This document shows positions 1 through 53,152 of a stretch of DNA of 53,152 nt, piece after piece. The stretch spans positions 1 through 53,152 of the forward strand of contig JAGCPW010000010.1 in assembly GCA_017965495.1 (NCBI GenBank), in the 5' to 3' direction. The DNA is from Eubacterium sp. (GTDB lineage: Bacteria > Bacillota > Clostridia > Lachnospirales > Lachnospiraceae). The notes beneath the pieces were generated by a model. That model was not told where the DNA came from and made no database searches. It was given only the letters and a program-made list of their open reading frames with translations. Numbering within the stretch: the first letter of the stretch is position 1; every line of letters starts with the position of its first letter. The translations under genes and the position numbers were made by a program.

Positions 1-441
1 TACAACATTTGCTTCTCGTATCTCATCTTCTTTATCTAGAAGTCTGTGGATTCCACTTACACCCACGTCAAAGATTCTATTTACTTTTGCTCCGAGAAAC
101 TCTGCTGTCTGCGCTGCCTCTTCTGCCACTTTGATATCTGCAGTGCCAGCTGTCACTATCGCTATATTTCCGATTAGTTCTTTTTCTTTTTCAACTTTTA
201 GAATTCTAGAAGTTTCGTCATACTCCACTTCTGGAATTACTTCTTTTACTAAATCATACTGATGAACGCTTGCTCTAGTTCCAAGCACTTGTCCATTTTG
301 CTCGTAAAGTCTTCTAAAGATTTTTACTAAGTGCTCGTCTTCTTTGCCCTCACAGAAAACTACCTCCGCCACATTTTGACGAAGTTCCCTATCAGTATCT
401 ATTTTTGCAAAATGCATTTCATCGTATGATTTTGAAGACAT
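1..441 (-). CDS. larB: LarB, nickel-pincer cofactor carboxylase/hydrolase (partial)
   Basis: First 147 residues of LarB; the reading frame runs open off the left edge, so roughly the last 100 residues of a ~250-residue family are missing. LarB carboxylates and hydrolyses nicotinic acid adenine dinucleotide, the first step to the nickel-pincer nucleotide used by lactate racemase and related enzymes. Visible hallmarks are an N-terminal FAKIDTDRELRQ block (res 11-22), GKEDE and VLGTRAS, then the PurE-like fold with TAGTAD (97-102), VAEEAA, and DVGVSGIHRLL (125-135). ATG at 441 follows an AGAGGA site lying inside the end of the upstream small membrane gene, whose stop is one base before the start, so the two are translationally linked. 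Family certain from motifs; larC/larE are not visible here. Confidence 0.93.
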   Translation of the reverse strand, partial: MSSKSYDEMHFAKIDTDRELRQNVAEVVFCEGKEDEHLVKIFRRLYEQNGQVLGTRASVHQYDLVKEVIPEVEYDETSRILKVEKEKELIGNIAIVTAGTADIKVAEEAAQTAEFLGAKVNRIFDVGVSGIHRLLDKEDEIREANVV

Positions 442-442
442 T

Positions 443-766
443 CTAATCCTCTGTTTCTTCTTTAACTATTTTTCTAAGAACACCCTTTGGATCTTTGATT
501 AGCAAAATGATTAACCAGATGATTAATCCTAGTGCTACTACCGATAGGCCAAGGAATGAATCGTTTAACATATCCTTTGCCGCAGGCTCAAAATATTTTG
601 CACCCAGTTCTCTATATTCCATAATGGCATCTGCTAGCCACATGATGGATGCACCCCAATACATAAGAGTCAAAATTCCAACGTATAGTTTTCTGCTCTT
701 AGGCGCGCCCACATACCAAATGATTGTGCATGTGATGGCTGCAAATACTGCAATTAATAAAGTCAT
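443..766 (-). CDS. small three-helix membrane protein upstream of larB
   Basis: 107 residues with three likely membrane helices (about 1-19, 27-49 and 71-91) and a charged C-terminal tail (KDPKGVLRKIVKEETED). No catalytic motif recognised. Eight bases separate it from the 124-residue membrane protein upstream, and it ends one base before the larB start, so the three form a tight unit. That arrangement suggests a shared role with nickel-pincer cofactor formation or nickel supply, but nothing in the sequence itself proves it; no cluster of His/Cys/Asp typical of nickel permeases is seen. Function unknown. Confidence 0.75.
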   Translation of the reverse strand: MTLLIAVFAAITCTIIWYVGAPKSRKLYVGILTLMYWGASIMWLADAIMEYRELGAKYFEPAAKDMLNDSFLGLSVVALGLIIWLIILLIKDPKGVLRKIVKEETED

Positions 767-774
767 ACTTCCTC

Positions 775-1149
775 CTAGCTCTCAGTCACTTCTTTGGCAG
801 CTTTTTTCTCTGCAAAATGAACTACCACTAACATTCCAATCCAAACAACTAAAATAAGTGCTGCCATTAGAACACCTGTAGTTGCCATCTCTGTAAACAT
901 TTCTGCTCTGTTCTTTGGATTAACTGCATTTGTTAAGAATGGGAAGAAAGGAACAACCTCTCCGTGCCAAACATGCTCAAATGCTAGAAGAATAGCGCCA
1001 AACGCTGACATCTTAGTAAGCCATCCTAACTTAGTAGAAAAAGGAATCTTTCCTTCTTTAGTTTCGTGTTTCTTTTCATTGTTCTTAGCAACTTTCTTGC
1101 TAACTCCTGCTATCACTGCTTCTGCAGTTGGTACTAAAAAACAAGCCAT
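775..1149 (-). CDS. conserved MACFLVP-type small membrane protein
   Basis: 124 residues beginning MACFLVPTAEAV. A lysine-rich loop (18-34) precedes a segment KIPFSTKLGWL, a hydrophobic stretch ending in FEHVWHGEVVPFFPFLT (57-73) and a strong C-terminal helix (about 90-112). I recall similar MACFLVP-starting proteins in other anaerobes, always of unknown function. H59 and H62, plus C3, are candidate metal or cofactor ligands (inference only). Start is supported by AGGAGA seven bases before the ATG, and a TATAAT at 1170-1175 gives the trio with the next small membrane gene and larB a plausible own promoter. Confidence 0.78.
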   Translation of the reverse strand: MACFLVPTAEAVIAGVSKKVAKNNEKKHETKEGKIPFSTKLGWLTKMSAFGAILLAFEHVWHGEVVPFFPFLTNAVNPKNRAEMFTEMATTGVLMAALILVVWIGMLVVVHFAEKKAAKEVTES

Positions 1150-1169
1150 AATAATTCTCCTTTATATTT

Positions 1170-1175
1170 ATTATA
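1170..1175 (-). promoter_or_regulatory. -10 element (TATAAT) before the membrane-pair/larB genes
   Basis: TATAAT on the minus strand, about 20 bases upstream of the 775-1149 start codon, in the 52-base gap after the SGNH-like gene. No convincing -35 at 17 bases, so only a weak promoter call. Confidence 0.35.
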
Positions 1176-1201
1176 AAATCCGAATTGTTTTTTGTGCTTT
1201 A

Positions 1202-1975
1202 TTATTTGTATTTCAATTCGTCTGATTTTTCTTTGATTCTCTTAGCAACTTCCTTAGTAGTGGAAATCTGCCAGTGTGCTCCATCTCCTGGATTTGCTTC
1301 TTTGCTAAGCTTACCGTTCTCATCTTCCATTATATCTCTAATGTCTAGATAGTCTACTCCGTCAGTTTTGTCGCAGTATTCTTTTAGCTTCTCGTTGTAG
1401 TTTCTAATCTGCGCATTTGTTCCGTATCCATCTAGTCCATCTTTAGCTACTGGAGGAAGTGAACAGATAACTGCTTTTAGATTTGGACTAACACCTTTGA
1501 TGTCTTTAATCATTGTGTCGAAATGCTTAACTGTAATCTGTGGTGTGTCGTTTTCTGTCTCATTCATTCCAACGAGGAAGAATAACTGATCTGGTTTGTA
1601 AAGTGCTACTCTCTCTTCAGCTGAAATTGAATTACCCTGATAGTTTATGTATTTATCATTAATCAATGCTCCAGTAAGCACACCTATTTTATATACGTAA
1701 AGAGTTTTCTTAGGTAGTAGGTCTTTGCAGTAGTTTTCAAAATCTTCTACATAGCATTCACCCATAATTGCTACCTTAGGTTCCTTCACCTTTTTGGTAG
1801 TAGTCTCTTTGGTGGTTGGTGCCTTTGTGGTTTTTACTGTAGTAGTCTGTGCGCTGTCATCTTTGGTAGCGCAAGATCTAATTCCCACAATAATTGCAAT
1901 AACTACTAGCACCGCAAAAATTCCTAAAACTATTCTTTGAAACATCACTTTTTTTGCTCTGTCTTCTCTGTCCAT
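1202..1975 (-). CDS. membrane-anchored SGNH-hydrolase-like protein with Cys in the nucleophile position
   Basis: 257 residues: a short cytoplasmic N-terminus, one membrane anchor (about 13-32), a Thr/Lys-rich stalk (42-65) and an extracellular SGNH-like domain (66-257). Block I, normally GDS with the nucleophile Ser, reads GEC at 72-74. Block III is GMNE (136-139) and block V is DGAH (231-234), giving the expected Asp-x-x-His. Related proteins in clostridia are annotated as SGNH/GDSL hydrolases or DUF459-like and probably act on wall glycans or acyl groups. Cys74 may serve as nucleophile, or the enzyme may be inactive. It lies 43 bases downstream of uvrA, with a TATACT-like box in the gap, so it may be transcribed separately. 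Confidence 0.75.
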   Translation of the reverse strand: MDREDRAKKVMFQRIVLGIFAVLVVIAIIVGIRSCATKDDSAQTTTVKTTKAPTTKETTTKKVKEPKVAIMGECYVEDFENYCKDLLPKKTLYVYKIGVLTGALINDKYINYQGNSISAEERVALYKPDQLFFLVGMNETENDTPQITVKHFDTMIKDIKGVSPNLKAVICSLPPVAKDGLDGYGTNAQIRNYNEKLKEYCDKTDGVDYLDIRDIMEDENGKLSKEANPGDGAHWQISTTKEVAKRIKEKSDELKYK

Positions 1976-2018
1976 TTTACTTCTCTCTTCTTTCTTATTT
2001 CTTCTATATTAGTATACT

Positions 2019-4901
2019 TTATTTTTTAAGTTCTTTCCTTATATATTTTGCTGTGTAACTTGTTTTGTGTTTAGCTACTTCTTCAGGTGTTCCACTAACC
2101 ACAACAGTTCCACCTCGGTCTCCACCATCAGGTCCCATATCGATAATGTAATCGGCCACTTTTATTACATCCAAGTTGTGCTCGATTACTACCACAGTGT
2201 TTCCACCTTCCACTAGTTTGTGCAAAATCTTAACGAGCTTATGCACATCTGAGAAATGAAGTCCTGTAGTAGGCTCATCCAAAATGTAGATTGTTCTACC
2301 TGTACTTCTCTTAGAAAGTTCTGTGGCAAGTTTAATACGCTGCGCTTCACCGCCCGACAAAGTAGTAGATGGCTGACCAAGTTTAATATAGCCAAGTCCC
2401 ACATCATACAAAGTCTTAACCTTCGAATAAATCTTAGGAACATTTTGGAAAAACTTCATAGCCTCTTCCACTGTCATCTCTAGTACTTCGTATATATTCT
2501 TACCCTTGTATTTAACTTCAAGAGTTTCTCTGTTGTATCGTTTTCCGCCACAAACTTCACAAGGAACATAAACATCAGGAAGGAAGTGCATCTCTACTTT
2601 CAAAATTCCATCACCTGAACATGCTTCGCATCGTCCGCCTTTTACGTTAAAGCTGAATCGTCCTTTTTTGTAGCCGCGCTCTTTCGCATCCTTGGTGGCA
2701 GCAAATAGGTCACGGATTTGATCAAACATTCCAGTATATGTGGCAGGGTTAGAACGAGGAGTTCTTCCAATAGGCGACTGATCGATATTGATAATCTTAT
2801 CAAGCGCCTCTTCTCCTTCTATACCTTTGTGCTTGCCAGGTCTTGTCTGCGCGCGGTTTAAGTCTCTTGCCAGTCTCTTATATAAAATCTCATTGACTAG
2901 TGAACTCTTTCCAGAACCAGACACTCCAGTTACACAAGTAAATACTCCAAGTGGAATGTCCACATCTATTTCTTTTAAGTTATTTTCTTGAGCTCCTTTT
3001 ACTGTGACAAAACCAGTAGGCTTACGTCTGCTCTTAGGAATCTTAATCTTCTTCTCGCCACTCAAGTACTGTCCAGTGAGTGACTTTGGATTAGCAATAA
3101 TGTCTTCCACTTTTCCTTCAGCCACCACCTTACCACCGTGTAGTCCAGCACGTGGTCCAATATCTATGATGTGGTCTGCTGCTCGCATAGTCTCCTCATC
3201 GTGTTCCACCACTATCAATGTATTTCCAATATCTTTTAGTTTCTTTAAAGTCTTTAGAAGTTTCGCATTATCATTTTGGTGAAGACCAATACTTGGCTCA
3301 TCCATAATATATGCAACACCCACCAAACCTGAACCTATCTGTGTAGCAAGTCTAATTCTTTGTGCCTCTCCACCAGACAAAGTTCCTGTGGCACGTGAAA
3401 GTGTAAGGTACTCAAGTCCCACGTCTTGCAAGAACTGAAGTCTACCCTTTACTTCTTTAATAATCTCAGCGCCAATCTTTTTCTGAGTGCTATTTAGTTT
3501 TGTTCTATCAATATAATCAATTCCATCTCTAACTGGTAGCTCTGTGAATTCAAAAATATTTTTATCACCCACAGTCACCGCCAAAGATTCTTTCTTAAGT
3601 CTTTGACCCTGACACACTGGACAAGGGGTAACGCTCATGTACTCTTCGTACGCAAGCTTCATTCTAGTATTCCACGCTTCTCTGTACCTTCTCTTTGTAG
3701 TCTCGATTAATCCCTCGAAAGCGAAGCGATACATACCAGAGCCACGACGCGATGTATATTCCACGTCAAACTCTTCGCCCTTTGTACCATAGATAATAAT
3801 GTCTTGTATTTTCTTTGGATACTCTTCAAATGGAGTGTCCAAGTCAAAACCATACTTCTCAGCCAAGCCTACTAGCACTTGGTGATTGTAACTTCCTTTG
3901 TTCTTGGCATTTTGCCAGCCCATAACTTGAAGTGCACCCTCATTGATGCTAAGACTTCTATCTGGAATCATTAAGTCTAAATCAAACTCTTGCTTGAAAC
4001 CTAGACCAGAACACTCTGGGCATGCGCCAAATGGATTGTTAAATGAGAAACTTCTTGGCTGAATTTCATCAATACTAATTCCACAATCCATACAAGCGAA
4101 GTTTTGAGAATACATCGTTCTGTTTTCATTGTCATTTGTATTAGTAAGAGCCTTCTTCTTGTCTTCCGTCTTTTTAGTTTTAGTAATCTTTTCAATTACC
4201 ACTAGACCCTTAGCAAGTTTAAGAGCAGTCTCTACAGAATCTGTAAGACGCTGCTTTATACCATCTCTAATACTTAATCTATCAATTACTATATCTATAT
4301 TGTTCTTTATGTTTTTATCAAGTGTGATGTCATCTTCTAGCATCAACACTTCACCGTTCACTACGGCTCTTACATAGCCAGCTTTCTTTGCGCTGTCTAA
4401 TACCTTCTCATGGCGACCTTTCTTTCCACGAACGACAGGAGCAAGCACCATAAACTTTGTGCCTTCTTCCATCTTAAGAATCTGATCTATTATTTCATCT
4501 ATTGTTTGCTTTTTGATTTCTTTGCCGCAGTTTGGGCAATGTGGAATTCCGATACGCGCATACAAAAGACGGAGATAATCATAAATCTCTGTCACTGTTC
4601 CCACTGTAGATCTTGGGTTTTTGTTTGTAGATTTTTGGTCGATAGAAATGGCAGGTGGAAGTCCCTCGATACTTTCTACCGATGGCTTTTCCATTTGACC
4701 AAGGAACTGTCTGGCATACGAAGAAAGAGACTCCATGTAACGTCTCTGACCTTCAGCATAAACCGTATCAAAAGCAAGCGAAGATTTTCCAGAACCAGAT
4801 AGCCCTGTCACTACTGTAAACTTATCACGAGGAATGTTTACATTAATCTTCTTGAGGTTATGCTCTTTTGCTCCTTTGATTTTTATGTACTTACTTGCCA
4901 T
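2019..4901 (-). CDS. uvrA: UvrA, excinuclease ABC subunit A
   Basis: 960 residues, usual UvrA size. Damage-recognition ATPase of nucleotide excision repair; forms UvrA2 and loads UvrB. First Walker A is GLSGSGKSS (33-41), with the [17 protein letters not shown] block after it; a zinc finger of CPNCGK/CMDCG type and the CPECSGLG and CPVCQGQRL cysteine motifs follow; LSGGEAQRI signatures occur in both ABC halves; the second Walker A is GVSGSGKSS near residue 650. The start is two bases after the uvrB stop, so uvrB-uvrA are one transcription unit. No anomalies seen. Confidence 0.98.
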
Positions 4902-4903
4902 AT

Positions 4904-6886
4904 CTAATCCATCTTCTCCAACTCTGTTTTTAGAGTGGTTAGTCTATCTCTCATCTCAATAGCAGTCTCGAAATCTAAATCTGCTGCTGCTTGATCCATT
5001 CTTCTCTTAACTTTGTTAATTAGTTCTTCTATCTCTTTTCTATCCATTGACTCTGGGTCTTTTTCTATTTCATTTATCTGCTTATCAACTTGCTTAGAAA
5101 TACTAATCAAATCACGTACTTCTTTTTGGATAGTTTCAGGTGTAATGCCGTGCTCTTCGTTGTACTTCATCTGAAGCTCGCGTCTTCTGTTTGTCTCATC
5201 TATCGCGTTTTTCATAGAATCTGTGATTTCATCTGCATACATTATAACATGACCTTCTGAGTTTCTAGCAGCACGTCCCACAGTCTGAATGAGTGATGTC
5301 TCTGAACGAAGAAATCCTTCTTTGTCGGCGTCAAGTATTGCAACAAGTGAAATTTCTGGAATATCAAGTCCCTCTCTAAGAAGGTTAATTCCAACCAAAA
5401 CATCAAACACATCTAGTCGCATATCTCTAACGATCTCTGTACGCTCTAGTGTGTCTATATCTGAGTGAAGGTATCTAACTCTCACTCCTACTTCTTTCAT
5501 ATAGTCCGTCAAATCTTCAGCCATCTTCTTAGTAAGTGTGGTAACTAGTACTTTGTTGCCCTTTTCAGTCTCGCGATTGATTGCTGCTATCAAGTGGTCT
5601 ATCTGACCCTCAATAGGATGAACTTCTATTTCTGGATCTAAAAGTCCAGTAGGTCTTAAGATTTGCTCTGCTCTATCTAATTCGTGTTCTGCCTCATACT
5701 CACCTGGAGTGGCTGAGACAAACATCATTTGGTCTATCATACTCTCGAACTCTTCAAACTTTAGAGGTCTATTGTCCTTGGCTGATGGAAGTCTAAATCC
5801 ATACTCTACCAAGTTGCTCTTTCTTGCTTGGTCACCATTGTACATTCCTCTGATTTGTGGAATAGTCATATGTGACTCATCAATGATAATCAAAAAGTCA
5901 TCGCCAAAGTATTCGATTAATGTATGAGGTGTGGCTCCAGCTGGAAGCCCAGCCATATGTCTTGAGTAGTTTTCCACTCCTGTACAAAAACCAGTTTCCT
6001 TTAGCATCTCTATATCAAAGTTGGTGCGCTCTGCAATACGCTGCGCCTCAATTAACTTATCTTCCGATTTAAAATATTCAACCTGCTCTTTTAGCTCTTC
6101 TTGGATAGCCTTAATAGCACGCTCAAGTTTATCAGGTGCAGTCACATAGTGTGAGTTAGGGAAAATAGCAGCGTGTTCAAGTTCTCTTTTAACCTCACCA
6201 GTTAAAACATCAAACTCCACTATTCTATCTATCTCATCATCAAAGTATTCTACCCTAATGGCACTATCGCCATATGATGCAGGATAGATTTCTAGATTCT
6301 CGCCTCTCACTCTAAAAGTACCACGAGTGAAATCCATATCATTTCTATCGTACTGAATCTCAACTAGTTTTCTAATGGCATCTCCTCTGTCGTAAACCAT
6401 TCCTGGGCGAAGAGATAAAACCATGTTCTTATAATCTATTGGATCTCCCAAACCATAAATACATGAAACTGACGCTATGATAATTACATCTTTTCTCTCC
6501 ATCAAAGCCATAGTGGCTGAGTGACGAAGTTTATCAATCTCATCATTTATGGATGAGTCTTTTTCTATATAAGTATCCGTACTTGGAACGTACGCCTCTG
6601 GCTGATAGTAATCGTAGTATGAAACAAAGTACTCAACAGCATTTTCAGGGAAGAACTCTTTAAACTCTCCGTAAAGCTGCGCCGCCAAAGTTTTGTTATG
6701 TGCAATAATTAGTGTTGGCTTTTTTATTTGCTCAATGACATTAGCCATAGTAAATGTCTTACCTGAGCCAGTTACACCAAGTAATGTTTGGAATTGTTCA
6801 CCCTTCTTAAAGCCATCGACTAACTTTTCGATAGCTTCAGGCTGATCACCTGTAGGTTTAAATTTTGAGTGAAGTTTAAATTCCAT
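4904..6886 (-). CDS. uvrB: UvrB, excinuclease ABC subunit B
   Basis: 660 residues from the chosen ATG at 6886. The frame could begin four codons upstream at a TTG, but the AGGA site lies immediately before that TTG, so the ATG is the better start (its spacing of about 13 bases is long). Helicase motifs are clear: Walker A GVTGSGKT, the beta-hairpin tyrosines of [16 protein letters not shown], and the SATPGE motif III, followed by the C-terminal UVR domain that contacts UvrC. Works with UvrA and UvrC in excision repair. Gap to the antiporter gene upstream is 33 bases without an obvious terminator. Confidence 0.98.
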
Positions 6887-6919
6887 ACTTATTAACAATT
6901 CCTAAATATTTTTGAATAG

Positions 6920-8134
6920 TTATTTACTATTTTCTGGTTTTATTTCACCAATTCTTACTAACATAATCTTAGTAACGATTGGTCCTATTAGTTCGTATAT
7001 AATAGTTCCACAAACTACTACTGCCGTTATTTGATTAGCATACTCTGGAACCACTGATGCACACATCATCGCAAGTCCGATAGCTACACCGGCCTGCGGT
7101 ATTAGTCCAATGCCAAGGTATTTCCTAACATTTTCATTAGCGTGACAAATCCTTGCACCAAGGTTTGCTCCCACTAGTTTACCAATCACACGAACTACTA
7201 TATAAACAACACCTATCACTCCTATTGTTGGAAGCACTGATATATCCATACCTGCTCCCGTCACAAAGAAGAAAAGCATAAATATAGGTGGTGTCATTCT
7301 ATCCATCTGTTCAAAGACAGGTCCCCATCTGCTAGATGTGTTAACCACTGTCATACTCATTGCCATACAAGCAAGTAGTGGTGAGAAGTTAAGACCTGGT
7401 ATATGTGAAACACTGACTGTCAAAGCTACCATACTGATAGTAATCGCAAGTCTGTTTCCTCTTCCTGTAAAGTAGTGAATGAGTGTGGTAAAGATAAGTC
7501 CCATCACTACGCCAAACAAAATGGCTCCAAATATCTCTTTGATAGGTTCAACTACTGTCATCCAAGAAAAATGCCCAGTGAATGTTTTAGCTAAAGCCAC
7601 GCAAACACCATAAGACATAAGTGCTGTGGCATCGTCTATTGCCACCACCGGAATCAAGTTCTTAGAAACTGGACCCTTAGCCTTGTACTGCTTAGCAACT
7701 AGGATAGTGGCTGCTGGATCTGTAGCTGCTGCTATCGCACCCATAATAAGTGCAAGTTGAATATTTCCTGTCACTATATAAATTCCAATTGCTACTAGTA
7801 TAGTCGCGCCAAGTGATTCGAGGCATGCGATAACAATCGGAGTCTTTCCAAGTTTTTTAATGTACTTGAATTCAAACTCAGTACCAATTGAAAACGCAAT
7901 GAATCCTGTGGCCAAATCTTTAATCACATCAAACTTAGTAACCATCTCGTGAGCCACGTCTTTTCCAAAGAAGTGTTCCATCTGATGTGTGCCACACAAA
8001 ATTCCTGCTAACAAACCTATTAAAATGTATCCTGTTACATTTGGTAGTTTAAACTGCTTAACAATCTTTCCAGCAATCAAGCACAAGAATAAACCGACGC
8101 AAATGTAAATCAAAAATATATATTTACTCTCCAT
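6920..8134 (-). CDS. CPA2-type cation:proton antiporter
   Basis: 404 residues, almost wholly membrane-embedded with about 12 helices and no C-terminal RCK/TrkA domain. The CPA core is clear: ATDPAAT at 137-143 and VAIDDATALMS with the paired acidic residues Asp167-Asp168, the ion-binding pair of electrogenic exchangers. Likely exchanges Na+ or K+ for H+ (Kef/NapA-like); the ion cannot be told from sequence. It follows the PII-like gene by 10 bases, which suggests that regulation is supplied in trans by that small protein rather than by a fused nucleotide-binding domain. Confidence 0.88.
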   Translation of the reverse strand: MESKYIFLIYICVGLFLCLIAGKIVKQFKLPNVTGYILIGLLAGILCGTHQMEHFFGKDVAHEMVTKFDVIKDLATGFIAFSIGTEFEFKYIKKLGKTPIVIACLESLGATILVAIGIYIVTGNIQLALIMGAIAAATDPAATILVAKQYKAKGPVSKNLIPVVAIDDATALMSYGVCVALAKTFTGHFSWMTVVEPIKEIFGAILFGVVMGLIFTTLIHYFTGRGNRLAITISMVALTVSVSHIPGLNFSPLLACMAMSMTVVNTSSRWGPVFEQMDRMTPPIFMLFFFVTGAGMDISVLPTIGVIGVVYIVVRVIGKLVGANLGARICHANENVRKYLGIGLIPQAGVAIGLAMMCASVVPEYANQITAVVVCGTIIYELIGPIVTKIMLVRIGEIKPENSK

Positions 8135-8144
8135 AAGTCACTCT

Positions 8145-8507
8145 CTATTCGGTTATACTTTCTTGTTCTCCTAATCCTTCGGCAAAATCAATAGGCATAG
8201 TAAACATTACCGCAGTTCCCGACTGGCTAATATCTCCTATTACCTCATTTATCTTTTGTCTAACTGGCTGTATCTGCTCATCTTCCAAAACAAACATAAG
8301 CATCTTACATTCCTCGTTGTACTCAAAGTTCTTAACGCGTCTAAACAATCCACCCATAATGATAGAATCGTCTGACCACGCATTAAGTCCAGCTGTCATA
8401 CTCTTTGCATCAATGATTGTTCCATGCTTTACGCCAATCTCACCCAGTTCATCATTGAGTTCGCTAATAAGTTCTGTCTGTTTTAGAATTAATGTCAGTA
8501 ATTTCAT
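8145..8507 (-). CDS. PII-like regulatory protein beside antiporter
   Basis: 120 residues with the alternating beta-alpha-beta pattern of the PII/ferredoxin-like trimeric signalling fold: a hydrophobic strand MKLLTLILK, helix TELISELNDELGEIG, strand with HGTIIDAKSM, then MLMFVLEDEQIQPVRQKINEVIG. The T-loop tyrosine region of classical GlnB is not evident. Such stand-alone PII-like proteins next to transporters usually bind nucleotides and gate the transporter. AGGAGA precedes the ATG by six bases; the gene sits 10 bases after ctp and 10 before the antiporter. The family call is by pattern and context, so moderate. It is not an obvious PstA (the c-di-AMP PII). Confidence 0.6.
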   Translation of the reverse strand: MKLLTLILKQTELISELNDELGEIGVKHGTIIDAKSMTAGLNAWSDDSIIMGGLFRRVKNFEYNEECKMLMFVLEDEQIQPVRQKINEVIGDISQSGTAVMFTMPIDFAEGLGEQESITE

Positions 8508-8517
8508 ATCTCTTCTC

Positions 8518-9681
8518 CTATTTTATTTTCTTCTGCAAAATGCTTTTTGCAGTGTCAAACTGCTTATCTGTCTTTCCGTCGTTTTCCACTTTCACATCTG
8601 GTGTAATACCTTTGCCATTTATATTTCTACCATTTGGTGTGAAGTATTTTCTTATTGTAAGTTTCAAAGCTGAACCATCGTTAAATGGGAATACATTTTG
8701 AACAACACCTTTTCCATAACTTTGAGTTCCCACTACTGTTCCTGCTTTAAAATCTTGAACAGCTCCCGCAAAGATTTCTGATGCACTAGCACTTCCCTCG
8801 TTTTGCAAAACAACCATTGGAAGTTTTAGACATTTAGCATCTGATGTTTCTTCATCTCTATTGCCATTCTTATCTTTAGTAAACACAACCACTCCCGCTG
8901 GCAATATATCATCGAGCATCTGACAAACCACATCGTATGAGCCACCTGGGTTATATCTTAGATCAAAGATTATACCCTTCATCTTTTTCTTCTTTAATTT
9001 TGCCAATTGCTTTTCAAACTGCACTGCCGTGTTATCATCAAACTCTGATATTGCAATGTAGCCTATCTTTTTCTTATTATCTACCATCTTGGATGCCACA
9101 CTTGGAGAGTCTACTGGCTTTCTTATCAATGTAACATTTTTAAACTTTGTAGTTTTAGGATCATATATTTTTACAGTGACTTTAGTGTTTTCCTTACCCT
9201 TAATCTTGGATACTACTTTTTCTAGATCCATTCCTGTCACTTCTTTGCCATCCACTTGAACAATAACATCATCTCTTTTTAGTCCCGCTTTCTTGGCAGG
9301 GCTATTGTCGATAACGCTTGTGATAGATATTATTCCATTCTTATCGTTTTGAGTTACATACGCACCAATTCCCACATATTTGCCAGAGTTTTCTTGCTGC
9401 AACTGTTCATATTCTTTTTGCGTGTAGTACTCAGAGTAAGGATCATCCAATCCTTCAATCAAACCTTTGTATGTTCCTTCTTGCATTTTGCTTTTGTCGA
9501 TTTTGCCGTAGTAATATTCATCCACTACCTTCTCCATCAAAGTAAGTTTCCTAGCTGCTAACTCACTGACAGTAGTTCCTTTCGGCATAGCAAAATAAAT
9601 ACCAGCACCAATACCAATTGCTAGTACTGCTGCTGATAAAATTCCAAGTATAAATCCAGTTTTGAAGTTTTTATTTTTCAT
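8518..9681 (-). CDS. S41 carboxy-terminal processing protease (CtpA/CtpB-like)
   Basis: 387 residues: N-terminal membrane anchor (10-32), PDZ domain (about 100-180, with GIGAYVTQ and SPAKKAGLKRDDVI) and the S41 protease core. The spacing of the catalytic Ser299 (GSASASE), Lys324 (YGKGV) and Gln328 equals that of Bacillus CtpB (25 and 29 residues), so it should be active outside the membrane. It probably trims or regulates wall-associated proteins. It lies four bases downstream of the EnvC-like M23 gene, making that divisome hydrolase, or FtsEX itself, a sensible candidate substrate (inference). Confidence 0.92.
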   Translation of the reverse strand: MKNKNFKTGFILGILSAAVLAIGIGAGIYFAMPKGTTVSELAARKLTLMEKVVDEYYYGKIDKSKMQEGTYKGLIEGLDDPYSEYYTQKEYEQLQQENSGKYVGIGAYVTQNDKNGIISITSVIDNSPAKKAGLKRDDVIVQVDGKEVTGMDLEKVVSKIKGKENTKVTVKIYDPKTTKFKNVTLIRKPVDSPSVASKMVDNKKKIGYIAISEFDDNTAVQFEKQLAKLKKKKMKGIIFDLRYNPGGSYDVVCQMLDDILPAGVVVFTKDKNGNRDEETSDAKCLKLPMVVLQNEGSASASEIFAGAVQDFKAGTVVGTQSYGKGVVQNVFPFNDGSALKLTIRKYFTPNGRNINGKGITPDVKVENDGKTDKQFDTAKSILQKKIK

Positions 9682-9685
9682 TGTT

Positions 9686-10852
9686 TTATCCTATATAATT
9701 ATGCGGGTTAACATATGACCCGTTTACTTGCACGCCAAAGTGCAAATGGTTACCAGTGGATGAACCTGTTGTTCCCACTAGTCCAATAGTCTGTCCTTTA
9801 TTGACATGTTGTCCAGCTTTTGCAATTCTTGCTGACATATGCATATATACAGATACCACTCCATTACCATGGCTTATACCAATCCAATTTCCTGCTGTAG
9901 AACTAAAGCTTGACCAGGCTACTGTACCTGCTTTAGCTGCCACTATAGGTGTACCAGCTGGTGCTCCTATATCAAGTCCTGAGTGGAATCCTCCACCGCT
10001 TCCGCCAAATGGATCTCCTCTGTATCCATACTCAGAAGTGATAGTGTGACTAGATGGACAAGGCCATGTCCAACCTCCACCTTTAGTTCCTTTGCTTCCT
10101 TTATACTTCACAGAACTAGATGCAGTGTTATTGTACTGCTGCTCTGCTTGCTCAGCTTGCGCAATGGCTGCCTGCTGTGCAGCTATCTCGTTAGCAATTC
10201 TCTTTTCAGAAGCTTCAGTATGTTTAATCAAATCATCATAACCTGACAATTCTTTTTTCTTACTTGCCTCAAGGTTTTTAAGTGATGCCTGTTCTGCTTT
10301 TTGTTTGTCTTGAAGTGCAAGCAAGTTGTCTTTCTCATCGCTAAGTGCTTTTTTAGATTTGGCAATTTTGTCTTGAGTATCTTTTAGTTTATTAAACATC
10401 TTTCTATCATAGGATGATAGTTCAGTAATATACTCAGCCTTGTTTAAGAAATCACTGATGCTCTTAGAATTTAGTAACATATCAAGCATCTCAGTGTCTC
10501 CATTTTCATACATAAACTGGATGCGCTTTTCCATATCCTTGTTTTGCGCAATCACACTCTTCTTAGCCTTATTAAGTTTTTTCTTAGTCTTCTTAATGTC
10601 TGTTTGAGTCTTATCTAGTTTCTTTTGGTTTTCATATATCTGTGTAGCTACACTTGAAAGTTGCTTATCAACTGATGCCAAATATTTCTTGGCTTCACTC
10701 TTCTTTTTCTTATACTTATTTTTGTTTGCTGCCACAGACTCTTGCTGCTTTTTAAGGTTGCTCATCTTGTCACTCTTTACAACGGCAAACGAAGTAAACG
10801 ACAAAGATGCCGCTAGCACTAATGATAAAACTATTTTCATAAATCTTTTCAT
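9686..10852 (-). CDS. EnvC-like coiled-coil M23 peptidase, FtsEX partner
   Basis: 388 residues: signal peptide (1-23, SFTSFA), a long coiled coil rich in Lys/Glu/Gln (28-235), an Ala/Gln linker, and a C-terminal LytM/M23 domain. Zinc and catalytic residues are intact: His290 and Asp294 (HSGLD), His338, and His369/His371 (HLH). Unlike E. coli EnvC, whose LytM site is degenerate, this one should cut peptidoglycan itself, as PcsB or CwlO-type partners of FtsX do in Gram-positives. Position directly after ftsX supports control by FtsEX ATP hydrolysis. Confidence 0.92.
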   Translation of the reverse strand: MKRFMKIVLSLVLAASLSFTSFAVVKSDKMSNLKKQQESVAANKNKYKKKKSEAKKYLASVDKQLSSVATQIYENQKKLDKTQTDIKKTKKKLNKAKKSVIAQNKDMEKRIQFMYENGDTEMLDMLLNSKSISDFLNKAEYITELSSYDRKMFNKLKDTQDKIAKSKKALSDEKDNLLALQDKQKAEQASLKNLEASKKKELSGYDDLIKHTEASEKRIANEIAAQQAAIAQAEQAEQQYNNTASSSVKYKGSKGTKGGGWTWPCPSSHTITSEYGYRGDPFGGSGGGFHSGLDIGAPAGTPIVAAKAGTVAWSSFSSTAGNWIGISHGNGVVSVYMHMSARIAKAGQHVNKGQTIGLVGTTGSSTGNHLHFGVQVNGSYVNPHNYIG

Positions 10853-10856
10853 CTTA

Positions 10857-11765
10857 TTACACCTTCAAATGCTTTCTGATTGAGAAGAATGATCCAATCA
10901 AACCAATTCCTACACCTATTCCAATTCCTACTGGAATCAAAATAGCAAACACTGTACTCTGTGGCGCGAAAGAAATGTTTCTTGCAAACACGCCAAACTT
11001 ATTTATAATCAAACCTATTAGTCTTGAGTAAACTACAAACATAATCACTAGAGGAATAATTGAACCTATAAGTCCGATAGTTACACCCTCTATTACGAAA
11101 GGCGCTCTAACAAAACTGTTTGTAGAACCAATAAGTTTCATAATCTTTATTTCTTCTTTACGCACATTGATTCCAATCATAACTGTGTTGCTAATTAGGA
11201 ATACTCCCACACCTAACAGTATGATAATAAGTGCGATAGAAACATATCCCAAAAGTCTCTCTAGGTTAGTGAGTGTAGCTTTTGCTTTTTGGGAATGTTT
11301 AACTTTTCTAATTCCTTCTATCTGTTTAACATCCTTCACAAACTTATCTTGTACCTTAATGTTTTTCAAATAGATAGTATATGATGCAGAGTTCGCCAAA
11401 GGATTATTTTTCTCAAAACCTTTTGCTAGCTCTGGGTCTTCTTTAAAGTAGTCTTCCTTAAAGTCTTTCCACGCCTTCTCAGCAGAAGTAAACTTCATAG
11501 ACTTAACTCGCTTGTCAGCCTTAATCTGTTTTCCAATCTCATCAATCTTTTCTTGTGGAGTATTATTCTCAAAGAACACTGTCACTCCCACTTTTTGCTC
11601 TAGTTCTTTTTCCATGTAATTAACATTGATAATGATTGCTAGGATTACACTGATAAGGAAAATACACGCAGCAACTGTTCCTATAGATGCCACAGAATAA
11701 AGTTTATTTCTCTTTATATTTATTAAGCCTTGCTTTACGCAATAACTTGCACTTCTTGCACTCAT
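10857..11765 (-). CDS. ftsX: FtsX, cell-division ABC permease
   Basis: 302 residues with the FtsX layout: N-terminal helix (about 20-47), a large extracellular loop (48-170) that contacts the wall hydrolase, then three C-terminal helices. TVMIGINVRKEEIKIMKLIGS is the conserved cytoplasmic coupling segment. It overlaps the end of ftsE by one base and precedes the EnvC-like gene by four. With FtsE it transmits ATP hydrolysis across the membrane to switch on the hydrolase at the septum. Confidence 0.96.
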   Translation of the reverse strand: MSARSASYCVKQGLINIKRNKLYSVASIGTVAACIFLISVILAIIINVNYMEKELEQKVGVTVFFENNTPQEKIDEIGKQIKADKRVKSMKFTSAEKAWKDFKEDYFKEDPELAKGFEKNNPLANSASYTIYLKNIKVQDKFVKDVKQIEGIRKVKHSQKAKATLTNLERLLGYVSIALIIILLGVGVFLISNTVMIGINVRKEEIKIMKLIGSTNSFVRAPFVIEGVTIGLIGSIIPLVIMFVVYSRLIGLIINKFGVFARNISFAPQSTVFAILIPVGIGIGVGIGLIGSFFSIRKHLKV

Positions 11766-12436
11766 TATTTGTCCCCCTTATTGTCGTTAATCTTTACGCC
11801 TTGCTTTAGGGTAATGACGCGCTTCTTCATCTGCTCAACTATCTCCATATTGTGAGTAACCACAATAACTGTAGTTCCCTGCTCGTTAACTTTATCAAGC
11901 AGTTTCATAATTTCCCATGCGTTATCTGGATCTAAGTTACCAGTAGGCTCGTCCGCCAAAAGAATATCAGGCTTATTAACCAAAGCCCTCGCCAAAGAAA
12001 CTCTTTGTTGCTCTCCACCTGATAACTCATCTGGGTTTGATCTATATTTTTCTGAAAGACCTACTAGGTTTAAAACTCTAGCAGCGTTTTTCTTAATATC
12101 TTTTTTATGTACTCCTATTACGTGCTGCGCAAAAGTAATGTTTGAATAAACATCCCTGTCATTTAGAAGTCTAAAATCTTGGAACACTACTCCCACATTT
12201 CTTCTGTATCTAGCCACACCTTTAGATCTTAGCTTAGCAATATCTACACCATTTATTTCTATAGTTCCCTCTGTAGGTTTAAGTTCTCTTAAAAGCATCT
12301 TAATAAAAGTAGATTTACCTGATCCACTGGCGCCTACCACAAAAACAAACTCGCCGTCATTAATCTTCATATTAAGATTCTTAATAGCTGGAAGTCCGTT
12401 TCCATATGATTTTGTCACGTTCTTAACTTCTATCAT
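11765..12436 (-). CDS. ftsE: FtsE, cell-division ABC ATPase
   Basis: 223 residues, typical FtsE length. Walker A GASGSGKS (35-42), LSGGEQQR signature, Walker B ILLADEPTGNLD and switch His in VVTHN are all present. The ATP-binding partner of FtsX. Its start immediately abuts the stop of the PucR-type gene, so the regulator and ftsEX are co-transcribed. Confidence 0.97.
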   Translation of the reverse strand: MIEVKNVTKSYGNGLPAIKNLNMKINDGEFVFVVGASGSGKSTFIKMLLRELKPTEGTIEINGVDIAKLRSKGVARYRRNVGVVFQDFRLLNDRDVYSNITFAQHVIGVHKKDIKKNAARVLNLVGLSEKYRSNPDELSGGEQQRVSLARALVNKPDILLADEPTGNLDPDNAWEIMKLLDKVNEQGTTVIVVTHNMEIVEQMKKRVITLKQGVKINDNKGDK

Positions 12437-13498
12437 TTATTTCTCCATCTCATCCATAAACTCGATGTATTTTTTCATCATCATAACAACTTTAAACATC
12501 ATGGCATCTTCAAACTCGCGAAGGTCAAAGCCAGTGCTCTTTTTTATCTTGTCTACTCTATAAACCAATGTATTTCTGTGGATAAATAACTGTCTAGCTG
12601 CCTCTGAAATGTTTAGATTGTTTTCAAACATTTTCTCAACTGTGACAGCAGTTTCATTATCAAATACTTCTGGCATTTCTCCGTCAAAGACATCATTCAA
12701 ATATTCTCTACATGTATCTAGAGGCATCTGATAAATAAGTTTTTCAATTCCAATTTCCTTGTATGATACAACTTGCTCTTCTGCTCTAAATATTTTTGCC
12801 ACATCTAGCGCTATTCTCGCTTCATTGTAAGCACTTGCTGTTTCTTTAATATTTGAAATAACCAGGCTGTATGCCACTCTAGCATTTTGCATAATCTCAG
12901 TATTTAACATATCTACTATTGAATACGCTATACTTGATGCCTCATCTAAATCTTTTGTATCTACTAGTTCTTTAACTAAGACAATATTTTTATCATCCAC
13001 ATCTGAGATAAGATCTGTATCTTCTACCAAAGCATTCTTCAAAGCCTCTATTACTATTCCGTTTTGCTCGTGCTCTGATTCAATAATAAAGACACATTTC
13101 TTTCCTTTGACTTCCACGCCCATCTGCTTAGTCTGATTTTTTAAGTCTGCAGGCATAATATCATTTGAGATAAGTTTCTTTAAAAATTCATTCTCATCTG
13201 ATGACTCAGTGCTAGATAGTTTTTCAATCTGAAAGGCTGTCATCTCTCCTACTATCTTGGCATCTTTACCCTTTGATACAAGAATTTGTCCAGTTGCTAG
13301 TTTATAAAAACAAAGTGATGATTGCTCATCATCAGACTTTTTAGATTTTGCAAATTTAATAACGGCATCAGAAATTTTATCATCTTCGCCGTCTGTACTT
13401 GCCACGATTTTTCCACTTAAATCGTACACAAATAAATCGACTTTTGATATCTTCTTAATGCCGTCTAATGTATCTTTTAAAGTCTTATTTGTAATCAT
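12437..13498 (-). CDS. PucR/CdaR-type regulator heading the ftsEX operon
   Basis: 353 residues. The C-terminus carries the PucR helix-turn-helix (about 290-335) with NISEAARQLFIHRNTLVYR, characteristic of sugar-diacid/purine regulators; the middle resembles the degenerate cyclase-like domain common in that family, and the N-terminus a small ligand domain (VDLFVYDLSGKIVAS). The ligand is not predictable. The gene opens the ftsEX cluster and has a good promoter 60 bases upstream (TTGAAA-17-TACAAT), so it probably controls its own operon. AGAGG precedes the ATG. The name CdaR here means carbohydrate diacid regulator, not the c-di-AMP cyclase regulator. Confidence 0.83.
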   Translation of the reverse strand: MITNKTLKDTLDGIKKISKVDLFVYDLSGKIVASTDGEDDKISDAVIKFAKSKKSDDEQSSLCFYKLATGQILVSKGKDAKIVGEMTAFQIEKLSSTESSDENEFLKKLISNDIMPADLKNQTKQMGVEVKGKKCVFIIESEHEQNGIVIEALKNALVEDTDLISDVDDKNIVLVKELVDTKDLDEASSIAYSIVDMLNTEIMQNARVAYSLVISNIKETASAYNEARIALDVAKIFRAEEQVVSYKEIGIEKLIYQMPLDTCREYLNDVFDGEMPEVFDNETAVTVEKMFENNLNISEAARQLFIHRNTLVYRVDKIKKSTGFDLREFEDAMMFKVVMMMKKYIEFMDEMEK

Positions 13499-13522
13499 AA
13501 AAACCTCTTAAAAACCGCCTTT

Positions 13523-13545
13523 TTGTGCGCTAAAAATACGCACAA
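13523..13545 (-). promoter_or_regulatory. leader hairpin/palindrome in the pucR-ftsEX 5' UTR
   Basis: Perfect 7-bp inverted repeat (TTGTGCG / CGCACAA) with a 9-base loop, starting about 7 bases after the predicted transcription start and ending about 24 bases before the start codon. No T-tract follows in the transcript, so it is not a terminator. It may be the operator of the PucR-type protein or a 5' stabilising hairpin. Confidence 0.45.
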
Positions 13546-13558
13546 TGCACCATCTATA

Positions 13559-13587
13559 ATTGTAAATCAGACAGTGTTAAATTTCAA
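13559..13587 (-). promoter_or_regulatory. sigma-A type promoter of the pucR-ftsEX operon
   Basis: On the minus strand: -35 TTGAAA (13582-13587), 17-base spacer, -10 TACAAT (13559-13564). Transcription should start near 13552, leaving a 54-base leader. Confidence 0.65.
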
Positions 13588-13609
13588 CAAAGAAAAGCGG
13601 TTGATATGC

Positions 13610-13660
13610 AAAAAGAGAGTGATTCCGAACGACTTTTCTAGTGAGGAACACTCTCTTTTT
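13610..13660 (-). terminator. terminator of the beta-helix gene with conserved 18-nt loop
   Basis: In transcript sense: outer stem of 12 bp (AAAAAGAGAGTG with CACTCTCTTTTT), one bulged U, an inner 4-bp stem UUCC/GGAA, and an 18-nt loop UCACUAGAAAAGUCGUUC (plus-strand positions 13627-13644). The T-run ends the 3' arm, 9 bases after the stop codon region of the 13670-17221 gene. The identical 18-nt loop occurs in the hairpin at 21760-21817 on different stems. A loop this long is unusual for an intrinsic terminator. Confidence 0.85.
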
Positions 13661-13669
13661 GTTATCTAA

Positions 13670-16600
13670 TTATTTCTTTCTCTTAAGGCTTTTAAGAAGA
13701 ACTTTTTTAGGTTTCTTTTTACCCTTTACTTTAATCTTCTTTCTAACCTTTTTGGCGAAGGCATTCTTAGCTACTTTCTTAAGTGCTTTACCTTTAATCT
13801 TAACCTTCTTAAGCTTCTTACTATCGATAAACGCCTTTGCTTTTATTGTCTTAACCTTTGCTCCGATAGTTAGATTCTTGAGTTTCTTACACTTCTTGAA
13901 TGCTTTCTTACCAATCTCTACTATCTTAAGTTTGTATCCACGGTATGAAACGCTAGACTTGATAGTTGCTTTCTTAAGTTTCTTCTGATACTTCTTAACA
14001 ACCTTAGTCAAAGCAACTGAGCCAGCTTTACCTGATACAGCTTTCACTTTGTATACGTACTTGCCTGATGTGAATGACTGTCCAACCTTAAGAGTATTCT
14101 TAACTGGGTTAACAGGTTTCTTATCAGGATTTACTGGTGGTGTTGGAGGTACTGGATCATCTTTTTCCATTCTATCTAGATAATCTTGATCTGTCATTTC
14201 CCAAACAGGAATTTCGTCATCCTTTGACATACGCTCTTTGGCGATGTCTTTTTCTGCGTACTCATCTACTGTTGGAGTTTCGCCCTGCTCATATACAGGA
14301 TTTACATTACCCTGTTGTGAGTAATAGTCAGGAAGTGAGATGGACTCCTCGTTACAATAACTTAGAAGTTGCTGTAATGCGTATCCACCGCCTGCACCTG
14401 CGCCTGTTCTAATACCTGCTGTTGTGTTGTTAATTACGTGGTTTATACCTACCTGTGGTCCAGAACCATTAGCAATCTCAACTATAACAGCATTCTCAAT
14501 CATTACATCTGGTTTGTTTGGAACTTCTATAGCATTATCCAAGTGAATGCTTGCTCCATTTGTATTAATAAATACATCGTATATACCTAGGGCTACTGCA
14601 TAATGGCTATCAACATTATCTGTTACCTTGTATGCAGCGAAGCCTTTCTTTTCTCCATCGTGACTCATCCAACCATCCTGGCTTTGAGGATCATAGCACT
14701 TCTCATTCTGTAAGAAGAATGTTGATCCAGCATTTCCGCGCCAAATGATGTCATACTCTTGGAAGTGCTCGCAGAACAATCCGTAAGCTGTCACATTATC
14801 ACCGTTTATTATTGCACCGTTCTTAGATTTGTTTGTCCACCAACCTGTGTTATCTCCGTGGTCAGCTCTCCAAATCCAAGTGTGGTCAATAATTGTATTG
14901 TTACTATTAATTACTAGACATGTATCTACTGTTCCTCTGTGTTTAGCTCCACCTACACGGTAAATGATATCGTGAAGAACTGTTGGGTTTTCTGAGTGAT
15001 CTTTATTACATCCTTCTTCACCAATCTGAACCAAACTATCTGAATGATATCCAGCGTCTATCAACAATCCTGCCAAACATACACCGCCCACATCTGATAC
15101 TTTGATGGCTGTGTCTGAATTATCAGGAACGATTGTAGCAAGACCAAGTCCTAGAAGAATCTGGTCATTCTTTGTAACCTTAAGTGGCTCATCTACGTGA
15201 TAAATACCTGGCTGGAATATGATATTCATACCCTTCTTAAGCTGAGCATTTAATGTCTTTGCATCGTCCTTATCAGGATTAGCAATATAGAAACATTTAT
15301 CAACACTTAGAGATGTTCCCTGTCCCATATCTTCTTCTGTCCAAGAAACACCATTAGAATTCTTTCTAAGAGCTGGTACAAATACTTTGTAGCTGTCGCT
15401 CTCTTCGTCAAAGTATAAGAATGGTTTTTCTCTATCTACTGGAGTTCTATTAACAATTGTATTGTGTCCACGCTTATCCCAGTTAGTCTTACCAGAGATA
15501 TTTTTCAAATCTGCATAACCTGCAGTATTTATTGGATCACCACTACATCCTTGAAGCATTTGATTCCAGTTAACACCGTATGCTTCTCCGTACATCTGAC
15601 AGTTTCTATAATAATATTGTTGCTGTGAAAAAGATCCACATGGCTTATGGAATACTGAATCAGCTATAAATCCACCACTGGCCCAACCATAGTACCAGTC
15701 AAATGTTGATCTTCTTTCAATATTAAGTCTTCTAGCTGGAGCTGCCTGTGATGCACTCCACTGGAAGTTGTAGTATGGGTCATCATTATTGTCAGTATCT
15801 ACAATAGAGGCATTTTCAAATCCTACCCAGAAATTACATGTAGCATTATTGCCCGATAGAGCTGCAGGCACTTTAACGTTTCTTAGTTTTGTATCTGTTG
15901 GCACTTTGCCTAAGCCTAATATTTGTGTGTAATAACCAATATTAAATGTGTCTACCTCTGCATCTGTTCTTACATAGTTTCCAGGTTTAAATGCAAGAGT
16001 ATATCTATCTTCTCCAAATTGGTTATAATGCTGCTTAGCAAAAATATCAGCAGTTATTTTATTAATATCAGCAGCTTTATCTGTATCATTAAATACATAC
16101 ATATTCTTACCAAACATATTTATTTCAATAGATGCTGGATCAGAAAATGGTCCGATATCTGCTGAGTTTTTACCTCTTATCTTATAGTAGTTTTTATACT
16201 GTGACTCATTTGGGTTAGTGTCTAAGTAACTAGTTTCTGTAACTGTGTCTAGTAATTCATAGTCACCAAAACGACTCACTGAACGGTAAACATCATACAT
16301 AGTAGATCCATTAGATGCTTCCCAATTTAATTTCATTCCATCATCAGTTTTTTCAAGAGTAATGTCTTCTACTTTCTCAGGTTTATAATCATCTAGAGTG
16401 GTAGCTGATACTGGAGCACAGTCTTTGTATGCATCGTTTTCTTCTACTCTAGTTATTGTTCTAACCTTTACATAGTATTTAGTACTAAGTGATAGACCTT
16501 TTACTTCAAAGTTAGTATCACCAGTTACTCCTGCTGATTTATATTCTCCATCTTCAGATGTTGAATACAATACTTCATATCCAGAATAGATACACTTATC

Positions 16601-17221
16601 TACTTCTTTCCATGAAACTTCAATAGATGTACCTGACACTTCACCTACTGTCAAATCTGTAACAGCATTAGGTTTAGTAACTGTATAAGGAATAAACTTT
16701 TCGTTGTTTGATACCTTCTCGCCTTCGTCTACTTTAATTTCAACTAAGCTAAATACATCTCCATCTAATGTAAAGTATTTACCATTGGCATTACTTCTAA
16801 AAGCAACTGTACCGTCGCCCTGAGATTCCATTCTTACAGATTCCCATCCACTTGGATTAGTTCTTCTGCCCATCTGGAACACTTTATCATTATCAGCTTT
16901 CCAACTTGTATTAGTTCCTTTACAAGTGAAGTTCATAATTGTTTTGTCGGCGAAGTAGTTTGTTCCTGCTCCATAGTAAATTGTAAACTTACCATTATCA
17001 GGAACAGAATCTTCCCCGTTGTACACAGTTGTAATATCGATAGGGTCGTTCTGAACTCCGTTTAATGTAATGAGCTTTCCTGTTGCTACTGAAACAAAAT
17101 AAACTTCAGCATTAATAACAGGATCATCAGCTTTTACCATCTGAGTTTCCATAGGTAAATATCCCACTGTTAGTGCTACCATCAAAGCAATAGTTAGCAC
17201 TCTTTTAATTAATTTTTTCAT
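13670..17221 (-). CDS. large exported beta-helix protein with Fn3 and lysine-rich LRR tail
   Basis: 1183 residues from the ATG at 17221, chosen because GGGAG precedes it and a signal peptide (1-31, ending MVKA) follows at once. Domains: fascin/beta-trefoil-like region (35-180), two fibronectin III domains (184-276, 281-366), then about 600 residues of right-handed beta-helix related to GH55-like actinobacterial proteins labelled coagulation factor 5/8 or adenylyl cyclase (QILGLGKVP, ASQAAPARR, SGGFIADS, SQQQYYYR, DHTWIWRADHG). After a Pro-rich linker comes a Lys-rich leucine-rich-repeat tail of BspA type (GKKAFKKCKKLKNLTIG). Probably a surface carbohydrate-active or carbohydrate-binding protein; the cyclase label is not credible for an exported protein. 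Substrate unknown. No LPXTG motif, so the basic tail may hold it to the wall. Confidence 0.8.
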   Translation of the reverse strand: MKKLIKRVLTIALMVALTVGYLPMETQMVKADDPVINAEVYFVSVATGKLITLNGVQNDPIDITTVYNGEDSVPDNGKFTIYYGAGTNYFADKTIMNFTCKGTNTSWKADNDKVFQMGRRTNPSGWESVRMESQGDGTVAFRSNANGKYFTLDGDVFSLVEIKVDEGEKVSNNEKFIPYTVTKPNAVTDLTVGEVSGTSIEVSWKEVDKCIYSGYEVLYSTSEDGEYKSAGVTGDTNFEVKGLSLSTKYYVKVRTITRVEENDAYKDCAPVSATTLDDYKPEKVEDITLEKTDDGMKLNWEASNGSTMYDVYRSVSRFGDYELLDTVTETSYLDTNPNESQYKNYYKIRGKNSADIGPFSDPASIEINMFGKNMYVFNDTDKAADINKITADIFAKQHYNQFGEDRYTLAFKPGNYVRTDAEVDTFNIGYYTQILGLGKVPTDTKLRNVKVPAALSGNNATCNFWVGFENASIVDTDNNDDPYYNFQWSASQAAPARRLNIERRSTFDWYYGWASGGFIADSVFHKPCGSFSQQQYYYRNCQMYGEAYGVNWNQMLQGCSGDPINTAGYADLKNISGKTNWDKRGHNTIVNRTPVDREKPFLYFDEESDSYKVFVPALRKNSNGVSWTEEDMGQGTSLSVDKCFYIANPDKDDAKTLNAQLKKGMNIIFQPGIYHVDEPLKVTKNDQILLGLGLATIVPDNSDTAIKVSDVGGVCLAGLLIDAGYHSDSLVQIGEEGCNKDHSENPTVLHDIIYRVGGAKHRGTVDTCLVINSNNTIIDHTWIWRADHGDNTGWWTNKSKNGAIINGDNVTAYGLFCEHFQEYDIIWRGNAGSTFFLQNEKCYDPQSQDGWMSHDGEKKGFAAYKVTDNVDSHYAVALGIYDVFINTNGASIHLDNAIEVPNKPDVMIENAVIVEIANGSGPQVGINHVINNTTAGIRTGAGAGGGYALQQLLSYCNEESISLPDYYSQQGNVNPVYEQGETPTVDEYAEKDIAKERMSKDDEIPVWEMTDQDYLDRMEKDDPVPPTPPVNPDKKPVNPVKNTLKVGQSFTSGKYVYKVKAVSGKAGSVALTKVVKKYQKKLKKATIKSSVSYRGYKLKIVEIGKKAFKKCKKLKNLTIGAKVKTIKAKAFIDSKKLKKVKIKGKALKKVAKNAFAKKVRKKIKVKGKKKPKKVLLKSLKRKK

Positions 17222-17359
17222 AATAAAACTCCCTTTATTAATAATTCTCAATTTTTGATTTTTCCGCAACTTTTGCCATTTTTTATTCTATAAAACAAAG
17301 TTGATAAAAACAATATAATAACTATCGCATTATTCAGTATAGGTATTCATTTTTTACCA

Positions 17360-17388
17360 AAAAAGAGAGCGGAAACCGCTCTCTTTTT
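17360..17388 (-). terminator. intrinsic terminator after msmK
   Basis: Perfect 13-bp stem (AAAAAGAGAGCGG / CCGCTCTCTTTTT) with a 3-base loop, then T-run in either direction. Its outer stem resembles the one at 13610-13660 but it lacks the 18-nt loop. Confidence 0.85.
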
Positions 17389-17407
17389 GTATAGAAAATA
17401 TTATTAG

Positions 17408-18526
17408 TTAATTTGTAATAACTTCTTCTGTATCTTTGTCGAAGATATGGATTTTGTTAACATCCATAGCCATAGTAACTTCGTCACCCACTCTAGCATC
17501 TGTACGAGCGTTAACCTTAGCTGCACACTCGAAACCTTCAATATCAAAGTGTAAGTGAACTTCAGCACCAAGAAGCTCGTAGATCTTAATCTTAGTCTCG
17601 AACTTGCTGTCTGGTGACATCTCGATGAAGCTTTCTTCATCATGAATGTCCTCAGGTCTGATACCCATAATTACCTGCTTGCCAACATATCCGCCATCAA
17701 CCAATGCCTTAGCTTGATCTGCTGGAACCTTAATATATGTACGAGCCTGACCAATGTGAAGCATAACATCTTCACCCTGCTTTTCAACTTCACAATCGAT
17801 GAAGTTCATCTGTGGTGAACCCATAAATCCAGCTACGAATAAGTTTGCTGGCTTGTCATATAAGTTCTTAGGTGAATCAACCTGCTGTACAACACCGTCT
17901 TTCATAACGATGATTCTTGTACCTAGAGTCATAGCCTCTGTCTGGTCGTGTGTTACGTAAATAATAGTAGCATCTAGATCTTTGTGTAGTTTAGCAATCT
18001 CGACACGCATCTGTACTCTCAACTTAGCATCCAAGTTAGATAGAGGCTCATCCATTAAGAATACTTTAGGGTTACGAACGATTGCACGTCCCATAGCCAC
18101 ACGCTGTCTCTGACCACCTGATAAAGCCTTAGGCTTACGATCAAGTAATGCTTCTAGATCCAAGATCTTAGCTGCTTCCTTAACTAATCTTTCCTGTTCA
18201 GCCTTTGGAACTTTTCTTAGCTTAAGTCCAAATGCCATGTTATCGTATACTGTCATATGTGGATATAGAGCGTAGTTCTGGAATACCATCGCGATATCTC
18301 TGTCCTTAGGCTCTACATCGTTTACCAATCTATCTCCGATGTATAACTCACCAGATGAAATCTCTTCCAAACCAGCAATCATACGAAGTGTAGTAGACTT
18401 ACCACAACCTGATGGTCCTACGAAAACGATAAATTCTTTGTCTTTGATTTCTAGATCGAAATCTTTTACGGCATGAAATCCGTTAGGATAAATTTTGTTA
18501 ATCCCTTTTAATGATAAACTTGCCAT
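17408..18526 (-). CDS. msmK: MsmK/UgpC-type sugar ABC transporter ATPase
   Basis: 372 residues: ABC domain (1-235) with Walker A GPSGCGKST, signature LSGGQRQR, Walker B VFLMDEPLSNLDA and switch His in VTHDQTEAM, followed by a C-terminal regulatory OB/TOBE domain (about 240-372). This is the shared energy subunit that serves several carbohydrate importers in Firmicutes, consistent with its being alone here without permease or binding protein. AGGAGG lies six bases before the ATG. A 90-base leader with two hairpins precedes it. Confidence 0.95.
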   Translation of the reverse strand: MASLSLKGINKIYPNGFHAVKDFDLEIKDKEFIVFVGPSGCGKSTTLRMIAGLEEISSGELYIGDRLVNDVEPKDRDIAMVFQNYALYPHMTVYDNMAFGLKLRKVPKAEQERLVKEAAKILDLEALLDRKPKALSGGQRQRVAMGRAIVRNPKVFLMDEPLSNLDAKLRVQMRVEIAKLHKDLDATIIYVTHDQTEAMTLGTRIIVMKDGVVQQVDSPKNLYDKPANLFVAGFMGSPQMNFIDCEVEKQGEDVMLHIGQARTYIKVPADQAKALVDGGYVGKQVIMGIRPEDIHDEESFIEMSPDSKFETKIKIYELLGAEVHLHFDIEGFECAAKVNARTDARVGDEVTMAMDVNKIHIFDKDTEEVITN

Positions 18527-18618
18527 GTTTCCCTCCTGAAACTAATAATATTTTATTTTCCTCACCCCGTTCTATGGCCTAAGCCATACGCATACAGTTA
18601 TTTTAAAACACTGTGATA
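18527..18618 (-). promoter_or_regulatory. structured 5' leader of msmK, candidate cis-regulatory RNA
   Basis: The predicted 5' UTR of about 92 bases holds two hairpins in order: ACAGU/ACUGU with an 11-base loop (18594-18614) and UAUGGC-UUAG-GCCAUA (18573-18588), then an unpaired purine-rich stretch GAACGGGGUGAGG and the AGGAGG site. Rfam contains malK RNA motifs upstream of this class of gene; I cannot show that this is one. No terminator-like U-run follows, so any control would act on translation or stability. Confidence 0.4.
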
Positions 18619-18624
18619 AAAATT

Positions 18625-18653
18625 ACTATATCGCAATTGTACAAAAAAAACAA
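18625..18653 (-). promoter_or_regulatory. promoter of msmK
   Basis: Minus strand -35 TTGTTT (18648-18653), 17-base spacer, -10 TATAGT (18625-18630). The -35 lies in an A/T-run hairpin (about 18641-18663) that may end the thioesterase transcript. Confidence 0.5.
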
Positions 18654-18700
18654 ATGTTTTTTGTCTATTTTGACTAAAGCGCTAAGTCCTTACTAAAAGG

Positions 18701-19405
18701 CTAGAATTTCACAAATACTTTGTTCAATTCATCGCCGTCCACACTTTTGAAAGTGACGCCTACTCCGTCCTTCTCCTTATGAACAAATGGGACAATCTTT
18801 TGACCTTCCACTGCTTCCTTCATAAAAGCAATTGAAATTTCTTTGGCTTTGTCTATATCTTCCACATACTCATACGCAAGTCTTAGGTAGTTTGCATTAT
18901 TCATATGTCCATTGTTATCAATGAAACTCTTTGGAACTATCTTAGCTTTTTGCTCCTCGCCTTCGCTTTCAAATTCCATTTTGCGCTCAGCTTTCACATC
19001 GTCAAAAGCCTCACCCAGCTCGTATCCCACAAAATCTTCTTCTGTTATACGAAGCGGACTTCTGCTGTCTAGATCAATCAAAGTCCAAAGAGAATCAGCT
19101 TTAATAATGAAGTCTTCATTCTCATCCATAATGCAGTAATTTCTTCTTCCGAAGAATCCTCTGAAGTTAGTAGGTTCAGTTCCTACTATTATATTCTCTT
19201 CATATTTAACTGGTCTTTTGATAATAAGTTTATAACCAATCAAAACCCAAGCCTTGTTTAGTCCAAGCATAAACTTAACACCTTTGCCGATGGTTTCGGA
19301 CTGCTCCGTTGAACAATTCTGAAAAAGATTTAAAATCTCATACGGTGGAACTGTTCCTGTGTTATCCACTAAACTATATCTAACTTTGTCTTTGTATTTA
19401 TACAT
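18701..19405 (-). CDS. acyl-ACP thioesterase
   Basis: 234 residues from the ATG at 19405, picked over a more upstream in-frame ATG because AGGAGA sits 5 bases before it and the conserved family start (MYKYKDKVRYSLVD) begins there. Double hot-dog fold of the plant FatA-like bacterial family (PF01643): N-terminal half with EQSETIGKG and a central helix, C-terminal half with the NNGHMNNANY segment that carries the catalytic Asn/His. It releases free fatty acids from acyl-carrier protein. The gene stands alone, with a strong promoter and a 62-base leader, and is divergent from the membrane-protein/MBL pair. Confidence 0.9.
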   Translation of the reverse strand: MYKYKDKVRYSLVDNTGTVPPYEILNLFQNCSTEQSETIGKGVKFMLGLNKAWVLIGYKLIIKRPVKYEENIIVGTEPTNFRGFFGRRNYCIMDENEDFIIKADSLWTLIDLDSRSPLRITEEDFVGYELGEAFDDVKAERKMEFESEGEEQKAKIVPKSFIDNNGHMNNANYLRLAYEYVEDIDKAKEISIAFMKEAVEGQKIVPFVHKEKDGVGVTFKSVDGDELNKVFVKF

Positions 19406-19466
19406 AATTTCTCCTAAAAAAATAGCGCCGAAGTTTTCTAACCCCAACACTTACTCACTAGATAAA

Positions 19467-19495
19467 ATTATACCCTTTTTGAAAGATAATGACAA
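19467..19495 (-). promoter_or_regulatory. promoter of the acyl-ACP thioesterase gene
   Basis: Minus strand -35 TTGTCA (19490-19495), 17-base spacer, -10 TATAAT (19467-19472). Near-consensus. The divergent plus-strand promoter begins only 10 bases further right. Confidence 0.75.
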
Positions 19496-19504
19496 TTTTT
19501 TAAT

Positions 19505-19532
19505 TTGATTTTTTCATTATTCTTATTATAAT
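19505..19532 (+). promoter_or_regulatory. promoter of the 19569/20347 gene pair
   Basis: -35 TTGATT (19505-19510), 16-base spacer, -10 TATAAT (19527-19532). Predicted start near 19539, exactly at the foot of the hairpin that follows. Confidence 0.65.
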
Positions 19533-19538
19533 TGTTAA

Positions 19539-19557
19539 AGGCGCAGGTTTAGCGCCT
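19539..19557 (+). promoter_or_regulatory. 5'-terminal hairpin abutting the Shine-Dalgarno site
   Basis: AGGCGC/GCGCCT, 6 bp with a 7-base loop. It would begin at +1 of the transcript and end one base before the GGAGG of the next gene; probably protects the 5' end or tunes translation. Confidence 0.45.
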
Positions 19558-19568
19558 GGAGGTTATAA

Positions 19569-20378
19569 ATGAGTAGATTAAAGGTGGCTTTATTGTTATT
19601 TAGCTTGGGATTTATCTTTATAGTTTTAGATATTCCTATTGCTACTAACCTATCTTATCCACACAATTACGAAAACTCTAAAAAAGTGATTGGCGAATAT
19701 CAATATTACAATATCGCTTCTAATTACGGCGCCACTTGTACTTACAAAATGTTAGACGATTCTAAGTCCAAGACAAAGGAACCGGAAACTAAAATCAATC
19801 AGCAAAAAGGCATCAGATCATCAGCGCCAAAACTCACAAAGGTTATCGATAAAGTTTATTTTAAAAATGTACAAATAGATATATTTAGCGACTTCGCTGG
19901 ATTCTTATTTATATTAATAGGAAGTATCTTGATTATTAAATGTGCTAGACAGTTCAAACTTGCTATTCTTACATCTGTTGCAGGTTTGATTGTTCACGGT
20001 ATTATGTTTGCTCTGCCATTCATAATTAATGGCATTGACCTAGTAAATGCATCATTTTTTATTGGTATGATTTATCTTGCTATTAATGTAGCAACAATCT
20101 ATTTGATAACAGCGGCATTGCTTAGAATGATTCCTGGTCCATGGTGTAGGGATGAAAGAAAATGGTGTAAGATTCTTTGGTTCGCATCTTTTGCATCTCA
20201 ATGTCTTGCCACTTTCACATTTTGGCTTGGATCAGATTTCGGAATGTTAAAAGCATTGGCGTGGGTAATCTTCGGATTTACTATTTTTATTCAGTTAGCA
20301 TTTTGGTACATCTATATGCGTGCCAAAGATTATATAAGGGGTACTTATGAAAAGTATTATGTTAAAACGAGCAATTAA
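19569..20378 (+). CDS. polytopic membrane protein of unknown function
   Basis: 269 residues. One N-terminal helix (5-27), an extracellular domain of about 80 residues rich in Lys/Ser/Thr (28-105, with DDSKSKTKEPETK), then four or five membrane helices (about 108-125, 130-152, 158-185, 200-220, 228-250). No recognised motif. GGAGG lies 6 bases before the ATG. Its last 32 bases overlap the next gene, so both are made together. ComEC combines a membrane channel with a metallo-beta-lactamase domain; this pair looks superficially like a two-piece version, but no Competence-domain motif is visible, so I do not name it as such. Confidence 0.7.
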   Translation: MSRLKVALLLFSLGFIFIVLDIPIATNLSYPHNYENSKKVIGEYQYYNIASNYGATCTYKMLDDSKSKTKEPETKINQQKGIRSSAPKLTKVIDKVYFKNVQIDIFSDFAGFLFILIGSILIIKCARQFKLAILTSVAGLIVHGIMFALPFIINGIDLVNASFFIGMIYLAINVATIYLITAALLRMIPGPWCRDERKWCKILWFASFASQCLATFTFWLGSDFGMLKALAWVIFGFTIFIQLAFWYIYMRAKDYIRGTYEKYYVKTSN

Positions 20379-21750
20379 AATATTTGTCTTTGTGTTTGCT
20401 GCTTTGGGATTGTTTGCAGTCTCAAAAGTTCAAGCTAATGCGGGCGAACTTAAAATGCACACCATTTATGTAGGACACGGTGATTGCATTCTTTTGGAGA
20501 GTAAGGGCCACTATATGCTAGTGGACAGCGGAGAGGCTTCCGCCAAAGATACTATTTTAAACTACCTAGAAAAACATGTAGTGGGTGACACTATTGATTA
20601 TGTAGTAGCAACTCACGGCGACAAAGATCATATCGGTAGTTTCCCAGCTATCTTCAAAAAATATGAAATTAAAAATTTGGTTTACTCTGAACCTGAAAAA
20701 CCTTACACTAATCCAGATACTGGTAAGGAATCACACTTTGGAAAATTTGTGGATGCTATAAACGAAGAAGAAGGTTTAGTATATGGAAATCCATTCGAGG
20801 GTCAAACTTGGACATTTGGCGATGCCTCAGTGAAGGTTATATATGATGGCAGAAAAGGAACCACTTACAATGAATCAAGTATTGTGACAAAAGTCACTTG
20901 CGATGGCAAATCTATTTTGATGACTGGCGACCTTCCTACTACTATGGAAGAAAAACTTATGCCAAAGAAATATGATTTGAAGGCAGATATTTTGAAGGTG
21001 GGACATCACGGAGCTGCTGCTTCCACTTCTGCAGATTTCTTAGACTATGTAAAACCTACACACGCAGTTATACCAAATGGTTATACGGAACAGGGTGAGT
21101 ATTTCCCAAGAGATTCTGTTTTGCAAAGACTTGCTCTTAGATTTATCAAGACATATCTAGCCACTGAGGGCGATATCGTTATGAATATAAAGAATGGTGT
21201 GATTTCAACTACCCACAAAGAGAACACTAAATTCCAGTGTATCTCTAGGGGACAGATTGTAGTGATCGGTAGCAAGTTCTATGCATCAAACACTATTGGC
21301 AAAAAGGTTACACCAAAGATTCATGTTTACGCAAACGGTGAACTAATTTCAAGCAAGCATTACAACATTTCATACAAAGATGCTACGCACACAGGAATTG
21401 CCACTGTTAAGGTAACTGGTACTAAAGAAAAATATGTGGGTACTTTAAGCACCACTTTTTCTCTTCTACCTAGATTGTCAAAAATAACAAGTTATTCAAG
21501 ATCTAAGAATAAGAAGAAAATAAAACTTCAGTGGAGCGCACAAAACTACGCAAGCGGATATACTATCTGGTATTCATCGGATAAGAATATGGAAAAAGAC
21601 TCCCACAAGATTACAGTCAAAGGCGGAAAGAATAACAAAAAGACTCTCAAAGGACTTAAGAAAAAGAAGAAAAAATATTACGTTAAGATACAGGCATTCA
21701 AAGACGGTATCGGAAAAGGTAAATGGACTACCAAAAAATGTATTAAATAA
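20347..21750 (+). CDS. exported ComEC-like metallo-beta-lactamase-fold protein
   Basis: 467 residues: signal peptide (1-32), metallo-beta-lactamase domain (34-270) of the ComEC/Rec2 C-terminal class, an Ig-like region (about 305-375) and a Lys-rich Fn3-like tail (378-467). Metal ligands are intact: H90-x-D92-x-D94-H95, D195 (MTGD) and H220-H221. ComEC-type domains are thought to degrade the incoming DNA strand; free exported versions may act as nucleases or phosphodiesterases. AGGGG lies five bases upstream, inside the overlapping end of the previous gene. Behind it is a terminator with the conserved 18-nt loop. Confidence 0.85.
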   Translation: MKSIMLKRAIKIFVFVFAALGLFAVSKVQANAGELKMHTIYVGHGDCILLESKGHYMLVDSGEASAKDTILNYLEKHVVGDTIDYVVATHGDKDHIGSFPAIFKKYEIKNLVYSEPEKPYTNPDTGKESHFGKFVDAINEEEGLVYGNPFEGQTWTFGDASVKVIYDGRKGTTYNESSIVTKVTCDGKSILMTGDLPTTMEEKLMPKKYDLKADILKVGHHGAAASTSADFLDYVKPTHAVIPNGYTEQGEYFPRDSVLQRLALRFIKTYLATEGDIVMNIKNGVISTTHKENTKFQCISRGQIVVIGSKFYASNTIGKKVTPKIHVYANGELISSKHYNISYKDATHTGIATVKVTGTKEKYVGTLSTTFSLLPRLSKITSYSRSKNKKKIKLQWSAQNYASGYTIWYSSDKNMEKDSHKITVKGGKNNKKTLKGLKKKKKKYYVKIQAFKDGIGKGKWTTKKCIK

Positions 21751-21759
21751 TTTTTCCCA

Positions 21760-21817
21760 AAACAAAAAGACGTACGGGTTCACTAGAAAAGTCGTTCACC
21801 CATACGTCTTTTTGTTT
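21760..21817 (+). terminator. terminator with the same conserved 18-nt loop
   Basis: Outer stem of 15 bp (AAACAAAAAGACGTA with TACGTCTTTTTGTTT), a C/A mismatch, inner 4-bp stem GGGU/ACCC, and loop UCACUAGAAAAGUCGUUC at 21780-21797. The loop is identical, in mRNA sense of the exported-protein gene, to the one at 13627-13644. A- and T-runs on both sides make it usable also for the convergent FAD oxidoreductase gene. Confidence 0.88.
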
Positions 21818-21836
21818 GTAACTATTTATTACATTT

Positions 21837-23234
21837 TTAATAGAGAGATTCATTTCCTCCTGTAATTAAGTTTGAAATGTATCTACTTACGTATACGCCT
21901 TCTGCTGAGGCTTGAGATAAAGAATGTGTGGTACCTGAGCTGTCTCCAATAAAGAACAAACCTTTTTGTTCACTCTCAAGATGCTCATCCAGCTCTATCT
22001 TTGAATTATAGAATTTAACTTCTGTACCATATAGCAAGTTGTCATAGTTTGCAGTACCTGGTACCAATTTATCTAGGGCAAATATCATTTCTATAATAGT
22101 ATCTAGTGTGGCCTTTGGCATACAAAGTGCCAAGTTACCCGGGCTAGCCTCTAGAGTAGGTCTAACAAAGCTTTCGCGAAGTCGCTTAGCATTAGTTCTT
22201 CTCTCCTCTAGCAAGTCACCAAATCTTTGAACCATAACTCCGCCTGATAACATATTTGCTAGGTTAGCCACATGCTCACCGTATGCGTTTGAGTCTTTGA
22301 ATGGCTCAGTAAATTTATGTGTAACTAAAAGTGCGAAGTTAGTATTGTTTGTATAAAGTTTTGGATCATCGTAACTGTGACCGTTCACTGTTACTATTCC
22401 GTTTGTGTTCTCTGCCACCACTTCTCCGTGAGGATTCATACAAAATGTTCTGCAGACACTTCTAGTCTTAGGTGAACGATACATAATCTTACTCTCGTAT
22501 ACGCTATCTGTGATTGGCTCCCAAACTTCAGCTGGACACTCAAATCTAATACCAATATCTACTCGGTTGTTTTCATTTGCAATGCCAAACTTTTCTGTTA
22601 GTTTTGAAACCCAAGCAGAACCACTTCTGCCCGCTGCCACTATCACATACTTAGCCTCGAAAGAATCTCCATCCTCGCAAGTAACTTTCCAATCATCTTT
22701 CGACTTTTCAATATCTACCACATCTTTGTAGCACTGAATTTCAATGTTATCTGAAATATGATTTATTATATTATCTAATATATAGTAGTTTCTCTCTGTT
22801 CCAAGATGGCGAACTTCAGCATCTAGCATATGCAAGTCGAACTGAAGAGCTCTTCTCTTTAAGTCTGAGCCCACAGTAGAATATTTCTTGGCGTCTTTGC
22901 CGCCGAATTCTAAATTGATAGAATCCACATAGTTCATCAACTTAATCGCTGGTTCATCTCCCACGTACTCGTAAAAGTCTCCGCCAAAGTTGTTTGTAAT
23001 ATTGTACTTTCCATCTGAAAAAGCTCCCGCTCCTCCAATACCTGTTGTGATTGAGCAGTGCTGACAGTTAATACAATTCTTAACTTCGTCTCCGTCTATT
23101 GGACATTTGCGCTCTTTAAGAGTTGGTCCCTTTTCCAAAAGACAAACTTTTAAATCTGGATTATTTTTATTGAACTCGTAAGCTGCAAACAGTCCTCCTG
23201 CTCCACCGCCCACAATAATTACATCGTACTTCAT
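21837..23234 (-). CDS. FAD-dependent dehydrogenase (COG2509-like)
   Basis: 465 residues. N-terminal dinucleotide-binding motif GGGAGGLFAAYEF (9-21) and a second nucleotide segment VIVAAGRSGSAWV near 200. A cysteine group C-x-N-C-x-x-C in the stretch VKNCINCQHC, followed by GIGGAGAFSDGKYN, is typical of the uncharacterised FAD-dependent dehydrogenases of anaerobes. C-terminal FIGDSSGTTHSLSQASAEGVYVS closes the FAD site. It follows the flavodiiron gene by 21 bases with AAGGAG before its ATG, which suggests a redox link, but electron donor and acceptor are unknown. Confidence 0.85.
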   Translation of the reverse strand: MKYDVIIVGGGAGGLFAAYEFNKNNPDLKVCLLEKGPTLKERKCPIDGDEVKNCINCQHCSITTGIGGAGAFSDGKYNITNNFGGDFYEYVGDEPAIKLMNYVDSINLEFGGKDAKKYSTVGSDLKRRALQFDLHMLDAEVRHLGTERNYYILDNIINHISDNIEIQCYKDVVDIEKSKDDWKVTCEDGDSFEAKYVIVAAGRSGSAWVSKLTEKFGIANENNRVDIGIRFECPAEVWEPITDSVYESKIMYRSPKTRSVCRTFCMNPHGEVVAENTNGIVTVNGHSYDDPKLYTNNTNFALLVTHKFTEPFKDSNAYGEHVANLANMLSGGVMVQRFGDLLEERRTNAKRLRESFVRPTLEASPGNLALCMPKATLDTIIEMIFALDKLVPGTANYDNLLYGTEVKFYNSKIELDEHLESEQKGLFFIGDSSGTTHSLSQASAEGVYVSRYISNLITGGNESLY

Positions 23235-23255
23235 TTAGTCTCCTTTGAAATATCC

Positions 23256-24461
23256 TTACTCGGCATCTGGGTTCTCTCTTAATTGGGCGAAGCTATCTCC
23301 GTTATCTCCAAAAACAACTTTCTGCGCGAGTAAAATCATTTCATCTAAAGTTTCTTGAGTCATCTTAGATTTGATTGTTACCACTTGCTCGCACACTTCC
23401 ACATTCATCTCATCAAGGATAGCCTTCATAGCACGAGCTGCTGATGGCGCCCATGAACCATTCTCAATCAAGTAGACTTTTCTATTCTGATAGTTTTTGT
23501 GTTTTAGACGTCTTAGGAAATCTTCCATAGGTGGGAACACTCCTGCATCATAAGACGATGCTGCCAAAACTAATCTATCGTATCTGAATGCATCTTCCAC
23601 GCACTCGTGTATATCTTCATCAGTCAAATCTGCTATTGCTACTTTTTGTTCGCCAGTTCCCTCCAGCACTTCTAGGAACTTCTCTGCTGCTTCTGCAGTG
23701 TGTCCATGAATAGATGCGTAGCAAATAAATACGCCTTTATCTTCTGGCTCGTAGCTACTCCATGTATTGTAAAGATCTAGATAGTAACCTAAGTTCTCAT
23801 CTAGCACTAGTCCGTGAAGTGGACAAATGATTTCTATATCCAAGTCCGCTGCTTTCTTCAAAACATTTTGAACTTGCATTCCATATTTTCCTACTATATT
23901 AAAGTAGTATCTTCTAGCTTCGCATGCCCAGTCTTCATCTGCATCGCGTGTGCCAAATTTGCCAAAGGCATCTGCGCTAAATAAAACCTTCTCACTAGAC
24001 TCGTAAGACATCAAAACCTCTGGCCAGTGTACCATTGGCGCAGCTATAAAACTTAAAGTGTGACTTCCAAGTTCAAGTGTATCTCCCTCAGCCACCACTT
24101 TAATCTCCTGGTTTATTTCTTGTCCAGCGAACTGCTTCATCAATTCCACAGCCTTAGCACTAGTGACGATTGTGATGTTTGGATACTTCTTAACTAAATC
24201 CAAAATGCTTCCAGAGTGATCTGGTTCCATATGATGAACAACCAAATAGTCAGGCTCCTTCTTTCCCAAAGCCTTCTTTAGATTTTTCATCCACTCATCT
24301 GTAACATCAGAATCTACTGTGTCTAGAATCGCAATTTTATCATCCATTATGACATATGAATTGTAAGCCATTCCCTCGTCAAGATCGTACTGGCCTTCAA
24401 ACAAATCAATATCATAATCATTTACGCCTACATTAATAATTGTATCTGTAACTTTTTCCAT
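23256..24461 (-). CDS. FprA-type flavodiiron protein
   Basis: 401 residues, standard A-type length: diiron metallo-beta-lactamase domain (1-250) and flavodoxin domain (251-400). Diiron ligands H77-x-E79-x-D81-H82 and later His residues (MVHW, CPLHG) are present; FMN phosphate-binding loop ASIHGHTAEAAE is clear. Reduces O2 to water and/or NO, protecting an anaerobe from oxidative or nitrosative stress. It probably draws electrons from rubredoxin, none of which is encoded here. Ten bases after the lipoprotein gene. Confidence 0.94.
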   Translation of the reverse strand: MEKVTDTIINVGVNDYDIDLFEGQYDLDEGMAYNSYVIMDDKIAILDTVDSDVTDEWMKNLKKALGKKEPDYLVVHHMEPDHSGSILDLVKKYPNITIVTSAKAVELMKQFAGQEINQEIKVVAEGDTLELGSHTLSFIAAPMVHWPEVLMSYESSEKVLFSADAFGKFGTRDADEDWACEARRYYFNIVGKYGMQVQNVLKKAADLDIEIICPLHGLVLDENLGYYLDLYNTWSSYEPEDKGVFICYASIHGHTAEAAEKFLEVLEGTGEQKVAIADLTDEDIHECVEDAFRYDRLVLAASSYDAGVFPPMEDFLRRLKHKNYQNRKVYLIENGSWAPSAARAMKAILDEMNVEVCEQVVTIKSKMTQETLDEMILLAQKVVFGDNGDSFAQLRENPDAE

Positions 24462-24470
24462 TTTTAGCTC

Positions 24471-24992
24471 CTACTTATTTGGATTAGAATGTTTTTTGTT
24501 CTTGTAATATGTTACATCATCACCGTTTGAATCTTTTAGTATCAAAGTTTTGCCATTAACTGTGTAAGGCATAATAACTGGGTTATTGTCACCGCTGTAT
24601 GTGATGTAAACTTTGTTGTTTTTTGTTTTATATTTGAAGTGCATAGCTTCGCTACCTGTTGTGTAAACACCAGTACCATCATGTTTAAATGTGTATACGA
24701 AGATTCCACCTTCCCAAGTCCAAGAACCTATGATGTTTCCACCTTTGGCCTTTGTCTTCTTAGGGGCAGCCTTTGTGGTTTTAGGTGCTTTAGTAGTCTT
24801 CTGCGAAGGGACAGCTGTCACAATCTTAGTACCTTTTTGTGGCGCCTGTGTCTCTGTACTATTGGCTGGAACCACTGAAATACTTCCTACTTCTGCTGTT
24901 GTTTTGTCATCTGATTTTTTGCTATCACAAGCGCAACCAAACAACATTCCCATACATCCTACTATACAAATTAAAGCGATTATTTTTTTCAT
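24471..24992 (-). CDS. lipoprotein with DUF5640-like domain
   Basis: 173 residues. Type II signal peptide with lipobox LFGC and lipidated Cys20, a Thr/Lys/Pro-rich stalk (30-85), and a small C-terminal beta domain (IGSWTWEGGIFVYTFKHDGTGVYT..., about 88-165) of the kind called DUF5640, shared by many clostridial lipoproteins. Role unknown; possibly ligand binding at the outer face. It sits between the AsnB-like gene and the flavodiiron gene, and its AGGAGG site overlaps the end of the AsnB-like frame. Confidence 0.8.
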   Translation of the reverse strand: MKKIIALICIVGCMGMLFGCACDSKKSDDKTTAEVGSISVVPANSTETQAPQKGTKIVTAVPSQKTTKAPKTTKAAPKKTKAKGGNIIGSWTWEGGIFVYTFKHDGTGVYTTGSEAMHFKYKTKNNKVYITYSGDNNPVIMPYTVNGKTLILKDSNGDDVTYYKNKKHSNPNK

Positions 24993-25009
24993 TTTATCTT
25001 CCTCCTATT

Positions 25010-26569
25010 TTATCCAAAGTATATATCGTACCAAACTAGGAATACGTAAATAACATATGTCTTTAACCAGAAATTACTATTTCCATTTACATATTCATCA
25101 AGTATTTTTACTAACTCGTCTGTGTTGAAGAACTTCTCAGCGCTAGCACTTGTAAACTTTTCTCTAATCTTGCTAGCGTATGGTTCTTCTGCTAACCAGA
25201 ATCTTACTGGAACTACAAAACCAAGTTTCTTTCTAAATGCTACTTCATCTGGAAGCACCTTGCTAGCTGCCGTACGTAGTGCTACTTTGTTTTGCTCTTC
25301 TGTTACTTTAAAGTCTGCTGGCAATCTTGATGCGATGTTAAACATTCTAATGTCTGTTAATGGCATTCTTATTTCAAGACCGTGAGCTGTAGATGTCTTA
25401 TCAACGTTTAGATAAATATCACCCTCTAGGTAGTTGATAATATCAATCATGCTCATTGTATTGATAGCTGGCTCACCAGCAGTTTCTTCGTATATATCTT
25501 TAACCATATCAAATGGTTGGATATCTGGATTGTATTCTTTTAGTATCTTTTGCTTTTCTTCCTCGCGCATAATACTTGTGCTTCCAAGATAAGCTTTGTT
25601 CTTAATCTTATCTTCGTTCACTGGATTTCTGTAAGCATTATATCCGCCAAAGAATTCGTCTGCTCCCTCGCCCGAATAGCAAAGAGGATTTTGCGCAGCT
25701 GCTGCTTTACATCCAAGTGAGAATGTAACAGCTGAAGCATCTCCAAGAGGCATCTCCATATTTTCCATAACAAATGGAATCTCATTAAAGTATTCCTCTG
25801 GTCCTACTTCTTTTAGTGAGAACTTTCTTCCGAAGTGTTCGGCAGTTTCTTTGGCGAGCTCTGCTTCGTTATATCTAACACCGTTATATACTGCTTTATC
25901 GCCAAGAGCTGTCTCATCGTATCCTATAGAGCATGCTGTGGTAGCATCTGTGATAGCCAAAACATAAGATGAATCCACACCACCTGATAGGAATGAAAAT
26001 GCTTCTTCCTCTGGAAGTTTCACCTCTTTTACTATCTCTTCCATAGTATTAGAGATTTCATCTGCCCACTCTTCTAGGCTCTTGCCCTCTTCTGGATGAA
26101 ACTCTGGTTTAAAATATCTAGTAATATTCACTTCGCCATTTTCAAAAATCAAATATCTACTAGGAAGCAATTTCTTGACTCCCTTAAACATAGTGTCCTC
26201 TCCTGGACAGTATGTGAAATTCAAATACATTTGAAGCATATCGTGATTGAACTCTTTTATAAATCCATCTTGCTTCATAATCTTTCTGATTTGATTTCCA
26301 AACAAGAGGTCATTTTCCTCTGTCACATAATAATAGAAAGGTTTGGTTCCGAATTGATCTCTTGCACAGTAAATCTTATCTCCATCCACTATGGCAAATG
26401 AGAACATTCCGATAAGATGGTTCACTACTTCTTCGCCCCATCTCTCATAACCTTTAATAATTATTTCTCTTTCTCTATTCTTTGCTTCTTGATCTTTTTC
26501 TATATGTAATTCTTCGCAAAGAGCATTCCAGTTTCTAATATGTCCCTTGTACTCTTTTAACTCAATCAT
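25010..26569 (-). CDS. asparagine synthase-related protein lacking the glutaminase nucleophile
   Basis: 519 residues from ATG 26569 (CGGAGG six bases upstream). The C-terminal synthetase domain is complete, with PP-loop SGGVDSS (195-201) and the YSGEGADEFFGGY motif. The N-terminal glutamine-hydrolysing domain starts late: residues 7-60 match AsnB only from about its residue 73 on (KGHIRN for NGEIYN, then GMFSFAI), so Cys2 and the RHRGPD block are absent. Not a frameshift: only 130 bases separate it from the next gene and they hold a promoter and a terminator. I recall similar Cys-less relatives in clostridia, so it is probably a family using ammonia or another amide donor. Substrate unknown. 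Confidence 0.82.
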   Translation of the reverse strand: MIELKEYKGHIRNWNALCEELHIEKDQEAKNREREIIIKGYERWGEEVVNHLIGMFSFAIVDGDKIYCARDQFGTKPFYYYVTEENDLLFGNQIRKIMKQDGFIKEFNHDMLQMYLNFTYCPGEDTMFKGVKKLLPSRYLIFENGEVNITRYFKPEFHPEEGKSLEEWADEISNTMEEIVKEVKLPEEEAFSFLSGGVDSSYVLAITDATTACSIGYDETALGDKAVYNGVRYNEAELAKETAEHFGRKFSLKEVGPEEYFNEIPFVMENMEMPLGDASAVTFSLGCKAAAAQNPLCYSGEGADEFFGGYNAYRNPVNEDKIKNKAYLGSTSIMREEEKQKILKEYNPDIQPFDMVKDIYEETAGEPAINTMSMIDIINYLEGDIYLNVDKTSTAHGLEIRMPLTDIRMFNIASRLPADFKVTEEQNKVALRTAASKVLPDEVAFRKKLGFVVPVRFWLAEEPYASKIREKFTSASAEKFFNTDELVKILDEYVNGNSNFWLKTYVIYVFLVWYDIYFG

Positions 26570-26598
26570 ATAAACCTCCGTTCTAAACACCATTTATT

Positions 26599-26607
26599 AT
26601 TATACCA
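26599..26607 (-). promoter_or_regulatory. extended -10 promoter of the AsnB-like operon
   Basis: TGG-TATAAT on the minus strand, 30 bases before the start codon. No good -35, as is usual for extended -10 promoters. Confidence 0.5.
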
Positions 26608-26656
26608 AATTTACTATGTTTTGTGGCTTTATATCATAAGTTTGTTCAAACAAAAA

Positions 26657-26682
26657 GCGTAGCAGTTATCAAACTGCTACGC
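26657..26682 (-). terminator. intrinsic terminator of the exported Ig/Fn3 protein gene
   Basis: Perfect 11-bp stem GCGTAGCAGTT/AACTGCTACGC, 4-base loop, T-run on the minus strand. Confidence 0.9.
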
Positions 26683-26702
26683 CAAAATCGAGTTAATTTT
26701 TA

Positions 26703-28448
26703 TTATTTAACTTTTATTTTTATTTTCTTGTAAACTCCAGTAGTTGCATAAACATATACATAACATGTACCTTTGCCTACACCTTTTATCTTGCCAGATT
26801 TGCTAACCTTAGCAACACCTTTATTGCTACTTGCGTATCTAAATCTAGGTGTATGTCTTGTTGGAATTAGTTTCTTCTTAGCACTTAGTTTTTTAACTTT
26901 AGCTTTAATCTTATAAGATTTCTTAACCTTTACTGAAACTTTTTTCTTCTTAACTGTTACAGATTTTGCATTTGTAAATCCTTTTGAACTGCCACTAGTA
27001 AATACATGGGCCTTTGGACTCTTAGCAATATATTTTTTCTTTCCGTTTTTCTTAGTCCATGCTTTTACATATGCCTTGTAAGCTGTGTTTTTCTTTAAAC
27101 CAGTCTTTGTCCAACTAAATGTTTTGCTTCCCTTTATAGTTTTAATTAGTTTTGGTTTGCTCTTCTTTTCTTTTCTATTACAACGTGAGAAGAAAATATC
27201 GTATCCTTTCGCACCTTTGGCTTTGGTCCATGATACTTTAAGTTTATTCTTGCCCTTTGCTTTCATAGTAACAAGCAATACGCTTTCCCCCTTAGCTGGG
27301 ATTGACTGCTTCTGTACGTGCGAAGAATCATTCTTACATACACGCTGTTTTTCGCCTGCCTTAGTAGCTGTAGGCTCTTTTGTCACTTTCCATTCTCCCC
27401 AGTTGTGTCCAATTGCTTTGTCTACAACTTTTTCATTTTTAATTTCTTCATTACATTTAGTACATTTAACTCTTTCTCTATGTGAGCCGTCTTTTGTACA
27501 TGTAGGTTTTACAACTTCAGATTTTTGTACTGCTCCTGGAACATGCTGAACTTTTATCTTTACACCTATTTCACTAACTTCTGCACCTCCAGTTCCTTCT
27601 CTTTCACCTTCCATTGATACTATGTGCTCACATTCGCCTTTTACTTTTTTGCCTTGCCAATCAGTATAAGTAACTGATATGTCTTCTTTCTTCATGTTTC
27701 TGTTATAGTAGTAGCCGTAAGCTCCTTCAAATGGAAAATCTGCACTAATTTCGTCTCCGCCTTTTACTTCTCCTTCAAACAAATCATACCATCCATATCC
27801 TGGATAATCTGGATCTTCATACCAAGTTGCCCAACGTGGGTTGTAATAATCTTCACCCGTTACTAACTGCCATTTTTCGCCACTTGGAACTTTTACTCCA
27901 GCCACAGTATCTTCCATTAAAACATCGCCACATGAAGGAGGTGTTACCTCCACTGACATTTTATCTAATTCTTTAAACCATATAGCATAAACTGTTAGTT
28001 CATCATTTACAGCTTTTTCGGAAAGTCTCACATACCAAAGAGCATATCTAGCATCATCATATTGCTCATAATTTGTTATAGTGCTAGGGTCATCAAAAGA
28101 AAATGCATTATAATCTCTTGGTCTTCCATTATGATATCCGCTAACTTCTGGCAATTTTACCACATCCATTAAATCATCTATGTCATAGTATAATTCTACG
28201 TCTACTAATTTTTCTTTGTCTACATAAATAACATTAGGTTCATCTGGATGTATTGACATTAAACCTGGGAACCAATCTTCAGCATAATCGTCCAAAGAAA
28301 TATTCCCTTTTCCACCTGTATCAACCTTTAGTTTGATATAGTTTTCATCACTCACTTGAGCACCTGACTTGTCCGCCGCTACAGTCATTGGCATTAAACC
28401 AATCACCATTGCTAAAACAACAACAATAGATAACAATCTTTTTTTCAT
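26703..28448 (-). CDS. exported protein with Fn3-like and bacterial Ig-like lysine-rich tail
   Basis: 581 residues. Signal peptide (1-25, ending TVAA), a unique N-terminal region of about 290 residues rich in Tyr/Trp/Asp, a Cys/His module (about 300-375) with CTKCNEE and HNWGEWKVTKEPTATKAGE of a kind repeated in many clostridial surface proteins, an Fn3-like domain (about 385-470, WTKAKGAKGYDIFF) and a C-terminal Big_2-like Ig domain (YASSNKGVAKVSKSGKIKGVGKGT). The last 200 residues are very lysine-rich. No catalytic motif; probably an adhesin or structural surface protein. AAGGAGG precedes the ATG; terminator follows, so monocistronic. Confidence 0.75.
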   Translation of the reverse strand: MKKRLLSIVVVLAMVIGLMPMTVAADKSGAQVSDENYIKLKVDTGGKGNISLDDYAEDWFPGLMSIHPDEPNVIYVDKEKLVDVELYYDIDDLMDVVKLPEVSGYHNGRPRDYNAFSFDDPSTITNYEQYDDARYALWYVRLSEKAVNDELTVYAIWFKELDKMSVEVTPPSCGDVLMEDTVAGVKVPSGEKWQLVTGEDYYNPRWATWYEDPDYPGYGWYDLFEGEVKGGDEISADFPFEGAYGYYYNRNMKKEDISVTYTDWQGKKVKGECEHIVSMEGEREGTGGAEVSEIGVKIKVQHVPGAVQKSEVVKPTCTKDGSHRERVKCTKCNEEIKNEKVVDKAIGHNWGEWKVTKEPTATKAGEKQRVCKNDSSHVQKQSIPAKGESVLLVTMKAKGKNKLKVSWTKAKGAKGYDIFFSRCNRKEKKSKPKLIKTIKGSKTFSWTKTGLKKNTAYKAYVKAWTKKNGKKKYIAKSPKAHVFTSGSSKGFTNAKSVTVKKKKVSVKVKKSYKIKAKVKKLSAKKKLIPTRHTPRFRYASSNKGVAKVSKSGKIKGVGKGTCYVYVYATTGVYKKIKIKVK

Positions 28449-28532
28449 ATATTCTTCCTCCTTATTTAGATTTTATCCGTTCGTTTTAGTTGCTAACTTT
28501 AGAGTATCACTTCGATGCCAATATTTATAGTG

Positions 28533-29150
28533 TTATTTTTTTATTCCTAAAGCATCATACCAGTTTGAAAAATCTCTTAGTATGTAAGCCATAGCCTCAA
28601 TCTCTTTCCACGAGCAGTCGAGCATAAATGGCTTATAGAAAAGTGTCCAAACTGCTGAAGTTAAAATGTTCATCTCATTTTCTGACACTTCCTTAGTGGC
28701 CAAACCTCTTCTTCTAGCTTCTTGATAAAACTTGTAGTGAGTTGAATTTAGTTTTTCAGTCCATACATCGTGAAAGTCGCTGTATCTAGTTCCAGATGCA
28801 CACTTGATAAGAAGGGTAAATCCTTCTTTGTGATCGTACAAATACTTAAACCATCTCAAGTTAACTTCTGGATTCATATGAAAACCATCCAGTAGTTCTT
28901 GATCTGTCATTTCAGTTAAATCCGCCTCAGCAATTCTCTGAACATAGTTATCCATAGCCTCAATAGTATCTGATACTATCTCGCTAAATAGCTCTTCTTT
29001 TCCTGAGTATCTTTTATAGAGCGCTCCTGTGGTCACTCCTGCTTTTTTGCAAATTTCCGAAAGCTGTGCCATCTCAAAGCCTTTTTCCAAAAAGACTTCT
29101 TTGGCTGCTTTCAATAATCTTGGGTCTATACTTCTATCTGGTGCTGACAT
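28533..29150 (-). CDS. TetR/AcrR-family transcriptional regulator
   Basis: 205 residues. N-terminal HTH typical of TetR (LLKAAKEVFLEKGFEMAQL, then VTTGALYKRYSGKEELFSE, about 12-58); all-helical C-terminal ligand domain. No obvious target: it is followed by the exported-protein gene on the same strand and preceded by a terminator. AAGGAA stands before the ATG; a TGG-TATAAT extended -10 lies about 90 bases upstream. Confidence 0.92.
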   Translation of the reverse strand: MSAPDRSIDPRLLKAAKEVFLEKGFEMAQLSEICKKAGVTTGALYKRYSGKEELFSEIVSDTIEAMDNYVQRIAEADLTEMTDQELLDGFHMNPEVNLRWFKYLYDHKEGFTLLIKCASGTRYSDFHDVWTEKLNSTHYKFYQEARRRGLATKEVSENEMNILTSAVWTLFYKPFMLDCSWKEIEAMAYILRDFSNWYDALGIKK

Positions 29151-29237
29151 TTCCCAACTTCCTTTCTGTTTTTATTTTTCTGTTTTATCTCACACTATTT
29201 CATTTTGTAATTCTACCGCTCACAAAACTCTATACCC

Positions 29238-29246
29238 ATTATACCA
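29238..29246 (-). promoter_or_regulatory. extended -10 promoter of the TetR gene
   Basis: TGG-TATAAT on the minus strand; predicts an 80-base leader with no clear palindromic operator that I can see. Confidence 0.45.
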
Positions 29247-29274
29247 CTTAGTTATAATTTCTCATATAAAAAAA

Positions 29275-29300
29275 TGGAGACCGAAATGAATCGGTCTCCA
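29275..29300 (-). terminator. intrinsic terminator after the 70-residue protein gene
   Basis: Perfect 10-bp stem TGGAGACCGA/TCGGTCTCCA, 6-base loop, T-run on the minus strand. Closes the lgt-to-29315 transcription unit. Confidence 0.88.
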
Positions 29301-29314
29301 CTCATTTTTTAGCC

Positions 29315-29527
29315 TTAATCAAGTGCTAGTAATTCTTTTTCAAATTCTGCAATCTGCTCGTCAGTCATATTAGCTTGTGGAAATTTCACACACTTACTGA
29401 GTTTGAAGTTCATGCCTAATTTGAGTTTTGGGTTTTCAGTAAATCCTGGTGAATACTTTTCTAGAAGTGCAACTGCCTCTGGATTTTCCATAAGCTCTTT
29501 TAGTTTGCTATCCATAGTAAGTCCCAT
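29315..29527 (-). CDS. 70-residue protein resembling a C-terminal helical domain of clostridial glycosidases
   Basis: 70 residues, starting at an ATG eight bases after a full AGGAGG. Helical, with the pattern LKELMENPEAVALLEKYSPGF near the N-terminus, a KLGMNFKLSK middle and an acidic end. I recall the same NPEAVxxLEKYxPGF pattern as a C-terminal add-on in glycoside hydrolases and transporters of Lachnospiraceae; here it stands alone. Function unknown, perhaps oligomerisation or docking. Last gene of its operon, 18 bases after the exported lysine-rich protein. Confidence 0.72.
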   Translation of the reverse strand: MGLTMDSKLKELMENPEAVALLEKYSPGFTENPKLKLGMNFKLSKCVKFPQANMTDEQIAEFEKELLALD

Positions 29528-29545
29528 CAGTATTACCTCCTTAAA

Positions 29546-30376
29546 TTATTTTTTCTTAACCTTTTTAACTTTTGACCATTTGCCAAAGACTTTCTTCTTT
29601 CCGTCCAGTTTATAAGCCCTAGCTCTAATATAAAGCTTCTTATACTTCTTGAACTTCTTAGACTTAACAGTAAACTTCAATTTCTTTGAATATTTCTTCT
29701 TGATAGCCTTCTTGTTCTTCTTCGCAGTCTTCTTGCTCTTATAAACTGCAACTTGATAGCCTTTTGCACCTTTCACCTTCTTTAGTTTAATACTAATCTT
29801 CTTAGGTGTTTTTTTCTTCTTTATAGCCTGTTTTACTTTTGTCTTTCCAGGCTTTGTTACTTTCTCTGGAGGCTTGTAGTTTGGATCAGTCTTATAGGTA
29901 TATGTATAAGTCTTTGCCTCGCTAATTAGCGTATCCAAAGGTGGCTCTACATCCCACGATCCTTCTTTCAAGTATCCTTCGTTTGGTTTGTTTCCTACTC
30001 CCGGAATATCTTCAGGTTTCAAAACCAGTGCCAAATCTTCATCGTCGTAGCGCGACAAATCGACTCTCTTATCTGCACTTGTTCCGTCGTCCCATTTACC
30101 GCCTACTACTTTGAAGGTGACTGGATATACTATCTTGGTCTTCGTGCGGAATGGTTGTGAATCAGTATGGCTATTGTCACCAACTGCTTTAACCCATACA
30201 TAGTAGATTCCTGGCTCTGTCTGTGTAGGAATTTTGTCGCTATACTGATATAATCCCTTTTCTTTTCCACCTTCTTCTGCGAATATATTTCCGGGGTCAA
30301 CAATAACAGTAGTTGTGACTAGCATAACTACCAGCAATACTGAACACACTCGCTTTAGAATTCTCTTTATAAACAT
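29546..30376 (-). CDS. exported protein with lysine-rich Fn3-like tail
   Basis: 276 residues: signal peptide (1-32), a region of about 130 residues without recognised domain (YYVWVKAVGDNSHTD is reminiscent of a bacterial Ig repeat), and a C-terminal Fn3-like module (about 175-276) that is nearly one-third lysine (KKVKGAKGYQVAVY, YIRARAYK). No enzyme motif. AGGAGG lies eight bases before the ATG. Same tail type as in three other exported proteins of this window, which suggests a common anchor to acidic wall polymers (inference). Confidence 0.72.
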   Translation of the reverse strand: MFIKRILKRVCSVLLVVMLVTTTVIVDPGNIFAEEGGKEKGLYQYSDKIPTQTEPGIYYVWVKAVGDNSHTDSQPFRTKTKIVYPVTFKVVGGKWDDGTSADKRVDLSRYDDEDLALVLKPEDIPGVGNKPNEGYLKEGSWDVEPPLDTLISEAKTYTYTYKTDPNYKPPEKVTKPGKTKVKQAIKKKKTPKKISIKLKKVKGAKGYQVAVYKSKKTAKKNKKAIKKKYSKKLKFTVKSKKFKKYKKLYIRARAYKLDGKKKVFGKWSKVKKVKKK

Positions 30377-30396
30377 AAAGCACCTCCTAAAGTTTA

Positions 30397-31026
30397 TTAA
30401 AATTTAAATATCTTTTTACTTTTCTTGCGCTCTTCTTCCGTCCAAGTTCCAGCGCTCATTGCCTTAAAACGTCTAGCTTTATATTTTTGTATTTTTGATT
30501 CCATACAAGTAATCATAGTTACAATAGCAAGCACTCCTAGACTGTGGATTTTGTCGTAGTACATATTATCCTTGCTTATAATCTGAAGAATAAATTCAGC
30601 TAACTGTACTAGGATTGCTACTATTAAAACAACCTGATTTATGTATATAACGATAGTATCTCCCTTATGATCTATCTGCAAAATAATATGATTGATTAGA
30701 ATTACAGTCATAGTAACTGTCAAAACAAATTCAAGAACGTCAATGATAAAGCTTCCCCTACCAAAAATTCCAGCCGATATCTGCCAGTACCAAAATGTTA
30801 TCGCAGCAAGCACTGCTCCAGCGAGAGCTTTCTGAGCTGATGTTTCTCCTTTTTTGTAGCATACCATTAGTGCAATGGTAAGAGCCGCCACAATTGCATA
30901 GTTTACAAATCCCTCAAAGAAAGGATAAAGCGCATTGAATGCAAGGAAAACAAAACATACAATTCCCAAAATGCCGCTGACAATCATCAGTTTTGATTTA
31001 GTAAAAATATCCTCGAACCACTTCAT
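30397..31026 (-). CDS. six-helix membrane protein of unknown function
   Basis: 209 residues with about six hydrophobic segments (14-33, 39-57, 67-90, 95-115, 123-147, 157-173) and a basic cytoplasmic tail (KARRFKAMSAGTWTEEERKKSKKIFKF). No motif recognised. Begins two bases after the rlmD stop and precedes the exported protein gene by 20 bases, so it belongs to the lgt-rlmD unit. Confidence 0.7.
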   Translation of the reverse strand: MKWFEDIFTKSKLMIVSGILGIVCFVFLAFNALYPFFEGFVNYAIVAALTIALMVCYKKGETSAQKALAGAVLAAITFWYWQISAGIFGRGSFIIDVLEFVLTVTMTVILINHIILQIDHKGDTIVIYINQVVLIVAILVQLAEFILQIISKDNMYYDKIHSLGVLAIVTMITCMESKIQKYKARRFKAMSAGTWTEEERKKSKKIFKF

Positions 31027-31028
31027 AT

Positions 31029-32420
31029 TTAATCCTCCAAAGTAAGCAACACAACACTCTCCACATGAACTGTCTGTGGAAACATATCAACTGGTGTCAC
31101 TTCATTTAATTTATATCCGTTTTCTTTAAGCCACGCTACATCACGAGCTAGCGTAGCACTATCACAACTTACATAAACGATTCTTTCAGGATTCATCTCT
31201 ACCATTGTCTGTAATAGTTTCTGGTCACAACCTTTTCTAGGTGGATCAACCACTATCACATCTGGATGACACTCCTCACCATCGTTTTCACTAAAATATT
31301 TAGGCACAACCTCTTCTGCTGCACCTTGTATAAATTCCGCACTGTCTATATTGTTTATTATAGCATTATTTCTAGCATCTTCTATGGCATTTCTCACTAT
31401 TTCCACACCGTATACTTTCTTGGCTTTGTTTGCCATAGAAAGAGTGATTGTTCCTATGCCACAGTACATATCCCACACCACTTCTTCGCCTGTGAGATTC
31501 GCATACTCCAATGCTTTGTCATACAGTTTCTTTACCTGCTTAGAATTCACTTGAAAGAATGACTCCGGAGAAATTCTAAACTTAATATCTCCTATATAGT
31601 CTTCTATATATCCTGGGCCAAAGAGATGAACTGTTCTTTTACCCATTATGACATTTCCAAACTCTTTGTTTGTGTTAATAGAGATGCTTGTCATATTTGA
31701 AATTTCTTTTAAATCATCTACCAATTTTTCTGCTACTGGCAGTTCATCAGAATTGGTCACGACACAAACCATCACTTGCTTAGTAGCTTCTGATATTCGA
31801 ATTAAGACGTGTCTTACATATCCACTCTGCGTTTGCTCATCGTATGGTTCAATATCATTATCCTTCATAAAAGAAATGACAGTATCCATTATTTCTTTGC
31901 AGATGTCTCTTCCATCTATTCTCATTCCAAGAACGCAGCCTGGAGTTTCAATAATAGAGTGGGTGCGTCCCGCAAAGAATCCATATGATATCTCACCATC
32001 TTTATTTTTGCCCACTGGAAATTGCGCCTTGTTTCTATAATAGTAAGGCTCATCCATTCCAATGATTGGTTTCATATTAATTTGGCAAGTGTCAAAGCCC
32101 CCTATCCTTTTAAAGTTATTGAATACTTTGTTAGCCTTAAACTCGAGCTGCTTGTCATAACTCATAGACTGAAGCTGACATCCACCGCACTGTTTTGCTA
32201 CGGGGCATTTTTCTTCCACCCTATATTCAGATGGCGAAATTATTTCAATTAACTTTGCAAAGGCAAAGTTTTTCTTTGCCTTCATAATTTTGACTTTGCA
32301 CTCGTCGCCTATCACAGTATCTTTTACGAAAAGAGCATAGCCATTTACTTTTCCTATGCCCTCGCCGTTAGTTCCTTGATCTTCAATTGTCACAGTTAGT
32401 TCGTCGTTTTTCTGATACAT
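31029..32420 (-). CDS. rlmD: 23S rRNA (uracil-C5) methyltransferase, RlmD/RumA family
   Basis: 463 residues: TRAM domain (1-62), 4Fe-4S cysteines in CPVAKQCGGCQLQ (about 72-84), and the SAM-dependent methyltransferase domain with DMYCGIGTITLSMA and the catalytic Cys of VYVSCDSATLARD. Methylates U1939 or U747 in 23S rRNA; Gram-positives often use one enzyme (RlmCD) for both, so the exact site is open. Start overlaps the stop of the Lgt gene by one base. Confidence 0.93.
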   Translation of the reverse strand: MYQKNDELTVTIEDQGTNGEGIGKVNGYALFVKDTVIGDECKVKIMKAKKNFAFAKLIEIISPSEYRVEEKCPVAKQCGGCQLQSMSYDKQLEFKANKVFNNFKRIGGFDTCQINMKPIIGMDEPYYYRNKAQFPVGKNKDGEISYGFFAGRTHSIIETPGCVLGMRIDGRDICKEIMDTVISFMKDNDIEPYDEQTQSGYVRHVLIRISEATKQVMVCVVTNSDELPVAEKLVDDLKEISNMTSISINTNKEFGNVIMGKRTVHLFGPGYIEDYIGDIKFRISPESFFQVNSKQVKKLYDKALEYANLTGEEVVWDMYCGIGTITLSMANKAKKVYGVEIVRNAIEDARNNAIINNIDSAEFIQGAAEEVVPKYFSENDGEECHPDVIVVDPPRKGCDQKLLQTMVEMNPERIVYVSCDSATLARDVAWLKENGYKLNEVTPVDMFPQTVHVESVVLLTLED

Positions 32421-33193
32421 TATTTAACCTTCTTTGTGCCCGTCTTTTTTCTATATATAATGGAAATAATCGTTCCAATAAATATTCCTATACTAATCCA
32501 CTGTGATGTGGATAATCCAAATGCCGCGCCTCTTATGGCATCGTATCTAAAGAATTCCAAGACAAATCTCACTACACTGTATGAAATTAAATATGTTTCT
32601 ATAGTATAGAAGAAATCTTTTTTTATTTTCAAAATCAAAAGTATGATTGCTATTATTAAAACTAGTCCTGCTTCCACTAATTGCACAGGGAATAGTTCTT
32701 CTCCAGAAGGTGCTTGTGAGCCAGCAGGAAATTTCACTGCGCCTGGTCCATGATATGGCATTCCATAGCAGCACCCGGCACAAAAGCATCCTATTCTTCC
32801 GAAGCAATGCATAATAGGAATCATAAATATAAAATCTCTTATGTATGACCAAACATCAAGCTTGTGTATTTTACCGCTAAGCATCATAAATAGGATTGCT
32901 CCTATTAGTCCTCCGTAAAACACAAAGCCGTTAGACAGTATCGCCATGATACCTTTTAGCGATGCCGCTTGCGACCAATCTATATCTTTAAAGCTTATTA
33001 TTAAAAACAATATTTTGGATCCTAAAAATCCTCCCACTATTCCGTAACTCTCAATTGTTAGCAGTTCTAACTTGTCTTTTTCAAATCTTTTGCAAAGGCT
33101 TAGCGCCACGGCATTAGAAACAATGATTCCAAGAAGAATCATCATTCCATACATTGGAAGTTGTATTCCAAATATATTCAAATATTCACACAT
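32420..33193 (-). CDS. lgt: prolipoprotein diacylglyceryl transferase, Lgt family (variant)
   Basis: 257 residues, seven membrane helices. Lgt transfers diacylglyceryl from phosphatidylglycerol to lipobox cysteines. The signature region reads HCFGRIGCFCAGCCYG (129-144): Arg133 and Gly135 agree with canonical GRxGNF, but Asn is replaced by Cys. This Cys-rich variant is common among clostridial Lgt-like proteins, some of which are second copies with unknown acceptors. The window encodes one lipoprotein (24471-24992). GGAGG precedes the ATG; rlmD follows with a one-base overlap. Confidence 0.85.
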   Translation of the reverse strand: MCEYLNIFGIQLPMYGMMILLGIIVSNAVALSLCKRFEKDKLELLTIESYGIVGGFLGSKILFLIISFKDIDWSQAASLKGIMAILSNGFVFYGGLIGAILFMMLSGKIHKLDVWSYIRDFIFMIPIMHCFGRIGCFCAGCCYGMPYHGPGAVKFPAGSQAPSGEELFPVQLVEAGLVLIIAIILLILKIKKDFFYTIETYLISYSVVRFVLEFFRYDAIRGAAFGLSTSQWISIGIFIGTIISIIYRKKTGTKKVK

Positions 33194-33208
33194 ATATCCT
33201 CCAAATAA

Positions 33209-33231
33209 AAAGGACTCTCTAGGAGCCCTTT
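33209..33231 (-). terminator. intrinsic terminator of yhaM
   Basis: In transcript sense AAAGGGCUC/GAGUCCUUU, 9 bp including one G-U pair, 5-base loop, then UUUUUAUUU. Starts four bases beyond the stop codon. Confidence 0.75.
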
Positions 33232-33234
33232 ATT

Positions 33235-34182
33235 TTATTCACTAGTTTTTCTGATACGTCTGTCCAGGGCGTTGTTCCATTTTAAAGTCCAACCTTCTTC
33301 ATCTAGGTCAGCCTCTAAGCCCTCTTTCATCATTTCCATTCTAGCATCAGTGTTATCAGCCATACTTAATGCCATAGCTTCCACTAGAGATGGAACCTTT
33401 GGTGAACCGTATTCTAACTCACCGTGATGTGACAAGATGCAGTGCATTAATTCTTTCAATCTAACTGGGGAGAAGCCCTCTATCTTAGAAGCCTTTTCCT
33501 TTACCATCTCTGTTCCTATCACGATATGTCCGATAAGTTGTCCTGCATCTGTGTAGTCATTCTGTGGGAATGGTGATAGTTCTACCACTTTTCCAATATC
33601 ATGACAAAGTGCAGAAGTTATTAACAAATCTCTATTAATTTCTGGATATAATTTACAATATCCATCACAAAGTTTAGTAACATTCAATGTGTGTTCTAAA
33701 AGCCCACCTACAAATGCGTGGTGCATTGTTTTGGCGGCAGAACTTTTCTTAAATGCAGCCACAAACTTCTCGTCCTCTACAAAGAAAGCATTGAGCAGTT
33801 TCTTATAATCATCAGTTTGAACTGTTCCTATTATATCTACCAACTCACTCATCATCTGTTCGATGTCTTTTTCAGTGCAAGGTAGATAGTCTGCCTCATT
33901 TACTTCTGTCATTTCAACTTTTCTAGCGCGTCTAATGTTCATTTGAAGCGCGCCATTAAATGATGTGATTTCACCAGTCACCTCTACGTAATCTAGGCTA
34001 TCAAAATCATCAATGCCTGGATCATTTGGCTCCCAAACCTTAGCGTTTAGCATGCCAGTTTTGTCCTGCAAAACCACATTCAAGTAATCTTTGCCAGCCT
34101 TGGTGGTGGCAGCGTTCACTTGCTTTACCATATAAATGGTTTGAATATTATTTCCTTCTTCTAGCGTATTAATGTAATTCAT
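33235..34182 (-). CDS. yhaM: YhaM-type 3'-5' exoribonuclease
   Basis: 315 residues: N-terminal OB-fold (about 12-100, IYMVKQVNAATTKAGKDYLNV) and HD domain (about 155-290) with HAFVGGLLEHTLNV and the metal-binding HDIGKV. YhaM degrades RNA and DNA 3' ends in Firmicutes. Divergent from mutS2, with an 86-base gap holding promoters and a palindrome. AGAGG lies before the ATG. Confidence 0.93.
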   Translation of the reverse strand: MNYINTLEEGNNIQTIYMVKQVNAATTKAGKDYLNVVLQDKTGMLNAKVWEPNDPGIDDFDSLDYVEVTGEITSFNGALQMNIRRARKVEMTEVNEADYLPCTEKDIEQMMSELVDIIGTVQTDDYKKLLNAFFVEDEKFVAAFKKSSAAKTMHHAFVGGLLEHTLNVTKLCDGYCKLYPEINRDLLITSALCHDIGKVVELSPFPQNDYTDAGQLIGHIVIGTEMVKEKASKIEGFSPVRLKELMHCILSHHGELEYGSPKVPSLVEAMALSMADNTDARMEMMKEGLEADLDEEGWTLKWNNALDRRIRKTSE

Positions 34183-34198
34183 AAATACCTCTTTCTAA

Positions 34199-34221
34199 GG
34201 TGCTAGGGTTTACCTAGCATC
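34199..34221. repeat. palindrome between yhaM and mutS2, overlapping the mutS2 -35
   Basis: TGCTAGG-gttta-CCTAGCA, 7 perfect bp extendable by a G-T and G-C pair. Covers the -35 of the mutS2 promoter and lies in the likely yhaM leader; a candidate operator or yhaM leader hairpin. Confidence 0.45.
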
Positions 34222-34237
34222 CATTCTTTATTATAAT
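34209..34237 (+). promoter_or_regulatory. promoter of mutS2
   Basis: -35 TTTACC (34209-34214), 17-base spacer, -10 TATAAT (34232-34237). Confidence 0.65.
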
Positions 34238-34268
34238 TGATTACAGAATTATAAGCAAAGGAATTATT

Positions 34269-36680
34269 ATGAACAGCAAGGTTTTATCGACTTTAGAATT
34301 CAATAAAATAGCGAAAATGTTAGAGGACATAGCAGGATCAAACGCCGGCAAAGAACTTTGCCAAAAATTGGTTCCTATGTCTGATTTAAATGAGATAAAA
34401 AAGGCTCAAACATACACTGCAGATGCACTTTCTCGCATCTGGAAAAAGGGCGCCATCTCTTTTGACGGTCTTGTGGATATAAACGAGCCGCTTAAGAGAC
34501 TTGAGATTGGTTCTGTTCTTGGAACCGGGGAGTTACTTAGCATTAAATCCGTGCTTGGCATTTCAAATGAGGCTAAAACTTATGGCCGTGATGTAAAAGA
34601 TAAGACCGGCGCTAATGAAAAGTCTGGCAGCAACAATTCTGATGAGGAATATACTGACAGTCTCACTCCACTGTTCGAGCAAATAGAGCCACTCACTTAT
34701 CTTAAAAATGAAATTGATAAATGTATATTGGCTGAAGATGAGATAGCAGACGATGCTTCCCACAATCTTAAAAATATTCGACGCCAAATGAAAATAGCAG
34801 CTGATAGAGTTCACACACAGCTTAATTCATTTGTAAATTCAAAGACGGGTAAAGATGTTTTGCAAGATTCTCTTATTACTATGAGAGATGGAAGATATTG
34901 CGTTCCTGTTAAGGCTGAGCACCGCGCTCAAGTGGACGGTATAGTGCACGATCAGTCTGCTACTGGTTCTACTGTTTTTGTGGAGCCAAAGGCTGTAGTA
35001 GATTTAAATAACAAACTAAGAGACTTGGCCGCCAAAGAAGCTGAAGAGATTCAGATTATTTTGGCGAACCTCTCAAACTCATGTGCAGAACATATAGACG
35101 AGATTTATCACAACGTGGACGTTTTAACTAAGCTAGATTTTATTTTGGCTAAGGGTGTTCTTGCGAAACAAATGAAAGCAACTATCCCTATTTTAAACGA
35201 CCACGGATATATAAATATCAAACAGGGACGTCATCCACTTTTGGATGTGGAGACTGTAGTTCCTATTGATGTACATTTGGGAAAGGACTTTACACTTCTT
35301 GTAGTTACTGGTCCTAATACAGGTGGTAAGACAGTTTCACTTAAGACTGTTGGTCTACTTACTCTTATGGGGCAGGCTGGACTTCATATTCCAGCGGATG
35401 ATAAGAGCGAGATTGCTGTTTTTGACGAAGTCTTTGCAGATATTGGTGATGAGCAAAGTATTGAGCAGAGTTTAAGTACATTCTCATCTCACATGGTTAA
35501 CACTGTGGATATTTTAAAGAAGGCGGATGCCAACTCACTTGTTTTGTTTGACGAGATTGGTGCTGGTACAGACCCAGTGGAGGGTGCTGCTCTAGCTATT
35601 TCTATTCTATCGTTCTTAAAAGATGTGGGTGCTCGCATTATGGCTACCACTCACTACAGCGAACTTAAGCTTTATGCCCTATCAACTAATGGCGTTTCCA
35701 ATGCTAGCTGCGAGTTTAATGTAGAAACTTTGCAGCCTACTTATAAACTGCTTATTGGTCTTCCAGGAAAGAGTAATGCTTTTGCTATTTCTAGCAAACT
35801 TGGTCTTTCAGAAGACATTATTGAGGGTGCTAGGGAGCGTATTGATTCTGACGATGAACAATTTGAAGATGTGCTAGAAAAAATCGATAAACAGCGCGTC
35901 CAGATTGAGAAAGATCAAGAGACTATCGCAGTTTACAAATCTCAAATTGAGAGTCTTAAGAAAGAATATGAGCAAAAGAGAAAGCGTCTTGAAGGTCAAA
36001 GAGATAGGATTGTAACTGAGGCTAAAGAAGAGGCGGCTAAGATACTAAAAGACGCTAAGCAGACAGCCGACAAAGCAATCTCAGACATCAATAAAAATAA
36101 AAAGTCAGTTAACACTAAGGAGATGGAGCAAGCAAGAGGAAGTATCGGCGAGATGCTTAAAGATGTGCAGACTCCTTCCATCAAGCGCTCTATCGGTTCT
36201 AAAGAACATAAGCCATCTGACTTTAAGCTGGGAACTGGTGTTAAGGTTTTGAGTCTTAACTTAAATGGTCATGTGACATCACTCCCAGACAAAGATGGAA
36301 ACATGGATGTTCAGATGGGCATTCTTAATTCAAAGATAAATATTAAAGATCTTGAGATAATTGATGAACCTGACATCAAAGCACCTGGCTTTAAGAAAGG
36401 CTCTAGCGGAAAGATTAAGATGCAAAAATCTCAGGATGTTTCTATGGAAATAAATGTGATTGGAAAGACTGTGGATGAGGCTATCAATGCTTTGGAAAAA
36501 TATTTGGATGATGCATATATCGCAAAACTACCACAGGTTACAATCATCCACGGCAAAGGAACTGGCAAATTAAGAAGTGCTATCCAAAGCTATTTAAAGA
36601 AATGTAAATATGTAGATTCATATAGAAACGGAACGTTTGGCGAAGGCGGAAGCGGAGCCACCATTGTTACATTTAAATAA
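34269..36680 (+). CDS. mutS2: MutS2, ATPase/endonuclease
   Basis: 803 residues. MutS-like core without the mismatch-recognition domain: lever/clamp helices, Walker A GPNTGGKT (348-355), DEIGAGTDP Walker B, a long coiled coil (about 520-610) and a C-terminal Smr nuclease domain with HGKGTGKLR. Suppresses homologous recombination and, in Bacillus, splits collided ribosomes. Residues 108-130 (KDKTGANEKSGSNNSDEEYTD) are a low-complexity insert in the N-terminal part, unusual for the family but in frame. AAGGAA precedes the ATG. Confidence 0.96.
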   Translation: MNSKVLSTLEFNKIAKMLEDIAGSNAGKELCQKLVPMSDLNEIKKAQTYTADALSRIWKKGAISFDGLVDINEPLKRLEIGSVLGTGELLSIKSVLGISNEAKTYGRDVKDKTGANEKSGSNNSDEEYTDSLTPLFEQIEPLTYLKNEIDKCILAEDEIADDASHNLKNIRRQMKIAADRVHTQLNSFVNSKTGKDVLQDSLITMRDGRYCVPVKAEHRAQVDGIVHDQSATGSTVFVEPKAVVDLNNKLRDLAAKEAEEIQIILANLSNSCAEHIDEIYHNVDVLTKLDFILAKGVLAKQMKATIPILNDHGYINIKQGRHPLLDVETVVPIDVHLGKDFTLLVVTGPNTGGKTVSLKTVGLLTLMGQAGLHIPADDKSEIAVFDEVFADIGDEQSIEQSLSTFSSHMVNTVDILKKADANSLVLFDEIGAGTDPVEGAALAISILSFLKDVGARIMATTHYSELKLYALSTNGVSNASCEFNVETLQPTYKLLIGLPGKSNAFAISSKLGLSEDIIEGARERIDSDDEQFEDVLEKIDKQRVQIEKDQETIAVYKSQIESLKKEYEQKRKRLEGQRDRIVTEAKEEAAKILKDAKQTADKAISDINKNKKSVNTKEMEQARGSIGEMLKDVQTPSIKRSIGSKEHKPSDFKLGTGVKVLSLNLNGHVTSLPDKDGNMDVQMGILNSKINIKDLEIIDEPDIKAPGFKKGSSGKIKMQKSQDVSMEINVIGKTVDEAINALEKYLDDAYIAKLPQVTIIHGKGTGKLRSAIQSYLKKCKYVDSYRNGTFGEGGSGATIVTFK

Positions 36681-36742
36681 TTTTTAAAATTACTTCATAT
36701 CTTTTTAATAATTATTTGTGACAATATTTTTAGGAGGAACTT

Positions 36743-37444
36743 ATGGCAGACAAAAAGAAAATTTTGATAGTAGATGATGATGAGAATATCGCAAATCTTA
36801 TTTCTTTGTATTTGACGAAGGAATGTTTTGAGACTCATATAGAAAACGATGGAGAATCAGCTATTGAGGCATGGAAATCTTTTAACCCAGATTTGATTCT
36901 TCTTGATATTATGCTTCCAGGAATGGATGGCTATGATGTTTGCAGAACTATCAGAAAAGAATCTAATGTTCCTATCATTATGCTTTCTGCTAAGACAGAA
37001 GTTTTTGATAAGGTTCTAGGCCTAGAGTTAGGAGCAGATGATTATATGATTAAGCCTTTCGATTCTAAGGAACTAGTGGCTAGGGTTAAGTCAGTTTTAA
37101 GACGCTACCAAGAGCCTACTTCCGCTCCTGAAGAGAAAGAAGATAAAGTTCTAGAGTTTAAGGATTTAACTATCAACCTTTCAAACTACGAAGTTATTTA
37201 TAAAGGTAAACCTGTCGAGATGACTCCAAGAGAGATTGAGCTTTTATACTTTCTTGCATCATCTCCTAACCAAGTATTTAACCGCGAGCAATTGTTAGAG
37301 CAGATTTGGGGTTATGATTTTGCAGGGGACACTAGAACTGTAGATGTTCACATCAAAAGGATTAGAGAAAAACTCCCAGATACAGATGAGTGGGCTATCA
37401 CTACTGTTTGGAGTGTAGGATATAAATTTGAATTGAAGAAGTAA
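36743..37444 (+). CDS. OmpR/PhoB-family response regulator
   Basis: 233 residues: receiver domain with acidic pocket DDD (11-13), phospho-acceptor Asp55 (LLDIMLPG) and Lys of MIKPF; winged-helix DNA-binding domain (about 140-233) with TPREIELLYFL and DVHIKRIREKL. AGGAGG eight bases before the ATG. Ends one base before the kinase gene. The stimulus is unknown. Confidence 0.95.
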   Translation: MADKKKILIVDDDENIANLISLYLTKECFETHIENDGESAIEAWKSFNPDLILLDIMLPGMDGYDVCRTIRKESNVPIIMLSAKTEVFDKVLGLELGADDYMIKPFDSKELVARVKSVLRRYQEPTSAPEEKEDKVLEFKDLTINLSNYEVIYKGKPVEMTPREIELLYFLASSPNQVFNREQLLEQIWGYDFAGDTRTVDVHIKRIREKLPDTDEWAITTVWSVGYKFELKK

Positions 37445-37445
37445 T

Positions 37446-38450
37446 ATGATGAAATCACTTTTGACAAAACTTATAGCAATTTTTTTGGTAAGTGCATTGG
37501 TTAGCTTTGCACTTATCTATTTTGTGATGCCTGCTGCAGATAAAAATGTTGCGCTTATAACATACGTCATTGTTCTTGCAGTGTTCTTAATTGCTTTTGC
37601 TATTGTATATTTTCTATATATAAAGCCTTTAAAGAAGATTAGAACTGCTGCTATGGAATATGCCAACGGTCATTTTGACTACGACGGCTTAGATATTAAT
37701 AGAAAAGATGAGATAGGTGATGTAGCCACATCTCTTAACTATATGGCAGACCAGTTAGAAAATACTAGAGAATATCAAAGAGACTTTATTTCAAATATTT
37801 CTCACGACTTTAGATCTCCTCTTACCTCCATTAAGGGTTATCTAGAGGCAATGATTGATGGAACTATCCCTCCAGAAGAATATGATCACTACTTAAAGAC
37901 TGTTCTTGCAGAGGCAGATAGACTAGAAAACCTAACAACAGGGCTTCTAAATATGGATGGCTATGGCACTGAAGGTTTAGAGCTTATCTTGGAAAACTTT
38001 GATATGGAACAAGTAGTTACTGAGGCTGTGGAGACATTTGAAGGCAGATGTAACAAGAAAAAACTAGAAGTTATAATGAAATTTCCAAGTCACCACTATC
38101 TAGTTTACGGAGACAAAGGAAAATACGAGCAAGTATTATATAACTTGCTAGACAATGCAATTAAATTTAGCCCTTCATCATCTAAGATCATCATTAGTTT
38201 ATACAATCAAGGGGATAAGCAGTACTGCTCCATTAAAGACTTCGGTCCTGGAATACCAGCAGACAAGATTGATAAAATATTCCAGAGATTCTACAAATCA
38301 GATTCTTCTAGAGGCCGTGACAAAACTGGAAATGGCATTGGCCTATCAATAGTAAAAGAAATAATAATGGCCCACAACGAAACAATAGATGTTATCTCAA
38401 CTGAAGGGGCTGGCTGCGAGTTTGTATTCTCAATAAGCAAAGCTAAATAG
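37446..38450 (+). CDS. HAMP-containing sensor histidine kinase
   Basis: 334 residues: two membrane helices (5-28, 36-58) with almost no extracellular loop between them, HAMP domain (58-110), HisKA with phospho-accepting His120 (NISHDFRSP), and HATPase with DNAIKFS, GPGIP and GNGIGLSI boxes. The tiny loop suggests sensing within the membrane, as in intramembrane-sensing kinases, often of envelope stress. Cognate to the response regulator upstream. Confidence 0.95.
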   Translation: MMKSLLTKLIAIFLVSALVSFALIYFVMPAADKNVALITYVIVLAVFLIAFAIVYFLYIKPLKKIRTAAMEYANGHFDYDGLDINRKDEIGDVATSLNYMADQLENTREYQRDFISNISHDFRSPLTSIKGYLEAMIDGTIPPEEYDHYLKTVLAEADRLENLTTGLLNMDGYGTEGLELILENFDMEQVVTEAVETFEGRCNKKKLEVIMKFPSHHYLVYGDKGKYEQVLYNLLDNAIKFSPSSSKIIISLYNQGDKQYCSIKDFGPGIPADKIDKIFQRFYKSDSSRGRDKTGNGIGLSIVKEIIMAHNETIDVISTEGAGCEFVFSISKAK

Positions 38451-38453
38451 ATA

Positions 38454-38482
38454 TTGAAAAAAACACCGCTTTGTACTATGAT
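38454..38482 (+). promoter_or_regulatory. promoter of the ferredoxin gene
   Basis: -35 TTGAAA (38454-38459), 17-base spacer, -10 TATGAT (38477-38482). Starts four bases after the kinase stop, so the ferredoxin has its own promoter. Confidence 0.7.
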
Positions 38483-38520
38483 ATATGGGTATTATTTAAG
38501 AATATAAAAGGAGAAAAGTT

Positions 38521-38694
38521 ATGGCATACAAAATAACAGATGGATGTATCGGTTGTGGCGCATGTGAAGGTACTTGCCCAGTAGGCGCTATCAAGAACGC
38601 AGGCGATGTTTATGAAATAGACGCTGATGCTTGTATCGAGTGTGGTGCTTGTGCAGGTTCTTGCCCAACAGATTCTATCAAACTTGATGACTAA
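38521..38694 (+). CDS. 2[4Fe-4S] ferredoxin
   Basis: 57 residues, the classical clostridial size. Two complete cluster motifs: C9-x2-C12-x2-C15-x3-C19-P and C38-x2-C41-x2-C44-x3-C48-P. Low-potential electron carrier for hydrogenases, oxidoreductases and the like. AAGGAG lies eight bases before the ATG. It is set between its own promoter and a strong terminator, hence a single-gene, probably highly expressed unit. Confidence 0.97.
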   Translation: MAYKITDGCIGCGACEGTCPVGAIKNAGDVYEIDADACIECGACAGSCPTDSIKLDD

Positions 38695-38700
38695 TTTAAT

Positions 38701-38736
38701 AAAAAAAGAACTATCGATTACGATAGTTCTTTTTTT
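38701..38736. terminator. bidirectional terminator between ferredoxin and dnaB
   Basis: Perfect 16-bp stem (A-run GAACTATCG / CGATAGTTC T-run) with 4-base loop; works for both convergent genes. Confidence 0.92.
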
Positions 38737-38740
38737 ATGC

Positions 38741-40090
38741 TTAAATGTGGCTCGTTTCTGGATTTTCAAACTTGGTGTAATCACTTAGCCATACAAGTTC
38801 TATTTCTCCAGTAGGGCCGTTACGCTGTTTAGCCACGTTTACTATAATTCTATTTTTATCTTCCTGTTTAGTTTCTTTATCATAAAATCTAGACATTAGC
38901 ATAACTACGTCGGCATCCTGCTCGATAGAACCTGACTCACGAAGGTCTGCTAATATAGGTTTCTTATCTTCTCTAGATTCACTAGTACGGTTAAGCTGTG
39001 ATAGAGCAATAACTGGAACTTTCAAATCTTTAGCTATAGCTTTAAGTGTTCTTGATATTTCAGCAATCTCCTGCTCTCTATTACCAATCTTAACGTGTGA
39101 ACCAGTAGATTTAGTAGTTAGTAGTTGCAAATAGTCGACCACTATCAACTGTATATCTTTTTCTAGTTTTAATTTTCTACATTGTGATCTCATAACACTG
39201 ACATCAATACCTGATGTATCGTTTATTATGATGTTTGACTGACCAATAGTCTCGGCAGATTCCATTAATCCTTCCCACTCACGCTCACTCAATTCACCAT
39301 TACGGATTTTTTGACCTGGAATCATAGAGTTCTGTGAAATAAGACGCTGAACCAAAGACTCATCTGACATCTCTGCACTAAATATAACCATTGGAATGCC
39401 TTGCTTGATTCCAACTGCTTCTGCTATATTAAGCGCTAACGCCGTCTTACCAACTGATGGTCTAGCCGCAATTAGAATTAAGTCCGCTGGCTGAAGACCA
39501 GACAATTTCTGATCTAACTTAGTGAACCCAGTCTTAATACCTGTGATAGAACCTCTAGTCTTAGAAGCTCTCTCTATTCTATCAATTACACCTAGTGTGA
39601 TATCCTTGATATCTTTAATCTCACTAGAGTGTCCTCTTTGTACTAGTTCAAATACTTCTTTCTCTGTCTCTTCTAGCAACTCATCTGAAGTCTCATTTCC
39701 TGCATAACATTTATTAGTAATATCTTCTGTAGTCTTAATTAGTTTTCTTAAAACAGCTTTGTCATGTACTATCTGCGCATATTCTTTTACATTGGCAGAT
39801 GTAGTAACCATATCTAGAATATTATTAATGAACTCTATACTAACAATCTCAGAAGGAACTCCCTGCTCCTCTAACTGAGTTTTAACCGTTACTAAATCAC
39901 AAGACTTGCCCTTAGCTGACAACTCCATCATTGCTTTGAAAAGTTCTGCATAGTTTTTCTGATAGAAATCCTCTGCAGTTATCATTTCTCCAGCCACTGA
40001 AATAGCCTTTGAATCCATAAGCATAGATCCAATGACTGCTTGTTCAGCTTCGTTGCTATGTGGCATTACTCTTTTTACTACTTCGTCCAT
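38741..40090 (-). CDS. dnaB: DnaB, replicative DNA helicase
   Basis: 449 residues: N-terminal helical domain (1-150) and RecA-like helicase domain with Walker A ARPSVGKT (209-216), VVDYLQLL Walker B and EISRTLKAIAKDLKVPV. AAGGAAG lies before the ATG. A TATAAT at 40120-40125 in the short gap after rplI may add a promoter. Third gene of the conserved gdpP-rplI-dnaB block. Confidence 0.97.
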   Translation of the reverse strand: MDEVVKRVMPHSNEAEQAVIGSMLMDSKAISVAGEMITAEDFYQKNYAELFKAMMELSAKGKSCDLVTVKTQLEEQGVPSEIVSIEFINNILDMVTTSANVKEYAQIVHDKAVLRKLIKTTEDITNKCYAGNETSDELLEETEKEVFELVQRGHSSEIKDIKDITLGVIDRIERASKTRGSITGIKTGFTKLDQKLSGLQPADLILIAARPSVGKTALALNIAEAVGIKQGIPMVIFSAEMSDESLVQRLISQNSMIPGQKIRNGELSEREWEGLMESAETIGQSNIIINDTSGIDVSVMRSQCRKLKLEKDIQLIVVDYLQLLTTKSTGSHVKIGNREQEIAEISRTLKAIAKDLKVPVIALSQLNRTSESREDKKPILADLRESGSIEQDADVVMLMSRFYDKETKQEDKNRIIVNVAKQRNGPTGEIELVWLSDYTKFENPETSHI

Positions 40091-40136
40091 AACTTCTTCC
40101 TTAATTCGTGATGTTATCTATTATATTACATATTTA

Positions 40137-40583
40137 TTATTTTGCTACTACTTTAATAGTAAGTGTAGCCTGTACTTCTGGATGCAACTTGATTTTTACA
40201 TCATATGTACCAAGTGACTTGATGTTTTCTGGCAAAACTACTTTCTTCTTATCAAATTCTAAACCAAGTTGATTCTTAGCCTCGTTAGCTACATCCTTAG
40301 TAGAGATTGAACCAAAAAGTTTTCCTTCCACTCCTGCATCCATTTTTATTGTAATAGATTCAGTGGCCAACTTTTGGGACAGCGCTTGTGCTTCATCCAA
40401 TTTTTCTTGTGCCACCTTCTCATCATTCTTCTTCTGTAATTTTAAATCATTAAGATGTTTGCTGTCTGCTTCCACACCTTTCTTCTTAGGTAGGATAAAG
40501 TTTCTTGCATAACCATCATTAACTTCTACTATTTCTCCCTTTTTGCCGAGAGATTTAACATCTTCTAATAGGATAACTTTCAT
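40137..40583 (-). CDS. rplI: 50S ribosomal protein L9 (bL9)
   Basis: 148 residues. N-terminal rRNA-binding lobe with the signature VKSLGKKGEIVEVNDGYARN, long connecting helix (about 45-75) and C-terminal lobe. Overlaps the gdpP stop by one base. Its place between gdpP and dnaB is conserved in Firmicutes. Confidence 0.97.
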   Translation of the reverse strand: MKVILLEDVKSLGKKGEIVEVNDGYARNFILPKKKGVEADSKHLNDLKLQKKNDEKVAQEKLDEAQALSQKLATESITIKMDAGVEGKLFGSISTKDVANEAKNQLGLEFDKKKVVLPENIKSLGTYDVKIKLHPEVQATLTIKVVAK

Positions 40584-42622
40584 TATAGTTCTCCCTCCTT
40601 CATCTTAGCAGTAATCAATTTCTTCAATTGCTTAACTACATCTTCCACTTTAGCACCTTTGACTTGGGCGCCCGCCAAAGTCATATGACCGCCACCGCCA
40701 AACTCTTCCATAAGAAGTTGAACATTCTTATCGATAGCTCTAGCGCTAATATAAACTTGGTCATTATATGGTGTAAGTACAAATGATGCCTTGATATCTT
40801 TAACTGTTAGCAATTCGTTTGCTGCCTGGGCTCCCACTGTGGTAGGAGAATCCACGTCTTTAGCATCGCAAACAGAGATAGCATAAACATCTTTATATAT
40901 CTCGGCATTGCTGATAGTGTCAGCTTTTGCCTTGTAGTCTTCCAGTTTGTTTCTAAACATTTTGTTAACTGTTGAAATGTCAGCGCCCTTCTTTCTAAGA
41001 TAAGCTGCTGCTTCAAAAGTTCTAACACCCACACGTCTAGTGAAGTTATTAGTATCAACCATAATTCCACTATACATAGTATTGGCTTCTTTCACGCTTA
41101 ATCGAACTGTTTCGTTAATGTACTGCATAATCTCAACCACCAACTCACATGATGATGAAGCAGTAAGTTCAATGTATGAAAGCTGCACATTTTCGATAGC
41201 GTCTTCTTTTTGTCTGTGGTGATCTACCACTACCTTTGTCTGTGCTCTGTTAACAAGCATAGGTTCTTCGGCATAGTCTGCACTGTGGCAGTCTACCACT
41301 ATCAATACGTCGTTCTTATTTATTTCATCAAGAGCTTCAGAGCCCTTCATAAACATATCGTTTGGATATTCTTCGTCATTTTTATAATCGTCCACTAGCG
41401 GCGCCACTGTACTTGTGTATTCACCTAAAACTATATGAGCTTCCTTACCCAAAGTCTTAGCAATACGATAGAAACCGATGGCTGCGCCAAAGGCATCATT
41501 ATCAGCCAAGTGATGTCCCATAATGTAAACATCAGCATGGTCCATAAGCAGTTCTCTAAATGCTGTGGCTTTAACACGAGATTTAACCTTAGTGTTTTTC
41601 TCTACAGATTTAGACTTTCCACCATAGTAGTAAACCTTATTTCCGTCTTTTAATACTGCCTGGTCACCACCACGTCCTAGCGCTAAGTCAATAGCTGAAC
41701 TAGCTAGTTCGTAGTTATCAATCAATTTTTCATTTCCACGGCCTAGTCCGATACTTAAAGTAGCGTCCATATTGTCGCCTGTAGGAATCTCTTTAACTTC
41801 ATCTAAAACAGAGAACTTGTCACTTTGCATCTGGTTTAAATATTTAGCCTTAAAGAATACAAAGTACTTATCAGTCTCTACTTTTCTTACTATTCCATCG
41901 TAATCGCCAAAGTACTTGGCAATCTTTCTATCAATAAGTGCAAGTGTAAGCGTTCTTCTAGCTGGCTCTACTTCTTGCATCAATTCATCATAGTTATCTA
42001 GATAAATATGACCAACAATCAACTTTTCATCAGCGTTTTCTTTTTCTAACTGGCTGATGTATGAATAATCAAATAGGTAGAAAGCAATCATATCTGCCCT
42101 CTCCTCTTGTTCTGCTTTCTTCTTGCTCCACTCTGGATCTAGAGAGAATTCCTTTAGGACAGCCTTATATTCTCTCTCGTTATAAGTCATCATAAATTCA
42201 TTTCGTCCAGACTCGTCAAACTTAAGATTTTCCCCATCAAACTTGTCAAAAACTGAAATGACATTTTTGTTTTGGATTTTTTCTCCCTGAACTACATCCT
42301 CTAGCATATTGTTTGCCCAAAGAACGCGTCCTGTCTCATCTAAAAGACCAAATGGCACATCCAGATCATTTAACATCTGCTTTTGAATCTGACTATAGTC
42401 TGCACCAAACTCTACTAAGCCTTTTACAAAAATTGATTTATATCTAGTGTAAATTACCAAAACAACTGCGGCGTAAATAATAGTGCCCACAGCCATATAA
42501 ATACCACCTATATGGTCGTACCAAAAACTAACCACTGTAAGTACTACCCATAATGGCAAAAAATACAGCGGCAATTTAATAAAGTGCGTAATTTTTCCTT
42601 TTACTTTTGTATTCTCACTCAT
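40583..42622 (-). CDS. gdpP: GdpP, cyclic-di-AMP phosphodiesterase
   Basis: 679 residues: two membrane helices (about 15-60), PAS domain (about 85-165), degenerate GGDEF domain (about 200-325), DHH domain with ADNDAFGAAIG (373-383) and VDHH (466-469), and DHHA1 with FGGGGHMTLAGA near 645. Hydrolyses c-di-AMP to pApA, thereby affecting potassium transport, turgor and wall stress. GGGAG precedes the ATG; a palindrome lies at the start of its leader. Confidence 0.96.
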   Translation of the reverse strand: MSENTKVKGKITHFIKLPLYFLPLWVVLTVVSFWYDHIGGIYMAVGTIIYAAVVLVIYTRYKSIFVKGLVEFGADYSQIQKQMLNDLDVPFGLLDETGRVLWANNMLEDVVQGEKIQNKNVISVFDKFDGENLKFDESGRNEFMMTYNEREYKAVLKEFSLDPEWSKKKAEQEERADMIAFYLFDYSYISQLEKENADEKLIVGHIYLDNYDELMQEVEPARRTLTLALIDRKIAKYFGDYDGIVRKVETDKYFVFFKAKYLNQMQSDKFSVLDEVKEIPTGDNMDATLSIGLGRGNEKLIDNYELASSAIDLALGRGGDQAVLKDGNKVYYYGGKSKSVEKNTKVKSRVKATAFRELLMDHADVYIMGHHLADNDAFGAAIGFYRIAKTLGKEAHIVLGEYTSTVAPLVDDYKNDEEYPNDMFMKGSEALDEINKNDVLIVVDCHSADYAEEPMLVNRAQTKVVVDHHRQKEDAIENVQLSYIELTASSSCELVVEIMQYINETVRLSVKEANTMYSGIMVDTNNFTRRVGVRTFEAAAYLRKKGADISTVNKMFRNKLEDYKAKADTISNAEIYKDVYAISVCDAKDVDSPTTVGAQAANELLTVKDIKASFVLTPYNDQVYISARAIDKNVQLLMEEFGGGGHMTLAGAQVKGAKVEDVVKQLKKLITAKMKEGEL

Positions 42623-42636
42623 AAATACTCCCTAGA

Positions 42637-42654
42637 ACGTATTGTTCTATACGT
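42637..42654 (-). promoter_or_regulatory. palindrome at the start of the gdpP leader
   Basis: ACGTAT-6-ATACGT inverted repeat, followed within the same bases by an alternative TAGAAC-5-GTTCTA pairing. With the -10 TATAAT at 42662-42667 it would lie at +1, 16 bases before the start codon. Operator or 5' hairpin. Confidence 0.45.
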
Positions 42655-42661
42655 ACAGAAA

Positions 42662-42667
42662 ATTATA
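42662..42667 (-). promoter_or_regulatory. -10 element of gdpP
   Basis: TATAAT on the minus strand, in the 47-base gap between the TagF-like gene and gdpP. No convincing -35. Confidence 0.45.
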
Positions 42668-42669
42668 CA

Positions 42670-43674
42670 TTATTTCGCCAAAATCTCCAATACTTTCGCA
42701 CATGGATTTTTGTCTGGCTTATATGAAAATTCATCCCAGAATTTTTCGAAATCTTCTGTCTTTGGCGAAGCCACCTTATCACCTATTGTAGTCAAATCAG
42801 ATATCCAAAGATTTGGATAATTATCGTGCATATACTGCTCAAAGCCATTATTTTTATTAAAGATTGCAAACACTGGCTTCCTGACTGCGGCAAAACAAGT
42901 GGCAAACATAAAAGTGTTAGTAACCAAAACGTCCGCCAAATAGAGAACCCTTCTAAAGTCTAGCATCTGCTTCATAAATCCGACCTTTTCCTGGTATTCA
43001 GGACCTAGATGAACAGCATTTTCCATCAACTCCTCAGAATTAGTCACTATAAACCAATCATCTGGCACGTTATCAGCAAGTTTTTTCCAATCAAGATCAT
43101 TATATGGATTCTCATCGTCCTCCTCAAACTTACCAGAAAGCAAAATCACCAAAATCTTTTTGCCCTTAGCGGCTGGATAGTATGATTCTAACTTTTCACG
43201 CTTTTCTTCTATATTAGTCTGTTTATAAATATCATATGCCATAGGTGAAGTGTATCCTTCTATCACCTCAATGTCCTTTGTCTTATAGACTTTATCTATA
43301 ATCTTCTTCTCAATAGGAGAATTAACCATTATATGCGTAAAGTTTTGGAAAGTCTTCTTATTAGTATCTCCTCTATTTAGCGCCTTGATTAGAAAATCAT
43401 ATGGTGTGGCAACCAAAATCTTATTGCCCTCTGGATTAACTAACTTTTTCTTAGCTGGAAGGGAACCATCCACGCACACTAAATCAACAGCCTTCTTGCT
43501 GTAGTTTTCTTTTCCTATTTTAGAGCCCAAACCAATCATATCGTTTTTGGAATTCTCATTAGAAAAGTACATCTCCATCTCAATGTCGCTGTTATCTTCT
43601 ATATATTTTTTTAGAATTTGTAAATCTGGATTTAGGCCACGGCCCTTAGATCCGATAAACGAAATCTTTTTCAT
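42670..43674 (-). CDS. CDP-glycerol glycerophosphotransferase-like GT-B protein
   Basis: 334 residues with a GT-B-like order: N-terminal Rossmann half (1-150), nucleotide-binding half with KILVILLSGKFEEDD, VPDDWFIVTNSEE, and LADVLVTNTFMFATCFAAVRKPVF, the position where TagF proteins carry TDYSS. The Ser/Asp there is replaced (TNTFM), so the class is right in outline but key residues differ; it may be an inactive or divergent partner. It starts one base after the stop of the 940-residue GT2/TagF gene and probably works with it in polymer assembly. Confidence 0.6.
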   Translation of the reverse strand: MKKISFIGSKGRGLNPDLQILKKYIEDNSDIEMEMYFSNENSKNDMIGLGSKIGKENYSKKAVDLVCVDGSLPAKKKLVNPEGNKILVATPYDFLIKALNRGDTNKKTFQNFTHIMVNSPIEKKIIDKVYKTKDIEVIEGYTSPMAYDIYKQTNIEEKREKLESYYPAAKGKKILVILLSGKFEEDDENPYNDLDWKKLADNVPDDWFIVTNSEELMENAVHLGPEYQEKVGFMKQMLDFRRVLYLADVLVTNTFMFATCFAAVRKPVFAIFNKNNGFEQYMHDNYPNLWISDLTTIGDKVASPKTEDFEKFWDEFSYKPDKNPCAKVLEILAK

Positions 43675-46497
43675 TTACTTCTCCTTAAAATAGTCGTTAA
43701 TAATCTTAGCAATTCTCTCTGTACTATGTCCGTCACATCCAGTCATATAGTTTTCGACAAAGTCCTTATGCTTGTCAGAAATTGTATGCAAACTCTCATC
43801 CGTAATGAATTTTTCTAGTTCATCTTGATTCATGTAAACCTCGCCCGGCAAATCCTCTGGATATGATAGGTAGAAACCTCTGTTGTATTTTTCCAAATCA
43901 TAACAGAAGAAAGCAATAGGCTTATTCAAAAGTGCATATTCAAATATTACAGAAGAGTAATCCGTAATTAGCATATCCGAAACTAGCATCATATCATTAG
44001 TAGAGAAATCTCTCTCCACATAAACGTTGTCGTATTGTCCTTCTACTATATCGTTCTTCATAACAGGGTGTGGACAAACAACAAACACTTGATTATCTTT
44101 CAAATTCTTTGACAATCTTTCAAAATCAATTTCCGGCTCAAAGTTTGCTCTTCCACCTCTGGCATCTCTAAACGTAGGCGCATACACAATCACTTCTTTG
44201 CCCTTTAGGTTAGGGCGCTTAGCGTAAACTTTTTCTCTAACGCTATTAATATATTCCTCGTCAAAGAACATATCGGTTCTAGGAACTCCCACATCCTTAA
44301 CTTTCTTTAAATCCACCTCAAACGCATCTGCATAAATAGGTCTAACTGCCCTACCACTCACGCAAACCAAGTTGTACTGCGCATGTGTGGCCGCATCTGT
44401 CACTGGACTCATATTTGTACCGTGCTTTCCAAACATCTTGAATGCACCACACGCATGCCAAAGCTGAATGAACCTCTGCTCCGGTTTAAGCGGGAAGTAT
44501 CTCAAATACTTCACGTAATCATCTGTCACTATCACCTTGCTAGAGCCAAGCTCCATAATCATTTTCTTTATATCTCTATTTTTATGTGGAAGCATAGCTG
44601 CCACTATCTTTTTATTTCCTTTGACGTGGTCGTACAAAGCCTTCGCATTACCCTCTAACTCACCATCTTTTCTTATAGTAATAAAAAGAGTCTGATCCTT
44701 CACTGGTAATTCTGTCGCCTTATTAATCCACTTAATAAACTTCTTATCGTTCATATAGTTTGGATCATTATGAACATCCAAAAGTTTTTTAAGTTCCCAA
44801 CCCTGGTTTACTTCTAGTTCATCGTCTTTTAAATTGGCTCTTTTATTCTCAAACGCTTCCTCCAAAGACTTCCTAGTCAATGAGGAATCAACCAACTTCA
44901 TATATTCATCTTTGTCCTCGTTAAAGAAAACAAGCTCTGTATCATACGCCTGGAAAGAACCTTTAATATAGAAATCTTTCACATAATCTATAATAGGCTT
45001 ACTCTCATCAAAGTCAAAACTCTTCAAAAAGTCTGTCCTGAAAACTTTGTTTGCAACTATGTTATCAAGGCTAAGTGCATCATTGTATGATTCCACTTCC
45101 TGTACGGATGAAATAGCAATTTTGTTTGCAAAAATTGGAATAGAATTTCCATCACCCGTAAATACTTGTTCCACTCTAAAGTCTCTTCCACCTCTGATGT
45201 CACGTTTAAACATCCACTTAAGCATACTTGTTCCGTAAGAGAACTGATCATCACCCAAGATTATATAATCTGTATCACAGTTTTTAATCTGCTCGTAATA
45301 GAAAGAATTTTTATCTGCGGCATCTACAAAGAACACATTATTAGTGCAGACATCATTCTCCTCTGCTATCTCTTTCATTTCACTGTTAACAATGATTTTC
45401 GTTCTAATAAAGTTTTGGTAAACTACGCTCTGCATAGTTTTAACAAAACCTTCTGTGTTTTGTGGATTTCCGTATATAACAAATGTGAACGCTGCACTAT
45501 CTAATATTTCTTTTTCCTCTAAAGTGGCATTTTGTAAGGTCACTTCAGGAATTCCGTCAGAAATCATGGCAAGCGTATAAACATCTAACTTTGATACGAT
45601 AGCTTTTATCTCTTCCACTATCTTCTTATTTATATCAGGACTTTGAACCCAATATTTAGAGTAGAACTGTCCTGCTAAAATACGTAGCTCTTTTCCGTAA
45701 ATTGCATTTACATACTGTTTAATCCAAGTCTCTGCCTCGCAGGCCTCCTCTATAGTCTTATATTTTGGATTATCCCTAAGCAAACTTTCCTTTGCCAGTT
45801 TAGCAATTTGCTTATGAGCCTCTATATAATCCGCTATCTTTGTGTCGGATATTACTGTAGTGGCAGAGTTCTCATTGTCCACCAAACGTCTGTAGTGGAA
45901 CACTCTATCCTCTAGTGTAGCAATAGTCTTGCTGTTAAAAACAAATTGCATAGTAAAGACTCCATCCTCAGAATATGTGAGTGGTGGAATCTTCATATCG
46001 TTTTTATCTATAATTTCTTTCTTGAAGAATTTATTACATAAAGAAAAAGTATTGATAATATCAAGATCATACTTATCAATAGTAGGTTTAAGAACTGTAT
46101 CTTCCAAATCCTTAATCATATATGTTCTGGACTCGTCAAAGATATCGTACTGAGCAATAACTAAATCAGCCTTATATTTCATAGCTTTTTCGTACATATG
46201 CTCTAGTGCTGTACTCTCAAGCAAATCATCCGCATCCAAAAAGTAGAGGAACTCGCCCTTTGCTATCTTTATTCCATCATTTCTAGCTGCTGCTACTCCC
46301 TCATTCTCTTTATCTATAACTGTTATATTGTCATTATCTTTCTCGTATTCTCTTAAAATATCAATAGTAGAGTCTTTTGACCCATCATTAATACAGATGA
46401 TTTCAAAATCATCTATAGTTTGAGCCACTGCACTATCTAGCGTTTCAGATATGAATTCTTCCGAATTATATGCCGGTATAATAATTGATGCTTTCAC
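43675..46497 (-). CDS. GT2 glycosyltransferase fused to TagF-type glycerophosphotransferase
   Basis: 940 residues. N-terminal GT2 domain (1-230) with IIIPAYNSEEF and DADD (88-91), a middle region of about 330 residues resembling a second, degenerate GT fold, and a C-terminal CDP-glycerol/CDP-ribitol phosphotransferase domain (about 590-925) with WHACGAFKMFG, APTFRDARGG and ITDYSSVIFEY. Makes or extends a polyol-phosphate polymer, as in teichoic acids. Start codon is GTG at 46497, supported by GGAG six bases upstream; no ATG fits. Operon with the following GT-B-like gene. Confidence 0.88.
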   Translation of the reverse strand: MKASIIIPAYNSEEFISETLDSAVAQTIDDFEIICINDGSKDSTIDILREYEKDNDNITVIDKENEGVAAARNDGIKIAKGEFLYFLDADDLLESTALEHMYEKAMKYKADLVIAQYDIFDESRTYMIKDLEDTVLKPTIDKYDLDIINTFSLCNKFFKKEIIDKNDMKIPPLTYSEDGVFTMQFVFNSKTIATLEDRVFHYRRLVDNENSATTVISDTKIADYIEAHKQIAKLAKESLLRDNPKYKTIEEACEAETWIKQYVNAIYGKELRILAGQFYSKYWVQSPDINKKIVEEIKAIVSKLDVYTLAMISDGIPEVTLQNATLEEKEILDSAAFTFVIYGNPQNTEGFVKTMQSVVYQNFIRTKIIVNSEMKEIAEENDVCTNNVFFVDAADKNSFYYEQIKNCDTDYIILGDDQFSYGTSMLKWMFKRDIRGGRDFRVEQVFTGDGNSIPIFANKIAISSVQEVESYNDALSLDNIVANKVFRTDFLKSFDFDESKPIIDYVKDFYIKGSFQAYDTELVFFNEDKDEYMKLVDSSLTRKSLEEAFENKRANLKDDELEVNQGWELKKLLDVHNDPNYMNDKKFIKWINKATELPVKDQTLFITIRKDGELEGNAKALYDHVKGNKKIVAAMLPHKNRDIKKMIMELGSSKVIVTDDYVKYLRYFPLKPEQRFIQLWHACGAFKMFGKHGTNMSPVTDAATHAQYNLVCVSGRAVRPIYADAFEVDLKKVKDVGVPRTDMFFDEEYINSVREKVYAKRPNLKGKEVIVYAPTFRDARGGRANFEPEIDFERLSKNLKDNQVFVVCPHPVMKNDIVEGQYDNVYVERDFSTNDMMLVSDMLITDYSSVIFEYALLNKPIAFFCYDLEKYNRGFYLSYPEDLPGEVYMNQDELEKFITDESLHTISDKHKDFVENYMTGCDGHSTERIAKIINDYFKEK

Positions 46498-46560
46498 TTA
46501 ATTCTCCATTCATTCATATATAAATCTACGCATTAAATAATAACATATTTAGGGGAAAAA

Positions 46561-46569
46561 TGTTATAAT
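46561..46569 (+). promoter_or_regulatory. extended -10 promoter overlapping the start of the 46571 gene
   Basis: TGT-TATAAT ends one base before the first ATG (46571). If used, transcription starts near 46576, inside the annotated frame, and translation would begin at the ATG at 46580 on a nearly leaderless mRNA. The same TGT-TATAAT occurs before tarJ. Confidence 0.5.
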
Positions 46570-46570
46570 T

Positions 46571-48052
46571 ATGTCTGGTATGAGATTCATTAAAACATCA
46601 ATCAACTGCATATCGGTAATATTAATGGGTTATTTAATACTTCTAATTAGTATTTACAATAACTTTTCAAAAATATGGATATTAGCTGTATCGGTGCTAA
46701 TACTGTTTTTGCTATGTCTACTAGTAAAAGCAAAGGGTGATTCAAAAATAAACTATAAGAAACTATGGTGGGTAGTCCTTCTAGTGTTCCCGATTTTGTT
46801 AATCATTGCGGCGATTTCATTGCAAGTGGATGCTATACATAACTGGGATTTTTCAAAACTTTATCTCACAGCATATGAATATGTTCACAATAAACCTCTA
46901 GTAGTTGACTACTATGCCAAATACCCTAACAATCTGTTTTGGGTTTCTTGCCTTATTAGTTTATATAAATTCTTAGAGTTAATATTTGGTAATATCCCTT
47001 ATGACCAGTTTGTTTATATTTGTATTATCTGTAGTTGTGTATGTGTTTACATTACAGTAATCTTCTTACACAAAATCGCAAATTTGATTTGGGATGACAG
47101 AAGGGCCTTTTATGTGGGACTGGGAGCATGCGGATTTCTTCCACTATATTTGTATGCTCAATATTTCTATACCGATACTCCAGCTCTACTACTGGTTACA
47201 ATTTTTATATATTTATATTTCAAAATTCGATCTGTTAAAACAGTAAAAAAGTATATTTTCGCAGGAATCTTGGGAATTCTAGCCGCATTAATATTCGAAG
47301 TTAAAGTACTGTCATTTATTATTCCATTTGCAGTGCTTCTTGACTCATTCACAAAAATATTTGATAAGAAAAAATACTTCTGCTGTTTGGCAATTTCTAT
47401 TTGTTTGGCAATAGCATCCTTCTTTGCTTTGAGCAGTTTTTCTAACTGCTACTTAAAGATTAGTGATGCAAAGAAAGATAAACTTGAATATCCTTCCACT
47501 CATTGGGTGATGATGGGATTAAACAAAAAAAGTACGGGTGGATACATTCAATCGGATGTTGATTATACTTACTCGTTCGAATCAAAAGAATTAAAGAAAA
47601 AAGCCACTGAAAAAGAAATCAAAAGACGTATTGACAAGATGGGATTGGGAGGAACACTTTACCAGGTCATTATTAAGAAATCATATAGAACTTGGTCCGA
47701 GGGCAGCTTAGGCGGCAGAGAATATGTATCTAGAAACTCGATTAGACCAAACAACTTCCTTCACAATTTACTAGCAGAAAACGGCAAATACCAAATAGTA
47801 TCATTTGTATACAGTCATATATACTATTTCATTATTATGATTGGCATACTACTATCAGCATTGTTTGCTATTAAGAGAAAACAATATGATCTAAATGCAC
47901 TTCGCCTAAGTATGATTGGAATAGCTATATTTATGTGGTTGTGGGAATGTAATCCACGATACCTATTTACTTTTATTCCAGTTTTTCTACTACTAGCCGC
48001 AGAGGGTATTGGAGAATTATTTGATATTGCAAGAAATAGAGGTTCCAAATGA
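46571..48052 (+). CDS. polytopic glycosyltransferase-like membrane protein (GT39/ArnT-like)
   Basis: 493 residues, about 11 membrane helices. After the second helix comes an extracellular loop with an Asp (QVDAIHNWDFSKLYLTA) followed by DYYAKYPNN, in the arrangement of polyprenyl-phosphate-sugar dependent GT-C enzymes. A large extracellular loop of about 110 residues precedes the last two helices. Likely adds sugars to a surface polymer from a lipid-linked donor. The start is uncertain: ATG 46571 or 46580, AGGGG being 15 bases or more upstream. Its end overlaps the acyltransferase start (ATGA). Confidence 0.72.
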   Translation: MSGMRFIKTSINCISVILMGYLILLISIYNNFSKIWILAVSVLILFLLCLLVKAKGDSKINYKKLWWVVLLVFPILLIIAAISLQVDAIHNWDFSKLYLTAYEYVHNKPLVVDYYAKYPNNLFWVSCLISLYKFLELIFGNIPYDQFVYICIICSCVCVYITVIFLHKIANLIWDDRRAFYVGLGACGFLPLYLYAQYFYTDTPALLLVTIFIYLYFKIRSVKTVKKYIFAGILGILAALIFEVKVLSFIIPFAVLLDSFTKIFDKKKYFCCLAISICLAIASFFALSSFSNCYLKISDAKKDKLEYPSTHWVMMGLNKKSTGGYIQSDVDYTYSFESKELKKKATEKEIKRRIDKMGLGGTLYQVIIKKSYRTWSEGSLGGREYVSRNSIRPNNFLHNLLAENGKYQIVSFVYSHIYYFIIMIGILLSALFAIKRKQYDLNALRLSMIGIAIFMWLWECNPRYLFTFIPVFLLLAAEGIGELFDIARNRGSK

Positions 48053-49131
48053 TTGTCTTTTTAGGAATATTTGCAGTTATCCTACTTATCGGATGTAGGG
48101 CAACTTCAGTAAAAGAATTCAATACAGACTATATGAGCAAAGACAACACTAACATTGTTAAAGGTGTCTTTGTAGTTTTTGTATTCTTTTCTCACTGTAC
48201 TCAGTATCTAACTTTGAATGGCCCGCTAGATAAACCTTATATGGATATCAGACATTTTATGGGACAGATGATTGTGGCAATGTTTCTATTCTACTCTGGC
48301 TACGGCATTATGGAGTCTATTAGCAAGAAATCATTTGGATATGTTAAGAAGATTCCTATTAGAAGAATTCTCAAAACTCTAATTAACTTTGACATCATAG
48401 TTCTTCTATATTTAATTCTTGATATTATTTTTAAAACTCAATATAAGTGGTCAGACATCCTATTGTCGTTTGTTGGCTGGACAAGTATTGGCAATTCTAA
48501 CTGGTATATCCTAGCAATACTAATATTGTACGCACTTTCATTTTTTGCATTTTTACCAATCAAGTTTTCTAACAAAAAGAGTATGCATATATTGTGTGCT
48601 ACTATTATGACGATTATAACTGTAGGAGTTGCTTTCCTATTATTTAGAGTTAACAGGGAATCTTACTACTATAATACTTTGCTAATTTATCCGCTTGGAA
48701 TTTGGTACTCGATACTAAAACCATACATAGATAAGTTTGTAATGAGAAATCATATAATATACTTTGTAGTGCTGTTAATTGGTCTTTTTGCTTTCATTTA
48801 TAGTCATAATCATATTGCAGACCAACCTTACCTCGAGAATGACCTGCACTTCACTTTATCTCTACCATATACTCTCTGGTCTTTCGCATTTACGCTTTTT
48901 ATTGTATTACTGACTATGAAGCTTCGCATAAAGAGTTTTGTCTTTACATGGTTGGGCGAGCATATATTTACGGTCTATATGTTACAGAGAGTACCTATGA
49001 TGATACTTAAGCAAATAGGATTAGATCAATATAAATATCTATTTGTTATTATTTCATTAGTAACATCCATTCCATTAGCTATTGCATTTGATGCGTTATT
49101 CAAAAAACTTTGGAGTAAAATCAAAATATAA
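48049..49131 (+). CDS. acyltransferase-3 family membrane protein
   Basis: 360 residues, about ten helices. Family start NIVKGVFVVFVFFSH with the conserved His in the first helix, then the FLFYSGYGIMES segment after helix two and SNWYILAILILY. OafA-type enzymes move acetyl or other acyl groups onto surface sugars. Overlaps the glycosyltransferase-like gene by four bases, so both probably modify the same glycan. Terminator follows directly. Confidence 0.85.
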   Translation: MIVFLGIFAVILLIGCRATSVKEFNTDYMSKDNTNIVKGVFVVFVFFSHCTQYLTLNGPLDKPYMDIRHFMGQMIVAMFLFYSGYGIMESISKKSFGYVKKIPIRRILKTLINFDIIVLLYLILDIIFKTQYKWSDILLSFVGWTSIGNSNWYILAILILYALSFFAFLPIKFSNKKSMHILCATIMTIITVGVAFLLFRVNRESYYYNTLLIYPLGIWYSILKPYIDKFVMRNHIIYFVVLLIGLFAFIYSHNHIADQPYLENDLHFTLSLPYTLWSFAFTLFIVLLTMKLRIKSFVFTWLGEHIFTVYMLQRVPMMILKQIGLDQYKYLFVIISLVTSIPLAIAFDALFKKLWSKIKI

Positions 49132-49162
49132 AAAAAGAAAAGCCTTAAAGGCTTTTCTTTTT
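49132..49162. terminator. bidirectional terminator between acyltransferase and hexapeptide genes
   Basis: 13-bp stem (A-run GAAAAGCC / GGCTTTTC T-run), 5-base loop, begins right after the acyltransferase stop and ends at the convergent gene's stop. Confidence 0.9.
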
Positions 49163-49992
49163 TATTTTCCAATATAGAATCTATTCTTTTCTTTATACCC
49201 TCTTAAGTGTTCCTTTATGTATTCTAGTTTTGCTTCGGATCCTTTTGCATTTGATAACCCTTTATCTATTTCGTCAAAAGATATTGTTTTACCTTCTTCA
49301 TATTGGTAAATAAAATTATCCTTGTCTTTAATCATGCTCTTTTCAGTTTCTTCTTCTGTGTAAAAATGAACATTGCCTGTGGTAAACCAAACATTATCTT
49401 TTAATTGTTTGGCTGGATTTCCACCCCAAATGGTATTGGATGGAATAGTTTTTCCTCCCACCAATCCCATAGCGCCTACAGCACTTCCAGAACCTATCTT
49501 TGTCCCTTTTAGTAGTAAAACATTTTGCCCTATCCAAGAATGGTCTCCTAGGAAGATGCTCTTACTAAGATTTGTTCTTTCCTTAGTATCAATATCATAA
49601 ATGATGTGTGGATCTGCTGTCCTAATCCATACTCCGAATGAAAATAGTCCATAATCACCTATAACACAGTGTTTTTGTTCTGAAAGCACAGCGTTAATTC
49701 TCCCATTCATATAATTATCTTGACCTATATAAAATACACTGTCATGGTATATGTCTATATTTAAAAGGAGTTTATTTCTATTTTTGCTCACATAAATAAC
49801 ACTGTTATCCCCTTCGTAGTAGAAGGTGGAATCGTGAATATTTGTGCCTTTCTCAATAAAAAGGATATTGTTCTTCCCTATAAAAACTGCTTGAGAATTT
49901 ACAAAGTTGATATCTTCGGTTGTTCCTCCCTCAAGTAGTATTCTATTTTCTTTCAATGAAGAAATGTTTTCTAAATTATCTATTCTTTCCAT
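49162..49992 (-). CDS. left-handed beta-helix (hexapeptide) acyltransferase
   Basis: 276 residues. Irregular beta-repeats (res 30-120), then a clear hexapeptide section with FLGDHSWIGQNVLLLKGTKIGSGSAVGAM and the terminal GGNPAKQLK cap used by WcaF/maltose-acetyltransferase relatives to bind acetyl-CoA. An extra C-terminal helical region (210-276). Likely acetylates a sugar or polyol of the surface polymer. AGGGA seven bases before the ATG; last gene of the tarI-tarJ-GT2 run. Confidence 0.82.
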   Translation of the reverse strand: MERIDNLENISSLKENRILLEGGTTEDINFVNSQAVFIGKNNILFIEKGTNIHDSTFYYEGDNSVIYVSKNRNKLLLNIDIYHDSVFYIGQDNYMNGRINAVLSEQKHCVIGDYGLFSFGVWIRTADPHIIYDIDTKERTNLSKSIFLGDHSWIGQNVLLLKGTKIGSGSAVGAMGLVGGKTIPSNTIWGGNPAKQLKDNVWFTTGNVHFYTEEETEKSMIKDKDNFIYQYEEGKTISFDEIDKGLSNAKGSEAKLEYIKEHLRGYKEKNRFYIGK

Positions 49993-50001
49993 ATTGATTC
50001 C

Positions 50002-51372
50002 CTATTCTTCCATATCTTCTATTTCACTTTTGATGGTTTCATTCAACATTACATCTCCATCTTCTAAGTGAATACCCCACCTAAATGATGTCCAATCTTC
50101 TGGAATGTCTATCGCAAAACCAGCGTACTTATAATTTCTAACATTTTTACCAAATATCTTAATTCTCTTCTTGCATCCATGTCTGATGGACTTTACTCTC
50201 TGACCATTGCTTTCAGCAAAGATATAGTCATCTTCTTTCATCGCATAAACTGGAGTACTAAATCTTCCTCTTAGCATTCCTTCGTAGCCTTCTTTGTCTT
50301 GCCAACCTAGAATTCTGACAGTTTTTTCTGAAAGTCGATCAAACTCTTGTCCATTATATGAGAACACCAAATCCCCATCTTTATATTCAGAATCCATCGT
50401 TATCTTTCTTCCATATTTAAGAGACAATAATCCCTCAATTATAGGCATACGAGTGTTTATGCTTAAGATGATATCATCATCAATCTTCTTCAATACTCTT
50501 TGAAGTCGTTTCTTAAACTTTGGCATCTCTTCTTCAGAGATAGTTTCCAACAAAATCTCCTGGTTAGCTTCAAGCAAGTAAGTTCTTAAATGATATGCAA
50601 CCATAAATTGAATATAAGGAATAATCTTGCCCTTCTTAAATCTGCAATATCTCATCAATCTCTTGTAGCCCTGCTTTATAAACTTGTTGTATCTATCTTT
50701 TGACTTCCAAGCAGTGTTTACAAGTGATGTTTCATCTTCTCTTCTTCTATAGTAGTAAATTGGATCCTGGATAAGTCCATATTTCTCGCAAGACAAAAGG
50801 ACTTTATTAACTGCCATAGCATCTTCCCAGAAATGCATCTTAGTATCAAACTTTATTTTCTCTAAAGCTTTGCCGCGGATAAACAATCCACCAACATAGA
50901 ATTGAGGATAGTTAAAATCCACATTAATATCTACCACTTCTTTATCTTCAAATCTCCAATTGGCTTTGTGTGGACCTTCTTGCGCGCCAAAGAAAAAGAT
51001 TTTGATAGTAGCCATATCAACATCTGGATATTTATCAAAGAATTCTTTTGCTTTTTCTAGTGTATCTTCGCTTATTTTATCATCAGAATCTAAAAACAAT
51101 ACAATATCCGATGGATCTTCCTTTGCCCACTTTAATCCAAAATTTCTAGACCATGAAACTCCGTGGTTTTCCTCAGATGTGTGCACAAATATGTTGTCTG
51201 GATATTTTTCTTTGTACTGGTCACATATTTGCTGTGATCCATCGCTACTTGCATCGTTAATCAAATATATTTTTACATTATCACTAAAAGGCAGTGACTG
51301 TGTTATCACACTATCTACTGCCTCTTTCAAATATTTTTCCACATTGTAAACTGGGATAATGACTTTAAACAT
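50002..51372 (-). CDS. GT2 glycosyltransferase with C-terminal accessory domain
   Basis: 456 residues: GT2 domain (1-about 300) with VIIPVYNVEKY, NDASSDGS and DSDD (95-98), and FWEDAMAV further on, the general-base region; then a C-terminal beta-rich domain (about 345-456) like those on teichoic-acid glycosyltransferases (TarS/TarQ group). It probably decorates or starts the ribitol polymer supplied by TarI/TarJ. GGGAG overlaps the tarJ stop; six-base gap. Confidence 0.85.
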   Translation of the reverse strand: MFKVIIPVYNVEKYLKEAVDSVITQSLPFSDNVKIYLINDASSDGSQQICDQYKEKYPDNIFVHTSEENHGVSWSRNFGLKWAKEDPSDIVLFLDSDDKISEDTLEKAKEFFDKYPDVDMATIKIFFFGAQEGPHKANWRFEDKEVVDINVDFNYPQFYVGGLFIRGKALEKIKFDTKMHFWEDAMAVNKVLLSCEKYGLIQDPIYYYRRREDETSLVNTAWKSKDRYNKFIKQGYKRLMRYCRFKKGKIIPYIQFMVAYHLRTYLLEANQEILLETISEEEMPKFKKRLQRVLKKIDDDIILSINTRMPIIEGLLSLKYGRKITMDSEYKDGDLVFSYNGQEFDRLSEKTVRILGWQDKEGYEGMLRGRFSTPVYAMKEDDYIFAESNGQRVKSIRHGCKKRIKIFGKNVRNYKYAGFAIDIPEDWTSFRWGIHLEDGDVMLNETIKSEIEDMEE

Positions 51373-51378
51373 CTAGTA

Positions 51379-52404
51379 TTATATCTCCCATTTCATAATA
51401 GTTTTGCCAAAGCCTCTAGTTGAGTCCTTTGCAAATGCCTCTTTGGCGTCCTCTATATCTCTAACGGTAATAACTTCACCTACTATTTTCTTAAGTCTCT
51501 CTATAAGTTCTGGATTAGTTTGATAAAGATTAATGGTTTTTACAAAATCATCATATCCACTTCGGCTACTACCAAAAATTCTAAGTCCTTTTTCTAAAAC
51601 CATTCTTGTGTTAATAGGAACAGGATTTTCAGACACGCCAAGAATAGAAATTGTTCCTTCAGGGTTAATATAATCAATTATCTGATTAATAGCATCTCCT
51701 GAATACTCATTTCCCACACACTCAAAAGCGTGATCTACTCTTAAATCTTCTGGAATAGCGTCTGTCTTAAACACTTCATCTGCAAAATCAAAGTCTTTAA
51801 GTTTCTCATCATCTATTCCAAACACATATAGTTTAATATCCGGAAACATTGCCTTAAATAAAACTGCTGTAATATAACCTAGATTTCCATCTCCCCAAAC
51901 ACCTATAGCATTTCTTCTCGAATGAGCAAATCTATCCATTCTAGTGATAGCATGAACACTTACTGTGAGAAGTTCGGTAAATGCTGCCACTTCCAAATCT
52001 ATATCTTCTGGCATCTTAACTAGTCTGCCAGCATCTATCTCCACATACTCTTGCATGAATCCATCATATCCACTTGCTCTAAACTTACTGCTTCTTAAAT
52101 AGTTTTCTGCAATCACATCATCAGTTTCCACTGGAGTGTTAGGAATCATAACTACTAAATCATCTTTTTCAAAGGTTCCAGTTGGATCATTTACTACTCG
52201 ACCAATAGCCTCGTGAATAAGCGCCATAGGAAGTTTCTTTTTCAAAACTTCTTCTGAGCGTTCTCCTCTGTAGTATCTTTGGTCCGCGTGACAAATAGAC
52301 AAATAAATTGGTCTAACAATTGCTTTGTCTGTGTTTACAGCAATATCACTGCATGAATATTCAAAAATACCCGGTTTAATTAATCTATAAATATGATTTA
52401 GCAT
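51379..52404 (-). CDS. tarJ: TarJ, ribulose-5-phosphate reductase
   Basis: 341 residues, zinc-dependent medium-chain dehydrogenase fold: ICHADQRYY with metal-binding Cys, the MALIHEAIG block, and a NADP-binding VWGDGNLGYI motif. With TarI next to it this is TarJ, which reduces ribulose-5-phosphate to ribitol-5-phosphate for CDP-ribitol. GGAGG lies four bases before the ATG; a TGT-TATAAT box in the 36-base gap after tarI may provide a second promoter. Confidence 0.92.
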   Translation of the reverse strand: MLNHIYRLIKPGIFEYSCSDIAVNTDKAIVRPIYLSICHADQRYYRGERSEEVLKKKLPMALIHEAIGRVVNDPTGTFEKDDLVVMIPNTPVETDDVIAENYLRSSKFRASGYDGFMQEYVEIDAGRLVKMPEDIDLEVAAFTELLTVSVHAITRMDRFAHSRRNAIGVWGDGNLGYITAVLFKAMFPDIKLYVFGIDDEKLKDFDFADEVFKTDAIPEDLRVDHAFECVGNEYSGDAINQIIDYINPEGTISILGVSENPVPINTRMVLEKGLRIFGSSRSGYDDFVKTINLYQTNPELIERLKKIVGEVITVRDIEDAKEAFAKDSTRGFGKTIMKWEI

Positions 52405-52419
52405 ACGTCCTCCAAATCA

Positions 52420-52428
52420 ATTATAACA
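52420..52428 (-). promoter_or_regulatory. extended -10 promoter before tarJ
   Basis: TGT-TATAAT on the minus strand in the tarI-tarJ gap; would allow tarJ and the genes behind it to be read without tarI. Confidence 0.4.
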
Positions 52429-52440
52429 AAACCTAAACTT

Positions 52441-53152
52441 TTAAGAAACATCGCTATCTTCGTGTATAAGCGCTTCCGCCACTCTCAAATCATACTGATA
52501 TGTCACTTTAATATTTGTCTCTTCACCTTCCACTAAACTAACTGGAAGTCCTTTGATGACAAAAATTTTAGCGGCATCTGTAAGGATGGCTTTCTCCTCA
52601 TCTGTAAGTCCCATATAAAGTTCTTTTAATTTCTTTATCTTAAACGACTGAGGAGTTTGACCTTGATACATTTTTGTTCTATCTGGAATGTCTGAAATAA
52701 TCTTATTGTCTTCACTCACTACTATAGTATCCGTAGCTCCAAATACTGTATCACAAGCGCCATACTCTTTAGCTGTCTCGATGTTTTCTTTAATAATTCT
52801 ATCTGTAATAAAAGGTCTAACTGAATCGTGTGTAACTATAATGTCATCGTCTGTCAATTCGTAGTTTTCTTCTATATAAGCTATAGAGTTCATAATAGTT
52901 TCATTACGAGTGCTTCCGCCCTCTATCACCACTACTTTTTCTTGCTTTCCAATGTGCTTCTCTACTAATTCTTTCGTGTAATCAACCCATTCTCCTGGGC
53001 AAAGAATTATAACTTTCTCAAAAGCATCATCCAAATAGAACTTCTCTAAAGTATGTATTAATATTGGTTTTTTATTAATTTCTAAAAACTGCTTTGGCTT
53101 GTCCACATTTCCCATTCTGCTTCCAATGCCACCAGCAAGTATTGCTCCAAAA
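52441..53152 (-). CDS. tarI: TarI, ribitol-5-phosphate cytidylyltransferase (partial at N-terminus)
   Basis: The frame continues past the ATG at 53115 to the right edge, reading [22 protein letters not shown], so the true start lies just outside and only a few residues are missing. GGIGSRMG is the CTP-binding loop of IspD-like cytidylyltransferases; [21 protein letters not shown] and the late TDAAK and [10 protein letters not shown] motifs follow. Makes CDP-ribitol from ribitol-5-phosphate with TarJ. IspD is the alternative, but tarJ next door decides for TarI. Confidence 0.93.

Follow-up and report, generated by a model that had tools for sequence, protein, structure and literature searches.

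Two hairpins with one tip

The question raised by this locus is why two hairpins at separate gene ends should display the same 18 bases at their tips while their stems differ. The window, meaning the whole stretch of 53,152 nucleotides that was analysed, is contig C89 of a 1.66 Mb assembly in 97 contigs (G000, the own genome below). It contains two exact matches of TCACTAGAAAAGTCGTTC, and no further match was found in it at up to three mismatches. The positions of the two hairpins and of their parts are as follows.

13604..13666, minus strand: hairpin copy 1, with bidirectional-terminator anatomy and conserved tip (model match, 71.4 bits)
13627..13644, minus strand: tip TCACTAGAAAAGTCGTTC of copy 1 (exact match)
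13656..13660, minus strand: A-tract in the 5' arm of copy 1, a T-tract for opposite transcription (sequence)
13610..13614, minus strand: T-tract in the 3' arm of copy 1 (sequence)
21758..21819, plus strand: hairpin copy 2 (model match, 66.2 bits)
21780..21797, plus strand: tip TCACTAGAAAAGTCGTTC of copy 2 (exact match)
21764..21768, plus strand: A-tract in the 5' arm of copy 2 (sequence; spacing as in the family)
21809..21813, plus strand: T-tract in the 3' arm of copy 2 (sequence; spacing as in the family)

As the first-pass annotation of this DNA had claimed, the identical 18 bases sit at two hairpin tips, and both stretches fold (13600-13670 at -24.5 kcal/mol, z -6.6; 21755-21825 at -24.9 kcal/mol, z -6.0). 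Its view that chance would not produce such a match was borne out by shuffling the window, which gave an expectation of 0.04 for TCACTAGAAAAGTCGTTC and two matches in none of 100 shuffles. The one-base irregularity that it had placed at the same depth in both hairpins is there as well, 4 bp under the loop, as a bulged U in copy 1 and a C/A mismatch in copy 2. What had been described as an 18-nt loop is indeed the hairpin tip, but it is not wholly open: bases 3-4 can pair with bases 15-16, and positions 3 and 16 covary. Since both hairpins carry an A-tract and a T-tract, they may terminate transcription from either side.

Copy 1 lies downstream of a gene at 13670-17269 on the minus strand. The product of this gene had been taken for a beta-helix protein; its Pfam matches are to fn3 and BspA-type LRR (LRR_5), with no match to a beta-helix family. 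The ortholog of copy 1 in a congener (G016, locus L128) has kept the stem. Copy 2 is flanked by convergent genes at 20347-21750 (plus strand) and 21837-23234 (minus strand), the upstream one encoding a metallo-beta-lactamase fold, and has orthologs in G016, G003 and G021. No Rfam family matched the window at the gathering score. A permissive Rfam search of six loci returned one tRNA above gathering, not at the hairpin, and 12 other listed matches, all far under gathering; the best of these, MIR8562 (E 0.0009), reached 37.7 bits where 211 are needed. Some of the 12 overlapped tip hairpins and were taken for chance matches to AT-rich palindromes.

A family of hairpins in the own genome

When the 18-mer was searched in the own genome at up to three mismatches, 24 places were found, compared to five for the reversed control, and 23 of the 24 proved to be hairpin tips (L015 being the exception). 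A covariance model added six copies, for a total of 29. Apart from the A/T tracts and a weak AGGNNC/GNNNCCT pattern the stems have little in common, yet in most copies the pairing holds. Stems shared along with the tip, as simple recent duplication would leave them, are mostly absent and were seen in two cases, each with a common inner stem: L020 and L021, 2.1 kb apart, and two copies at a dGTPase-like gene (L008). The members of each pair look like relatives. As a general explanation, recent duplication of whole hairpins was ruled out by the differing, compensated stems.

Pairing was quantified in 94 model-aligned copies (92 distinct) from the carrier genomes described below. Standard pairs occupied 94.2% of the pair cells in this alignment, which was fitted to the model and so leans towards it, compared to 67.8% after shuffling; slid alignments reached at most 58%. 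Double changes were observed in 17 of the 20 pairs, with 502 double-changed cells against 133 in the shuffled set. An unfitted, gap-free alignment of 23 copies from the own genome gave 85.7% pairing versus 66.4%. The earlier impression of a loop that is kept on stems that change and stay paired thus describes a real motif, present in 23/24 places of the own genome and in 150 copies over eight genomes.

Terminator anatomy

The tracts stand at fixed places. Of 70 representatives, one for each ortholog group, every one has A at -14; T occupies +14 in 69 and +15 in 69. The span between the tracts is 35-41 nt in 99 of 111 tip hairpins, and the loop lies at a median of 34-38 nt downstream of the stop codon. 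A hairpin, a T-run after the gene and a mirrored A-run are all present, as in intrinsic bidirectional terminators, and judged by this anatomy the tip hairpins are predicted to terminate transcription. The same loci also hold 19 tip-less hairpins with both tracts, some of them within genes; a 4-nt loop is found in 12 of the 19, and the commonest body (5/19) consists of 8 bp, 4 nt and 8 bp. When these body sizes are set against the spans of the tip hairpins, the tip looks like a module placed on an ordinary terminator. In the outer stems of the 94 copies, G-U occupies six cells and A-C 13; there is thus no excess of G-U and no sign of one-strand RNA selection.

Distribution among related genomes

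Of 23 genomes of the genus searched with the covariance model (R1), eight yielded 14 to 40 matches, counts that include some hairpins matched on both strands; seven yielded 1-3 weak matches and eight none. The eight carriers are the own genome, G001, G003, G011, G016, G018, G019 and G021, and the other 15 genomes are referred to as non-carriers. Among the matches listed, the weak ones in non-carriers had other loops. In all, 150 copies were collected from the eight carriers, and a well-covered genome has ca. 20-30 or more. Further copies, on which the first-pass annotation had made its motif depend, were recovered from the own genome by the 18-mer, and from eight genomes of the genus, with covarying stems, by the covariance model.

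A model-independent check was made by searching TCACTWAMAATCGTTC exactly in five carriers and three non-carriers. It gave 84 copies (21 each in G021, G003 and G011, 20 in G019 and one in G016), with none in the non-carriers G008, G009 and G020; the reversed control gave no match. When 30 of the 84 loci were retrieved, every one was a hairpin tip, and 29 had both tracts at the fixed place. By hand count the copies comprised 46 of TAACAATC, 33 of TTAAAATC, five of TAAAAATC and none of TTACAATC. For the last type, a hand calculation assuming independence of the two positions would lead one to expect ca. 18 of the 84.

Among the named genomes searched, the exact 18-mer occurs in 'uncultured Eubacterium sp. 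Reindeer_2_mag_110' (five contigs) and in 'uncultured Lachnospiraceae bacterium RUG13824' (one contig). Both are metagenome-assembled genomes from rumen samples, and the carrier clade probably dwells in the rumen. A cyanobacterial match (L030) showed no hairpin and was attributed to chance; a phage origin was rejected, the 18-mer and the closed 16-mer both being absent from the viral contigs. A second model (R2) was run on 295 genomes of the order with stricter filters and 18 candidates scored per genome, the own genome itself giving 18 copies. Matches at E<=0.001 were obtained in 11 genomes, the own one included; outside it there were 1-3 weak matches per genome, 13 altogether, and the 10 inspected all had unrelated loops. 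By model search, the family appears confined to one clade of one genus and absent from the wider order as sampled.

The folded tip

The tip consensus is UCRCU-N4..7-UCGYUC, and the module as a whole can be written NNC-[UCRCU-N4..7-UCGYUC]-GNNN on a stem of ca. 8 bp. Over the 150 copies, positions 3/16 are A-U in 133, G-C in 14, G-U in two and otherwise combined in one. Positions 1/18 (U·C in 134, G·U in 11), 2/17 (C·U in 144) and 5/14 (U·C in 148) are nearly always a mismatch or wobble, the common ones reading G·A, A·G and G·A on the complement. The complement was the more stable strand in 89 of 94 copies with RNA parameters and in 82 with DNA parameters; with the former, its mean fold energy was -29.5 kcal/mol versus -26.5 for the sense strand (n=94). 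Of the two strands, the complement (GAACGA...AGTGA, with G·A pairs in tandem) is the likelier to fold. A likeness of this tip, with its G·A pairs, to the kink-turn and the hammerhead was weighed and dropped. At 3/16 the intermediates are G-U on the sense strand (two copies) and never A-C, and a sense-strand G-U (11 copies) is likewise the most frequent variant at 1/18, so that the wobble variants lean weakly towards folding of the sense strand.

Partial forms of the tip (17-nt, odd 16- and 18-nt) are found at different loci. After a HIT gene in G016, a decayed tip sits on an intact stem, and single tips are thus dispensable.

Placement and neighbouring genes

With gene directions taken from our own ORF caller, the 150 copies are distributed as 66 convergent, 39 tandem antisense, 28 tandem sense, eight divergent (not behind a called gene), eight at contig edges and one intragenic; the 70 representatives as 27 convergent, 16 tandem antisense, 18 tandem sense, three divergent and six at edges. 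Among the multi-genome ortholog groups, nine have antisense tips in all their members and eight have sense tips throughout. Canonical tips make up 25/28 of the sense copies, 32/39 of the antisense, 53/66 of the convergent and 8/8 of the divergent. On these gene calls, tip placement is blind to the transcribed strand. The common mRNA sense noted for the two window copies holds for that pair and fails as a rule, as the 18 sense and 16 antisense tandem representatives of the 70 groups indicate.

Antisense tips lie at prfB and a STAS/APH gene, and a sense tip at rpsR; further neighbours are argH and genes for RadA-like, AroE/AroD-like, dGTPase-like, YqeG-like and endonuclease III-like proteins (the names rpsR and argH and the last five of this list were assigned by eye). 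Exported proteins with lysine-rich tails, proposed on the strength of the two window genes, are not a family trait: neighbours such as rpsR, argH, prfB and the RadA-like and AroE-like genes rule out a family-wide link to export. In a divergent region at the AroE/AroD-like gene the tip hairpin is kept in five carriers (L005, L079, L083, L117 and L039); by the ORF calls there is no gene end there, yet the tip is kept. Replication-strand polarity was also considered, and no clear rule emerged: the sense tip is on the strand of positive GC skew in 64 of 150 copies, and in 39 of 102 where the skew is over 0.08, a slight lean only.

Tip dialects at orthologous sites

Long tips (17/18-nt, mostly 18-nt) make up 27/29 copies in the own genome and 13/15 in G016, versus 5/106 in the other six carriers, where 16/15-nt tips prevail, mostly the AACAA and TAAAA forms of 16 nt. 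Ortholog pairs share their tip class in 46 of 70 cases within the 16-nt group and in 7 of 8 between the own genome and G016, compared to 9 of 59 across the two groups. At one orthologous site (L024 in the own genome, L142 in G019) the stem positions are equal in 23/23 and the tip dialect is different. The own genome and G016 each have long tips where the other is without (L136/L124; rpsR).

At three genes the sites were inspected across genomes. At argH the tip is present in five of the six carriers having the site, with a plain terminator in G019; at rpsR it is again present in five of six (as a variant form in G016), with a plain terminator in G018; after the HIT gene, a different hairpin stands in G001 and G003, and the G011 copy is without a T-tract. 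Non-carriers have plain or other hairpins at these sites, or none in the stretch inspected. None of the three genes showed a clean empty site. As far as these comparisons go, the dialect pattern is one of parallel change at many loci, which we read as selection by a putative trans-acting reader, with ectopic copying as the main rival.

Beside the dGTPase-like gene, the G016 copy (L134) has by eye a left arm like that of L109 in G011 and a right arm like that of L008 in the own genome. Its stem is poor because the arms are mosaic around the tip. The mosaic could also be an assembly chimera.

What keeps the tip

This is a real, clade-limited, structured family, and its surprising features are the strand-blind placement and the dialect shifts. 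Our preferred explanation, tentative though nearly as probable as not, is that these are bidirectional intrinsic terminators whose folded tip is kept by a trans-acting reader of an extruded DNA hairpin or of single-stranded DNA. The short plain loop of a terminator would have been replaced by the folded tip module, and the tip would be retained by this putative reader, most likely a protein, which would recognise single-stranded DNA or DNA extruded as a hairpin or cruciform. Gene direction would be irrelevant because the reader would act on DNA, or on either strand. In the lineage of the window's species its preference would have shifted, and the tips at many loci would have followed in parallel. 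Chromosome upkeep, self-marking, recombination and insulation between convergent genes are candidate roles. The suggestion in the first-pass annotation of a folded-DNA recombination site doubling as a terminator comes closest of its ideas to the evidence, recombination being retained as one candidate role.

A fuller proposition, possible though on balance doubtful, is that of DNA-level recognition with genome-wide dialects, in which the folded tip rather than the linear word is read at tens of gene-end hairpins, and a specificity that shifted between sister species dragged the tips along at orthologous loci. If so, it would be a structural counterpart, in a Firmicute, of the DNA uptake dialects. 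If the reader is indeed a binder of DNA hairpins, a genome can hide a structure-read address system within its terminators.

An unlikely alternative, though the strongest of those weighed here, is that the tip or the whole hairpin spreads by copying, as a small selfish or passively converted repeat, with tips overwriting one another. Orthologous sites with the same stem and a wholly different tip (L024/L142) would be expected from it, as would the arms of L134, the pairs of the own genome that are common in stem and tip, However, in a search that covered the Y1 kind of transposase, Y1_Tnp (PF01797) was found in 0/8 carriers (assemblies 59-96% complete) and exceeded the cut-off in 5/15 non-carriers; the partial tip forms differ between loci, unlike exact copies; stems vary by compensation under constant tips; and homology near the tip seems too short for ordinary recombination.

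We consider it distinctly unlikely that there is no reader and that the tip simply caps terminators well, as a loop that folds fast or is stable in the manner of UUCG and became fixed in the clade. The terminator anatomy, the median distance from the stop codons and the advantage of ca. 3 kcal/mol for the complement strand (RNA parameters) all accord with such a cap. It would, however, favour one transcribed strand, and the representatives are split 18 versus 16; divergent sites keep the tip (8/8), most tip-less two-tract hairpins of the same loci (12/19) use 4-nt loops, and several dialects substitute for each other. Least probable, to the point of being improbable, is a protein or small RNA binding the loop in the mRNA 3' end: each window copy is in the sense direction of the gene before it and the G-U lean at 1/18 and 3/16 is weakly that of the sense strand, but antisense copies make up 16 of the 34 tandem representatives and all members of nine multi-genome groups, their tips are about as intact (32/39 versus 25/28), the neighbours are housekeeping genes, and with such strand counts an action on the sense loop alone, as first proposed, is unlikely.

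Comparison with known systems

The loop sequence of a terminator is usually treated as hardly mattering. In this family no part is more conserved than the tip, which is strand-blind and differs in a coordinated way from one sister species to the next, so that an unseen reader becomes testable. A literature search, which covered few subscription papers, found no description of such a terminator tip among the papers listed.

The DNA uptake sequences of Neisseriaceae and Pasteurellaceae (DUS/USS) are described as short dispersed words with clade dialects and a trans-acting reader, often occurring as inverted pairs at terminators; the inverted pairs make the stems, and DUS are present in thousands of copies, in genes too (PMC3630211). 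The present family resembles DUS in being dispersed and in having clade-specific dialects, its reader being putative; it differs in that the hairpin tip alone is conserved, in tens of copies, nearly all in hairpins, in a relative of the Lachnospiraceae. A DNA uptake sequence was rejected, as the word is not general in the DNA: hairpins hold 23/24 of the near-matches and 30/30 of the fetched 16-mers. The ComEC domain is found in 21/23 congeners, among carriers and non-carriers alike, and so is uninformative about competence.

REP/BIME elements are scattered extragenic hairpins that contain an internal mismatch and lie close to the 3' ends of genes, in both orientations; REPs have conserved stems with a GTAG-type foot and are associated with RAYT (Y1) transposases. 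In the present family it is the tip that is conserved, most stems being free, and a REP/RAYT element was rejected, Y1_Tnp being found in none of the eight carriers. The targets of ANTAR proteins (EutV) have conserved terminal-loop bases on hairpins beside intrinsic terminators; they lie in leader regions as pairs of hexaloops with A1 and G4 (PMC3369931). In contrast, our hairpins are single, with tips of 15-18 nt, mostly behind genes and in both orientations. An ANTAR target was rejected because there is no hexaloop pair with A1/G4, only single hairpins with UCRCU..UCGYUC tips.

Integron attC sites are hairpin DNA read by structure, in which the arms vary and one strand has an asymmetry of one base; their stem ends are conserved and the tip is free. 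Compared by the conserved part alone, the present sites are the reverse, with the tip conserved and the arms free, and they are single and lie behind housekeeping genes. Bacterial stem-loop families are, as we understand them, defined by the sequence of the whole repeat, whereas here essentially the tip alone is common. Those surveyed are dispersed foldable repeats, some thought to be terminators, and in the portion of the survey text examined neither 'conserved loop' nor 'loop sequence' occurs (PMC2267715).

Other hairpins in the genus

In non-carrier congeners, hairpins with differing stems are capped by another tip, CATGCTTGCATG or its complement (L171, L173, L174, L175, L178 after rpsR, L205, L208, L210 and L216). 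It has 15 exact copies in 11 of the 23 genomes, at most two per genome, of which some were inspected as hairpins, and was rejected as a member of the same family. After the HIT gene (L239/L240), G001 and G003 have in common a long inverted repeat (CAGCAG...CTGCTG) with a hairpin of its own, and this stretch may be a small mobile element.
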